A DNA stretch of 64,000 nt, taken from NCBI GenBank assembly GCA_023333565.1, contig JAJKFH010000157.1, positions 434,001 through 498,000 on the forward strand, written 5' to 3'. The translations under genes were made by a program, and so were the position numbers. Shown in pieces: positions 1 through 64,000 of this stretch; within the stretch, counting starts at the first letter, position 1; each line of letters begins with the position of its first letter. This DNA is from Puffinus mauretanicus. Its lineage: Eukaryota > Chordata > Aves > Procellariiformes > Procellariidae. The notes beneath the pieces were generated by a model that saw only the letters and a list, made by a program, of their open reading frames with translations, did not search any database and was not told the DNA's origin.

Positions 1-544
1 GGTCAACCTGCAGATCGTCTAGTGTTAACCAGCCAAATGGCTTCTGGTAAATTTGTATCCCAATGCTTGAATGTCCCAGCACCCATTGCTCTTTTTAACA
101 GTCCATTTTATCATTTTTTTCCTAGAGGCTAATGCATGATAGGGGATGTGATACACCCAGTCAATGCCATGTTCCTTGGCCCAGGTGTCTATGAGGTTGT
201 TTTGGAAATGAGTCCTCTTGTCTAATCCAATTCTTTCTGGGGTGCTGTGCAACCATAAAACTAGGTTTTCAAGGCCCCAGATAGATACTATTTCAGGCAC
301 TGGAATGGGTCACGGGATATTTTTCCAACCATCCAGTAGTCGCTTCCACCATTGTAAGCATGTGGTGCTTACCATGGCAGGTTTTCAGTAGCGTGATATA
401 ATCAATCTGACAGGCTTCCCCATATTGATATTTCAGCCATCGTCCTCTATACCAAAGAGGCTTTAACTGCTTGGTTTGTTTGATTATGGCACATGCTTTC
501 CATTCACGGATAACCTGTGCAACGGTGTAAATGGTCAAGTCCAT
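1..544 (-). pseudogene. ERVL integrase fragment, frameshifted
   Basis: Two out-of-phase minus-strand readings (293-544 and 25-300) cover the end of the zinc-binding domain and the catalytic core. The QIDYITL motif supplies the first core Asp, and LDKRTHF corresponds to the second-Asp region. In the zinc finger the first Cys of the C-x2-C pair is replaced by Trp (WKAC), and the third catalytic motif is scrambled by a frameshift at about 115-125. The family inserts viral DNA into the host genome. This copy is inactive by sequence. Confidence 0.85.
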
Positions 545-917
545 CCTTTGATCACAAACACATCTTTATGTTGCATCTCTTCCTAGATGTCCTGATGTGT
601 CATGGACCCATCAATCTATAAGTAGCTCATCCTTATGTTTCCAGTCCCCATCCACCTAAGCCACTTCAATTCTAGCAGCCTGGACCACCTGCTTGTTGTT
701 TCACCGTTCTTCAGTGGCACGACTAGGGTATATGAGCATCTACGTGACGTATTTTTACAACCAGGTTCTCTACCTGGGCAGTGATATCTTCCCACAATGC
801 AGCAGCCCAGATGGGTTTGCCTCTGCACTGCCAATTGGTCTGCTTCCATTACTGTAGCCAGACCCACAGAACATTTGCTGCCATCCGTGAGTCAGTATAG
901 GGTACAGGCCATTTTTG

Positions 918-1152
918 TCATTCAGCAGTATCTAAAGCCAGCTGGATGGCTTTCACTTCTGCAGACTGACTCAATTCAACTTTTCCTTGAACATTTTCTG
1001 TGACCTGTCCTGTAGGACTCCACAGAGCAGCTTTCCACCTCCGATGTTTTCCCACAATACAACAGGAACCATCTCTAAACAGGGCATATTGCTTTTCATT
1101 TTCTGGTAATTTATTACACAGTGGGGCCTCTTCAGCACAAGCCACCTCCATC
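918..1152 (-). pseudogene. ERVL RNase H fragment
   Basis: The minus-strand reading contains a diverged version of the RNase H start seen in the second provirus (a YALF-x-DGSC motif, with Arg in place of Thr before the first catalytic Asp) and the EVKAIQLALD helix with the second acidic residue. The rest of the domain, towards 550, continues in other frames because of indels and stops. Retroviral RNase H degrades the RNA strand during reverse transcription. This copy cannot encode a complete domain. Sequence at the N-terminal side beyond 1152 is unrelated. Confidence 0.8.
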
Positions 1153-2639
1153 AAAACATATACATTCCAAAACATATAGGCGCCAAGGTCAACCACCTTG
1201 CCTTTAGTAGAAGTTATCTGTCAGACTGCGAACACCTGTTTGGTGTTTCTACCTTTGCTTCCATGGGTTCTATTCTAGTTTCTGCAGCCGTATTCCTGGG
1301 GGTGCTAAACAGCACTGAGAGGCAGCTAACACTCAGCTATTATTACTTAGCTGGAGGGAAAACTCAAGATTTCTTCCACAGAGATGACTTTTTTTACTGA
1401 AATACACCATATCTGTGATTGTATGAGGACAATTTGAAGAGCAGAAAGGAGCTTAATTAATTGCCATACAACGCAAGCGGAGATGGACAATGCTATTCTC
1501 AAATTAGGTTCGAGCTTTGGCTTGCCGTTGAGCCAATCTCCTTGAGCATACATGTTACATGTATTTGCTTACACCCCAGTTCCAGTCTGGAATAAGACAA
1601 ATTATTTTCTAAGAAGACAAAACCTAAGCTCAGGGTAGGCATTTGCTCACAGTTGCCCTCTCCAAGAAGTATGTGCACTAGTTAAATTCTCTTGGCTTTA
1701 CTAGTTCCAGCCTGAATCCGAGCACAGGCATAGCAGAAGACAACAGACTATAAAATTAAGAATGGCAAGAGCAATTCCAGAAACTGCAGTCAGAAAGAGA
1801 TTAAATAAATGCTCTCTATGTATTCAAGTAGGAAGCCAATAGTCTTTTTCATGAGCAACGGCAGAATGTGCCTTTTCTTTCACAGTTCTGTTACAGTAGT
1901 TGAATGCATTGCATTTTTATTAACATTAAAATGTTGGACAAATCACTACAGACTTTCTGTTCCAATGTCTGCAGTAGTTGAAAAGTTCCTTACATATGTC
2001 AGCTATGGCAGGTAGTCCAGTATAGACACCAAAAAGGAGGGAGGGATCAGTTTGCAGACCTATATATCTTTCTCTAAAACCACTTTGCTTTTGATCAAAA
2101 TCTCTAGTGTAGGATTTTCTATTTTTTTGTGCAGGAGGATCATAAGATGCTCAAATGTGATTTCTGGGCAAGGCACACTTCCAGAATCCATTGATAGCTT
2201 TGCAGCCCACTCCATTCCTTGTTAGGTTGTTCAGTGAGTAGGCAATGAAAAATCTCCTCTGCAGAGATAGATGGATTCCACCAGTAGCCTGGAAAATGTG
2301 TTCTCTTCCCTCTGGGACTCACAGAAGATTAATGCCCTCCGAGGCTTGCCTAGCCTTAAATAACATTGAAAGAATAAGAATAGCAGGTTCCCTGGTCTGA
2401 TTTGCCCTGACCCACAAAATTAAAACCCCTCAAAATATAACTGTCTAAACAAATTAATATTAATCTCATTGTCTTTGCTTATATATCCAGAAGGAGTATC
2501 TGAACATTCCATAGTCCAAATTGTGCAAAGGTATTCTGTCATCATGAAAATATTATGTTTTCAGGGGAGAGGGAGGAAGGCTTAATTTTCTTTTTGTCCT
2601 CCTATGGATAAAATATAGATCTACCTTAAAAATGCAAGA
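1153..2639. other. Unique AT-rich sequence, nothing identified
   Basis: No open reading frame longer than 70 codons, no recognised repeat and no splice-flanked exon was found. The sequence next to the ERVL fragment (1153-1330) is slightly richer in GC and could be further eroded provirus, but I see no alignable motif. Confidence 0.5.
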
Positions 2640-3460
2640 GATTTTCTATTGGATCAGACTAACAATACATCTAGTCCAGTACTCTGTCTCAGAAAATAGC
2701 AACGAGAAAGGCTATTTAAAGAGAGTATGTAAGCCTGCTCATTTCCTGCAGCCCATCCCTGCTGTACTTCTCCTATATCCACAAATATTGTATTAGGGAT
2801 ACGAGAGGGAAAATCCCTCCCTAGCCCTTTTAGCATCCCTTTATGGATCTGCTATCCAGGAATTTGTTCAATCCCTTCTTGAATTTGCTAATCCTGCCTG
2901 CCATCAAAATCTCCTAAAGGAGAAAGTTCCAGGAATTGACTGCCCCTCATGCAAAACTGTTCCTTCTTTTATGTTTTTAACTGGTCTCCTATTACTGCCA
3001 CTGAGCATTCTAGTTCCAGTATTGTGGAATTTGGAGGGTAACAGTTCTGCATTCACCTGATCATTTCCTTCCTTCCATCTTCTCCTCTTCTAACTGGACA
3101 GAAAGTAATGTTTCTATCATGTCCTACCTCTGTCAGGTTTAAGCTTCTAAGATAAAAGACCTGAAATATCACAGTCCTTTGCACAGGAGCTGATTTCTAG
3201 ACCTCTGAATATTCATGTGGAAAATCTCCAGGGAAAACAACTCCTTTTCTGCAGAGCAGAGCCCAAAACTAGATATAGTACTCCAGCAGATACTTTCCTG
3301 AGTAAGGCAGAAGGATTCCTTCACACATCTTGCAGGCTATACTTTTATTCACACCTTACAGTAGAATAAATGCTATTTTTTTACAACATCATTATCCAAA
3401 TGAGAACCCCAGTCCTTCTGTTTTGCTGATAAAACACTAATAACTTTGCTTAAGATTTGG
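2640..3460 (-). repeat. Ancient CR1/L3-like LINE remnant (antisense on + strand)
   Basis: The plus strand reads like the complement of an old CR1-clade LINE tail. It has the phrase complementary to the region preceding an 'attggatcaga' segment, then text resembling the antisense of the RT C-terminus and of the 'isochore-like' segment around 3240-3420 (AACATCATTATCCAAATG, AGAACCCCAGTCCTTCTG). Alignment is from memory of the general family pattern and is diverged, so the limits are approximate. No reading frame survives. Confidence 0.5.
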
Positions 3461-6400
3461 TTGTTGGAACTACCTTCACTGTTTTATTGCTCTAGTTTTT
3501 TTACTAATGGCATGTCTCTCTAAATTGTTTTTGAGAAAATCCTTCGTGTCAAAAGCCTTAAGATGTTTTTCCCTGAGATATTTCCCAAGGACCTGCTCCA
3601 GCACTTTCAGAAGTCTGTGCAGATTTAATGATTACTTTCAGACCTTCCTATACTGGCAAGACCAGTTTCCTTAGTTATCCAGACTGCCTTGACCTCTGGT
3701 GATAATCCATGACAGGAGTCCAAATTGAGTGCGTGGGCTGGTTGTGAAGGCCTGTTTTTGTCCAAGAGCTGTAAGATTTAAGACGTTTCTTCCTCTGACT
3801 TCTGTCAAAAATAAATTGTGTACCTTACCTCCCGATTTATTGTCCTGAAGAAGGGGTTTTGCTCTCATTTTTCTTCCTCTCCTGATAGATAAACAAAGAA
3901 TCTATAACCCAAGATTTAAGACCAGATGCTGTAACTGAAAAGAATGGAAGTTTCCTCTGAGTCCAACCAGAGGGATAGGCTACACATTGACACTGTCTCA
4001 CAGTGGGTGAGCATGTGCTTCACACCAAGCAGTACGAATCCACAGGCTAAAGATGCTTTCTCATCGCCCCTTCTCCCCCGCTCCCAGCAAATCCGTGCCT
4101 GAACAGAACACAGAATCACATTCCTTCCTTTCTGCCACTCTGCAAATTGAGGACACGAGGGCACAAGGTATACCTTTTCTCCATTACTTGGCCTGCACCC
4201 AGCCACAGTGATGAGAGAATTTCTTGGTTGCTTAAACCAGGTTAAAAACATCAACCTGCCTTGCATTTACTCAGTGCATTCTAGCTCTGATGAGCACAGA
4301 CGCATTTTTTTTTCTTTAACAAGAATGTATCACCAGTACAGACAACATTTGCGCAGCTGGCATGCATATTTCTGTACCTGATGCCAACTTACCTCAATTA
4401 GCAGACCAAGCACATCACCATCCTGCATAAAACAAAGTCGGCTCAGATAAAAACATTTTAGAACAGCTGAACTTTTTAAAACACACAGTCTAGAAAAGCC
4501 AAAAGGCTCTCTTGGTGTTACTGGCGCACTTTTAGTCGTACACTGACACACCCTTGCATTCTGAAGGCAAAAGCACATGCTAAGGTACTTTTCTGAAAAT
4601 ATAATAAGCACATAATGGAGGTGGACAGAATGAGCCAATAGATAGACCAAGTCTTAATGCATGATATTGAATAAAAGGCAATACACAGAGTAGAGAAATG
4701 CAAAAAATAATCATGACATAAGGGCAGGGGGGGAAGTAGTTTAACTCAGCAGAGCAGAGAGGCACCAGCAAAGGTATGTAAGGGACATGGCATGATCAAG
4801 TGACAAGCTAGGAAAATAATCATTATAAATGGATATAAAGTGGGGCAATATTGCATTTGTCAAGGCTAGGGAAAATAATGTTATTCATACTGAAACAAGA
4901 GACAGCCTAATGAGTTTTAGATTTATTAAAGAAATGGGAAAGCCTCACAAGTTTTGAACCTAGTCAGGATCTCAGCACCTAAATTAGAAGTGACCAGTCT
5001 GTCTTTCCGTAGCATTTCTGTGAGACTGTCACGCCACAGGGGCTGCTGGGAGAACACACTAAGACTTTTTGCTGTGGCTACACACAGCTGAATATCCAGA
5101 GCGCTGGCAGTGATAAGAGCGTAGAAGAGTGGCAGAGGAGCAGAAGGAGGCATCAAGGAAAGCTGCTGAGGCAGTTCTTGAAGTGTGCACCACAGTAGGA
5201 AACATTTAACTGTGGGTCTTCAGTCACTGCCCTGGTTATTTCTCTTGCTTCATCTGAAATAAAGCTCATGGCATGGACTAATATACTCCATAGGCTGGGA
5301 CCAATCTCTGGCCTCTTAGGACATCAATATATTTTTACGAATAATATCCCATCAAATTGCCAGATGGTCACACCATTTATGTTTTGAATTATAATCTGAA
5401 AAGCCAAACTTCCGAGTATGAATAACAGTCTGGCCCCTGTGTTCATCAGCTTTCTGTATCTGGACACAATAGGGCAAATCTGCACAGCAGACATATTTGT
5501 ATTTTGCACATAGCTTTTCCTCTGGAAACATTGATTTAGGAACATATTATCTCAAAGGTGTTTTGAATGTATTACTTTATTATGTTATTTATATCACTTT
5601 TGGTCATCTTGATCTTAGCTGTAGATTATTAATCTACTGATTACAAAATTCTCATCACCAACTGATGTAACAGGTTTTATTTTTAGCTTTAAACACTATA
5701 TAATGTGTCTTTTGTATTCCAGTTTCTCATCGTAAAGGAATAAAAAATTCTCTTAAAACTTATTTTAGATATGCTGTTTAATATTTACCAGTGGCTTTCA
5801 GTGACTTAGTTGATTCCTAATAAATACCTGGTCTGTATTTTCAGGTACCCAGTAAAGCAGACATTTTATTTTCTCAGATTCTGTTTTGATTAGTGCTCAC
5901 CAGTCATAAGGCAAGTTTAAAATTAGCAAAACATGACAATAAGATTGAATGCTAGTATGAGATAAATTTCTCCCACTATTTGGTGTTCATTCCACATCAT
6001 GATGTACAGCACTGTAAATTCTACTTGCATTTGTCTTTGTTTTCGCTGACTTTTAATCTCATTGACTTTTTTTAATGCTGCCATGAACATTTTACCAGCC
6101 CCTCCTGTACTTTTTTTATAAGTGCACAGAAAATGTGTATCTGAAATATCTGTCAAGTGACTGGCATAAGCTTCTGTCTACAGTTATCGACATGTACATT
6201 ATGTTCTTAAGATTCTGTATATTAACTCTGTTTATACATCAGCATCCCAATTTTTGTTGTTATTATTATTGTTTTGTCTGGGAAACAAAGAAGGGTATAT
6301 CTGGAGGCTGAAATCAAGCCTCTTGCTGATTCTCTGAAATGAAATTTGTTGACTACTTCCCTTCAGAAATGTGTACTGTCGTATGCAATATTCATAATAT

Positions 6401-9400
6401 GGATAGATACTTCATATGAGAATAATTTAATTGTCTGTTCTGCTCAACCATTGTTTAATGAATTCCTAACAATCTGAGAGCAAGCTGTCGGAGGGCCATT
6501 ATTAAATTTCATATTTGCTTTGCAGTTTTCTTCGCCACTGCTTCATCTATTTAGGATTATGATGACATTAACTTTTGTTTTCCTTCACAAATAAAAGCTT
6601 TGAATATTTGTTATTTGCAAAATGTAAAGTTTAAACTTTCATTGTTGATGCTTACTGGTCATAAAAAAGTTAATTTACATTAAGATAGATTTTCCCTTAA
6701 ATCAAAAAGACCCTGTCAGGAAAAATAGCGAAACATACAAGAAAAGTATGTGAAATGAATAGTCTAGGATGCACTAAGGATATTTTAAAAGCTGCAGCAA
6801 AATTATTCCAGTGGTGTTAATTTTATTAGGTATTTCCTTGCTCTAAGTTATGTGAAAGGGCGACAGGCGTATGACCGTCATTCACTATACTATTATTACT
6901 ATATATAACTCGAGCCTGCCACCTTTTATTCATCTCTTCTATAAACTAAATTGACTTAATCTTCTTCATCTCTCTTCCAATAGAAGTCTTCTAAACCTAT
7001 AAGAATTCTCATTTCCCTTCTTTGGACTGTTTCTCTGCTACTATATCTTTTCACATCAAAATGAACACTGCAGCAATGAATACTGAATTTTTGAAATATG
7101 TGTCATCAGTATTGTTCTATTCTATATCCTACTCTTCAAACAATCGTATGTCTTTCAGGTACCTCTTGTGGTTATAGAGCACTGAGTGGAGGTTTTCATT
7201 TAACTGCTCCAGTGACATGCAGGTCTGTTCCCTAAGTGACTGCAGCTAATTACAAATCCATCAATGTGTAGGGGTAGCTTGATTCATTCTAATGCACCAT
7301 ACCTTCCACTTATCTACAACAATCTTCAGCCATTGGGTTGTCTAATTGTCTGGTTTTCTTAAGTAGTTTCAGAGGTTTCTTATCTATATATACAATGTTT
7401 TTAATAAAGTTCATTATTAAAATATCCAAGCACCTCCTAGACATTAAAGAATTTTCAAAAAAAATATTAACTTCTGTGTCAATTTAAATGTCCTGTTTGC
7501 TCAAAAGTTCCTCTTTTAATGCCTAATTTTTTGAAAGTATTGCTTGAAAACTCTGTGAGCATTTACTAAAAACCTGGTATTTCTGTGTTTTCTTTATGTA
7601 GACAGGTACGGAAGGGTCAAGCTTATTGCTTAGTAGAGTGAGAGCAGTACTACATTATTGCTTAAGTGCACTAGAGCATCTAAGGAGAGCATCCCATGTT
7701 CCTAGAGTAAGGGACAAGACTGGAATGTGGTGCAGCTCCCTGGCTCAGTTTCCCCACAGGGCACTACATCTTCCTGAGCTCTTATTGCAGGTCTGGCCTG
7801 CCAGTACATGCCAGTTCTTAACTTTTCAGTATTTTGCATCATTACTCAATTAAGACTCTCAGCCACATTAGTATTTGTATTTAATACATTTGGAAGTTGA
7901 CACAAAGTTGACAAGTTGGTCCCAGGAGCAAACAGTATATATTAGAAGATAAAATTATTCTATCAAATCTTAAATCAACAGTTAAGATGGAGTTCTTAAT
8001 TAATTTTCCCTACACCCCAGGCATCCCAAATTATTTCCCCTGACTGTTTGCACTTTTCATATGGATTTTATAAATATAATCAGTTGATGAAAATATTTCA
8101 GTGTCTGAATTTTTCTGTGGTAAAGTCTTAGAATCTTAGTAGTGTCTTAAAGACATCGTGACACAGTATTTTCTTCCATGGATGAATGGAATTATGAAGA
8201 CTTGCACATACATTTTCACTCTTAAATTATATGTTGTTTTATTCCCTAATCCAGAGATCCAATTCTCTTTTTGTGGGGTGTTTTTTTTTTTTTCTTTTTC
8301 TTATTCCTTTGGTACACCTATGTTGAAACATATAAACTTAAGGTTAATGATGCATCCTTTGCACTTTTGTTTTGGTTAAAATTCAGCCCAAATATACTGT
8401 GCCATAGATCAGTATAGACTCAAGTCAGCAATCACTGGAAATTCCCTTTTAGATGTTGCAACGCTGAGCCTTACAGCACTTAAATGGGGACCTAGATGAC
8501 GAGACTGTCTGCTCACTAAAGGTAGTGTCATCACTGAACATGTGTGACAGAGTCACTAATACGGAAAATTTTGCCAGAAACTATGGCTGTTTTGTCTTTT
8601 CAGGAACTTGTATAGTTTTGACAGATTTTCCTGAACATAGATGCTTAAATTTCGTCTGAGTTGTGCTTTAGGTACCCAGCTTTTACGTGAATCAAGGGAA
8701 AATAGATATTTCACTGGTTTTAGGAGCCTAAATACTTATGTGGATCTGGTTCATGCATGACTAATGGTTCATGAAATTGAGCTGAACTTCAACTGAGCAA
8801 GAATTCGAGTACTTCCAGCTGAGTTGAACACTTTTTGTTAGCCCTAGTGATACCCTTCCAAGCGCCTCCAGGCTAGAGGAGAACATAGGCAGAGAGAGAG
8901 AAAGGGAAATGCATATTTGAAACATTTTCTATATTTGTGTGCATGCTCATGTATGTGCACTGTCTCTAAGTACTGTTATATGCCTCATACAAATAAAGAA
9001 AACCAGGGTCATAAACACCTGACAAACCTATCCACCATTTGTGAGAAATCACCTATTCACATAACTGAATTGTGAAGCTGCTCATGCAGTGTGTCAAAAC
9101 AAAACTCAGCACAATAAATACTGTGTTACATTATATCAGGTCAATAAATACAAAGCAATGGAATATTAAAGAAAACATATTTTATTAGAATTATGGTACT
9201 GGCTGCACACTTCAAAGAAACAGAATTATGTATCAGTGCACTCCATAGCTAATAGGAAAAAAAAGTTTTAATCTTCTCAAAGGAAACTATTTTCTTTGAA
9301 ATAGTTGACTGAACATTTTTGTCAGTCTACCTATGTCTCTCCCAAAATAAAGATGAGAAAGAAAATGTTTCCTAAAATCCTCTATAAATGTAGTACTGTT

Positions 9401-11594
9401 CAACAATCTCTGCTACATAGTTTTCTCTATTTTAAGGTCACTTATGTGAGGAAGGGGAAGATTAGAAACCACAGAGAATCTTATTGAGTCCCTTTATGAG
9501 CTACTGACACAAAGAGAATCTCAATCTCTTCAGAAAGATCTTTTGCAATCTCCCAAAAGAAAACAAGAATTTCGGCAAGGCACAGGGCTCCCAGCCTCAC
9601 AGCGATGGGCAGCAGGACTGTGTGTGCATTAAAAAGCAGAACAGCCACCACTGCCTTTCATCTAAGTGACATTCATAAACAATTCTCCCTTTTCACCCCC
9701 CCAACCATCGTTCTCATTAAGAGAGGTCTATCGGACTCAGAAAGAATGAGCATAAGAATAGCAACTAGCACAGTGCATGTTGCTCCCTCCCCACCACCTA
9801 CTGTCCATCTGTCTGTCTGTCTAGAAACTCACTGACATGCTCAAGTGCTCAGCCTTCTGCACCCTCTGGCCATGACTTAACCTGCACTTTCTGGCTCCCA
9901 GAAGACAATACGGGCATATCCAATGCACCCTGGAATTTCCTGCTGGCTGTGCCTACTTACAGAACCTTGCCTTGGGCCGGGGCTTTGTGTTACAGCTATA
10001 TTTTAGGCCTTGTAGGCCAAGCTTAGCCCTGGTTTAATGACTTGAGCAACTTCAAAGGAGTTACCTTGATATGAGATATATTTTGCAGAAGGGTGCATGC
10101 TCTCCATTTTCCTTTCAAATCCCTCCTCTTAAGCTTTCCGTCATGCTTTTCTACCTCATGCCTTACATGTTCTGAAATTAAACCGTTAACATTGCCATGT
10201 TTCATTTACAATGGAATGAGACTCTCATTATCTTCGTGGTAGCACTTACCCCATCTTGCATCATGCATTCTTTCATCTCTGCTCCTCATATATTGTCTGA
10301 TGTAAACTCTGGGGTGGGGAGGTCTGGTTTTTTAAATCTCTGTGAAGTGCTATTTGAATTTAAAGTGATACATACATATTTAATTAAAATATGCATAAAA
10401 ATAATTACCAACATTCTTAACTGGCCTGAAAGCAAGATGATATGCTTTCGATCTAAGCTCCTTTTCTTCTCTAAATATAAGCCTGGACATTTGCATCAAT
10501 ATTTTAAAAGAGATTTGGAATAGAATGTCTCTATAAAAAACTTCCAAATAGAGATGTTTATTCATGGGAAAGTTTTTTCTTCCATTGTGACTCAATCCCT
10601 CCTTACCCTTTGAAGCTGAACAAATCCTTCCATGTAACAGACTAGGCTGTATAAACGAAGGACAGCAGGATTATTGGGGGCCATGCAATAATCTTTTACC
10701 TCACTATTTCAGCTGGCATTGTCTGTCTACAACCTTTTATGGTCAGACATAGCAAGCTCTGCCCAACTCCAAGCCAACCAGAAGCACTGAAATCCAAGAT
10801 GGAATGAAATTTCCTTATAATAAGCCTTGTTGTAAGACATTAAATTAGGCTCAACACAGGGTTACTGAGCCTATACAACTTCTGGGTGGCTATCAGAGCA
10901 GAATGATCTCATGACTGTCTGAGAAAAGCACAATCTCAGATTTACTTTCTATGTAGAAATATTCAGAATCTCTCTTCAGTCACCAGAACACAGAAGGACT
11001 GAGTGAATAAAAATTTGAGTGGGCAAGAAGTTCTCAGATAAGGTGTAAAATTACTGAACTGATATCCAGATCTAACAGAAAAATATTATTCACCAAATAG
11101 CTGAAGTTTTGTACAGTTCTTCCACTTACTCCCCAAGAAATTTCCCTGGGATGTTGCAGCATAAATGGAACAGGATTCTGTTCATAAGAAGATGTAGTAA
11201 AACATAAGCAAAGGGAAATCAATAAAGATAATGAGCATATTAAGGAAAGAAAATTAGAACTAGTTGAGATTTTCCTTGCAAAAATGAAGCCTTCAGAAGA
11301 AAAAAAAAGACCATGAACCCTGCCCCGCCCCCCAGGAAAAAAAAATAAAAGGAGAAAAAGAGAAAGATCCCTCCTGTGAAACTAGATGAACACAGACAAG
11401 TAATTAAATGGAAAAGGTCAGAAAAGGGCCCAAAGATGCATATCACAGGTGGATGGATGGCTTCAGTTTCTAATCCTGCTTTGCTGCAGTTATGTTCTGC
11501 CACTCTGAATCTGGGGGAACAGGGAGAATAAAGGCATGGAAATAATTTGTGTTGAATGTGATTGAATAGGTGCATTTTCATATTATCCTTCTGA
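3461..11594. other. Unique AT-rich sequence, no gene recognised
   Basis: About 8 kb with only short chance reading frames (longest about 116 codons, at 3916-4266 minus, with no recognisable domain). Homopolymer runs occur at 8281-8293. Some sub-stretches (for example 6420-6670) have the homeobox-site-rich look of conserved non-coding DNA, but this cannot be tested from one sequence. A short TGTC repeat lies at 9808-9823. Confidence 0.5.
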
Positions 11595-12250
11595 GGTGAA
11601 CGGGCTGAATGATATTCAGAAGAATGGTTGCACTAGCTTAGCCCCAGGGTTTATCTAGCCCAATCCCCTGGCTCCAGGCAGATCATAGATGCATGCCTAG
11701 GTAAGACTGAGTATATGTGTGTGTTGCCTTATGATGTTCTTCTCCTTAGGCTGTTGATGTTTGTCTTTTTAGTAACCCCCAGTGGATCTCTATTCCAAGT
11801 ACTTGCTCAGTTTCTCTTTGAATCTGGGTAAATTTCTTGCATCCGCAACATCGTTTTACCCTCACTGATTGAAGAATTGCTTCCTTGGGTTTTTTACTTT
11901 TTTTTTTTTTTTTGGTTTGAAACTTAATCCTCATAGCTGCACTTAATGACTTCTGCCTTTTGTGTTGGAAGAGACAAGGAGCAGTTGAGGTCTACCAGGC
12001 ATCACTGTGCCTCTCATGTCTCTAACTCATCTCCTCTTCATGCTGAAGTGTCCCAGCCTGCTTATGCCTCCTTCTTGCAGATGTTATTCCACACCTTGTT
12101 GTCCTTCTCCACACCTACTATTTTATTGACCAGTCTCCCAGTGTCATAGTTCCTTCTTCAGCTCTTCATAGTTTTCTTTTGTTCGTACTATCCTGGATAA
12201 AATAATGTTTTCAGCAGACTTTCAGCTTCACTCTTGTTCTCTGGATGTGA
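11595..12250 (-). repeat. Possible ancient CR1/L3-like remnant (antisense)
   Basis: The plus strand resembles the complement of the 3' third of old CR1-clade LINEs: a 'tatctagcccaatcccctggctcc' type segment near 11650, the 'ccaagtacttgctcagtttctctttgaa' type segment near 11797, and a run about locally produced frames to 12150. Divergence is high, and a T-homopolymer (11898-11914) interrupts it. It could also be unique sequence with chance resemblance. Confidence 0.35.
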
Positions 12251-15200
12251 TAATTACATCGCACCCACAATCGAGGAAGAGAAAAGGCAATCCAAAGTAA
12301 GTACTCTTCTTAAATTTACAAAGGAGAAGTGAAAGAGGTTTTTTATATTAAAAAGCTGATGAAAATTCTTTTAAGCATGCATCATTTTCCCCCAATTGTG
12401 TATTTATTTGTCATATTCTCACATTAATTTCCATTACTCACCGCCCGAGACATTCAGCTAACCACTCAGGCACCCTGTCACTCTGGAGGTAGGTCACTTA
12501 CAGCATGCTGGTTAGGCAACATCGTTCCAGAGCTGGTTTGTTGTTCCAGAATGGTGTTTCTTGAAGAACTCTGTGGAATAATTCTTTACAATAAGAGAAA
12601 CATTAGTTCTCCAATTGGACATTTGCTAACCTCCTCTTGAGAAGGTTTTATTCAACCCCTAAAAATACACAGTCCCTTTGAGCTACATTCCTGTCATCAT
12701 CAGGAAATAACCCAGCCATGTCCTGTTTGAGCACAAGTTGATTGAAGGTAATCTCTAGTGGAGACGTGGGAATGTGCTTCACTTATACTGCCAGCTGCAT
12801 TTTTGGGCAACAGAAAAAGGGGATGCAGTCAAAATGCACCTGCAGCGTGCCAGAGAATAGCTGCACTGAGCCCTGAGTGGCTGTCATGCTTCAGGACTTA
12901 ACAAACACAATGTTAACAGGGCTGGCTTTCATCTAAGGGAGTAAATCATTGAACCTGAAGTTACTTTTCCCATTTACAGAAAGCGAAGCAGCTTCCCCAA
13001 ACCCCAGCATCCAGCCAATTACCAGTCTCAGCAGAAAACTTTTATCTTTCCAGCCATCCTTTCGCTCATATTGACCTTATGATTGAACACTTTGCCCATT
13101 TCAGAGTATACTGTAATAGGCTGTGGCCGTTATCAGTACTGTATACTTTATTTACATACCAGGGTACAATTTCCATGAAAGTTGCTAGCTTGCATTCTTT
13201 TATTTAATACAAACCACTCATTTCCTTCTTTAGCTTAACGAAAGCGTCTGTTTTATGGTATTTTAAAGCACAGTACTATATCGCTTGTATTGTTTATGCC
13301 ACAATTCCAATTGTTTTTCTTTTAATTATGTGTCACTGAATGTGACTTTAAAATATTTTTTGATTCTCTGATGTGTGTCATTTGCCATCTTAGATAAGCT
13401 CAATATATCTGAACTGATAGATTGAGGAAATCTATTTAGTTAGTTTAAATGTTTAATGCATTTTTTCCTGAACAACACTGCAAGATCTTATGAAGCGATG
13501 CCCCATTTAAATAAAATATGGAGGGTATGTCTATATTACCCAGAAAACTACAATAAAAAGGGTTGGTATAGATTTTGAGTGACAAACTGATGGTATAAGT
13601 GGAACCTAAAACAGTTATATGTATTCAGAATGTATATTGTGTGGAGGAATAAACCATCAATATCTCCTAATTCTGGAAGGTTCCAGTACAGTGTATCCTA
13701 TCTAAACAGTCAAACACTGGCCAGCTCCTACCTCTCAGCTCCCATTTCACAGCTATGTGATAGCAGACTATTTAATTTGCTATTCCAAAGTGTGTAGTGG
13801 CTGTGCATGAACATATGTGTTCTTCCATATGTTATTACAGTTGATTATAGCTCTCAGCTTGTAGGGCATCTTTATGCCATACTTGGCCTCAGACAATACT
13901 AAACTCATCCCCAATTTTCTTCCTGTTTTTCTCAAATCCCTTAACAATTACTGATTATGTGTTGTAGTAGGGAGCCAGACCACATCATGATAATATTCAT
14001 TTCTCTAGATAGTGTTTAACTTAAGGTGGAGGTGTTTAGGTTGATAAATTGAAGACTCCTGCGGGCATTTATGGTGTTATACAGATGGCACACACGTGGC
14101 TAAGTCAGAGAAAGCATTAGAACTGATTCTGTGCCCTACAGGCATGTGCACACTGTTACTATGTCTATTACAGTAGGTCAACTTGGGCAGCTCATTAATT
14201 CAAGGCTGAACATGGGACATGATTATCCATACTGTTTAATTGCAATCCAACTGCCTGCCAAAGTTTTGGCATATGCCCGCCAACACCCTTCCAGAAAACA
14301 TCTGGGTACATTTTAAGGTATAGCATGATACAGGGAATGTTCCCAATGTGTAGAGATGAGGCCATCTTGTTCAGAGGAAAAAAAATTTTAGTTGAATGGA
14401 AAAATTTGTACGTGTAATTTGCTCTCAGAGTGGTGTAAGATACCCAGGCTGGTTCCACAGGAACAAGGGTGAGCACACAACACAGTGCAGAAGAGCTACT
14501 GTGCTGATGAAGCTGGTTTGCTTCCACTCCCAAAGACAACTCAACAATACCTACACTGCTTATTAGAGAGCTCATGAATATAAATGGAATTTTTGTTGGG
14601 TTTTTTTGTGGGGTTTCCTCCCCCAAAAAATATACCCCTTGCGGCCTACGATTTTCCTATCATATACGTCTAGAAGTAAGGGAAACATCTAGCTTTATGT
14701 CTCATTGATTAACCAGCTGGGTATTTGGGTCCCATTTGGGTCTGAGAGTTTAAGTCTAGAAAAACTCAAATCTTCATTTCTTTTTTTTAATAGGATTGCT
14801 ATTTCTTTTACATTTTACCTGGCAAAATGCTATACCTTATCTTCCCCACAGAGGAAAGTTTTAAAAGAAATAGAAAACGGCACTGCTATTTTCAGAGGGG
14901 CAAATGTACAAATCAAGCAAGTTAAAGATAGGGTCATATACAAAGAATCAAAGTAAAGACTGACCTGTCACTAAAGTGCCTTCCCAATTCTTTCATGACA
15001 GTGTAGAAAAGCAGATTGATAATTAACATGCTCAATCCACTACAGTTTGCAGACGTGGGCTAAACTGAACACCTCCTACCCATCCTGTCCATTATGTATG
15101 GGTTATACTGTTCTCCAGATGGATTTCGCATGTAAAACTCTTTGTGCATGTATACATTATATCTAAGCCTTCAGCTGCTTAATCACACTGTGTACCTGGG

Positions 15201-17410
15201 GTGCGTAAAAAAACCAAAATCTTTAACTAGGTCCATATTTAGACAAGTACATAAAAAGCAATCTGATTTTCAGTGATGTTAAGAGCAGCAGCTTGAAAGA
15301 ATTTTATAGATATCTTCACAACTTTTGAAACATTTGGCTTAAAAATTATCTCACTTTCTTTCTCCCTGATTTCCTTAACTTCAAACCCTGTCCACCAGCG
15401 GGAGTGCTCAGATTATTGCCCCCAGCATATGCTCCTCGTGCTTCATTCAGAAATGCATTGGCAAGTTTATTTCGGGTCCAAAGCAAAGTACACACACAGA
15501 GTGTCATGCAAAGCCACATCCTGAAAAAGTCAGATTCAGAACATAAATCTAGATGTCTGTTGACACAAAGTCAATTCGTGCCTTAAAAATAAACTGCCTG
15601 GCTCAAGCTAAGTTATGAAAAATAACACAAGTTTTTCTAAACTCACTATCGCATCAGTTTGCTCACATGCTTTAGACAGCACATGAAAACACACAACAGA
15701 TGACGAGCATACATGTACTCTTCTCTGTACCACTTTCTTAATAGATCATTGCAGTGATCTACATAGTCAAAATATGTCAGTTTTCATAGGTGCTACTGCC
15801 TTGCCAGTATCAACTGCTGGAGAGAAATACTCTAGTAATTTTAAAAGAGTTATAGCTGTAGATGCCAAAATATTTTACTGGTCCAAACGAGAGCTTTCCT
15901 TAGGACTTCAGACAGTTCTGCTTTCTCAGTATCTCGCTATCATCTCATCCATCCCTTTTAGACCTCTTTTTTATTAGCTAATGTTCGTACTTTGATGTCA
16001 CCCATCTAATTAGGAAACATTTGTCTGTTTGTGGTTCCAGCTAGGAGGCTGTTTTAAGAAAAAATTAGTAAGTTCCTTTACTTTCAATTATCCCATCTTG
16101 AAGACAGGGGGGAAGGGGTGGAAAGAATAAATAATGTTTTCCTATTCTGTCCCATTCAAGCTAAAAACTCCTTAAGGATGCTGTTGACTTTTCCTGGTTT
16201 GACTTCATTCTAGATAACTTTTTCCTTGATCCCTTCCCATCTGCGTTTTGCCCTCTCTGCTTTATCAAACTACCCTATTACTTTTTAAAGCAATTCATGG
16301 CCTTGGTTTTTCATCCATTTTCAATTACAGGAATCAGTATTTTCCTCTGCATTGTACTGAGGTTTTCTGCTCAGGGGTTGCCAACTGACCCTTAGTTTAG
16401 CCTAAATCCTTTCAATGCTGGTTTTGTCTTTTGCTTTTTACACTCCTTGATTGTGGGATTCACTTCCATCAGACATCAGAACTGTAAAGTCAGAACAGCT
16501 CTTTGGGGAAAAAAGAAAGAACTTTTCAATTTAATTTTAAGACTCACTTCTCAATTTCAAGTTCAGTACCGTTCTAAGTTTTTGTTTGAGGTATTTTTAA
16601 TATAAAGTGCTTTGAGATACTTTGTATGAGTAGCATTGTATAAATTCAATTTATAGCTGTATTGTAAGGTGAACTTCATCTCTTCTAAAGCCAAAAATGC
16701 CGATTTTGCTTGATCTGCTGCTATAATGACAGATTTTCTGCCAATCTTTGCATGGAATCTTAATAAATACAACTTGTCTCAGAGATGCTGGAAGGATCTG
16801 CCATCTTAGATATACCTGTCTGATGATTCATAGAAAGGCATAAATTAGACACAGAAAATGTCAATTAGGTCACCCAGGTTGTCCCACAACCAGTAAAAAT
16901 TATTTGTTACAATCCATTTTTATTGCCTTCTAATTTCCAGGCCAGTTTGAAATGGCCTGGGGACTGGTAAATCTGGAACTTCCTTTTGGTTCAGTTGTTC
17001 TTTCCTGACTCATATTGGCTTGCGCCTTTCACATAAAGTAAACTCATCAAAATCACTTTTGATCATGTTTAAAGGGTGGCAGAGTTAACTTAAGAAGTCA
17101 ATCAATAGCCTAATGCTCTAACACTTATGGGAGTCTTGCATACACAAATATCTGTAAAGACACACAACCCTGTGTTAATACGTAGGGTATTATTCTGTCT
17201 TAATTTGTAATTGCTCCTGTTTACCATCTACTTTAGTAAATACTTTTGAGCACATATTTATAAGTGAAGGAAAAGTCTCATGTAAACCACATGTCAGATT
17301 GCCTAAGTCCTCATCTGGCTTTCGCAGTTATCATTCAGCTAAGCTATATTTCCATCTTTTTTCATCTATCATTGAACATTCGCCTCACATTTCTAATCAG
17401 TGTAATCTAA
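12251..17410. other. Unique AT-rich sequence, nothing identified
   Basis: About 5 kb without a recognised repeat or exon. The longest reading frame (143 codons, 14195-14626 minus) shows no domain and low-complexity composition. The stretch 13100-13500 retains several CpGs in AT-rich surroundings and reads like conserved non-coding DNA, which is unproven. Confidence 0.5.
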
Positions 17411-17414
17411 GCTA

Positions 17415-18215
17415 ATAAATTCTATGTAGATAAATGTAAAGTGATGCACATGAGAGAAAACAATCCTAACTTTACATACAGAATCATGGGCTCTGATATA
17501 GCTATTACTACTCAGGAAATACATCTTGAGTTATTATAGATGGTTCTATGAAAATATCAACCTAATGCTCAGTAGCAGTCAAAAAAGCAAATCAAATGGT
17601 AGGAATTATTGGGAGAGAAATACAGAACAAAACAGAGAGCATTGTTATGCCACTGTATAAATCCATTGTTTGCTTTTATCTTGACTCAGACTGTGTGCTG
17701 TCTGAGTCTCCCATCTTAAAAAGAGTATAACAGAACTAGCAAATGGAGAAAAGAAACAAGGATGATCAAAATGTGGGATTCTTCAGCCTGGAAAATAGAT
17801 GACTGATGGAAAATACAACAAAGGTCTGCAAAATCATGCACAGCATGAAGAAGTTAAACTCAGAATTATTTTTCATTGTCTCTTCCAATACAAGATCTGA
17901 AGAATCTTAAACAAAACTAGCACAAGAGGCTAGAGCAAAGGAGTTTTTCATAGTATGGCTAATTAAACTTTGAAACTGTGTTCCACTAGACATTGTGTAT
18001 GCTAAACATTCACAGGAGTTCAATAAGAGAGCAGACAAATCCATGATTGGGGGGAGCAGGCAGGAAGGAAGAAAAACCAACATCAGAAGCTATCAAATAT
18101 CAAGATACCTTCTCTGGCTCAAAAAATCTTTCAGTAGTAATTGATAGGAGCTGGGAGAATATATTTAAGAAGCTTACCTCTGCTATTGCTATAGTAGGAT
18201 ACAAGATAATGGACT
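17415..18215 (+). repeat. Ancient CR1/L3-like LINE, RT C-terminus and 3' end
   Basis: On the plus strand a decayed RT C-terminal region is recognisable. It starts with the DKCKVMHM-like block (17430-17460), then a tract corresponding to 'QE-DLGVIVD', and the AVKKAN motif around 17575-17600. The block encoding 'LYKSIV' and an aromatic-rich strand lies at 17655-17700, and the 'FSLEKR'-equivalent (TTCAGCCTGGAAAATAGA) is at 17783-17800. This order is the same as in the two young CR1 copies of this window, but the subfamily is much older and AT-richer. It is broken by many stops, and it lacks an ATTCTATG tail. Confidence 0.8.
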
Positions 18216-21200
18216 AAGGAAGATCTTTGGTCTGAACCAAAATATGGCCGTTATGTTTTGGTTTTAACCATTTATTTTCCTTATTTTAGAATTCCCATTT
18301 TTTGGTATATATTTCTATTAGTGTTTTTTCTAACATTGCAATTATGTATTTGTCATTACAATCTGCCAAGTGGGATTTCTCCATAGTCCCTTAATATCTA
18401 ATTCCCTCTAAATCTAATGGACTTAACCATCTAATTTGCTATATTTGAAAACCCCCGTCGGCATCTTTGTGTAACTTTGGCAAATAACATTAAAAATGTT
18501 GGCCATTGTTATTTTGTGATATTCTCCTTAAAGCTTTTTTGGTCTTTCTGCAATTTGCAAACAAAGGGATTAATATAGACATCTAATTCAAGGTGTAAAC
18601 ATATTAACAGTTTAAGCATAGAGCTGTGAAAAGATAAACCAGTCTCACAAAGATGCTTAAGTTAGCTAAACAGTTAATAAAAAGAAGTTGCTTCTGGTGA
18701 CCTGCATTTAGTGATCACAGTACTTCAGGAGGAAGACACATTGCTCATAATTTGCAGGAAAACCTATCACGTGTTGGTGGTCTCCAGACTAACTTCAAAT
18801 GCTTACAAGAAGGTGTCTCCTGGGCTAGCTGTCTAAATTCCCTCTACAGTTGTTAGGAGAAATGTATCCTTACAAGTGTAATTAAGTTCTACTTTAGACA
18901 CGTGGATTGTGCAGAATCACATGATGGAAATGTCTGTTTCTGTCTACAAATGATGAAGGGATTCTGCACCATTGGCTCAAAAATAGGTGAAATGAGTCTC
19001 CAGCACCCCCTCCCAGTGAACTACGTCACCCTTTGCAAGCTATTGAAGGTGCTTCCATTGACTATATAAGGAAAGAGGGTACCTTAAGTTATTGTTTTTC
19101 AGTCTATGAGTTGCAGTCTCTTGGGGGGTTGCAAAAGGGTCAAAAGGACCTGACAAGTATTATAAATAGCTTGCCATAGTCCAGTTCATCCAGGATAGCA
19201 GGATGAAAATTGGTTGCAATTTCTGAAGACACGCAAAGCCAGTCATCTCTCGCTGTCTTCCTCAGGGTTATCAACAGTGTGCAGCCAGCCCAGAGGGACA
19301 GATGGACACAGGTAAATCAAGATAAATTCTCAAAGAACTGGAAAAACACTGCTTTAGATTGGTCCTTATTTCCTTCTTCTGGGCAGATATCTCCTAATAT
19401 TTAATGTAGCTAAGCAAGCCAGTCAAATTACCCTTTTTGGTGATAGAAGTAGGCTCAGCATAACTCCAACTCATATTTTAAGTGACATTATAATATTTTC
19501 TATGAAGAGTCATTTTTGTTTTCTATTTTTTGGTTTTGTTTTGTTTGTTTATTTGGGGTTTTGGTTTGAGGGTTTGTGTTGGTTTGTTGGTTTGTTTTTG
19601 GTTTTGTGTTTTGTTTTTTTTTTCCCTGAGTAACAAATTCACAGTACTGGAAAAAAGCTTATGTATCCAGGGCATCATATTGCTTAACCTGGTTAACTGC
19701 AGTCAGGGTCTAGATTCACTGAGTAATATTCAATAGTTTTGTTTCTGTGAAATTACCAGAGCAAACTGGTTACACAGTATAGCAGAGAGGCCTCTAAAAT
19801 GTGATATTATTGCAAATAAGCTATTTCTATATTATCCTCTTTCAGACATTTCCAAATTATTTTGTCATTGTTCCAAATAGAATTAATTGCTACATTTCTA
19901 TGAAAACTCTGCTAGTTCTCATGGTTCCTGTGACTTGATAATAACTGCTGTGGAAATGTCTTAGGGCAAACTGTCCTTAGTAGCCAAATGGGAATTTAGT
20001 ATGCAATGGCATGATATATAACAATGGCTGCAGAATAGTGCTGTGGTGTGAAAGACATAGCCATATTCTCAGCAAAGAAAAAGAAGACATTAAAATTCAG
20101 AATGTGTTTCTCAGTAGCATACCTTAATACCGCACTAAATTTTGGCTATATTGGATTCTGATGTGTTAGAGTCTGAACTCCCTTTAAATTTAACAGCAAT
20201 TGTTAAAGGCCAATAGTTGCATCTGCTTTAGATGAAAAAATATTTGAATTATGATTTTTTTTTTCCTTTTCCCAATCTACTTCTACCTGTATAACTCCTT
20301 TGTCATTGCTCTGCACTGACACAGCATGACATTCTTCCTGTGCAGGAATTGTCATCAGAAATGTGGTTACATGGCTTTGAAAGGTCTTTGATGCTGGGGA
20401 AATCCCACCCGCTGATACTGTTCCCACACTCCATTCCATTCCATTCACTGAAGCGCAAGGAAAATGACCCAGGGTTTAAGCTTGAATCCGTAAATCAAGG
20501 ACTTAAGGGCTAGATCCAATAGAAAACTAAAGCTTTTCTGAGCTATATGATTTAGCACCTGATTTTAGTTGCCTAATTTACGTTGTGGTCTGTAGAAAAT
20601 GAGTCTGCCAACATATCTCTTGGCAGTGAAAATGCAGTGAAAATACACAACATTACTGCTATAGGCTGTCGTAAACACAAACCCACAATCTCATACTTGC
20701 CTTAATTTAGTTTCTAGAAAGGGCAAGAGATGTATGTGGTAGCTGTCCTTTTGTCCCTTTTCCAAGGAAGTTCATGGCTCGTGGCTTTTTTCTGAGCCTG
20801 GGAATCCCCCTTGGCTCATCTACAGTTGGCCACATATCTCCGGAAGCTGTTTCCAACATCAGGTCCTAGTGTCTGGAATATGCTGGAATAAAATCTTCAT
20901 CATACCTAGCCTGTAAGCTGTTTAAAAACTGTGGCAGAAAGGGAGAAAGAAAGAGGAAAATTCAGGACATATTTGGGGGAAGCTTTGTCCCCAGATTCCT
21001 TAGGGGTTTTGTGCGGAGGTTTTTTTGTAAGTTTTCCCCTCAGTAGTATTATTTTAATAACATTTTACTTCATTATTTTACTTTTCCTTCCTGCATATAA
21101 AATTATTGAGGCGTGTGGTAGGTTGCAGAATGCAAGGAGTTATTCTGATCAGTACTGAAGTTAGTTACCTAAGGCCTCTGATAAGAATACACAAGTGATG

Positions 21201-24200
21201 ATTTCTTTTCCATTGTGAATGCAGCAGCATTGAAATTACTCATCTCCTTGCCTAACCCAGACTTATTTAGAGAAATAAAATTGTAGTCTGTCTCTTCTAA
21301 TGAGAGAGCAGAATGCTGTCCACATCGTATAGTAATCCTTTTTTAAAGCAGGGACAGTGTGTATAATTTTCTACATAAATGGAAAAAAAGTAATATCTTA
21401 TCTACTGCATATCCCCCTTTCAGTGTTATGCCGGTTTAGTCAGACTAAAGCTGTTGACAGAAATTTCTCCACTCAGATGAGAAGCAAAGATGAGAAGAGG
21501 GATTGCAATGGTGATGGAAAAGCTTTATATAATGAGACAAATCCCAGAATCTATAGGGAGCTCATTCAGCAAGGAAACCATTTCATGTTTCTTTCATTAT
21601 GGGAATGATATTCTAGCTATTAAAAGTACAGAAGTCAGATTGTCCATGGAGTTATTTTAATAGGATGATTCTGATTGGGTCGCTATTTGGTTTTGAAAAC
21701 AAGAGCACACAAGCCTGCTTTTCAAGCGCACCATGCTTCAAACAATTCCAATCTATCATGGGATGGTGGCTTTAGAACCTCTGATTGTATAAACCTGTCA
21801 AGGCATTACAACATAAACAGCACAATCTACCAGAGCTGCAAAACTATTATTCGAGGAGTCCATTTAGTTTCATAAACTTTTCCCAATTCCCTGACACCTT
21901 AAACAAAATATGACAGGCATTTATATTGTATAGTATACAAGAAAGATCACTTACTGTGTGAAAAAAACTTATCTAGTGGCTTTACCAATGAGGAGAGAAA
22001 AGACAAAGTAATGGAAAAGAGGAACCACTTTGTGATACTTTGTATTATTTTTCGAAGTGCACCAGTAAGGTCGTAATTCCTGTGATCTTTGTGACGATAT
22101 CTTTGCTGTCCAAGTCCAGTTACACGCAAGGAGGGAGGTTCCCTATCAAATACGTATAAATGCTGCAATAAAGTTGAGGCAAATACAGTTGTTTCTTCTG
22201 AAGAGTCAATTTTTATCTTTCGTAAAGTGAAGAGTTTTGTTTTCTTTTATTCTGGGTTTTGTTTTTCTCTTCTCTGTCCTGGGTCTTTTTAGTTGTTATA
22301 AAAGATGTTGTTTTCAGTACATAGTCTGAAGTGTAATGTCATAAATACTGACATGTCATCCTGTGCAAAGAGAGGGTACTAGCTAATCTTTGGGAGAGAA
22401 AAAAAAAAGCATAAAAAACCTGAAGCTCAAGGCAAAACCATTCTTGGCTCAAATATCTATTTTCTATACAGTAATTACCCTATGTAAACTGAGCTCTCCT
22501 AACAGAAAGATACCCTGAGGCAAGTTTGAAATACAGCATTGTAGTTTATAGAACTGGACCAAATTTCTCAAAAATAGACCATTAAGAAGTCTCCCCAAGA
22601 ATTGACTTGAATAGCACAGGCTGATCACACAGGAGAGCATGCTGATATGAAGAGAGACAAGTATACTTTCAAGGGACTGAGATTTGAAATATTGATTCAG
22701 TCACATTAATTGAATTTTTGCCTTGAGAAGTGATTACAAAAATGTTTCTCCAATATTAATTTGTATCTGCTTTGGATAAGATTAACATTAATTTCTTAGC
22801 CAGTCCCCATTACTCTTTTATTATTCATTAGCATCTCCCTTTGCATGTGTAAGAGACCTTGATGAAGCATGTTTATTCATAGACTAACCTTTTTAAATAA
22901 TTCTAACAGCTCTCTAACAGAAACCTTCCTGGCATGCTGAAAATCTCCTCTTTGTTTCATTATTCAATCCTTGTGCTCTATCCTCCACTTGAGATGCCGA
23001 ACATGAATCATACTGCTCTTCCTACTGCTCTCTTCCTCCCACTGAAATGTCCTCTGCAGCCTGATCCCACAGGATAGCTCTGTTCACAAAATACTGCAGC
23101 AAATTGTCTCCTGCTAGAATCTAGGACAGTATAATTTCCACAGAGCTTGAGTGCAATTATTGATTTATGCTGTTCTTCGTTCATCACATATTTGTTATCA
23201 TGTTTTAATTCATTGTTTATTTACCTCTCATTAGAATATTTGGTGTGAGCTAGTCTTTGATGAGAGCTCTAGAGGCAACATTTTATTTTTGGCTTTGTAT
23301 TTACAAACTCCTGACTGTTTTTTTTAGGCAGACAACAGGCAAAGAGAACGGGGGAACATAAAAAAAGGAACAAATCAATTAATTTCTTCTCTCTTTGCAA
23401 AATCTATAGACTTACACCCAGCACTTGCTAGATTTTAATGAATATGCACTTCAAGATTCACTACAAAAACTTTATTTTAAAATACAGAATGCATACATGC
23501 ATTCACATTTCTGACAAACCCTCCTTCCACAGCAATAATATGTAGTTGCCTCCAGCAAAATGCTGTCATCCCTTGCATTATCTTTTTGTATTTATCTTGC
23601 TATAATACCCAAAGGCCCTAATAAAGAAGGTGTTACAAATGCAAAGATTTGCTTCCTGTTCTAAATAGCTTACAAATTTTAATTTTCCATCTTAAAAATA
23701 AATTAGTGGACTATTACTTTCCTTTTCCAATTAGGTTTAGGAAGAACTCTGGGAAAAAAAAAAGCATTAATAGTGTGCTCAATTTTTACATATCAGGAAA
23801 AATAGTCTATTTCATGGAGGAGAAAAAATACACATTTATGTAAATTCTGAAGTTTTTTATAGTCAAGCAACATAATTAGACATTAAAGTAGCCAGAATTG
23901 AAATACCTTTTATAGCATTCAAAAGAATAAGAATTAGTTTCTAATATAAATTGTTCAAAAATGCTTGATGTTTTCTGGTTTCATGGGAGAAAGAAGGCTT
24001 TGTAAGCCTAATAATCTTTTCTGGAGAGGTTAGGATGGGGAGGTTAGGAAAGATTTGGCACCTTGAGAGAATATTCAGTATTTGGAAATTAAATTCCAAG
24101 TGCCTAAGTATCAGGCAAACAAGAAGAAAGAGAGTTAGCATTTCAAGTTTGAAATATTTTAAAACATTTACTTTGATTTGAAAAAAATTACTTACAAAAT

Positions 24201-26363
24201 GGAAGGAAAATCCTTTGGGGTGGGTGCTTTGTGGGAGAATATGTGGAGAGCTCAGGGAACATATAATTTTCACTCTCATTACGCTCATTTATCTTAACAT
24301 ACAGAAATTTATATCTTGATTCCCATTAATGTTAATATAAACAGTAACTTTGACTACTAACCTCCCACAGACTCCAGAACACACTCATTCTTCCCACTGT
24401 CTCTACACACCATGTCACCCAGCAGAGATGGATGAGTAAACCTAGGCATTTTGTAATTTAAAAAGTGAAATAAATGAAAACCTAAGTGAACAGAGAGAAA
24501 ACAAAAGCACTTGCCTTGGCTAATGAATTGAATTGTATTCTGCTCATCCTTAAATGCAGTTACTGACACAGCTTTTCCACCAGTTTAAATATGCTGACTT
24601 CTGAAGAAGGAATTCATAAATTTCATTAGATCATTTATTTTGTTTGCTGTTTATTTTCAGTTGAGGACTGAAAGGGGCTTCTTCCAGAAAAAAAAAAAAA
24701 AAAAAAAGAGAGTGAAATGGAGAAATTATTATTAATGCCATAGATAGTTCTGTGTAATTCTCTGATAAAACAAGTACTTCACCCATGCCCTACATGCCCC
24801 AAGACATGGATATTTAAAATTTGTCTTTATTAATGCACTACGTGACAGCTGTGATGCGTGTGGTAAGACATTTGAAACCTGAAGGGTTAAATGCAGGGCA
24901 TTCTTTGTGTTGGGAAAGGTGAGAGAGAAAGGGCTTGGTTTGTAGAAACACAGTTTCTCTGAACGCTTCACAGCCTGAGTGGAAGGCCACAGTCCTTATG
25001 GTGTTTGTAGATGGCCTCTGCCTGCTTAATCACCCACTGCAGAATTTACATTTTGCCACCCTGAACTATGGATTTCTTGCAACAATTACTTAGAGCTACT
25101 GACAGCTGATCTAACTATCCTCAATTTTTTTTTCCGTTGCCAGAAGTGGCTTTTCCAGGGCAATATGTGTATACTTTGACTTTTCACAGACTTCCTCAGA
25201 GTACAACCATTTTGTTTTATTTTTGGAGTTTATGGCTCTTCAGTATGGGACTGGTTTTATGTCTCAAGCAAGGAGAGCACACAGCATATAAAGCAGGTGG
25301 TTTTGGCTACTGTGCAGATTTCTGACATGAGGTTTGTAGGCAATTGTTTTCTTTGCTGGCTTGCAGACTTTGGACTTACAAGTCTTTAACTTGTAAACTA
25401 CACGTTACTGAGGATTCTTATGGACATATGTATACTAGAGAATTAACTTTAATTCTAATCTTTCCTTTTATGAATAGAAGTCAGACATGTAGCAGTAAAT
25501 TTTCAAAACTCCGTGTAGGTTTTTCAGCTGCAAGACTCACATTAAATTCAATAGGCCATATGTTCTATTGGCTTGCAGGCTGCAGAGGTTAGTTTCATGA
25601 TGTAACTTATTGCAAAAATTGTTTCAACAGCTCCACCTTTCGAGGAAGGGCACTGATTTTGGATTCAGGAAACCTGAGTAAAGTCCCCGGCTAATCCACG
25701 TTCTTGTCTCATCTTATGTTATGCCTTCAATGAACACAACATTTTTAATCCCCTTACCTCACAGTTTTCTGTCCCTGCAGCAGCACGTGAAGATGAAACA
25801 ACACAACTACAACAATAGAAGGCACAGCACTAGGAATGTGATAGTGTCCAAGTAGATAGATTATACATGTCAGAGGCATTGAAATAGTACATAAGAATGC
25901 ATAATGACATTATCATTGCTTCATTAAAGTAATAATATCATCAGTGCTGTTTCATAAAGCTTTGAGCACTATCATATCTGCAGGTAGAAACTGGGGAGAG
26001 GAATCAGGCTGTCTCTATAAATGTTACTTTAGGACTAAAATCCAAGCCAATTTTTTTTTTCTTTTTTTTTTTTTAATCACATAGTATGTGACTCTTGCTC
26101 ATTAAATATGACAATAATGCTGAGAAAGGCATTGCTTTCCCCTCTGTCTGGTGGGCCATGGAGTACTATGGAGTACTAAAAAGTATGACAAAATGTATTT
26201 TATCAGATCTATCTGTTGAGAAAAAGTTCTGGCTCACAAAGTTACCTTCATATTTATGATTGCCATCTAGAAGCGAATGTTGAAAAATGTCTAAGCCACC
26301 TTAGCCTATCTTTGTTATGGAAATAAAAGACAGTGTACGAAAAAATTCCTACCATGGCCTTGT
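18216..26363. other. Unique AT-rich sequence with simple repeats
   Basis: No exon or transposon recognised over about 8 kb. It contains GTTT-rich low-complexity DNA at 19528-19622, a 20-base A-run at 24688-24707, and T-runs at 26051-26074. A promoter-like cluster near 18971-19070 is listed separately. Reading frames are short and without recognisable domains. Confidence 0.5.
18971..19070 (+). promoter_or_regulatory. Promoter-like cluster (ATTGG, ACGTCA, TATATAAG)
   Basis: Within 100 bp there is an inverted CCAAT box (ATTGG, 18971-18975), a CRE half-like ACGTCA (19023-19028) and a TATA-like TATATAAG (19063-19070) in the usual promoter order for the plus strand. No recognisable first exon or LTR boundary follows. 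It may be a chance cluster or an eroded LTR promoter. Confidence 0.2.
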
Positions 26364-26368
26364 ATCAC
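26364..26368. repeat. Target-site duplication ATCAC (left), solo LTR A
   Basis: ATCAC directly precedes the LTR and is repeated exactly at 26890-26894, directly after it. Five bases is the same duplication length as at the other three LTR insertions of this family here. Confidence 0.95.
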
Positions 26369-26889
26369 TGTCCTGGTTTCGGCTGGGATAGGGTTAAATT
26401 TCTTCCTAGTGCCATGTTTTGGGTTTAGTATGAGGAGAATGTTGATAACACACTAATGTTTTCAGTTGTTGCTAAGTGCCCTCCTAGTCCAAGGACAGCT
26501 CCCGTGCCTACTGACTGAGCTAGGTACACAAGATGGGAGGGAACATAATCAGGACAGCCAGCCCAGCTGGCTAATGGGGTATTCCATACCATGTGACGTC
26601 ATGCTCAGTAGATGAAGGGTAGGCGTGATCCAGGAAGTATCGATCGCTACTTGGTTATCAGTCAGCGCGGGTGGTGAGCAATTGCATTGTGCATCCCTCA
26701 TTTTGTATATTCTATCATTATTTATTATCATTATTTTCCCTTTTCTGTTCTATTAAACTGTCTTTATCTCAACCCACGAGTTTTTCTCACTCTTACCCTT
26801 CCGATTCTCTCCCCGTCCCACTGGGGGGGCGGGGGGAGTGAGTGAGCGGCTGCGTGGTATTTGGCTGCCTGCCAGGTTAAACCACGACA
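26369..26889 (+). mobile_element. Solo ERVL LTR A
   Basis: A 521-bp LTR that starts TGTCCTGGTTTCGGCTGG and ends TTAAACCACGACA. It is flanked by the perfect duplication ATCAC and has no internal retroviral sequence, so it is a solo LTR left by recombination between the two LTRs of a provirus. It is closely similar to LTR B and to the 3' LTR of the provirus at 51915-57991. Orientation is set by TATTAAA (26751-26757), the likely polyadenylation signal, followed by a U5 with a G-run. The copy looks young. Confidence 0.95.
26594..26601 (+). promoter_or_regulatory. Perfect CRE (TGACGTCA) in U3 of LTR A
   Basis: The palindromic CREB/ATF consensus TGACGTCA lies in U3. The same octamer is intact at the equivalent place in LTR B (27664-27671) and in the provirus 3' LTR (52200-52207), and is changed to TGACATCA in the older LTR C. 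Known CRE function is cAMP/ATF-responsive transcription. Use here is inferred. Confidence 0.6.
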
Positions 26890-27378
26890 ATCACTTAAGA
26901 ACAGAAGACAATTCATTGGATGTTCCACTTTTTTTTTCTTTCTCTCAGCACTCTGTGTGTGTGTTGTTTTGGTTTGGTTTTAAAATTGATGTAGCATATA
27001 TGGAGCTGCAGGGATTTGTACCATTATTTTGACTAGGCACAGTTTTGGAAACTTCCAAACAAAATATCAAATTCTGAGATTGGCTTATTTTAGCCAAATT
27101 GTCTGCCAGGGCACAGACATGGTACAAAGGGAACATGGTACATGTTTGAATGGATAATCAATGGATGGATGTCCCCATTCCTGTATGAAGGAATCTTCTT
27201 ACTGACTATACAGATTGGCACAAAAAGGTAAGAAAGAATCTGCATGAAACAGAGAAAAAAAAGGTCAGCAATCTGAAGAGATACTTTTGCTCCCACCTGG
27301 ATCTCCATGAATCTCAAGAAGACAAAACAACACAGTCTTGAACAGTGGTGGTAGGACTGCCCAGAACATGAAGCCCCT
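26890..27378. other. Unique spacer between inverted solo LTRs
   Basis: This 489-bp stretch contains both inner target duplications (ATCAC at 26890-26894, CCCCT at 27374-27378) and a short GT repeat near 26956. It has no coding or retroviral similarity that I can see. It forms the loop between the two inverted LTR arms. Confidence 0.7.
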
Positions 27379-27896
27379 TGTCGTGGTTTAATCTGGCAGG
27401 CAGCCAAATACCACGCAGCCGCTCACTCACTCCCCCCACCCCCAGCGGGACGGGGAGAGAATCGGAAGGGTAAGAGTGAGAAAAACTCGTGGGTTGAGAT
27501 AAAGACAGTTTAATAGAACAGGAAAAAAGGGAAAATAATAATGATAATGATAAAATATACAAAATGAGTGATGCACAATGCAATTGCTCACCACCCGCAC
27601 TGACCGATAACCAAGTAGCGATCGGTACTTCCTGGATCACGCCTACCGTTCATATACTGAGCATGACGTCACATGGTATGGAATACCCCATTAGCCAGCT
27701 GGGCTGGCTGTCCTGATTATGTTCCCTCCCATCTTGTGTCCCTAGCTCAGTCAGTAGGCGCGGGAGCTGTCCTTGGACTAGGAGGGCACTTAGCAACAAC
27801 TGAAAACATCAGTGTGTTATCAACATTCTCCTCATACTAAATCCAAAACACAGCACTAGGAAGAAATTTAACCCTATCCCAGCCAAAACCAGGACA
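27379..27896 (-). mobile_element. Solo ERVL LTR B (inverted relative to A)
   Basis: A 518-bp LTR on the minus strand, reading TGTCGTGGTTTAATCTGG on the plus strand at its left end and ending AGGACA. It is flanked by the perfect duplication CCCCT (27374-27378 and 27897-27901). The polyadenylation signal complement TTTAATA is at 27509-27515 and the CRE at 27664-27671. The separate, different duplications show that A and B were two independent insertions rather than one inverted duplication. Confidence 0.95.
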
Positions 27897-27950
27897 CCCC
27901 TGTAGTGTAAATCATCACAGAACAGGAAATTTAGGAAAATCAAACTGAAT

Positions 27951-27990
27951 AAAAACAAAACAAAACAAAACAAAACAAAACAACAACAAA
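27951..27990. repeat. (AAAAC)n microsatellite
   Basis: About seven units of AAAAC, followed by CAACAACAAA, lie 50 bp to the right of LTR B. Typical slippage repeat, no further meaning seen. Confidence 0.9.
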
Positions 27991-27996
27991 AAATTA

Positions 27997-30900
27997 ACAA
28001 AACAAAAAACCCCACCTGAATCAAATAAAAGCCAGACCCTTTACCTTACACTAGCTATGAATAGGCAGGCTTTAAGTATTCAGACTGTCAGAGTGAGGAT
28101 TACATGCAATATTTTCTTGTTTCATGAGCTGTGCAGTTTCTTGCTATCAGAAAGAGGAATGCAGAGGTTATCATAAGCAAAATTATAGCTATCTGCACCA
28201 CCCAGATGAGTGGATAACAGTTTTCATCTGTTAGGCTTTGCTGTGGGAGAGAAAGAAATGGGAGATAGATGCCTCCACTTAAATTAAAATTAATCTATTT
28301 TTGGAATGGAGAACTACAGATGTCAGTGGCCTTGAACAATTTCAAGAAGAACAGACCAAATTGCGTTTGGGATATGAGCATGCAGAAGATTCCCCAATTG
28401 AAAAATAACAAGTCAATCAAAAAGCAAAAGCAAGGAGAAAAGGAAGAAAGGGATAAGGGATCAGAAAGAGGGACAAGGAAATTAGTGGGGTGGGGACTGC
28501 AGAACTGTGGAGACCTGCACTTTTGTTCAGATAGTTATGGGAATATTAACTTAGAATATGCACTCCATCATGAGTCTGTACTAAAGCCAAACAATTTCTG
28601 ACTTTAGGGGGAGCAGAGTGGGAGAACAGAAGATATTCTTCAACCCCTGTTTGGTCTTAGAGGAACTTGGAGAATACAGTAAGGTAATTTTTCTGAGGAT
28701 ATTTTGCACTAAATGAATATTTACGCACTAATTCAAAGATTATGTTAGAAGTGTTGAAGGCATATTTACAGAATGAGAAACACTTCAAGAGTTGTGTGCA
28801 CCCCATATGGACTTAAATTCCCATATGGAATTAAACAAGCAGAACCAAGAGGTTTTGCTGCCTTCTTTTTCAAGACCTTTGTATACAATCGATTTCAAGG
28901 GTCGCTTAGCATTGCAGACTCTTTTAAGATATTGTCATAGCCAGATACAGGCTAGAGAATGTATACGCAGGAAGATCTTAGAGGAAGTAAAGAAGGAAAC
29001 AAGTCATTACCAAAAGAGAAAGCTGGAATCAGCTACATTTTTTAGAAGTATTTATGAGGAAAGGCAGTACAGCTTTGTCAGATACATTTGCTGAATGTAA
29101 GGAAAGGAAAAATGCAACGGGATCTGATCGAGTTATGTGATCCTCACATCCACAGCAAGTGGATGCTGTTCCAGGAATATTATAGTTCTTCTGAGGTCTT
29201 TCCAGAAGCCAGGAGAGGGGAGCGCTAGTATTTTAATAACAATGCAGATCTGACAAAAAGGGAGTCTGACAGGAAGATTTGCTTCTGAGGCCAAATAAGA
29301 AAGATAGAAGTTCCCAACCTTATTTTGCCAATGAAAACCAGATCTTCCCCAGCGGCTGACAAAATGTTTTCAAAGATTCATGGATTTCCTTCCTTCCAGG
29401 CCTGGAAATGTCTCAAAGCATGTGAGTTGTCTCCTTCAAGGAAGGCTCTCTCCAGGGTCTCTGAAGCGCCATTGCTGCCTTCTCTGTCTTTCTTTCTCTC
29501 CTCACTTCACTGCTACCTCACTCCCTCTCCTACTTCCCCAAAAGAACATAATTGAAATAAACGACAAATGAAATTAAATAAATAAATACAGCGACACAAA
29601 ACATTGTGTTCTAATAAAAAATGTTTCAGTAATCATCATCTTAACCATTTCACATACCTGAAGCAAGCAAAAGCAGGCATTCATTATACTGTGCTACCAG
29701 GCAAAAGAGAATTTGGGACCAATAAACCAATAAAGAAGGAATTATATGAGATTTTTGCTTCTCAAAATTTTCCTTTTTCAAATAAGAATAACTTGTTTTG
29801 TCCTTACTGGTTAAGGAAGCTAAACTTATTGAACAACACTCTACATCAATTCATCTTCACTCATAATTATTTTAAATTATTTTACCTTTTTCTAAATGCC
29901 CTTGAATTTTTCAGCTTCTTTATAAAAATAAGAATAGTATCAGGCTACACACACGCACTTAGCGATATCTATAAAGACAAAATTTTATGTCTCTGAGCTG
30001 CTGTGCAATAAATAGCAGATAGGGATAAACAGGAAAATCTGGATTTGGCCCACAAAAAAAAATTGCATTATAAATTAAAAGAAATAGCTGGAGAGGGAGA
30101 GGAGGAGGAGAGGGAACTTGTTCCTAGGATGAGACTTTATATGGGAATTTTCAGCCAGTAGAATACTTTTATGGACATGTTTTTAATTCTTGAAAATAGG
30201 GGTTGGTAATGGAAATGCTGACAAACCTTTTGGTGTTCATAGGACTGTAATATCCTGTTTAATGCAACCAAAATTGCAAGGTATGCTTTTTATCCTTTTC
30301 TGCTAAGAAGGCAATTACACAAGCATTTTGTTGAAGTAGTTTATAATATGATTAAATAGGCAACATTAAATCAACTGGTGATTGAATCCTCAAGAGAGAA
30401 TGCATTTCAGGTAAACTTGAGAGTTACCATACTTCTTTATATTTAAAAGCCCTTTAAGCAGGACACATGATGGCGTGATACCACTCATCCTAGGCTCGGG
30501 TTGAAAATGAAGGTGCTCAAAAGTATAAATATTCTGTATTTTCTGCTCCTGCTATCTTAATTTTAATGTTTACAGAATGTGATGAAAGCTGGCTATATTT
30601 GCATTTTATTTAATCTTAGGGAAGACTAAACTTCACACATCTGGTGAAGGCAATCTTCTAAAGTGTTTGCTTATGTAAATTAAAAATAAGATTTCACCTG
30701 CTACATTTCTAAGCAATTTGTTTGTGCTCACAACTGTAACTAACAAAGATTACATTTTTGAATCCATGTAATTCAATTTGTACTTCCCTCTAATTCACCT
30801 CATATTAGTATTTTTTTGTTTGCATTCACATAGTCCTATGTTCATAAATATAAATTAAAAAGAGTTTGTTAGCAAAAAAAGAAGAGAACTAGAAATCTTC

Positions 30901-31129
30901 CATAAATAATAATTCTCAATCCTGTGTTCCTCCTCTGGACTAGAGACAGGAGAAGTCACAAACTTCAGACAAGAAATTAGCTATAAAATTCTATATTTTT
31001 GAAGAAGTTCTTATTTCAGTATTATGGTTCCAGTTCAAATATTTGTAGTTTATTAAATCTTCTTCTATGTCTGATACTGATGAAAACTAAAATATTTAAC
31101 TCCATTAATGTTTCATTATAAATCAGTTT
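27997..31129. other. Unique AT-rich sequence, nothing identified
   Basis: Two reading frames of 100-110 codons (28269-28601 and 28792-29094, both plus) lie here. Their translations are charged and domain-free, with no visible splice or Kozak context, so I do not call them genes. No transposon was recognised. Confidence 0.45.
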
Positions 31130-31830
31130 CTGTCACCTTGTCCTAATTGTTGTTGTCTCTCTTTGAATATCCTTCAACTCATGCATGTGTTTGTTAATGC
31201 AATGTCCAGACCTCTAGGTAATGTTCCACATGAATAGCGTTAGGCTGTCTATACACAGACTCTTCTTACCTTCCTGAGCTGTAAAATGAATATGCATCTT
31301 GAAATTAACTGAGCCTTTTTTTTTTTTATTTGCTGCTCAATTGTATTATCAACTTATATTTTTCTGTCCACAGACTGTCAAATCAACATAACTGCTTACC
31401 TTTCACAGCCTGTCTTGGTTAAATATCATCTGGGCATTGCACTGTCTGCTGCTGATTTCCACCTCTGAACTACTGAAGATACGCAGACCCAGGAGGTCTT
31501 CTGGGTAGCCTCTTAGAATCCACCTTGGTGCCCTATTATTTGCTGCTTATCAAAAATCTCTGCTTAGCGTTCTTCGGCCCCTTTTCAATCCATGTATCAG
31601 TATTCATACCCAAGCCTCTACAAATTAGTCTGAGGGTGAGATTTTGCAAGAGATTTGAAAGCTTTACTAAAATCAAACTACAGTGCATCTGCCATTTCCC
31701 TTCACTCACAAAGTTAAAAATTCTGTGCAATACAAAGCAAATAAAGTCAGCCTGGTAAGAATTATTCTTTACAAATCAAGCTGCATATTGCTCACGGTTA
31801 TCTTTTAGAAAAATTAATTAGACTAACAGG
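31130..31830 (-). repeat. Probable ancient CR1-clade LINE remnant (antisense)
   Basis: The plus strand resembles the complement of part of the ORF2 of an old CR1-clade LINE, best around 31560-31800 (a long T/C-rich segment followed by an 'aatacaaagcaaataaagtcagcctgg' type stretch). It is heavily diverged and without a reading frame. Limits are approximate and the call rests on pattern memory. Confidence 0.4.
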
Positions 31831-32459
31831 GCAGCTATTGCCAAGAGTCAAAATGGTATAAGTCTCCCGAGGACAGCTGTTCCTGTGAATTGCATCCCAA
31901 ATTAAGAAAGTAGGCACTCTCAGATTTAAAGAACTGGAGGAATATACCAGAGAAAGGTTTGAAGCAGGTTCAAATAATAAGATTACTATAGATGTAGTGG
32001 TATGTGACCTTAAAGTTTCTGAACCTAAAAAAATCCAAATTCGTAGCCTTGAAATATGTGCAGGGTAAAATTCACTGCAACTCAGTTCACATCAATAGAG
32101 AAGTGATGATTTAGCCCAGCTGAAAGTTGGTTTGTATACTTCTAATTATAAAGAAATCTTTGGAGTTATCATTTTAGGCACAGGAGTGACTATGTTTGCC
32201 TAAAAGTTGCTAATGAACCCCGTGGGATAGATAACTGAAAAGAAAAAAAGGGAAAAATTTCACATTTATAGATCTTTAAAAATTTAAAGTTTTAGAAATG
32301 AAAGAGGTCAAGCTCTTACATAGCTCTAAGTTTGTCCTTATAAATGTCTGAGACAGGTGGGATTTGTACACATATCCATTGAATTTCCAATGAAATGAAA
32401 TGGAGAAATGGCCTAGAATTAGGCCATAAATAGTCATATATCAAATAATAATTAATATA

Positions 32460-32720
32460 TGTCTTTGCTGACCTTCATGAGGCTTCTGTCAGCCCATTCC
32501 TCCAGCTTCTCAGAGTCCCTCAGAATGACAGCCCTGCCTTGCAGAGTACTGACTACTCACACTAATGTTGCGTCACATGTGAACTTGATGATGGTGCGCT
32601 CCATCCCATCGGCCATCTAACTGGTGAAGATGTTAATCAGCATTAGCCCCTGAATTGCCCCATGAGGACTGCTACTCATACAGCCACTCATCTGTTCAAC
32701 ACAAAGAAATTAAAGTTACT
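32460..32720 (-). repeat. CR1 ORF2 remnant (antisense)
   Basis: The plus strand matches the typical complement of bird CR1 ORF2: a block about fitting 'ccattcctccagcttctcagagtccct' (32493-32520) and 'gcgctccatcccatcggcca...gtgaagatgttaatcagca' (32598-32642), ending in 'cccctgaattgccccatgaggac'. It is older than the CR1 copies at 42.7 and 58.4 kb. The fragment is isolated and has neither CR1 end. Confidence 0.7.
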
Positions 32721-35700
32721 ATTAGAAATTTTACTTTTGCAGTCCAGCTCCTGAGGGTTAAGATTAGTTTCCTTAATGTTGCAGAGGATTTCAGCGTGAA
32801 AAGAAATCCGGATCAAAACTTTACTGTCTTTATCAATTTCATTCTGAAGTCTACAATGTCATTGCCAAACATATAACATAAATGTCAATTCAGGTTGAAA
32901 GCCACACCTAAATAACTATCAGTATGACTAGTTTCAAAGCTAGAGTGATTTATGCATACACAATTAACATTATTTATAAGAATACTTTCCTGATTTTAAG
33001 ACATAATCAAATGTACAAAAAAATGGAAACATCTACACAATCTTTGTAGAGTTCAAAGCTCTGTTATATATTTGTTATTTCATGCCTTAATAAATGTTTT
33101 CTGTGACAGGAATATTAAAGCAATTTACTGGAAGTGTTTTTTCCCTCTTTTTAAGTATTATCCAAGCAGTAGCCCTTGGCTAATATAACTGATCATAGCT
33201 CCGTGGTTATAGTAGCTTTTACAATTCACACTAGAAGCCTCACAAAGACAAAGTTTTAGATAGCTGTGGAAATTTTAAAGTTATAATAGTCATCCATTTT
33301 TATACTGGTTGTGTGTATAACAAAATATAATCATAATCCTAAAATACTACCACAGTAGGAAAATGTTATTGTGGAATCACTGCAGTGCTTAAAATTAGGT
33401 GAACAGGTTGTGCTTCTGCTCAGGGGAAGAACTAAATTTCCAGGCATTTCAAAACCTGTGCCTCTCTGTAGTTGAATGGTAGGTAAGGCAATGGTTTGTG
33501 GTCTTTTTTCTAACTTGAAAACAGTCATGGGGGAAGCAACCCCATTTGCCTTTCTCACTTTCCAGCTCAAGTAGACTTCTTCCTGGCTCCTACAACAGGA
33601 AATAGATTTTTTTTTGGTTCAGATGAATGAACCACATTGGTTTTATTCAGTTGCAAGGATGCAAAACCAGAAGATAGTACCTGAAGACTTACTATCACTT
33701 TAGCTGTTGAATTTTCACTGGCAGAATGCTATAAAATTGTGACATAAAATATCAGCTGTATCAGAAGCAGTCTGCTTTGGAAAATAAGTTTTCAAACCTC
33801 ACACAGTGTAAAGGGTGGTAATATATAGTCCAGCCTGCTTAACAGGTCAAGCAAGCTCAGGATAAGAGAGTCTCCACCCAGAGGTGGCTCATCATACTTC
33901 CAATTGTAACATGGATTCCAATTGTAACCTCATTCGTGCATATATATAAAAAAGTATTTCCTCACACAAAGCACGTTGCCATTAATGACAGCTTCCATTT
34001 TCTTCCTTCCTATTAAATTAAAAAGTGAAAAAAGATGAGATTTAAAAGCCAAGCACAAAGTGTCTGAAAGCCTACAACACTCCAGGGCTAACTTTCTTGG
34101 GCTTTTTAGTTTTAATAATGCTTTGGTGAACAGTTAGCATATCCTACTAATCAACATAATTGTATATGATCAGAAGCTTATGTGAAAACATGAAAATATC
34201 TACAAGCCTCCAGAAAAACTGTATGGATGATAATCATATTAGCTACATTTTTAGGCTCTGGCATATTGGCAGAATATCTCACTTGTCAAATGCCTGACTT
34301 TGGTAGGCTCTTAGATCTCACTGTTGAACCCTGTGGTTTTGCATTAAAAGAGCAAGAACACTTCACTCCCACAATGATTGTCGTTATTTTCAGATACGTT
34401 CATGTGATGCCTAATGCTTCTTCCCTACATCATCTTTTAAACATTGACAAATTGCCAGGAATCAAAACAGATATTACATATTGATGCCATATAACCTTGT
34501 GATTCTAGTTGCTAATTTCATACGTTATAGTAAAAATAAACTTTGCAGCTATTCTCTTCTTTGAAAGATAGAAAGAATCACGTATCCTGGTTCCTTGAGA
34601 ACAGGCTGGAGATCTGTAATGTCCATAACCTGATAAACTAAACCATGAAGACCCACAATGGGGTTTTAAACCCCTCTAAAATATTTTAACAGCAATATAC
34701 TGCCCACCCGAACAGAAGTATGTCTTTAACCTTTACCTGTTGAGTCAAAATGTCAAGTAAGAGGATCAGCAAGTTAAGCATCAAAATGCTTGCTTACAAA
34801 TGAAAGCTGACATCAGATGACAGTCTCTCTCTGATTCCCAAATATTAATTGCATTTCAACCACAGAATTGTCAAGAGCCTGCCCACTGGATTTTCCAGGG
34901 TTAGCACATGGAAGAGGGGGCTGGGGTTACAAGTGGCTTTTAGGGATGGTCCCTTTTAGGCAAAAGGAAAAGGAGGACATATTTTTAACAGAAATGTTGG
35001 CTTCAGAAAGTCTCTGGAAAACAGAGTACTTCCCTATCCAGTACTTCTCTGCTGTTTTCCTTTCAGCATGTAGGATAGATTTCTTACAGAAATGGAGGTA
35101 GTAGAACTTCTGACACAGAGACATAGAAGTGTTACCCGTAGCTCTGTCCAGACATGTGTCTCCCTCCATCAGTCACTCTTTCTCTGGTTCCTTCTGTAGT
35201 CTTTCATTCTCTAAGCAGATCATGACAGGAGTAATGGTAGATATAGGAAAGCTTTAGAAGTGCTGAAGCTGAGGACTGGAAGAGAAGAAAAACCTTGAGC
35301 TAAAAACTAGTTAGCCCATTCAAAGATATGTCTGAATACAGCATGCTGGGAGACCAGTAGCTAATTGTATGAATCGACTGGTGAAGTTCACCTGAAAGAG
35401 ATACAAGTTTCTCTTCTAGCCTGTTGTCTGTTAGTTTTACTGCACTTATTTAGAAGACAGTTATTAGCTTCAGATCATAATTCCCTTTTAACACCATTAC
35501 TAGGGAACTCACCAGTTGATTTCCTCTCAAGCTGAAAGTTACATCGCTGCATTAGGCATTCGTTGCTAGTGGGCTTTATTTTTGTTTTAATTGCCTTCTT
35601 CAGCAGCATCCAGCTCTAATATCCAGCAAGAACTAGACTATAACATTGATATTAATGCCTGAAAAAAAATGTGTTTAACTCTATTGTTGCTGTGCAGCAG

Positions 35701-35988
35701 GTTTCCTCATGCAGCTTAGGTCCAGGCTAGCTAGCGCTCTTCCAGATGGCACCAACGCATGGTTTGGTGGTAGCAGAAACAAGGAGGAATATTGCTAAAT
35801 AGCCAATTTGGGTACAGCCACCGCATTTCATGCCTCATTCAGGTGAGGCAGCTGAATCATACAGACCTCAGCAGGGCCACAATACTTGCTCTCAGAGCCA
35901 GCAAATGGCACCCAGAGTGTTTTATTTGTTAGAATAATATATCCTGTAAGCTTATTTCTTAGCAGGAGGTAGGTGTGATGATGAAAAC
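32721..35988. other. Unique sequence, nothing identified
   Basis: No exon, RNA gene or transposon recognised. The longest reading frames are 85 codons or fewer and lack recognisable motifs. Confidence 0.5.
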
Positions 35989-35997
35989 ATTCAACAG

Positions 35998-36473
35998 TCA
36001 GGGCACAACATGGGCCAGGGTCTCCCTGGAGCCAAGTGCTATGGAGGTTCCGCATGCAGGGGTCCCCATCAGCGCAGGGCCTGGCAGCCTGTCCTGTCCC
36101 GCCACCCCAGCCAGGAGCAGGGCAGCTGGGGGGCACCAGGGCAGCCCCAGCCCCGGGCATCGGGCACCTCCTTGGGAACAGGGACAGGCCGAGGCCAGGC
36201 TGGGACATGGGCTCACGGGTGGGTCTGGCTCAGCAGGGCCCATGGCTGGGCAGGGCAGGGCTGTTGGGAGCTGGAGACCGGCCCTGCTGCGGCATCGCTG
36301 TGGCAAGGGCTGACGGGCCTCGGGGGCTGACGTGGGGTCCTGGGCAGGGTGGGGGGAGCCTCAGGGCGGTGAGCAGGAACAGTCAGACCCATCAGTGCCC
36401 CCAGGGCCTTGGCACCAGCAACAGGGTAGCGCCATTAGAGCTTTATTCCTGCAAATATTTATTTTCATAAGTA
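35998..36473. repeat. GC-rich insert of unknown origin
   Basis: From about 36000 to 36430 the sequence switches abruptly to GC-rich, CpG-containing DNA (tracts such as CAGCCCCAGCCCCGGGCATC). The AT-rich background returns at about 36440. The 9-mer ATTCAACAG occurs just before (35989-35997) and just after (36474-36482) the block plus an AT-rich tail, which could be a target duplication of an inserted element. Several overlapping long reading frames on both strands reflect base composition rather than coding. I do not recognise the family. An LTR, a retrocopy or a dispersed GC-rich repeat are all possible. Confidence 0.4.
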
Positions 36474-36482
36474 ATTCAACAG

Positions 36483-39400
36483 GTTTGTTTCCTCATAATG
36501 TATGGAACTGAAATGGACAGGAAAAACCACAGCAAAACTGCTGACATTTCTGCATGGCTGTGCAGCCTTCTATAAAAAAAGCTATTTATTTTGAACATGA
36601 AAATCTATGAGTTCAAGTAAAGATCACCATAAAGGAGGTGACCCACAAGATACTAAAATTGCCTCTTCTCTCTTCTATTAGCACCTGAAGGCCTCCACCC
36701 TGAATGGTTTCCAGAATGACAGTGAGCAATAGCAAAATTAGTGTAAAACTGACCTTTCTTTATGCACATGCCATAACTTTTGATTGTCTTACTGAATCAA
36801 TAGTCTGTGCCAAAAGCAGCATTGAAAACTATTAATCATGGGCTACCATGAGTCCTGCAGGTACTGGGGTTCTTATGAAGTACCCCCATCCAAAACCAAG
36901 GAGCAGACAATTCAGCAGGCAACATTTGTGAACTCTCCTTTTTTACTGTGCTTTTTTTGGTGGACTGTTTCTGAAATGACTGTAACTTCTTTGACTGTGT
37001 TTATTGTTTGGACTGTATCAACTTTTGATGTGTTGCATTTGAAATGTAAGCTATATTAATCAAATTAGGGTTGGCCTCTCGATACAATTTCTTCCCTCCA
37101 TTTAAATAAATGTCACTCTTACAACCAGGACGATGATGGCTTACATAGTCAGTGGCACTTCTATTCTCATAAACATAAGGGGAGAAAAGCAACAGTTTAG
37201 GCAGAGGTGTTAGACAAGGAGGATTAGGGACCCTTTACGGAACCTTAGAAAACGGTAGCTTGTCCTCTCCTGGGTCAATAAGACTATTTCTGAAGTATGG
37301 ATCATACTAAATTTCCTACAGCTACGATTTTGGTGCAAGGATTTGATTTGATACTTAATTTTTTGACATTGCATTCAAACTAAGTACATGGATATGAATA
37401 AATCTTCCTTGTTACAAAAAAGTGTATAAAATACCCATAAGTACTTTCAGGCACACCGACTTAAAATATTCTTTCTGTGAGTATCCATGGCTGTGAACAT
37501 GGGTTATTCAGATGATTTTAAGCAGAGTCAATGCTAAAGGACTGCAAAGTATTCTCAGACTTTTTATATTGTATCCACTTGCATATCAGAGTGAACAGTC
37601 ACACCAAAATTATACTGTGCCTTGACTGTTACTCACATAACATGTCAGACATTATCATTATAGCTGAATCATACCTAGGGAAATCTTTTCTAAGAGCAAA
37701 GGTAGTTTACAATAACTTGTAACACCTGGCATTGAAATAGAGTAAGAGCACTCAGAGCCCTCAGCTCAGGGTGGTAGCTTTTGCGTGGGGATAATAATTA
37801 GTTAAATCACCTGAATTACATCACAGTCGCTCATCTGAGCAAGCTCAGCATGGGTCACAGACAGTAACACAGTGGGATTGACTGCCTACTCTATAGCAAT
37901 ACATTTGCAAGATAAAGGTTTAATATTTCCACTGACCAGAATTTCAATGCTCACATTACAGCTTCATGAAGCTTCATCAGCTAGCACTGTATAAATCCTC
38001 CAAGGACTTTTTCTGCTATCCCCAAGGAAGTAGTGACAAATAATTCTGTTACCTGAGAGAGGAGAAAATGGAGGCATGATGAAAGTTTGAGGGTTTGGTG
38101 GGTTTTTTTTAACATAAAAAATAAGCAGTAAAGAGTAACACTTTTTTGTTGTGGGATGTTTTTTTTTTCCCCTCTCAGTTCACCTTTAAGCTCAATTACC
38201 AGTTTAACCAACCTGCCAAATTCCACTTCTAAAACTCTTCTAATTCCATTTTGCCTTAGCTTTAGTACTAATTGAAGCTGCTGCACTTACTTTGGTTGAG
38301 ATGAACTGCTCTACTGAGTTTCCTGCAAGGAATTTGTTCAACTGTTTCCAAAGGAGACCTGAACCATGCAGAATTGTCTGTAGAACAGAAAATGATAAGC
38401 ACTGTAAAACTTTTGTTTTGATGCAAAGTTATGAAATTACAAATATAATTACAGAAAAAGATAGAGGAATACAGTCATATGTCCTAATTCAGCAAGACTC
38501 CTCTGAAACAGAAGGAACGTAACAAGCACAGTGCAAAAAGTGGAGTTAAAAAATGTCAATGCTGAGTGTAATTGGTCCTGCACTGAAACACAAACCTGAG
38601 AAAACTCCAGATAATAAAAAACAGTGGCAGGCATCCAGCAGAATGACCTCATATAAAGAAGTAAAGATTAACTACATTTTAAAAAAAGAGCTAAGAATTC
38701 TTGTTTGAACTCAGATTTAAAGACAAAGATTTAAGACAAAACTTTAACTTCCTTCCTTTTTCCCCTCTGTTCTTAAATATCTAAATATATTTCTGTAAAT
38801 GTGGGAAAAGATATGTATAAGTAGGTGTAAGTGGATTTTGTTGGCTATACAAAAGCATTTCAAATTAAATGAAGGATTCATACCCACAGAGGTCAACAAT
38901 AATATATTCACATTGCAGCACAAAAGCTTAAAGATGTTAAGAGGTTCTAAAGTATCTCCCATTTAAACATAGTAAAAATATTTTAAATATTTTCTATTTA
39001 TTGCAATTTGGAAAGTATTGATTTCTCCACTGCTACCTTTATGCCTATACATGAAAAAATGTGGTATTTACATATGCATATGAACATTTAAATAAAATGC
39101 TAATCATATATGCTTTTTGGGTAGTAAGATCTGTTACGTAGCTGACTGTCTTCCAAAATAAAGTTGCAATGTTATTTCTGTGGAAAGTTCAAAATCTACA
39201 CAGGTCAAACACCAGAAACTACCCCATAGAGAATACTCTGGAGAACACTCCTGTACTGGCAGGAAGATGGACTGCTTGGCTTAATGAGCCTCTTGGTTCT
39301 GTAACAACTTCGTTTCTAAGAAAATAGGTGAGAAGCTAATGTTCAGTGCTGGAAGTGTGATATTAATAGTGGATCAGTTTGGGGTCTTCACTGGAGACCT

Positions 39401-42400
39401 CTGGATTCACAGTGGACTAGGGGAACATGTATATATGCATCTAAGTATTTATCAGCTGCTAATCTTAATTGGTCAGTGTCTCTACTTGCAGTCCTTTTGC
39501 TGGTAGGGAAAGTTGCTTCTGGAAATGACATCACAATTGCTGTAAAATTGAAGTGATTCCTGGAAAACACCTCCAAGTCTCTGTGATACCTCAGTCACTT
39601 AATAACATGTTAAATTATTTCTGGTTGGTAGCACTGCAGAGGAAAAATGCTACTTCCATTGCATTGCAGTGATTGCTGATCATCAGGGCAATGTATAGAA
39701 TAAAAGTTCACCTCTGTGATAGAGATACATTTTCAAATATTCATAACTCTGTGGAAAAAGTATTTTTAGCTATGAAATTCTACACAAGCATTCAGTCCGT
39801 GAGTGAGTTCTTGTGTATATACAGGAACAAAGCCACCCATTAAAGGTATGTGCAAAAAAAAAAGAAAAAAAGGATTTTTAATGGGGAAAACTGTTTATTC
39901 CTGACTCCACTAGCACTCAGGGATTTGTACAGATGAGTCAGTTTCATTTGTGAATATGCCGAGTGTAGCTAGTATTTCAAGTCTAACATCTTGTACAAGA
40001 TTGTGCTTCTAAAAATGGAGATTTTGGTGTCTGAAGTTGGGATTTAGATAGCCTAATTTTAGGCACTGAAATTGGAAGTTTGGGTTTCCTGGGCGAAGTA
40101 GAAGAAAATAAATCTCTAGTGTGCACTTCAGAGAATCCAATTTACAGTCATATTCTGATTCTGTTTCCCTGCAGTGATTACCCTTGGAAAAGATATATAT
40201 TTACTGAGGGGCTTCAAAAGACTCCCTTGTCCATTCAACCCCTTCACCTTCCTGCCACATAAACACAAAGTTGCACACATGCGCATAGTTACCAGAACCT
40301 CTTGAAATGTGCCTTCCTGCTCTTTATGAGATAGTGATCACTTTAGGATGGACAATTCTCTATCTTTCCCCATCCTTTCTTCAGCCTCTTTCCTTATCCC
40401 AGAGCTGTAGGAAAAGAGAGACAAGCCACTTAAGTTGGAGACTCTAAAATAGGTGGCCAAATAGGCACTTTCATTATGAGTGGTTTAAAAAAACCAATCA
40501 AACAATGCAATGCATTTTTCCTCGGGAAATTTCCACTCAGTTTCAGCTGCAGCACTGTTGACAGTAGAGTGATAGGTGGGCTGTACACATCCATGAATGA
40601 GCTCTTTCCTCACCCTTCTGTGTTGAGCCTCAGCATCTAGCCTTCTAACAGCTCAAAGTTGATCTGACACATCTCTTTAATCTCTTTAATAGGGCAGAGG
40701 GACATAACAGAAGTACGATACAGCCCTGGGCTGTCTTCTCTAGTGAAAGCAATGGCTAGGATAGGGACAAGTATGGAGGGGTCTTGCAGCATCAAAAAAT
40801 TCAGGGAGAATCCTCACGGATTCAGACTGAATGCTTGTTAACATTTCCATGCAGCAGCAACAGCTCAGCTGTCCTGTAAAGCAGCTGTATACCAACAATA
40901 ACATGATTCACACAAGGAATTTCTGAGACCTGTCAGCAAGTCTACCAGCATCTAAATTGCAATGAGATAAGAATCAGGCATATCTCTGGACTCAGTGGGA
41001 AAGAAAAGTGTTTACCACTCTTTCCTGAAGGGCCAGGGAAATGAAGAAAGTGCAAGTAAAGAGAACATGACAATGAGCAGGATGACAAAAATACCATAGT
41101 TCTCCATAAAGGATTCAGAAAACTGTAAGTCATCGACTCATCCCACTGATGTGTTTCTTTTGAAAACGCAGTTTTAAAACCTATCCATGGCTTTAATAAA
41201 CATGTGTTTCCTAAAATACAAATTTAAAATATACCTTAGATTTCTCCTGGATAGTGCATGTAATAGTTTATATCATCTAGGCAAGTGTAACTCTATTATT
41301 AGTTCTTCAAATTTACATCCTTCTGAAAAACGTAGCAGGTTTCTTAACACCATGACTGACTCTGAAGCTCTTGTTTGGCAGTAACCTCAGCATTTTCCTA
41401 AGAGCAGCGTATTTTAATTTTACGCTGTCTTCATTTTTCTCCTGTCAGTGAAATTTCCCTCTTCCCTTGAAACTCCATGTTTGAAAGTCTACTTGAATTC
41501 TTGTTTCAATTAGACAAACATTTTATGGGTTTTTCATTATCAGTGGATGATGAAAAAATACTGTCTGTACAAGGTTCTTGTTCTATACTTGCAAATGTCG
41601 ATATCATAGCACCATAGTTATCATCTTGCCTTCACTTTGTGAGCAATTCAGGGGTTCTACTTCAAACATTTTGACACGACACAAAGTAGATTAGAAAGAT
41701 GGATGACTCTAAAGGGATGGTGCCTCTCTTCCTTTGTGGGCCTGCAAACTTAATTTCGCCCACAAGTTGCCAGAAAAGAGATGGTATTCAAAATATATCA
41801 TTTAGCTATTAACACAGAATTCTATGTACACATCATTTGATCTAACTTGTTTCCATGGCTTATGTCCATAGCTAATTCTGATGATTGCCACATTTTCAAC
41901 TAAGGAAAAAATATATGCATGCCAAAGACCTTTCACTTCTGGAACCAAGCTCAAACATATCTCACAGGAGTATATGAAGATCAGTGATCATTCCTCTGCT
42001 TTCTAACAGAGGAAATTGAAATGTCATTTAAGCTGATGTTGAATTTTTAATTAAGCATCAGAGAGAACAATTCACCAAGACAAATGTTTTTAGGACATAT
42101 CCCCAAAATGAGGCAGTCTTTTGTTTGGATGTTGATCTCTAAATCCAAACACTGAGACTTAGAAGTCAGTGACTCAACTCTCTCCAGCGCCCTGCCCTCT
42201 ATCTCTACTGACATCTCCCGAACTTCACAGAGAGCCCAGGGTTCTGCTTCCCCGGATCCAACCCTGCCAAGAACATATTTCTCTTAGGGGGAAAGACACA
42301 GATTCCTTTTGCGTGTAAAGCAAGGCATGGGAGGAAAAGGAGCTGGTGGAGACTGGTCTCTCAAATTTACGGATGGGGGGTGGGGGAGATATGTGCAAGG

Positions 42401-42668
42401 TAACTGGACTAAGCAGAGCCTGGACTAAGCAACTGGGATGGTAAACAGAGCCTTATTTGACTGTACTGCTGATGTACCATAGTTTCATTTGACTACTGCC
42501 CTGGCTTTGCATTTAACGCCTTCAGAAAGACACACAAGGAATAAAGGCTCAGTAAAGAATTTTCTTTTACATTTTTCCTTAAGAAAAAAATGTTCTACGT
42601 TGTTGTAATTATTTGAAAAACAGCAAATCCCAAAGCACTGCTTTTCTGAGGATGATCTCACCATTCAG
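36483..42668. other. Unique AT-rich sequence, nothing identified
   Basis: About 6.2 kb without a recognisable gene or transposon. It includes short homopolymers (for example 39848-39865). Reading frames are all under 105 codons and domain-free. Confidence 0.5.
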
Positions 42669-43023
42669 TCACCAAGGCGAGCAGCTCCGGTGCCAGCAGG
42701 ATCCGCAGCGGAGAGCTCCATGCGGTGCACAGGGGGTTGCCAAACTGAGGGAACCTCAGGGGGAGCCAAGAGAGGCGCCAGGAGCCCGCAGCTCGTGCCA
42801 CAGCAGGTGAGGACACCTGGGTGGGGCCAGGAGCAACGGCAGCCAAGCCCCCCCACACTATAAAAGCCCCTGGGGAGCGCTAGTGACCAGGAGTGCCGCC
42901 AACAGGGTGGGCACACAGGGCGTGGCGCGTCAGCAAGGGCATGGCGCGGCAGTTTGCGTGGCAGTTCGCATGGAAGGGTGCTCAGGAAGGGCACTGAAAC
43001 TCAGCCGGCTCTACCAGGGAGCA

Positions 43024-43320
43024 ATGGTATCCACCCAGCAGAAAGCCATGGCCTCTCTCAGCTCTGCACCCGCCACGACTGACGCAGCTTCCCAGAGAGA
43101 GCTCCAGAGGGAACACAGTGCCAACCCCCAGTGCCAGGCTGCAGCTGTGCCCTGCTGTTACACCAGTACGGGATGGCAGCAGGGAGCACGTCTGTGGGAG
43201 GTGAGCCCGGGCAGAGGAACTCCTCCGCTTAGTGACAGAGCTCCAGGAGGAGGTGAGTAGGTTGAGGAGCATCAGGGAGTGCAAGAGTGTGATAGACTGC
43301 TGGAATGGCACTCTACCTTC
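43024..43320 (+). pseudogene. CR1 ORF1 N-terminal remnant
   Basis: The start codon at 43024 opens an MVSTQQKAMA reading, matching the MVSTRPKAIA start of ORF1 in the full-length copy. The frame runs to a stop near 43260, and the coiled-coil region follows in another frame (LQEEVSRLRS-like, 43228-43275). The esterase part is lost in the internal deletion. ORF1 of CR1 is an RNA-associated protein with a C-terminal SGNH-type esterase. This copy cannot make it. Confidence 0.75.
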
Positions 43321-43326
43321 TGATAA

Positions 43327-44683
43327 GTGGAAGTGCTCACCAAGACACTTTCCATCATTTATCATCAGTCCTGGCTAACCGGGGAGGTCCTAGTTGACTG
43401 GAAGTTAGCAAATGTGACACCCATCTACAAGAAGGGCTGCAAGGAGGATCCAGGGAACTACAGGCCTGTCAGTCTGACCTCCGTACCAGGGAGGGTTGTG
43501 GAGCAGATCATCATGAGTGCCATCACACGGCACGTACAGGACAACCAGGTGATCAGACCAAGTCAGCATGGATTCATGAAAGGCAGGTCCTGCTTGACCA
43601 ACCTGACCTCCTTCTAGGAGAAGGTGACCCACTTAGTGGATGAGGGAAAGGCTGTGGCATTCTCCTGGAGAAACTGGCTGCTCATGGCTTGGATGGGTGT
43701 ACTTTTCCCTGGGTAAAAACCTGGCTGGCTGGCCGGGCCCAAAGAGTTGTGGTGAAGGGAGTTAAATCCAGTTGGCGGCCTGTCCCAGCTCCCTGTCCCC
43801 AGGGCTCAGTATGGGGGCCAGTTCTGCTTAATATCTTTATCAATGATCTGGACGAGGGGATCGAGTGCACCCTCAGGAAGTTTGCAGACAACACCACGTT
43901 GGGCGGGAGTGTGATCTGCTCAAGGGTAGGAAGGCTCTACAGAGGCATCTGGACAAGCTGGATCAATGGGCTGAGGCCAATTGTATGAGGTTCAACAAGG
44001 CCAAGTGCCGGGTCCTGCACTTCAGCCACAACAACCCCATGCAACGCTACAGGCTTGGGGAAGAGTGGCTGGAAAGCTGCCCGGACGAAAAGGACCTGGG
44101 GATGTTGGTCGACAGCTGGCTGAACATGAGCCGGCAGTGTGCCCAGGTGGCCAAGAAGGCCAATAGCATCCTGGCTTGTATCAGAAATAGTGTGGCCAGC
44201 AGGAGCAGTGAGGTGATCATGCCCCTGTACTCGGCACTGGTGAGGCCACACCTCGAATACTCTGTTCAGTTTTGGGTCCCTCACTACAAGAAGGACATGG
44301 AGGTGCTGGAGCGTGTCCAAAGAGGGGCAACGAAGCTGGTGAAGGGTCAAGAGCACAAGTCTTATGAGGAGCGGCTGAGGGAACTGGGGTTGTTTAGTCT
44401 GGAGAAAAGGAGACTCAGGGAAGACCTTATCACTCTCTACAACTACCTGAAAGGAGGTTGTAGCAAGGTGGATGTCAGTCTCTTCTCCCAAGTAACAAAC
44501 AATAGGACAAGAGGAAATGGCCTCAAGTTGCACCAGGGGAGGTTTAGATTGGATATTAGGAGAAATTTCTTTACTGAAAGAGTGGTCAGGCCTTGGAACA
44601 GGCTGCCCGGGGAAGTGGTGGAGTCACCATCCCTGGAGGTATTTAAAAGACATGTAGATGTGGTGCTTAGGGCCATGGTTTAG
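43327..44683 (+). pseudogene. CR1 ORF2 reverse transcriptase remnant
   Basis: The RT is represented by NVTPIYKKG, NYRPVSLTS and SQHGFMKGRSCLTNL (43327-43614, stop TAG at 43615). A small deletion then removes the first catalytic-Asp motif region near 43657. Frames 43689-43988 and 43865-44683 carry the rest. The FADD box is changed to FADN (KFADNTT) in its own frame, so even the second catalytic motif is altered. The long last frame (43865-44683, 272 codons) covers the C-terminal domain through [21 protein letters not shown]. There is no endonuclease. Confidence 0.9.
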
Positions 44684-44771
44684 TGGTGGACTTGGCAGTG
44701 TTGGGTTTACAGTTGGACTTGATAATCTTAAAAGTCTTTTCCAACCTAAATGATTCTATGATTCTATGATT

Positions 44772-47091
44772 TTGAGGTGAACTAGTACAGTTATATACAC
44801 AGCATCCAACTCAGATTCCAGTCAAGTTTCAAGTTTAGATACACCCAGCAAACACAGTATCGTGCAAAGTTGGTAACAAATTTAAAGGAATATTGAGTGC
44901 TTCCCTCTTCCTACCTTGCCTAATCTTCTTGCACATGCCAAATAATCCAACGAGGAGGATCTAAACCACACAGAAACGTCATATGTTAAAGACAGGATCT
45001 TTAAAGATTTGCCAAGCCTCAGAAGTTCCTACCTCTTCATAATTCATGGAAAGCTGCTGCTCCATTTCATGGTCTGGGATAGTAGTCAAGATACAACCAC
45101 AGCCAATAGCTCTCAGTTGCTGTATTGATAGCTTCTCAAAAGCAGTTCATCAACACAGTGGTTATCCCCATGTTAGCTAGATGAATGTCCAGAACACATC
45201 AGTATGACTGACCAATAAACCCCTAAAATGGAAGAAGGCTCAGAGGAGATGGGCAAGGGCAATGTGCCCATGAAGCTCAGCGTATAATGCAGGGTGTGAT
45301 TGATCACAGCTGTTGCAAAGAAGCTGACTTTTATGCCAACACAAAGGGGTGGCTTTTGGTTTAGCTATCCACAGCTGAATGGATCAACCAGTGGTGTAAG
45401 TGTTTCTCCCCAAGTTAATTAAAAGAGTGTGAATGTCTCCCTTAGTTAGACAGACCAGCATGGGGAAAGTGAATACATGGCTTAGCCCAACATAGAGTAT
45501 AAAAATTAGGCAACTAGAAAAATAATTCTGAAGAGAACAATGGGCTTGAGCTGGTTTCAACCCACATACTCCTTCCTGACAATTGGGGACACCCAGTGTC
45601 ATGACCGCGAGGATAGTATAGAGACCAGTAATGGAAATCACATGGGTAGCATGATTGACCTGTGTATTGCAATTACTATATTTTGCTAAGTGACACTTAC
45701 ATTTGTCATTTGTATTGTGATTTCAGTATATTTTGTGTTACTCTGCTAAATCAGAAATCCCATGTAGCATTAACCACCTTCAAGTAAGAAAATTTGATAT
45801 TAAACTTTGCACCCTCCATGTGTGGAATATCTAAAAGAACCTAGTCAGAGAGTATTGGACTCAGACAGCCAGTCATGACCTTACTTTAGGCCCAGTTGGA
45901 CACGAGTTCTGTTCACTGCTCCACCATAAATTTACTATTCCAAGATGGAGATATAGTAAACGGAGGTGTAGGTCACTTGACCCAGACATTTCTTTTTCCT
46001 TCAAAGCACTCTTGCAACAGAAAGTAAAATTTAACTTTTTTGTTCCTTTAAGACTTGTTTAGGTCTTATTTAAAGCACTTTAAAATACAGTATATAAAGA
46101 CATTATGTAAAAGGAAATTATTTATTCAGTGCAGGAATGGTAACTCAAAAGTTTTTGGTTTTTTTCCCTGGCATATTTTCTCTGGTTATCTTTTTCTATT
46201 CACAGCAGTGCCATTTTCTGTCCAAATAAATAGAGGTTACGTAAGAAAAAAAAAAATATCATAGTGTGCTCTACGGAGGCATCTCTTAATACAAAACAAT
46301 AGGCATTGTACAAACCGACATGCTGCTTAAGCAATGTGGGATGCTAAATCCATTCGGTATCACATAGATCAAACCTGGGTGATTAATTACAGACCTAATA
46401 GGAAAAGTAAACAATCCATCCTCATTGCAAAGCAGTAAGCATACATCTTCTTAATCACAGTGGGATTATAACATCCTATTCTCCACAGGTGTGTAGCTTT
46501 GTGTCACCAGCCTCTGCTATGAATCATATAGAGTTATTATTCTCGTTTTACAGTAAATACAGAGATGAAAACAACTATACACTATTCGATTCCTGATTGC
46601 ACAGAGAGAAAAGAATGGTTATCTGCAATTTGGACTGTAATATTTCTTTTTGGTTGTCTCATTTGGCAACATGTTTTTTTTCCAACTATTATCATCAATA
46701 TGCTATCCATAAAATTGCACTTATCACTGGCACCTAAGGTTATTAACTAAACAGCAATTATACTGTCATTGCAGGGCTACAGTAGAACACAAAAGTGAGT
46801 ATCACAATGTTTTCTTCTTTTTTAGTATGCTGTGGTATTGCTGTTAAGAACAAGACATAAGCTAAGTAAGTTTTGCTTAAAAATATAAACTTCAAGGTTT
46901 TGTTTTGTTCCGTTTTGTTTTAACTTGAAAGCTGGCTTTTTTTTTTGCAGATGTTTGTACCAATTTTTACTTTACCCTGACAAATGCCACCGCTAGACAC
47001 CAGATCTGAAATTATGTTCTGCTCTAAACACTCAGCATGTGTTACAAACTGGAGAAGAACTTAACTTACTTGGGGTCCAGTTCCCATTTAA
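44772..47091. other. Unique sequence, nothing identified
   Basis: About 2.3 kb with no recognised repeat or exon. The stretch 46370-46560 has the even base mix often seen in conserved non-coding DNA, but there is no direct evidence. Confidence 0.45.
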
Positions 47092-47096
47092 ATCAG

Positions 47097-47679
47097 TGTC
47101 CTGGTTCCGGTTGGGACAGAGTTAACTTTCTTCCCAGTAGCTTGGGGGGTGTGCTCTGTTTTGGGTTTGGTATGAGAGGAGCATTGATGGCCCATTGTTG
47201 CTTTGATTGTTGCTGGGTGGTGCTTGCACCGGGAGACTTTTGGTTTCTCTTTTCGGCCTCCCATGCCCTGCCAGGTGCAGGGGAACCTGGCGGGGTGGGG
47301 GGGGGGGGCGGGGAGGGGGAGCACAGCCGCGGAGGTTGATCCAGCTGGCCAATGGGGTATTCTATACCATGTGACATCATGCTCAGTATAAAAACCAGGG
47401 GTGTGTGGGGGCTCGCCCCCCAATCGTGACACGCGGTCGGTGGTCAGTGAGCAGTTGCATTGTGCATCGCCTGCTTTGTATATTCTGTTATTGTTGTTGT
47501 TCTCATTGTTACTATTACTGTTCTATTTCGTTTTATTTCAATTATTAAACTGTTTTTATCTCAACACGGGAGTTTTCTTACTTGTGCCCTCCCGATTCTC
47601 TCCCCCATCCCACCGGAGGTGTAGGGGTGAGCAAGCGGCTGCATGGGGTTTATTTGCTGGCTGGGGTTAAACCATGACA
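47097..47679 (+). mobile_element. Solo ERVL LTR C (diverged subfamily)
   Basis: A 583-bp LTR starting TGTCCTGGTTCCGGTTGGG and ending TTAAACCATGACA, flanked by the perfect duplication ATCAG (47092-47096 and 47680-47684). The overall order is the same as in LTRs A and B: a CCAAT box (47349-47353), then a changed CRE (TGACATCA), a TATAAAA box (47387-47393), TATTAAA (47543-47549) and a G-run-containing U5. It differs from them by many substitutions and about 60 bp of extra length, including a long G-run (47297-47322). It is an older or sister subfamily. Confidence 0.95.
47387..47393 (+). promoter_or_regulatory. TATA box of LTR C
   Basis: TATAAAA lies 38 bp downstream of the CCAAT motif and 156 bp upstream of the polyadenylation signal, a normal U3 promoter layout. 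In LTR A the same place reads CAGTAGATGAA, without a good TATA box; in LTR B and the provirus it reads CAGTATATG. Confidence 0.6.
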
Positions 47680-47684
47680 ATCAG

Positions 47685-50600
47685 CAGAATAGAATCTGTT
47701 AACTTCAGGACAATCTAGATCTCATTCTGAAGCTCTTCCCAGAGACCGTATAGATCTTAGCTGTATCACATGGATTTCATTTCTAAGATCTCCAGTTGTG
47801 TTTTCTTCTAGGTGATTTTTTTTCAATTTATGTATTTATTTTTTAATCACCATGATGAACAGCAATGAACATCTGAATTGAAAATGAAAATAAGTTGTAG
47901 TTATACTGTAAAATTACAGGTCATTATTAGAAAAAATGGGGCTGGAATGGACACAGAAGTCATGTACTGCATCCCTCTGCCTTCAGGCAGAAACAGGTCT
48001 ATCTACATCTTTCCTATCCTAGTCTTTATTAGTACTAGACAAGAAAACAAACAAGATTTCAAGTTAAAAAGTCAACATGTCCTTCAGATTCTTTTTCACT
48101 GGCCTTTGCTGAAATTGCATCTCCAGAATCCAGACCTGAGTAAAGCTGCTGTTCTCAAATGCTTCAGTTGGAAATGTGGAAGAAGTATAAGCTATCTTTT
48201 AATTGTCCAAGGGAGAAAAATGATCATTATTGGATAATGTTGAGATGATATTCGGCAAAATAACGGACTTCTGTCTTTCACCACTACTACACTGCCATTT
48301 TTGTTGCATTTTGTTAGAGGAAAATAAACCATGTCGGATCCAAGAACGAGAAAGGGGAGGCTGCTGCAGCTCCATGTCCCCAGGGCCAACCAGTGGTGAG
48401 ACTGGAGATGTATTTCCAGTAAGCACACACACAGAGAACACACATTTGGGCTCCCCCACCTGCCATTGTCTCTCTGTTACTCTGTGGGTATGAGGCTGAG
48501 CTTTTATCACATAACAGATCTGTTGTATCCCTGAATTATATTTATGAAAGTTTAAAACCTGGATCCATCCAATGCAAGGTAATTGGCATGTGACGTGGAT
48601 GCAAACAATGTATTTTGTGCAATTCTAGGTAACTCAGTGACTCAGGACCCAATTCAAAGTTCAATGAAATGTGTGGAAAAGTTATCTTTATTTTCTTATT
48701 TGCATTTGCATGTACAAGACGCAGAAGTGGATCCTTCTATGTGTGAATCTGGATCCATGACGCAAAAGGGTTCAATCCTTTAGCAATAGCTTGCTCGGTT
48801 TTGACAAAAACTTTTAGAAAAATGGTGTTTTCCTTTCTTATTTATTCCAATACAGGATTATCATGTATTGTGGGTAACCAATTTAACCACTGTATATTTA
48901 AATACATATATAAATATGAAAAAAGAAAGTTGTTGGAGATCAGATGTGTACTTAAACAGCTGGTGTCTTCAAAATAAACCTTTGTAGAGCAAGAGTTCTT
49001 GACAATTATCTGTCATTTATAATAAAAGTGCTTGGTAATTGACTCAGCGGAAGACAATTTCATGTGCTGATTCAGGTAAAAGAAGTGGTAAACGCCAAAT
49101 CCACCCTTTTTAATAATGGAAAGCCAACATTCAATTAATAATTGAATGGAAATGAAATAATAGAAATAATGGAAAGCCAACATTCAATTAGGGTTAGTTA
49201 CCGTTCTGAAGGTTCAGCTCACGTTGCAATTATTGTTGTTTCATTGTTTCAAGTGAAAGAATGTGGTGTCTAGTTGTATTTTAAAATTAATCCTTTCTGT
49301 CAATTTTGCTTTTCTTGCTTCATAGGTTCCTAATGATGGGTTGTACTGAAGTGTAGAGAAAGGTATATACCGTGTTTTGGAAGCAATGCTTTTTCATACA
49401 GTAAGATTCAATATTCAATATGAGGTGCATGCAATGATCTAGGCTACAAAGTTGGTATAACTGGAATTGCTTGATACAACAAAAAGACACCCAAAGCTTC
49501 TTTTCAAGTATGTGTCCATTGATGGCTCCATTTTACCCTCATTAAAATGAAACATAAAACCCGTAGCATATGTTTCAAAGCCTGGGATATACAGAAAAGA
49601 AAGCCCCTCCACGTAGTTTACTTAGCACAGTCAGGTCACTTTTATTCAACATCTGAGTTGGAAGAACATCAGATTTTCCTTTTTTGAAAAGCTCCTAAAT
49701 GCACAGAAAAATAAATTCTTTTAGGGGCTGTAAAGAGGTTGAGCATTTGCCAATTAATAGAATGTGCCTCAAGCAAGAAGTGCACTGCCGTACATACCAA
49801 TGGTTCTCTAAGCTGACCTCTTTGTTTTGCATATAGTTCTGTCCATGCAGCACCTTTTCTTTTTGGATTTTTTTTTCCTCCTCTTATACATGAACCAGGA
49901 CTGTGCCCCTGCCCTTGGCCAGCTGTGTAGCAGCGCTTTGTGGAGGAGCCATGTCGCTAACTGGCTGCAGATCTGATTAAGCACAGACAGATCCTTAGGC
50001 TAGGAAGAAAGCGGCTATCAGATATTACAGTTTATTTGGCACTGCTGTTTTTTATATATTCCATGCCCTCTTGACCGGCAGCTCTTTAGCTACCTACATC
50101 AGCATTTTTTAAACATAATCACCAATAAAAAGACCATATTTTTATAGGGTTTTTTTTATCATCAGTGAAGTTTTTATTTATATTTATAAAATGATTGTCT
50201 TATTTTTTTAACAAGGTTTTGATACTTTAAAGTAAGGTGTTACTTCTCATCTCTTACCCCTTTAATTCACTGCTGGTAACATAACAAAATCAAAACTTAA
50301 TTCTAAGTACTTACCTTGCACAAAACAGATCAATCTGCTCCACTAAATGTGTCACATGAGAAAAGCAGTCAAGTCTAATTGATTTCAAAGTTATGTGGCA
50401 CAACTACCATTATAGTATTTTCCCTAAGATGGGCTCAGTCAATATGTTTACTACTTTTTAAAAAAAAGTATCCACTGGGCTGATGACTTTTTTTTTTGCA
50501 GTTGACTCATGCATATTAGAAATAACCTGGAAATATGTGCTTTGGGTCCATCAAAAAGTATAAAAATGTAAATACATATTCTTCCTGGACCTAAGACTTC

Positions 50601-51294
50601 TGGTTATGCCTTGGATCTTTCTAGCCTGCGCTCACACTCTGCCCATCAGTCTTACTACCAGCCCTGACATTTCCTGAAGTGTGATGCAGACTTGCATGAG
50701 CAGATAATTATATAAAAGTTAAAATAAGATGGGTTTAGAAGGATTAAATGATTCCGTATGTTATCTCAAAGACCTGTAGTTCAAGACAGAACAGTTCAAA
50801 TAATTCATTGCTTTTTTCTTTGATAAAAATGTAGGTTTAACCTTTTGCGAAGTCTTTTTCTACAGTGTCAGCAGCAACTCCAACCTGTCAGTTCAGCAGT
50901 ACTTTACAACTACTGCAGTTCACTTTGTGTGTGATAGGGAAGAGAGCAGCAAGAATGATACCCAGGCTCTTCCAGGACTGTGAAAAACGTAAGATATGAG
51001 TGACCAGTTATAAGGATAGTTTCAAAATATGGTTGAATGAGAACAGCTTCAAGGCAGAGTAGGTAATAAATAGAAAAATGATTACAAAATGAAAAAGTTC
51101 CTCTGTAATGTGAGAACTCGTTCAGGGGACATGGGCTTAATGACTTCCTCTGTCATAGACTGCCTCAGAGACTTTAGGAAAATCACTTAATCTCTTCTGA
51201 GCCATGATATAGAGATAGTAAATTCCTTTTCTTTTTATTTTTTTTTGCCTCTCTTTTCAATTTAGATTTGAAGAAAAGGTTTTTTCTTACGATG
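47685..51294. other. Unique AT-rich sequence, mostly nothing identified
   Basis: No gene or transposon recognised over 3.6 kb except a short duplicated segment at 49112-49190, listed separately. Reading frames are 119 codons or shorter and without domains. Confidence 0.5.
49112..49190. repeat. 26-bp exact direct repeat with palindromic edge
   Basis: The 26-mer at 49112-49137 (AATAATGG...TTCAATTA) recurs exactly at 49165-49190, a period of 53 bp. The end of the first copy also forms a short palindrome, ATTCAATTA then ATA then ATTGAAT. This looks like a local tandem duplication with a diverged second half. Confidence 0.85.
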
Positions 51295-51909
51295 CACCTG
51301 CATAAGTCTTTTGGTATTGTCTCCCATAACTTCATTATTGACAAAATGAAGTACAGAGTAGATAAATGGACAGCAGGGTGGCTAGCTGAACTACCAGGCT
51401 CAAAAAGTTGAGTGGCACAAAGTCCAACTGGTGGCCAGTCACTAGTAGTGTCCCCACTATGAGTGGAGGCAATATTGGGGCCAATAATGTGTAACATCTT
51501 CATTAATGACGTGGATGATAGGACAGAGCGCACCCTCAGCAAATTTGCAGATGATGCAAAACTGGGAGGAGTGGTTGATGATGTTAAGCGTAGCTTGCAA
51601 GAGTTTAGTAGTGGTAGGGCTACAGTGGTTTCCTCTATGAGAACAGGCCAGGGGCTGCCCTGTGCTGGACACAGACGGTTCCAGTCAGTTTCAGCCAGTT
51701 CCACAACTGACCCGCCACAGGACACGAGTTCATCAGCGAAGTTGGTGGTGCCGCTGTGGAAGCATTTAAGAAAGAGCAGGCAACACTGGAGAGAAAGAGA
51801 GGAGGAGGGAATTAAAGGGAGACAACAGGAGAACACCAAGGTCAGAGGAGCAGGAGATGCTCCATGGTAGAGCAGGCACACACCAGCAGGGACTGCAGCT
51901 TTTGGAGGA

Positions 51910-51914
51910 CCCAT
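51910..51914. repeat. Target-site duplication CCCAT (left) of ERVL provirus
   Basis: CCCAT precedes the element and recurs at 57992-57996, directly after its unusual right end. The host LTR reads continuously across the site once one copy is removed (GGAGGACCCATGCAGAAGC). Confidence 0.95.
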
Positions 51915-52432
51915 TGTCGTGGTTTAACCTGGCAGGCAGCCAAATACCACGCAGCCGCTCACTCACTCCCCCCCCAACCCCAGCGGGATGGGGAGAGAAT
52001 CAGAAGGGTAAGAGTGAGAAAAACTCGTGGGTTGAGATAAAGACAGTTTAATAGAACAGAAAAAGGGAAAATAATAATGATAATGATAAAATATACAAAA
52101 TGAGTGATGCACAATGCAATTGCTCACCACCCGCGCTGACCGATAACCAAGTGGCGATCGGTACTTCCTGGATCACGCCTACCATCCATATACTGAGCAT
52201 GACGTCACATGGTATGGAATACCCCATTAGCCAGCTGGGCTGGCTGTCCTGAATATGTTCCCTCCCATCTTGTGTCCCTAGCTCAGTCAGTAGGCACGGG
52301 AGCTGTCCTTGGACTAGGAGGGCACTTAACAACAACTGAAACCATCAGTGTGTTACCAACATTCTCCTCATACTAAATCCAAAACACAGCACTAGGAAGA
52401 AATTTAACCCTATCCCAGCCGAAACCAGGACA
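51915..52432 (-). mobile_element. 3' LTR of ERVL provirus
   Basis: A 518-bp LTR nearly identical to solo LTRs A and B. On the minus strand it begins TGTCCTGGTTTCGGCTGG at 52432 and ends CACGACA at 51915. The CRE is at 52200-52207 and the polyadenylation signal complement TTTAATA at 52048-52054. It would terminate the viral transcript. There is no paired 5' LTR to compare, so insertion age cannot be read from LTR divergence. Confidence 0.97.
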
Positions 52433-52436
52433 GTAT

Positions 52437-52450
52437 CCACCCCTTATTCC
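52437..52450 (-). promoter_or_regulatory. Polypurine tract (plus-strand primer site)
   Basis: Directly upstream of the 3' LTR the viral strand reads GGAATAAGGGGTGG, followed by ATAC and the LTR. A purine run here is the normal primer for plus-strand DNA synthesis in retroviruses. Confidence 0.7.
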
Positions 52451-52882
52451 ATACCATTTACGTCGTGCTTAGGTCTCACATCTTTTTTTGATACATTTCA
52501 ATTAACCACCACTATCTTTCTTTATATATACACACACATATATATATATATGCACGCACAGATATCATTCCCTTGGTCTATGGACTATCCCTCTAAAATG
52601 TCCACTGAGTTCATTTAGTCCATGACTTTGGGCTCCATCTGTCATAACAGTCTTTCAGGGCCAGAAAGATGGTGTGTGGTGTTGGGCTGTTGCATCCTGA
52701 AGCCAGTTCTCATTTCGGTACTGCTGCGCTCGTCCAGTTCTATCATCGTTGCACTTTGCTCGGTTTCATCGGAGTTAGTTCATTCTTCATTAATCTGGGT
52801 GATTTTCACTGCTATACCATTGATAGCAACCATAGAAATAATGATATACAATATCATGTAACAGTTGACATAAAAATTCAGT
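52451..52882 (-). other. Non-coding region between integrase and 3' LTR; no env
   Basis: About 430 bp with stops in all frames and a TA/CA microsatellite at 52523-52552. No envelope, dUTPase or accessory gene is recognisable, and the length is too short for env. This agrees with the env-less ERVL type. Confidence 0.7.
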
Positions 52883-53290
52883 TCATTGTCTAATTTCACC
52901 CAAAATCAAATCCCCTTGAGGTACACACCGGACCTCCCCATCCTTTCGCATCACCCACCAAGTGTACCCAGGTCCTTGAGCAGAAGCAATCCCATGGATG
53001 GGTTTTCCCTTGCCAGAGGCAGGAGTAACCCAGACTGTTTTTCCCAGCATATTCCTTATGTGCATGACAGGGACTTTATCTCCATCTACAGTACGTAAGA
53101 GTCTTGATTGGGCAGGGCCAGCTCGATTGGCAGATCCCCTGGTGTTGACTAACCAGGTGGCTTTTGCTAAATGTGTATCCCAACGCTTGAATGTCCCACC
53201 ACCCATTGCTCTCAGCGTAGTCTTTAGCAGTCCATTGTATCGTTCGATTTTCCCAAGGCTGGTGCATGGTAGGGGATGTGATATACCCAC
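52883..53290 (-). pseudogene. ERVL integrase C-terminal part (frameshifted)
   Basis: This reading carries the third catalytic motif, KIERYNG (Glu near residue 16), then the rest of the core and a C-terminal DNA-binding-like domain ending GDLILGEIRQ at the pol stop. It lies in a different frame from the preceding integrase part because one base is missing around 53255. Only residues after about 13 belong to the protein; the first ones are out-of-frame text. Integrase joins viral ends to host DNA and leaves the 5-bp duplications seen at all copies here. Confidence 0.9.
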
Positions 53291-54774
53291 TCAATGCCAT
53301 GCTCTTTGGCCCAGGTGTCTATGAGGGTGTTTCAGAAATGAGTCCCCTTGTCTGACTCAATTCTTTCTGGGGTGCCATGTCGCCACAGGACTTGCTTTTC
53401 AAGGCCCAGGATGCTGTTCCGGGCGGTGGCATGGGGCACAGGGTACGTTTCTAGCCATCCGGTGGTTGTTTCCACCATGGTGAGCACATAGCACTTACCG
53501 TGGCGGGTTTGTGGGAGTGTGATATAATCAATCTGCCAGGCCTCCCCATATTTATATTTCAACCATCGTCCTCCATACCAAAGAGGCTTTATTCGCTTGA
53601 CTTGTTTGATTGCAGCGCACGTTTCACATTCATGGATAACCTGTGCAATAGCGTCCATGGTTAAGTCCACGCCTCGATCACGAGCCCATCTATATGTTGC
53701 ATCTCTTCCTTGATGGCCTGACGCGTCATGGGCCCACCGAGCTATAAATAATTCACCCTTATGTTGCCAGTCCAGATCCACCTGTGCCACTTCAATCTTA
53801 GCAGCCTGGTCCACCTGCTGGTTATTTTGATGTTCCTCAGTGGCCCAACTCTTGGGTATGTGAGCATCTACGTGACGTACTTTTACAGTCAGGTTCTCTA
53901 CTCGGGCAGCAATATCTTGCCGCAATGCAGCAGCCCAGATGGGTTTACCTCTGCGCTGCCAGTTGTTCTGCTTCCACTGCTGCAACCACCCCCACAGGGT
54001 ATTTGCCACCATCCATGAGTCAGTATAGAGATAAAGTCCTGGCCATTTTTCTCGTTCGGCAATGTCCAAGGCCAGCTGGATGGCTTTCACCTCTGCAAAC
54101 TGGCTCGATTCACCTTCTCCTTCAGCAGTTTCTGCAACTTGGCGTATAGGACTCCATACAGCAGCTTTCCACCTCCGATGCTTTCCCACAAGGCGACAGG
54201 ACCCATCAGTGAACAGGGCATATTGCTTCTTGTTTTCTGGTAGTTTATTATACAGTGGGGCCTCTTCAGCACGTGTCACCTCCTCCTCTGGGGATATGCC
54301 AAAATCTTTGCCTTCTGGCCAGTTCGTGATCACCTCCAAGATTCCCGGGCGACTGGGGTTTCCTTTTTGGGCCCGTTGTGTGATCAGTGCGACCCACTTA
54401 CTCCACGTAGCATCGGTTACATGATGTGTAGAGGGGACCCTCCCTTTGAACATCCAGCCCAGCACCGGCAATCGGGGTGCCAGGAGGAGCTGTGCTTCAG
54501 TACCAACCACTTCCGAAGCAGCTCGAATCCCTTCATATGCTGCCAATGTCTCCTTCTCAGTTGGAGTGTAGCGAGCCTCGGATCCTCTGTATCCCTGACT
54601 CCAGAACCCTAAGGGTCGACCTCGAGTCTCCTCTGGTGCTTTCTGCCAGAGGCTCCAGGTAGGGCCATTCTCCCCGGCTGCGGTGTAGAGCACATTCTTT
54701 ACATCTTGTCCTGCCCGGACTGGCCCAAGGGCTACTGCATGAACTATCTCCTGTTTAATTTGTTCAAAGGCTTG
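53291..54774 (-). pseudogene. ERVL RT connection, RNase H and integrase N-terminal/core part
   Basis: The frame 53332-54693 (453 codons) covers the RT connection (YTPTEKETLAAYEGI near residue 42), RNase H with Asp163 (FTDGS), Glu201 and Asp225 (YTDSW) and Asp295. The integrase zinc finger has His322, His327, Cys356 and Cys359, and the core has Asp389 (QIDY) and Asp448 (SDKGTHF). It ends in a TGA at 53332, where relatives have an Arg codon, a C-to-T change. Upstream it is continuous in frame with protease-RT through a TGA at 54775. All visible catalytic residues in this segment are intact; the damage is the two stops and the later frameshift. Confidence 0.93.
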
Positions 54775-56063
54775 TCATTGCTCAGGGCCCCGTTTGAAGT
54801 CATTCTTCTTCCTGGTCACGTGATAGAGAGGGCTTACAATCTGACTGTAATTTGGAATATGCATTCTCCAAAAACCCACAATGCCTAAGAAAGCTTGTGT
54901 TTCCTTTTTGCTAGTTGGTGGGGACATGGCTGTTATTTTGTTGATCACATCTGTTGGGATCTGACGACGTCCATCTTGCCATTTTATTCCTAAAAACTGG
55001 ATCTCCTGTGCAGGTCCCTTGACCTTACTTTGTTTTATGGCAAAACCAGATTTCAGAAGGATTTGAACTATTTTCTTCCCTTTCTCAAAAACTTCTTCTG
55101 CTGTGTTGCCCCACACGATGATGTCATCAATGTATTGCAGGTGTTCTGGAGCCTCACCCTGTTCCAGTGCGGTGTGGATCAGTCCATGGCAAATAGTAGG
55201 GCTGTGTTTCCACCCCTGGGGCAGTCGGTTCCAGGTGTACTGGACACCCCTCCAAGTGAAAGCAAACTGTGGCCTGTACTCCGCCGCCAAAGGGATTGAG
55301 AAGAAGGCATTAGCAATGTCAATTGTGGCGTACCACTTGGCTGCCTTTGACTCCAGTTCGTATTGAAGTTCTAGCATGTCCGGCACGGCAGCACTCAGTG
55401 GCGGCGTGACTTCGTTCAGGCCACGATAGTCTGCTATTAGTCTCCACTCTCCATTGGACTTTTGCACTGGCCATATGGGACTGTTAAAGGGTGAGCGAGT
55501 CTTGCTGATCACTCCTTGGCTCTCCAGTTGACGAATCAGCTCATGGATGGGAATCAGAGAGTCTCGGTTGGTGCGGTATTGCCGCCGGTGCACTGTTGTG
55601 GTAGCGATTGGTACCTGCTGTTCTTCAACCCTCAGCAACCCCACAACAGAAGGGTCCTCCGAGAGACCGGGCAAGGTGGACAGCTGTTTAACTTCCTCTG
55701 TCTCCAGGGTAGCTATACCAAAAGCCCACCGGTACCCTTTTGGGTCCTTAAAATACCCTCTCCTGAGGTAGTCTATGCCAAGGATGCACGGAGCCTCTGG
55801 GCCAGTCACAATGGGGTGCTTCTGCCACTCATTCCCGGTTAGGCTCACTTCAGCCTCCAATACAGTTAAATCTTGGGATCCCCCTGTCACTCCAGAAATG
55901 CAAATGGGTTCTGCCCCTTTATAGTTTGATGGCATCAGGGTACACTGTGCACCGGTGTCTATGAGAGCCTTATACTCCTGTGGATCTGATGTGCCAGGCC
56001 ATCGAATCCACACAGTCCAGTAAACCCGGTTGTCCCTTTCCTCCACCTGGAGGCAGGGCCCCT
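54775..56063 (-). pseudogene. ERVL protease and reverse transcriptase
   Basis: The 423-codon reading has no ATG start (a GTG at 56044-56046 opens the listed frame), as expected for a pol made by frameshift or readthrough from gag. Retropepsin is marked by LIDTGAQ (catalytic Asp30) and the ILGIDYL flap-side motif (residues 88-94). RT follows, with RLIADYRGLN, the first Asp in TIDIANAFF (Asp243), RLPQGW, and the catalytic YIDD at 305-308. It ends in a TGA at 54775-54777 where the following sequence continues in the same frame; relatives would have Trp. Gag and pol lie in different frames, with gag ending at 56064. Confidence 0.95.
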
Positions 56064-56318
56064 TTAGTTCTGGTCATAGTATCCATCTCTCACTTCTTGC
56101 AAACGTGAGTTAAGAATTTCTTCATCGCAATTACAATCCAAAGTAAGATCAGCCCTTCTACTCTGTCTGGGGAACTGTTCACTGGAAACTGGACCGTCGT
56201 GAGACAGGTTTTTCCTAAAAACTGGAGCAGCATTTTTCCTGGGAGAACCCCCTTGTGTGATTGTTTTTCCTTGCAACTCACGTACACATGCCTCTAAGAT
56301 GAAGGTAGGTTTTCCATC
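56064..56318 (-). pseudogene. ERVL gag C-terminal part after internal stop
   Basis: This segment is in the same frame as the upstream gag reading and separated from it only by a TGA at 56319-56321. It encodes a basic, glycine-rich tail (GKTITQGGSPRKNAAP) and ends YYDQN before the stop at 56064. No Cys-His zinc knuckle is visible, as in foamy-related Gag proteins, where basic motifs can bind nucleic acid instead. Confidence 0.85.
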
Positions 56319-57925
56319 TCACTGCCTCATGTCCTCTCCGTGGTCACACAGGTAAAACCACAGGGTGCCCCGTGGTGTGTACTTTCGATATCCTCTCTCT
56401 TGAGGAGAAAAACGCTGACTCCTAATGGCTGAGGTACTGGTCCGTACAGGTGGAGAATAGGACATACCCTCTTCGAGTTGTTGGACCTTCCGGGACAGCT
56501 TCTCCACAGCCGAGACAAGGGAGGAGGAGATAGTTTCTTCGAAATCCTGAAGTCTGCTAACTAAGACATCCACCATTGGTGCTTCTTCCTCTGCCCAGGA
56601 CAGTACTGCCAACGAACTGGCATACGATGCTGGTGCGCTCCGTACCAACTTCCGCCACATGGGTCGCGTGCACTGGACGTCATCTGGATCTTTGGCCATT
56701 TGTTTGTTGTCCAGGTCACTATAAACCACCTCTAGCACGCCTAGTTCTCTCAGGTACTGGATACCTCTCTCCATAGTGGTCCATTTGCCTAGGCGATATA
56801 TAACATCTTCCTTGAAGGGATACCTTTCCTTCACGCCTGACAGCAGTCGCCTCCAGAGGCTGAGGGCCTGTGTCCCTTTTCCAATTGCTTTGTCAATGCC
56901 CCCTTCCCTAGCAAGGGATCCCAGCTGTTTGGCTTCCTTCCCCTCTAATTCCAGGCTACTGGCCCCATTATCCCAGCATCGGAGCAGCCAGGTAACAATA
57001 TGCTCGCCTGGACGACGGCTGAAATCTTTCCGCATATCTCGCAACTTATTCAGGGATAAGGATTGGGTGGTTTCCGTCTCGTTTATGAGTTCTTCCTCTT
57101 CCCCCTCCCCTCCTCGTGATGGCCCTGTTTTTCCATCATCCTTTTCTAAACGACCTGACTTCCGCTTCAAAGATTTCTTCTTCTGTACAAGGGCGACGGA
57201 TACCAGCGACGGTTGGTCCTCTGGTTCAGCTGTAGTAGCCGTAGCGAGGGTTTGGGTAGCTGCAGTGCCTGTCGCGGGGGTTGGAGTACTTGTAGTGACT
57301 GTTGTCGGGGTTTGAGTGGCTGCAGTGCCTGTTGCACTGGTTGGAGTAACTGCAGTGACTGTTGGCGGAGTTTGAGTAGCTGCAGTGCCTGTTGCGGGGG
57401 TTGAAGTAACTGTAGTGACTGTTGCCGGGGTCTGAGTAGCCATAGTGGTTGTCGTGGGGGTTGAAGTAGCCACAGTGCCTGTTGCAGGAGTTTGAGTAGC
57501 CACAGTGGTTGTCATGCGGGTTGAAGTAGCTACAATGGCTACAGTGCCTGTCGTGGGGGTTTGAGTAGTCACTGTGTCTGCTGCCGGGGTTGATCTCTGG
57601 ACAGTATTCCTGAATAGTTGTTTAACTCTAAACAAGGCCTGAACCACATTCAGAAGACATAGCAATATGATCATGCTTGTTTGAACATCCCAAGGATATT
57701 CAAAATTCTCAGGGAATATTGTGGATGTCTTCATGAAGAGGATAGAAGAAAAAGGAGTTTCTGAAGATATGGAAGGGAAGGTGAACAAGTAGGAGAAAGT
57801 TACGCATCCTGTCTCCCCCCTAAATTCATCCTCTGAGGTGAAGACGTAAAAAGTGTAATTATTAATAGTTTCCAAAAGGTAGCTCCCGAAGAACAGGAAT
57901 GATGGCAGTGCTGAGTACAGGCTCA
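56319..57925 (-). pseudogene. ERVL gag with hydrophobic segment and Thr/Pro repeats
   Basis: The open frame extends 56319-57992 (557 codons), but its first 22 or so codons are translated from the inverted U5 piece, so the true gag start is further in (Met87 or Met107 are options). Seen in order are a hydrophobic stretch (residues 106-120, TSMIILLCLLNVVQALF), a Thr/Pro-rich repeat region (about 141-252), a basic segment (KKKSLKRKSGR, 271-281), an acidic patch and a helical capsid-like region (LRDMRKDFSRRPGEHIVTWL onward). A coiled-coil-like SAVEKLSRKVQQLEEG stretch closes it. It stops at a TGA (56319-56321), where the downstream frame continues. Gag forms the particle shell. Confidence 0.88.
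57237..57572 (-). repeat. 60-bp tandem repeats encoding Thr/Pro-rich Gag segment
   Basis: About five to six imperfect units of 60 bp, each encoding a 20-residue block of the type ATQTPATGTVATSTPTTTT. The units are clean in frame (no stops, length a multiple of three). Strong Thr/Pro/Ala bias with no Cys or aromatics suggests a flexible, possibly O-glycosylatable or spacer segment. Confidence 0.9.
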
Positions 57926-57991
57926 GGGGGTGGGGGGGAGTGAGTGAGCGGCTGCATGGTATTTGACTACCTGCCAGGTTAAACCACGACA
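57926..57991 (+). mobile_element. Inverted U5 fragment at 5' end of ERVL provirus
   Basis: Sixty-six bases at the right edge match the last 66 bases of the LTR but in plus orientation, opposite to the provirus. They end GGTTAAACCACGACA exactly at the target duplication. Compared with the left end of the same element (51915-51980) there are about three differences, all transitions (for example CAGCC versus TAGTC on the same strand). The match ends in the G-run of U5 at about 57925. The two element ends are therefore terminal inverted repeats of about 66 bp. Confidence 0.93.
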
Positions 57992-58353
57992 CCCATGCAG
58001 AAGCAAATTTTCCCTAAAGGGAAAACGGTACATGGATGATCCCCTGCCAGAGCAGTTATACCCTTGAAGGGATTGCAGCCTGTAAAGGACCCACACCAGA
58101 GCACAGGAGTAGAGTGAGAGGGAAGGAGCTGCAGAGAGAAACGGCTACCACCCCATACAATACCAGTTGTCTCACTGAAGGAACTGAGTCTAAACTGCAT
58201 CAAGAACAAGGTGGGAGAAGAGTCTGGAGAAAAGTTGAGCCCTGGAAAGGTGGAGGAGAGGTGTTTTCCCTAAGTGTGTGCTTGGGGTTTTTTTTGGTTT
58301 TGTTTCCCAATATCCTAATCAGTACTCGGATATCTATATTAAATGAAAATAAA

Positions 58354-58776
58354 GCCACCGAGGCGAAGGGCTCCGGAGCGGAGGATCACGCCGGGGGACC
58401 CTTCCTGAAGCGGCAAAACCGCGGCAAAAACCGTGAAGGCAAAAGTGCAGGGAGCGAGAGGGTGCCCCAGCCCCCTCCCCCGAGCCGGAGGAGCGAGCTC
58501 CTGACGAGCGGCAGCTCTGACTCAGCGCGGGCGGGGACAGGAGGGGCGGCGGCCAAACCCCCTCAAGTACAAGAGCAGCCCCAGGGAGCGCGAGCGACCC
58601 GGAGCGCGGCGAACAGGGCGGGCAAACAGGGCATGGCACGTCAGAAGGGCGTGGTGCGGCAGTTTGCGCGGCAGTTTGCGCCGGCAGGGCGTGCGAGCAG
58701 GGCGCAGCCCCCACCCTCCAGGCTCCAGAGGCCAGCTCAACTCGTGGTCGTCACCCTCCCAGAAGAGGACCTGGCC
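58354..58776 (+). promoter_or_regulatory. CR1 5' UTR (GC-rich, probable internal promoter region)
   Basis: The 423 bp before the ORF1 start are GC-rich with many CpGs and are shared with the CR1 at 42669. An open frame runs through it from 58036, but this includes host LTR sequence and is not considered coding. Full-length LINEs carry their promoter here; no specific element is recognisable. Confidence 0.55.
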
Positions 58777-59055
58777 ATGGTATCCACTCGGCCGAAAGCC
58801 ATCGCCAGGATAAACGTGGCGACCCAGACGGAGCCCCTACGCAAACATACATCTGTCCAGGTCTCCGGCTGCAGGGAGTGCCTGAGGCTGTCCCTTGTGC
58901 AGGAGGGCAGCAGAAACGACGCCTGTGTGCGCTGTGACCAGGTGGATGATCTGCTCAGCCTGGTGGCAGAGCTGAAGGAGGAGGTGGAGAGGCTAAGGAG
59001 TATCAGGGAGTGCGAGAGGGAGATAGATTGGTGGAGCCACACCCTACCGTCCCTG
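58777..59055 (+). pseudogene. CR1 ORF1, N-terminal part
   Basis: ATG at 58777 begins MVSTRPKAIARINVATQTEP. A Cys-rich finger-like stretch follows (GCRECLRLSLVQ...CVRC, around residues 37-60), then a predicted coiled coil (VDDLLSLVAELKEEVERLRS, around 62-81). This matches the usual layout of CR1 ORF1: metal-binding N-terminus, coiled coil for self-association, then esterase. The frame is lost at about 59055-59080 by one indel; the downstream part lies in another frame. The start was chosen because the other CR1 has the same MVSTxxKA start. Confidence 0.85.
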
Positions 59056-59869
59056 AGGCAAGGGCAGCACACAGGAGGCTCCGCAAGAAGCGGAGGAACC
59101 CCTGCCCTCTTGCCGCCAGGCAGAAGGAGGAGACCCAGGCGACGGAGGGGAATGGACACAGGTCCCTGCTCGGGGTGCCAGGCGAACCCCTGCCCGGCCT
59201 CCCTCACCTCAACCTTCCCAGTTGCCCCTACACAACAGATATGGGGCTCTGGAACCTGAGGGGCAGACGAACGAGGATGAAGATGAAGGCCCATCCAGGG
59301 GGTTGCCCGAGGCGAGGCAGCCAGCCCCACAAATTACGACTGCCTCTGCTAAGAAAAAAAGGAGGGTAATTGTCATTGGGGATTCCCTTCTGAGGGAGAC
59401 GGAGGGCCCAATTTGTCGGCCAGACCCATCCCACAGGGAAGTCTGCTGCCTCCCTGGGGCCCGGGTTAAGGACATTACTAGGAAGCTCCCTGGTCTCGTG
59501 CAGGCCTCCGATTACTGCCCGCTACTGGTTATACAGGCTGGCAGTGAGGAGGTTGCTGAGAGAAGTCCCGAAGGGATCAAAAGGGACTTCAGGGCGCTGG
59601 GGCGACTGGTGGGAGGATCGGGAGCACAGGTAGTGTTTTCCTCGATCCCTTCAGTGGCAGGGAGGAACACTGAAGGGAACAGGAAAACTCATTGGATCAA
59701 CACGTGGCTTAGGGGCTGGTGCCTTCGGCAGAATTTTGGCTTCTTTGACCACGGGGAGGTTTACACAGCACCGCGCCTGCTGGGGACAGACGGAGTTCAG
59801 CTGTCTCACAGGGGGAAAAGGATTCTTGCATATGAGTTGGCGGGGCTCATCGAGAGGGCTTTAAACTAG
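59056..59869 (+). pseudogene. CR1 ORF1, SGNH-esterase part (frameshifted from N-terminus)
   Basis: In the frame that ends at 59869 the linker is rich in Pro, Glu and Asp. The SGNH block I motif VIVIGDSLLR (Ser nucleophile) begins near 59366, and blocks with LVIQAG and VVFSSIPS follow. The C-terminal block reads DGVQLS, whereas the family has His in the place of Gln (DGxHLS); the catalytic His is therefore changed. ORF1 esterases of CR1 are thought to act on lipids or membranes. This copy would be broken by the frameshift and the His change. Confidence 0.85.
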
Positions 59870-59931
59870 ATTCGAAGGGGGAAGGGGATAAAACCAAGCT
59901 CACTAGAGAAGAGCCTAGGGGCGGCACGCCA

Positions 59932-60132
59932 ATGTCGGGGGAGAAATCGGCAGCCCAGCTCAAGTGCCTCTATACCAATGCACGCAGCATGGGCGGCAAA
60001 CAGGAGGAGCTGGAAGCCATTGTGCAGCGGGGTAGCTGTGACTTAGTCGCCATCACGGAAACATGGTGGGATGAGTGTCACGACTGGAGTGCTGCAATGG
60101 ATGGCTATAAGCTCTTCAGAAGGGACAGGTGA
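59932..60132 (+). pseudogene. CR1 ORF2 start, endonuclease N-terminus, ends at premature stop
   Basis: ATG at 59932, 62 bp after the ORF1 stop, opens an apurinic-endonuclease-like domain with YTNARSM (Asn) and AITETWWDE (Glu), the first two metal/catalytic motifs. The frame is closed by TGA at 60130-60132 after FRRDR, while the next codons read on in the same frame (GRRGGGVALYVRE). The change is a single in-frame stop, most simply from an Arg or Gln codon by C-to-T. Confidence 0.92.
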
Positions 60133-61638
60133 GGAAGGAGAGGCGGTGGGGTAGCCCTGTATGTCAGGGAGTGCTTTGACTGTCTAGAGCTCAATGGTAG
60201 TGATGACGAGGTCGAGTGCTTGTGGGTAAGGATGAGGGGGAAGGCCAACAAGGCAGATATCCTGCTGGGAGTCTGTTATAGACCACCTAGCCAGGATGAG
60301 GAGGCAGACAAAATATTCTACAAGAGGCTGGCAGAAGTCTCCCAGTCGCTAGCCCTTATTCTCGTGGGGGACTTCAACTTTCCGGACGTCTGCTGGCAGT
60401 ACCACACGGCAGAGAGGAAACAGTCGAGGAGGTTCCTGGAGTGTGTGGAGGATAACTTCCTGACGCAGCTGGTAAGCGAGCCCACCAGGGGAGGTGCCTC
60501 GCTTGACCTGCTGTTTACTAACAGAGAAGGACTGATGGGAGATGTGGTGGTCGGAGGCCGGCTTGGGCTTAGCGACCATGAAATGGTAGAATTCTCGATA
60601 CTTGGTGAAGTAAAGAGGGGGGGCAGCAAAACTGCTACCATGGACTTCCGGAGGGCGGACTTTGGCCTGCTCAGGACGCTGGTCGAGAGGGTCCCTTGGG
60701 AGACAGTCCTGAAGGGCAAAGGGGTCCAGGAAGGCTGGACGTTCTTCAAGAAGGAAGTCTTAAAGGCGCAGGAGCGGGCTGTCCCCATGTGCCGTAAGAA
60801 GAACGGGCGGGGAAGGCGACCGGCCTGGCTGAACGGGGAGCTCTGGCTGGGACTCAGGAAAAAAAGGAGAGTTTATCACCTTTGGAAGAAGGGGCAGGCA
60901 AGTCAAGAAGAGTACAGGGATCTCATTAGGTCATGCAGAGAGGAAATTAGAAAGGCAAAAGCCCGGCTAGAACTCAACCTGGCCACTGTCGTGAGAGACA
61001 ACAAAAAATGCTTTTACAAGTATATTAATGACAAAAGGAGAGCCAAGGAGAATCTCCATCCTCTATTGGATGCGGGGGGGAACGTTGCCACCAGGGATGA
61101 GGATAAGGCTGAGGTACTCAACGCCTTCTTTGCCTCAGTCTTTAGTAGTCAGAGTGGTTATCCTCAGGGTACTCAGCCCCCTGAGCTGGAAGACAAGGAC
61201 GACGAGCAGGATAGACCCCCCATAATCCAAGAGGAAGAAGTTAATGACCTGCTATGCCATGTGGATACTCACAAGTCCATGGGGCCGGATGGGATCCACC
61301 CGAGGGTACTGAGGGAGCTGGCGGAGGAGCTTGCCGAGCCACTCTCCATCATTTACCAGCAGTCCTGGTTAACTGGGGAGGTCCCGGATGACTGGAGGCT
61401 CGCCAATGTGACGCCCATCTATAAGAAGGGCCGGAAGGAGGATCCGGGGAACTACAGGCCGGTCAGCCTGACCTCGGTGCCGGGGAAGATTATGGAGCGG
61501 TTTGTTTTGAGGGCGCTCACGAGCCATGTCTGGGACAACCAGGGGATCAGGCCCAGCCAGCACGGGTTCATGGAAGGCAGGTCCTGCTTGACCAACCTGA
61601 TCTCCTTCTATGACCAGGTGACCCGCCTTAGTGGATGA
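60133..61638 (+). pseudogene. CR1 ORF2, rest of endonuclease and first half of RT
   Basis: The same frame as the start continues. LLGVCYRPPS, LVGDFNFPD (Asp/Asn) and LGLSDHEMV (Ser-Asp-His) complete the endonuclease. RT starts with SMGPDGIHPRVL, then NVTPIYKKGRKEDPGNYRPVSL and SQHGFMEGRSCLTNL. It ends at TGA 61636-61638 because one extra base in GCCTTAGTGG (about 61628) shifts the frame. The protein nicks target DNA and copies LINE RNA. No other stop interrupts this 500-codon stretch. Confidence 0.95.
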
Positions 61639-62728
61639 GGGAAAGGCTGTGGATGTGGTCTACCTGGACTTCAGTAAAGCCTTTGACACTGTCTCCCACA
61701 GCATTCTCCTAGAGAAGCTGGCGGCTCACGGCCTAGACAGGTACACTCTTTGCTGGGTAAAAAACTGGCTGGACAGCCGAGCCCAGAGAGTTGTGGTGAA
61801 TGGAGTTAAATCCAGTTGGCGGCCGGTCACGAGCGGTGTTCCCCAGGGCTCAGTACTGGGGTCGGTCCTGTTCAATATCTTTATCAATGATCTGGACGAG
61901 GGGATCGAGTGCTCCCTCAGTAAGTTTGCAGACGACACCAAGCTGGGCGGGAGTGTTGATCTGCTGGAGGGTAGGAAGGCTCTGCAGAGGGACCTGGACA
62001 GGCTGGATCGATGGGCTGAGGCCAACTGTATGAGGTTCAACAAGGCCAAGTGCCGGGTCCTGCACTTCGGCCACAACAACCCCAGGCAACGCTACAGGCT
62101 TGGGGAAGAGTGGCTGGAAAGCTGCCCAGAGGAAAAGGACCTGGGGGTGCTGATTGACAGCCGGCTGAACATGAGTCGGCAGTGTGCCCAGGTGGCCAAG
62201 AAGGCCAATGGCATCCTGGCCTGTATCAGAAATAGTGTGGCCAGCAGGAGCAGGGAGGTGATCGTGCCCCTGTACTCGGCACTGGTGAGGCCGCACCTCG
62301 AATACTGTGTTCAGTTTTGGGCCCCTCACTACAAGAAGGACATGGAGGTGCTGCAGCGTGTCCAGAGGAGGGCAACGAAGCTGGTGAAGGGCCTGGAGCA
62401 CAAGTCTTATGAGGAGCGGCTGAGGGAACTGGGGTTGTTTAGTCTGGAGAAGAGGAGGCTGAGGGGAGACCTCATCGCGCTCTACAACTACCTGAAGGGA
62501 GGTTGTAGCGAGGTGGGTGTTGGTCTCTTCTCCCAAATAACTAGCGATAGGACGAGAGGAAATGGCCTCAAGTTGCGCCAGGGGAGGTTTAGATTGGATA
62601 TTAGGAGAAATTTCTTTACTGAAAGAGTGGTCAGGCCTTGGAACAGGCTGCCCAGGGAAGTGGTAGAGTCACCATCCCTGGAAGTATTTAAAAGACGTGT
62701 AGATGAGGCCCTTAGGGACATGGTGTAG
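61631..62728 (+). pseudogene. CR1 ORF2, catalytic half of RT and C-terminal domain
   Basis: This 365-codon frame carries the first catalytic Asp ([11 protein letters not shown]), [10 protein letters not shown] and the catalytic FADDTKLGG. The C-terminal region follows, with [25 protein letters not shown] and [22 protein letters not shown], ending at TAG 62726-62728. All RT catalytic residues are present. Strong antisense reading frames here are shadows. Confidence 0.95.
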
Positions 62729-62788
62729 TGGACATGGTGTGTTGGATTGACGGTTGGACTCGATGATCTTAAAGGTCTTTTCCAACCT

Positions 62789-62830
62789 TACTGATTCTAT
62801 GATTCTATGATTCTATGATTCTATGATTCT
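62789..62830 (+). repeat. ATTCTATG tail of the full-length CR1
   Basis: Five consecutive TGATTCTA-phase units of the 8-mer end the element, the typical bird CR1 3' terminus used to prime reverse transcription. The 42.7-kb copy has only two. Confidence 0.95.
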
Positions 62831-62936
62831 AAACTAAGTCAAATTCCCCAAGTCAACTATCTACTGCCTGCATCAGTAATTAGTAAATGATCTCCCTTCC
62901 CATGAGCTTTCTCGCTCTCATTCTTCCTATTTTTCT

Positions 62937-63069
62937 GTCAGAGTTCAAGGAGCATCTGGACGACACTCTTAGTCACATGGTTTAGTTTTAGGCAGTCCTG
63001 CAAGGAGTAGGGATTTGGACTCGATGATCCTTATGGGTCCCTTCCAACTCAAGATATTCTATGATTCTG
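62937..63069 (+). mobile_element. CR1 3' tail insertion (133 bp), different subfamily
   Basis: It begins within ORF2 (FKEHLDDTLSHMV-like) and contains the 3' UTR with GGACTCGATGATCCTTATGG and the final ATTCTATGATTCTG. The UTR wording (CCTTATGGGTCCCTTCCAAC) differs from the full-length copy (CTTAAAGGTCTTTTCCAACC), so it is a separate CR1 subfamily. TTTTCT occurs on both sides (62931-62936 and 63070-63075), a possible target duplication. The host LTR continues on both sides. Confidence 0.85.
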
Positions 63070-63386
63070 TTTTCTCCCTCATCCTGCTGCCAGGGGGACA
63101 GGGAACAGTGAGTGAGTAGCTGTGTGGGTCCTTGGATGTGAGCCGGGCCAATCCACCACATTGATGCACCAGGTGGTTGTGCTTAATTCAGAGGGACCTT
63201 GGCAGGTCAGAGAAGCAGGTAGAGAGGAACCTCTTGGAGTTCAACAATGGGAAACACCAAGTCCTGCACTTAGAGAGGACTAAACACATGCACAAGCACA
63301 GGCTGGGGGCTGACTGGCTGGAAAGCATCTTTGCAGAAAAGGCCCTGGGGGTCCTGGTAGACAGCATGTTGAACATTTCCCATTAG

Positions 63387-64000
63387 GTAATATTTCTTTA
63401 TTATCAGAAAGAATTACAAACTTTTGTACATCAAACCAAAGGCATCCCAATAAGCATGTGAGTCAAAAAATCTGGATTATACTTTGGATAAAAGGAACCT
63501 TTGTTCTCTTACTGAATACGAGGGTACAAACCTTGCTTGTGTAGTTACTGTCTTCAAGTGTGCAGATGTCAAAATTAAGGTATAGTGGCCAGGTATCTAC
63601 CAGAATATTCATCATACAGACAAGGTATAAGTTAGGCTTCCGAAGGGGAAATACTACATTCTACTGACTTATTTTATTCACTTGTTGAATATTGTAACGG
63701 ACATTTTCTACTGTCATTCTTCTCAATGGATCGAACCAGCCCCTTAGACCTGATTCATTTTCCTCTATCCTCTGTAGGTATGTTTAGTATAAAAATAGAA
63801 GTATTATCAGATTAATGCGGTAGACTCTGTTCAAATGTTAGAACTCATACCATTTAAGAATATTGACATACTGCAAGGATTTATAACAATAGCAATGTCA
63901 TTTGGAAACTTTATTTATCTGCAGCCTCTTGTATTCTTAGCAAAGCCCTGAAATTTAGCTTCCTTGTTAGTTACTAAAATTCAGTAATCAGTCTCTGTTC
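63387..64000. other. Unique AT-rich sequence, nothing identified
   Basis: The last 614 bp hold no recognised repeat or exon; reading frames are very short. Confidence 0.55.

Follow-up and report, generated by a model that had tools for sequence, protein, structure and literature searches.

How does a provirus come to carry the U5 terminus of its LTR on both sides? In an ordinary two-LTR provirus, a 5′ LTR, a primer-binding site and a leader precede gag, whereas in the element described here only 66 bp of inverted U5 are joined to gag. The element is a class III (ERVL-like) provirus that lies on the minus strand, at 51915-57991, of a 64,000-nucleotide stretch of Puffinus mauretanicus DNA, the whole of which is referred to below as the window. 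An earlier note on this DNA had described the arrangement and ascribed it to integrase acting on two U5 ends. We confirm the observation itself: the U5 terminus is present on both sides of one bird provirus. It is probable, in our judgement, that this defective class III (ERVL-like) provirus derives from a linear cDNA that, before it integrated, already had a U5 attachment end at each terminus. All evidence for such a cDNA comes from one copy at one locus, and we therefore set out the structure of that copy before weighing how it might have formed.

Termini, coding content and class of the element

The left end of the element is a complete 3′ LTR of 518 bp (51915-52432, minus strand), delimited by LTR comparison, with its U5 terminus at the outer edge, 51915, and its U3 terminus at 52432. 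By eye, a purine-rich tract, presumed to be the polypurine tract, adjoins the U3 terminus (52433-52450, minus strand). The right end is the same U5 terminus in inverted orientation (57926-57991, plus strand), without U3, R or a primer-binding site. Alignment to the element LTR placed the first 67 LTR bases, inverted, at 57991-57927 (92.5% identity, E = 2e-22); followed by eye, the match reaches 57926, giving 66 bp, and no further LTR match was found at the right end at E 1e-3. Both edges of the element are bordered by CCCAT (51910-51914 and 57992-57996). In these respects the description in the earlier note was accurate, as it was for three solo LTRs in the window, which have 5-bp duplications of their own (ATCAC, CCCCT and ATCAG). 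Two of the solo LTRs are close to the element LTR, differing from it at 14 of 516 (27379-27896) and 32 of 518 (26369-26889) ungapped columns, and the third (47097-47679) is more distant. The two close copies are inverted relative to each other, with their U5 ends face to face and about 490 bp between them, and each sits within its own 5-bp duplication.

Compared with the LTR of the element itself and with both close solo LTRs, the inverted U5 shows three differences, all of them C-to-T in the strong-stop sense. The window's two closest LTR copies carry C at all three of these places, and the third T is also found in the distant solo LTR. The length of the C-run differs as well between the inverted U5 and the LTR copies; the right copy has C there where the left LTR has an A of its own, in a stretch where the alignment is ambiguous. 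Editing was considered as the source of the three C-to-T differences, for which the sample is too small. At 63131-63160, a U5-like match with 10 mismatches in 30 bases was judged to be due to chance. As inverted repeats the two LTR termini match imperfectly, U3 and U5 having TGTC-x-TGGTTT in common, that is, 10 of the first 11 bases.

The coding frames all lie on the minus strand. A reverse transcriptase open frame (54775-56073; Pfam RVT_1, 2.1e-27) and an open frame for RNase H and the beginning of the integrase core (53332-54774; Pfam RNase_H, 4.7e-19, and rve, 4.7e-10) adjoin each other in the same frame, separated by a single stop. A gag-like frame without its start spans 56319-57920, with homology to relatives beginning at codon 30-32, directly inside the junction with the inverted U5, and contains a 30/60-bp tandem repeat array (57228-57538). 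In mammalian ERVL a dUTPase follows the integrase, and the ERVL primer-binding site is that of tRNA-Leu. Here, the stretch after integrase has one frame of 135 amino acids, the sole frame scanned there, in which no Pfam family was found at E 0.001.

The best PDB matches of the reverse transcriptase are chains named Pr125Pol (E = 1.6e-42), which we take to be those of a foamy virus, followed by 4hkq (RT/RNase H p80; 4.8e-38), presumably gammaretroviral. Among solved structures the reverse transcriptase is thus closest to foamy viruses, as judged by best PDB matches rather than by a tree. A protein search with the gag-like frame found 383 related proteins. The best 120 of these comprise 98 with bird names, including storks, cranes and hawks, 20 without a name and 2 filed under Klebsiella, and one of the 120 is named ‘Friend virus susceptibility protein 1-like’; the gag of Fv1 is linked to ERVL gag. 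A 5-bp target-site duplication has been used as a mark of ERVL in songbirds, in a study of cordon-bleus (PMC6523648), and both CCCAT and the duplications at the three solo LTRs have this length. With the 5-bp duplication added to these matches, the class III/ERVL-like assignment is well supported.

Target site and inner junction

The host flanks (left, 51183-51914; right, 57997-58269) carry the same minus-strand frame, which runs on from one into the other, and joining them with a single CCCAT gives an open frame of 334 residues on the minus strand. When 204 residues of this frame were used in a protein search, two of 110 candidates matched, P0121 (E = 1e-35) and P0122 (E = 7e-33), both of which span the insertion site uninterrupted (ICFC|MGPP, with 0 residues gained or lost there) and so read through the empty site at which CCCAT is now duplicated. 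P0121 has three residues fewer slightly upstream of the site, and both proteins are gapped further downstream. At the protein level, P0121 and P0122 resemble copies of the target sequence without the interruption. Since two proteins cross the joined flanks, the flanks were once contiguous, and CCCAT is a true target-site duplication from one insertion. A chance 5-bp match at the edges is expected about once in 900 cases, and together with the contiguous flanks this led us to reject a chance duplication. A LINE-mediated processed copy was likewise rejected in view of the exact LTR edge, the 5-bp duplication and the lack of a poly-A tract, by eye, at either edge. The host sequence around the element appears somewhat repetitive, since both flanks have a 59-bp stretch in common at 71% identity (51856-51913 and 58035-58093); the copy at 58035-58093 does not adjoin the element. 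Pfam scans of both host flanks found no family.

The inner junction coincides with the end of the U5 C/G-run. The open frame running through it (58013-56319), in which the junction at 57926 falls at codon 30, was compared with the 120 listed gag relatives. Eleven of the 120 start aligning at codon 30-32, and ten of these extend 43-65 residues further upstream, the remaining one (P0035) by only 6; P0108 gave a weak alignment from codon 20, at 31%. The eleven are not independent of one another, four being from Morphnus guianensis, two from Buteo buteo, one from Theristicus and four without a name. Their upstream residues are mostly alike, those of P0043 least so. Because these residues are similar among the relatives, we infer that they are translated gag, and a search with the 29 U5-derived residues of the element against the 120 listed relatives gave no match. 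Since relatives extend upstream of the junction, the element lacks its 5′ LTR, primer-binding site and leader and also the start of the gag frame.

These comparisons do not bear out two details of the earlier proposal, in which strong-stop DNA switched template at the G-run and primed synthesis in the gag leader. The sequence adjoining the junction lies within the gag reading frame, as the upstream residues of 10 of the 11 relatives indicate, rather than in a leader. As for a G-run in the acceptor, proline is encoded immediately before the aligned stretch in none of the 11, and with the best of them only about 58% identical to the element, the absence of a C-run there is not decisive. Five nucleotides at the junction (57921-57925) fit neither U5 nor conserved gag residues with certainty when the relatives are aligned, and no microhomology is demonstrable at the inner junction.

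Possible origins of the second U5 end

Concerted action of integrase on two U5 ends is argued for by the exact U5 edge on both sides together with the true 5-bp duplication. We therefore regard integrase pairing of two U5 ends as likely, and this part of the earlier proposal stands, in that it fits a single insertion with two exact U5 termini and a genuine duplication of 5 bp. Attachment of the second U5 most likely took place during reverse transcription. In this scenario, minus-strand synthesis would have halted inside gag, at a nick in the RNA or through drop-off, and the 3′ end of the minus strand would have changed template to the other strand, aided by little homology or none. Alternatively, it could have been a strong-stop DNA, ended prematurely by stalling at the U5 G-run, whose 3′ end made this change. 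Copying of strong-stop DNA, or of the minus strand's own 5′ end, up to the terminus would then have created an exact inverted duplex U5 end without a flap, after which integrase would have paired the two U5 ends and joined both to the target 5 bp apart, in concert. Strong-stop DNA is the presumable source of the second U5, and its copy may have stalled at the U5 C/G-run; priming from the G-run in the gag leader is unsupported.

Published work bears on both halves of this scenario. In HIV experiments, if integrase does not handle one viral end, host enzymes join the second, in most cases leaving long duplications or deletions instead of 5 bp (PMC5041404), and among 15 XMRV proviruses the one with a U3 end lacking CA had a 273-bp duplication (PMC2857682). 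When supplied in vitro with ends mimicking U5, the integrases of foamy virus, MMTV and Rev-A prefer concerted integration, Rev-A yielding 26 concerted products at 5 bp against <1 at any other length (PMC3790719). HIV-1 integrase with U5 ends gave half-site products only, unless a cofactor was added (PMC3790719). The resemblance to the bird element lies in two U5 ends being joined to a target with a fixed duplication; the difference is that those experiments used oligonucleotide ends and purified enzyme, and here it is a natural provirus. Strong-stop DNA can also move to gag sites without homology in vitro, with complete strong-stop DNA in 7 amplicons and DNA that ended early in U5/R in 7. These transfers were made onto RNA and gave deletions, not inverted ends, and the Gag-U3 PCR of the same study yielded no such strong-stop transfer (PMC10986323). 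That the transfers were onto RNA with none inverted, and that HIV-1 integrase gave half-site products, count against a cDNA with two U5 ends.

The earlier note had also held that a later event would not be expected to keep the exact terminus and the duplication. This was too strong: exact ends are by themselves compatible with later rearrangement, the LTR termini being imperfect inverted repeats, and the TGTC-x-TGGTTT common to U3 and U5 would let a later template switch keep both. An ordinary two-LTR provirus might thus have undergone a jump from gag to an inverted U5, in its 3′ LTR or in another copy, followed by copying of 66 bp and a jump back to the U3 terminus of the 5′ LTR, with the edge and the duplication preserved. 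We think this rather unlikely. The 10 shared bases out of 11 would favour it, and LTR inversion with template switching has been proposed for the human element HERV-K124 (PMC3625200). It requires two switches, however, the second within the last 4 bases (GACA), and in its divergence from the close solo LTRs the right U5 equals or exceeds the LTR of the element itself (3 of 54 bases against 9 of 489; Fisher p = 0.11, a weak difference). Given these proportions, there is a weak indication that the right U5 does not look younger than the integration.

It is also conceivable, if improbable, that a cDNA broken in gag was end-joined by host enzymes to a short U5 duplex from a second cDNA and that integrase then used both ends. 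Additional viral sequence, in either orientation, can indeed become attached to aberrant HIV ends (PMC5041404), and the little or no homology visible at the junction, with up to 5 unassigned bases, would suit such joining. This route would, however, call for a very short U5 duplex ending just at the C/G-run, a breakpoint for which a stalled strong-stop DNA seems the simpler source.

Much less is left of the idea that the element is a fusion, by deletion, of the gag of one provirus to the U5 of a neighbour in opposite orientation, or a chimeric assembly, with CCCAT matching by chance. Such neighbours do exist, as the two inverted solo LTRs about 490 bp apart in this window illustrate. A fusion would have left non-contiguous flanks, though, and apart from the low odds of a chance match, two proteins cross the joined flanks with no residue change at the site; the contiguous flanks therefore bring both the fusion and the chimera to the verge of dismissal, and we consider them very improbable. 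Scarcely credible, finally, is an element family that regularly carries U5 inverted repeats and is mobilised by integrase in trans, since U5-derived sequence stands at the junction in 0 of the 11 aligning relatives.

Further searches were made for related copies. A search with the U5-gag frame returned 108 candidates, none at E 1, and had little power, as it missed known gag relatives too. A 16-base U5 pattern had a single match in viral contigs (L001), judged to be chance with only 17 LTR bases agreeing, and pattern searches of these contigs for pol and gag relatives gave 15 and 25 stretches, of which 0 were confirmed. In genome contigs, a gag pattern search gave 49 stretches with 0 confirmed, and a 23-base U5 pattern found nothing. 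These searches of viral and genome contigs thus yielded no sibling DNA.

Precedents and implications

For part of this structure there are human precedents, namely HERV-K elements that contain LTR pieces in inverted orientation. HERV-K124, which we place at 4q32.1 by matching coordinates in PMC3228705, resembles the bird element in pairing a complete LTR with a short, inverted LTR piece (78 in its table) at the opposite end. Its authors suggest that LTR inversion was combined with template switching, refer to Hughes and Coffin 2002 for the inversion mechanism, and describe an element with a whole 5′ LTR, inverted pieces both internally and at the 3′ end, and two internal segments (PMC3625200). 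In the bird element, by contrast, it is the 3′ LTR that is whole, the viral 5′ end consists of one inverted U5, and the target duplication has been tested. To go by its title, the work of Hughes and Coffin reportedly concerns an ERV-related element that resembles a DNA transposon.

Unequal LTRs formed before integration are also known from HIV-1, where 26 of 88 proviruses had asymmetric LTRs, ascribed to misalignment in reverse transcription (PMC9278108). Those cases differ in that they are deletions in one LTR, the 3′ LTR in 24 of 26, and a U5 end at both sides is reported for none of them in the available portion of that study (PMC9278108). Our literature search, covering best matches by title and abstract opening and leaving most subscription journals outside, found no earlier U5/U5 endogenous provirus.

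If the reading of two U5 ends before integration is right, the locus would offer a natural case, from a germ-line infection, of integrase pairing two U5 ends, and would imply that failed products of reverse transcription can still integrate cleanly. Tools that search for LTR pairs would probably label such copies truncated, and a targeted search could count U5/U5 copies in bird genomes. A wider idea, which we entertain with considerable doubt, is that cDNAs failing short of the RNA 5′ end are capped by strong-stop DNA and integrated via two U5 ends as a recurrent class, an unrecognised salvage route. Were it true, proviruses with U5 inverted repeats would escape ordinary LTR-pair searches.

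Two minor observations concern sequences related to the element. The left edge of the window (10-1149) holds a fragment that shares about 80% identity with the pol region of the element; its further extent is cut off or diverged. The two gag relatives filed under Klebsiella pneumoniae (P0066 and P0100), on contigs of about 2 kb, resemble bird DNA contamination of bacterial records.
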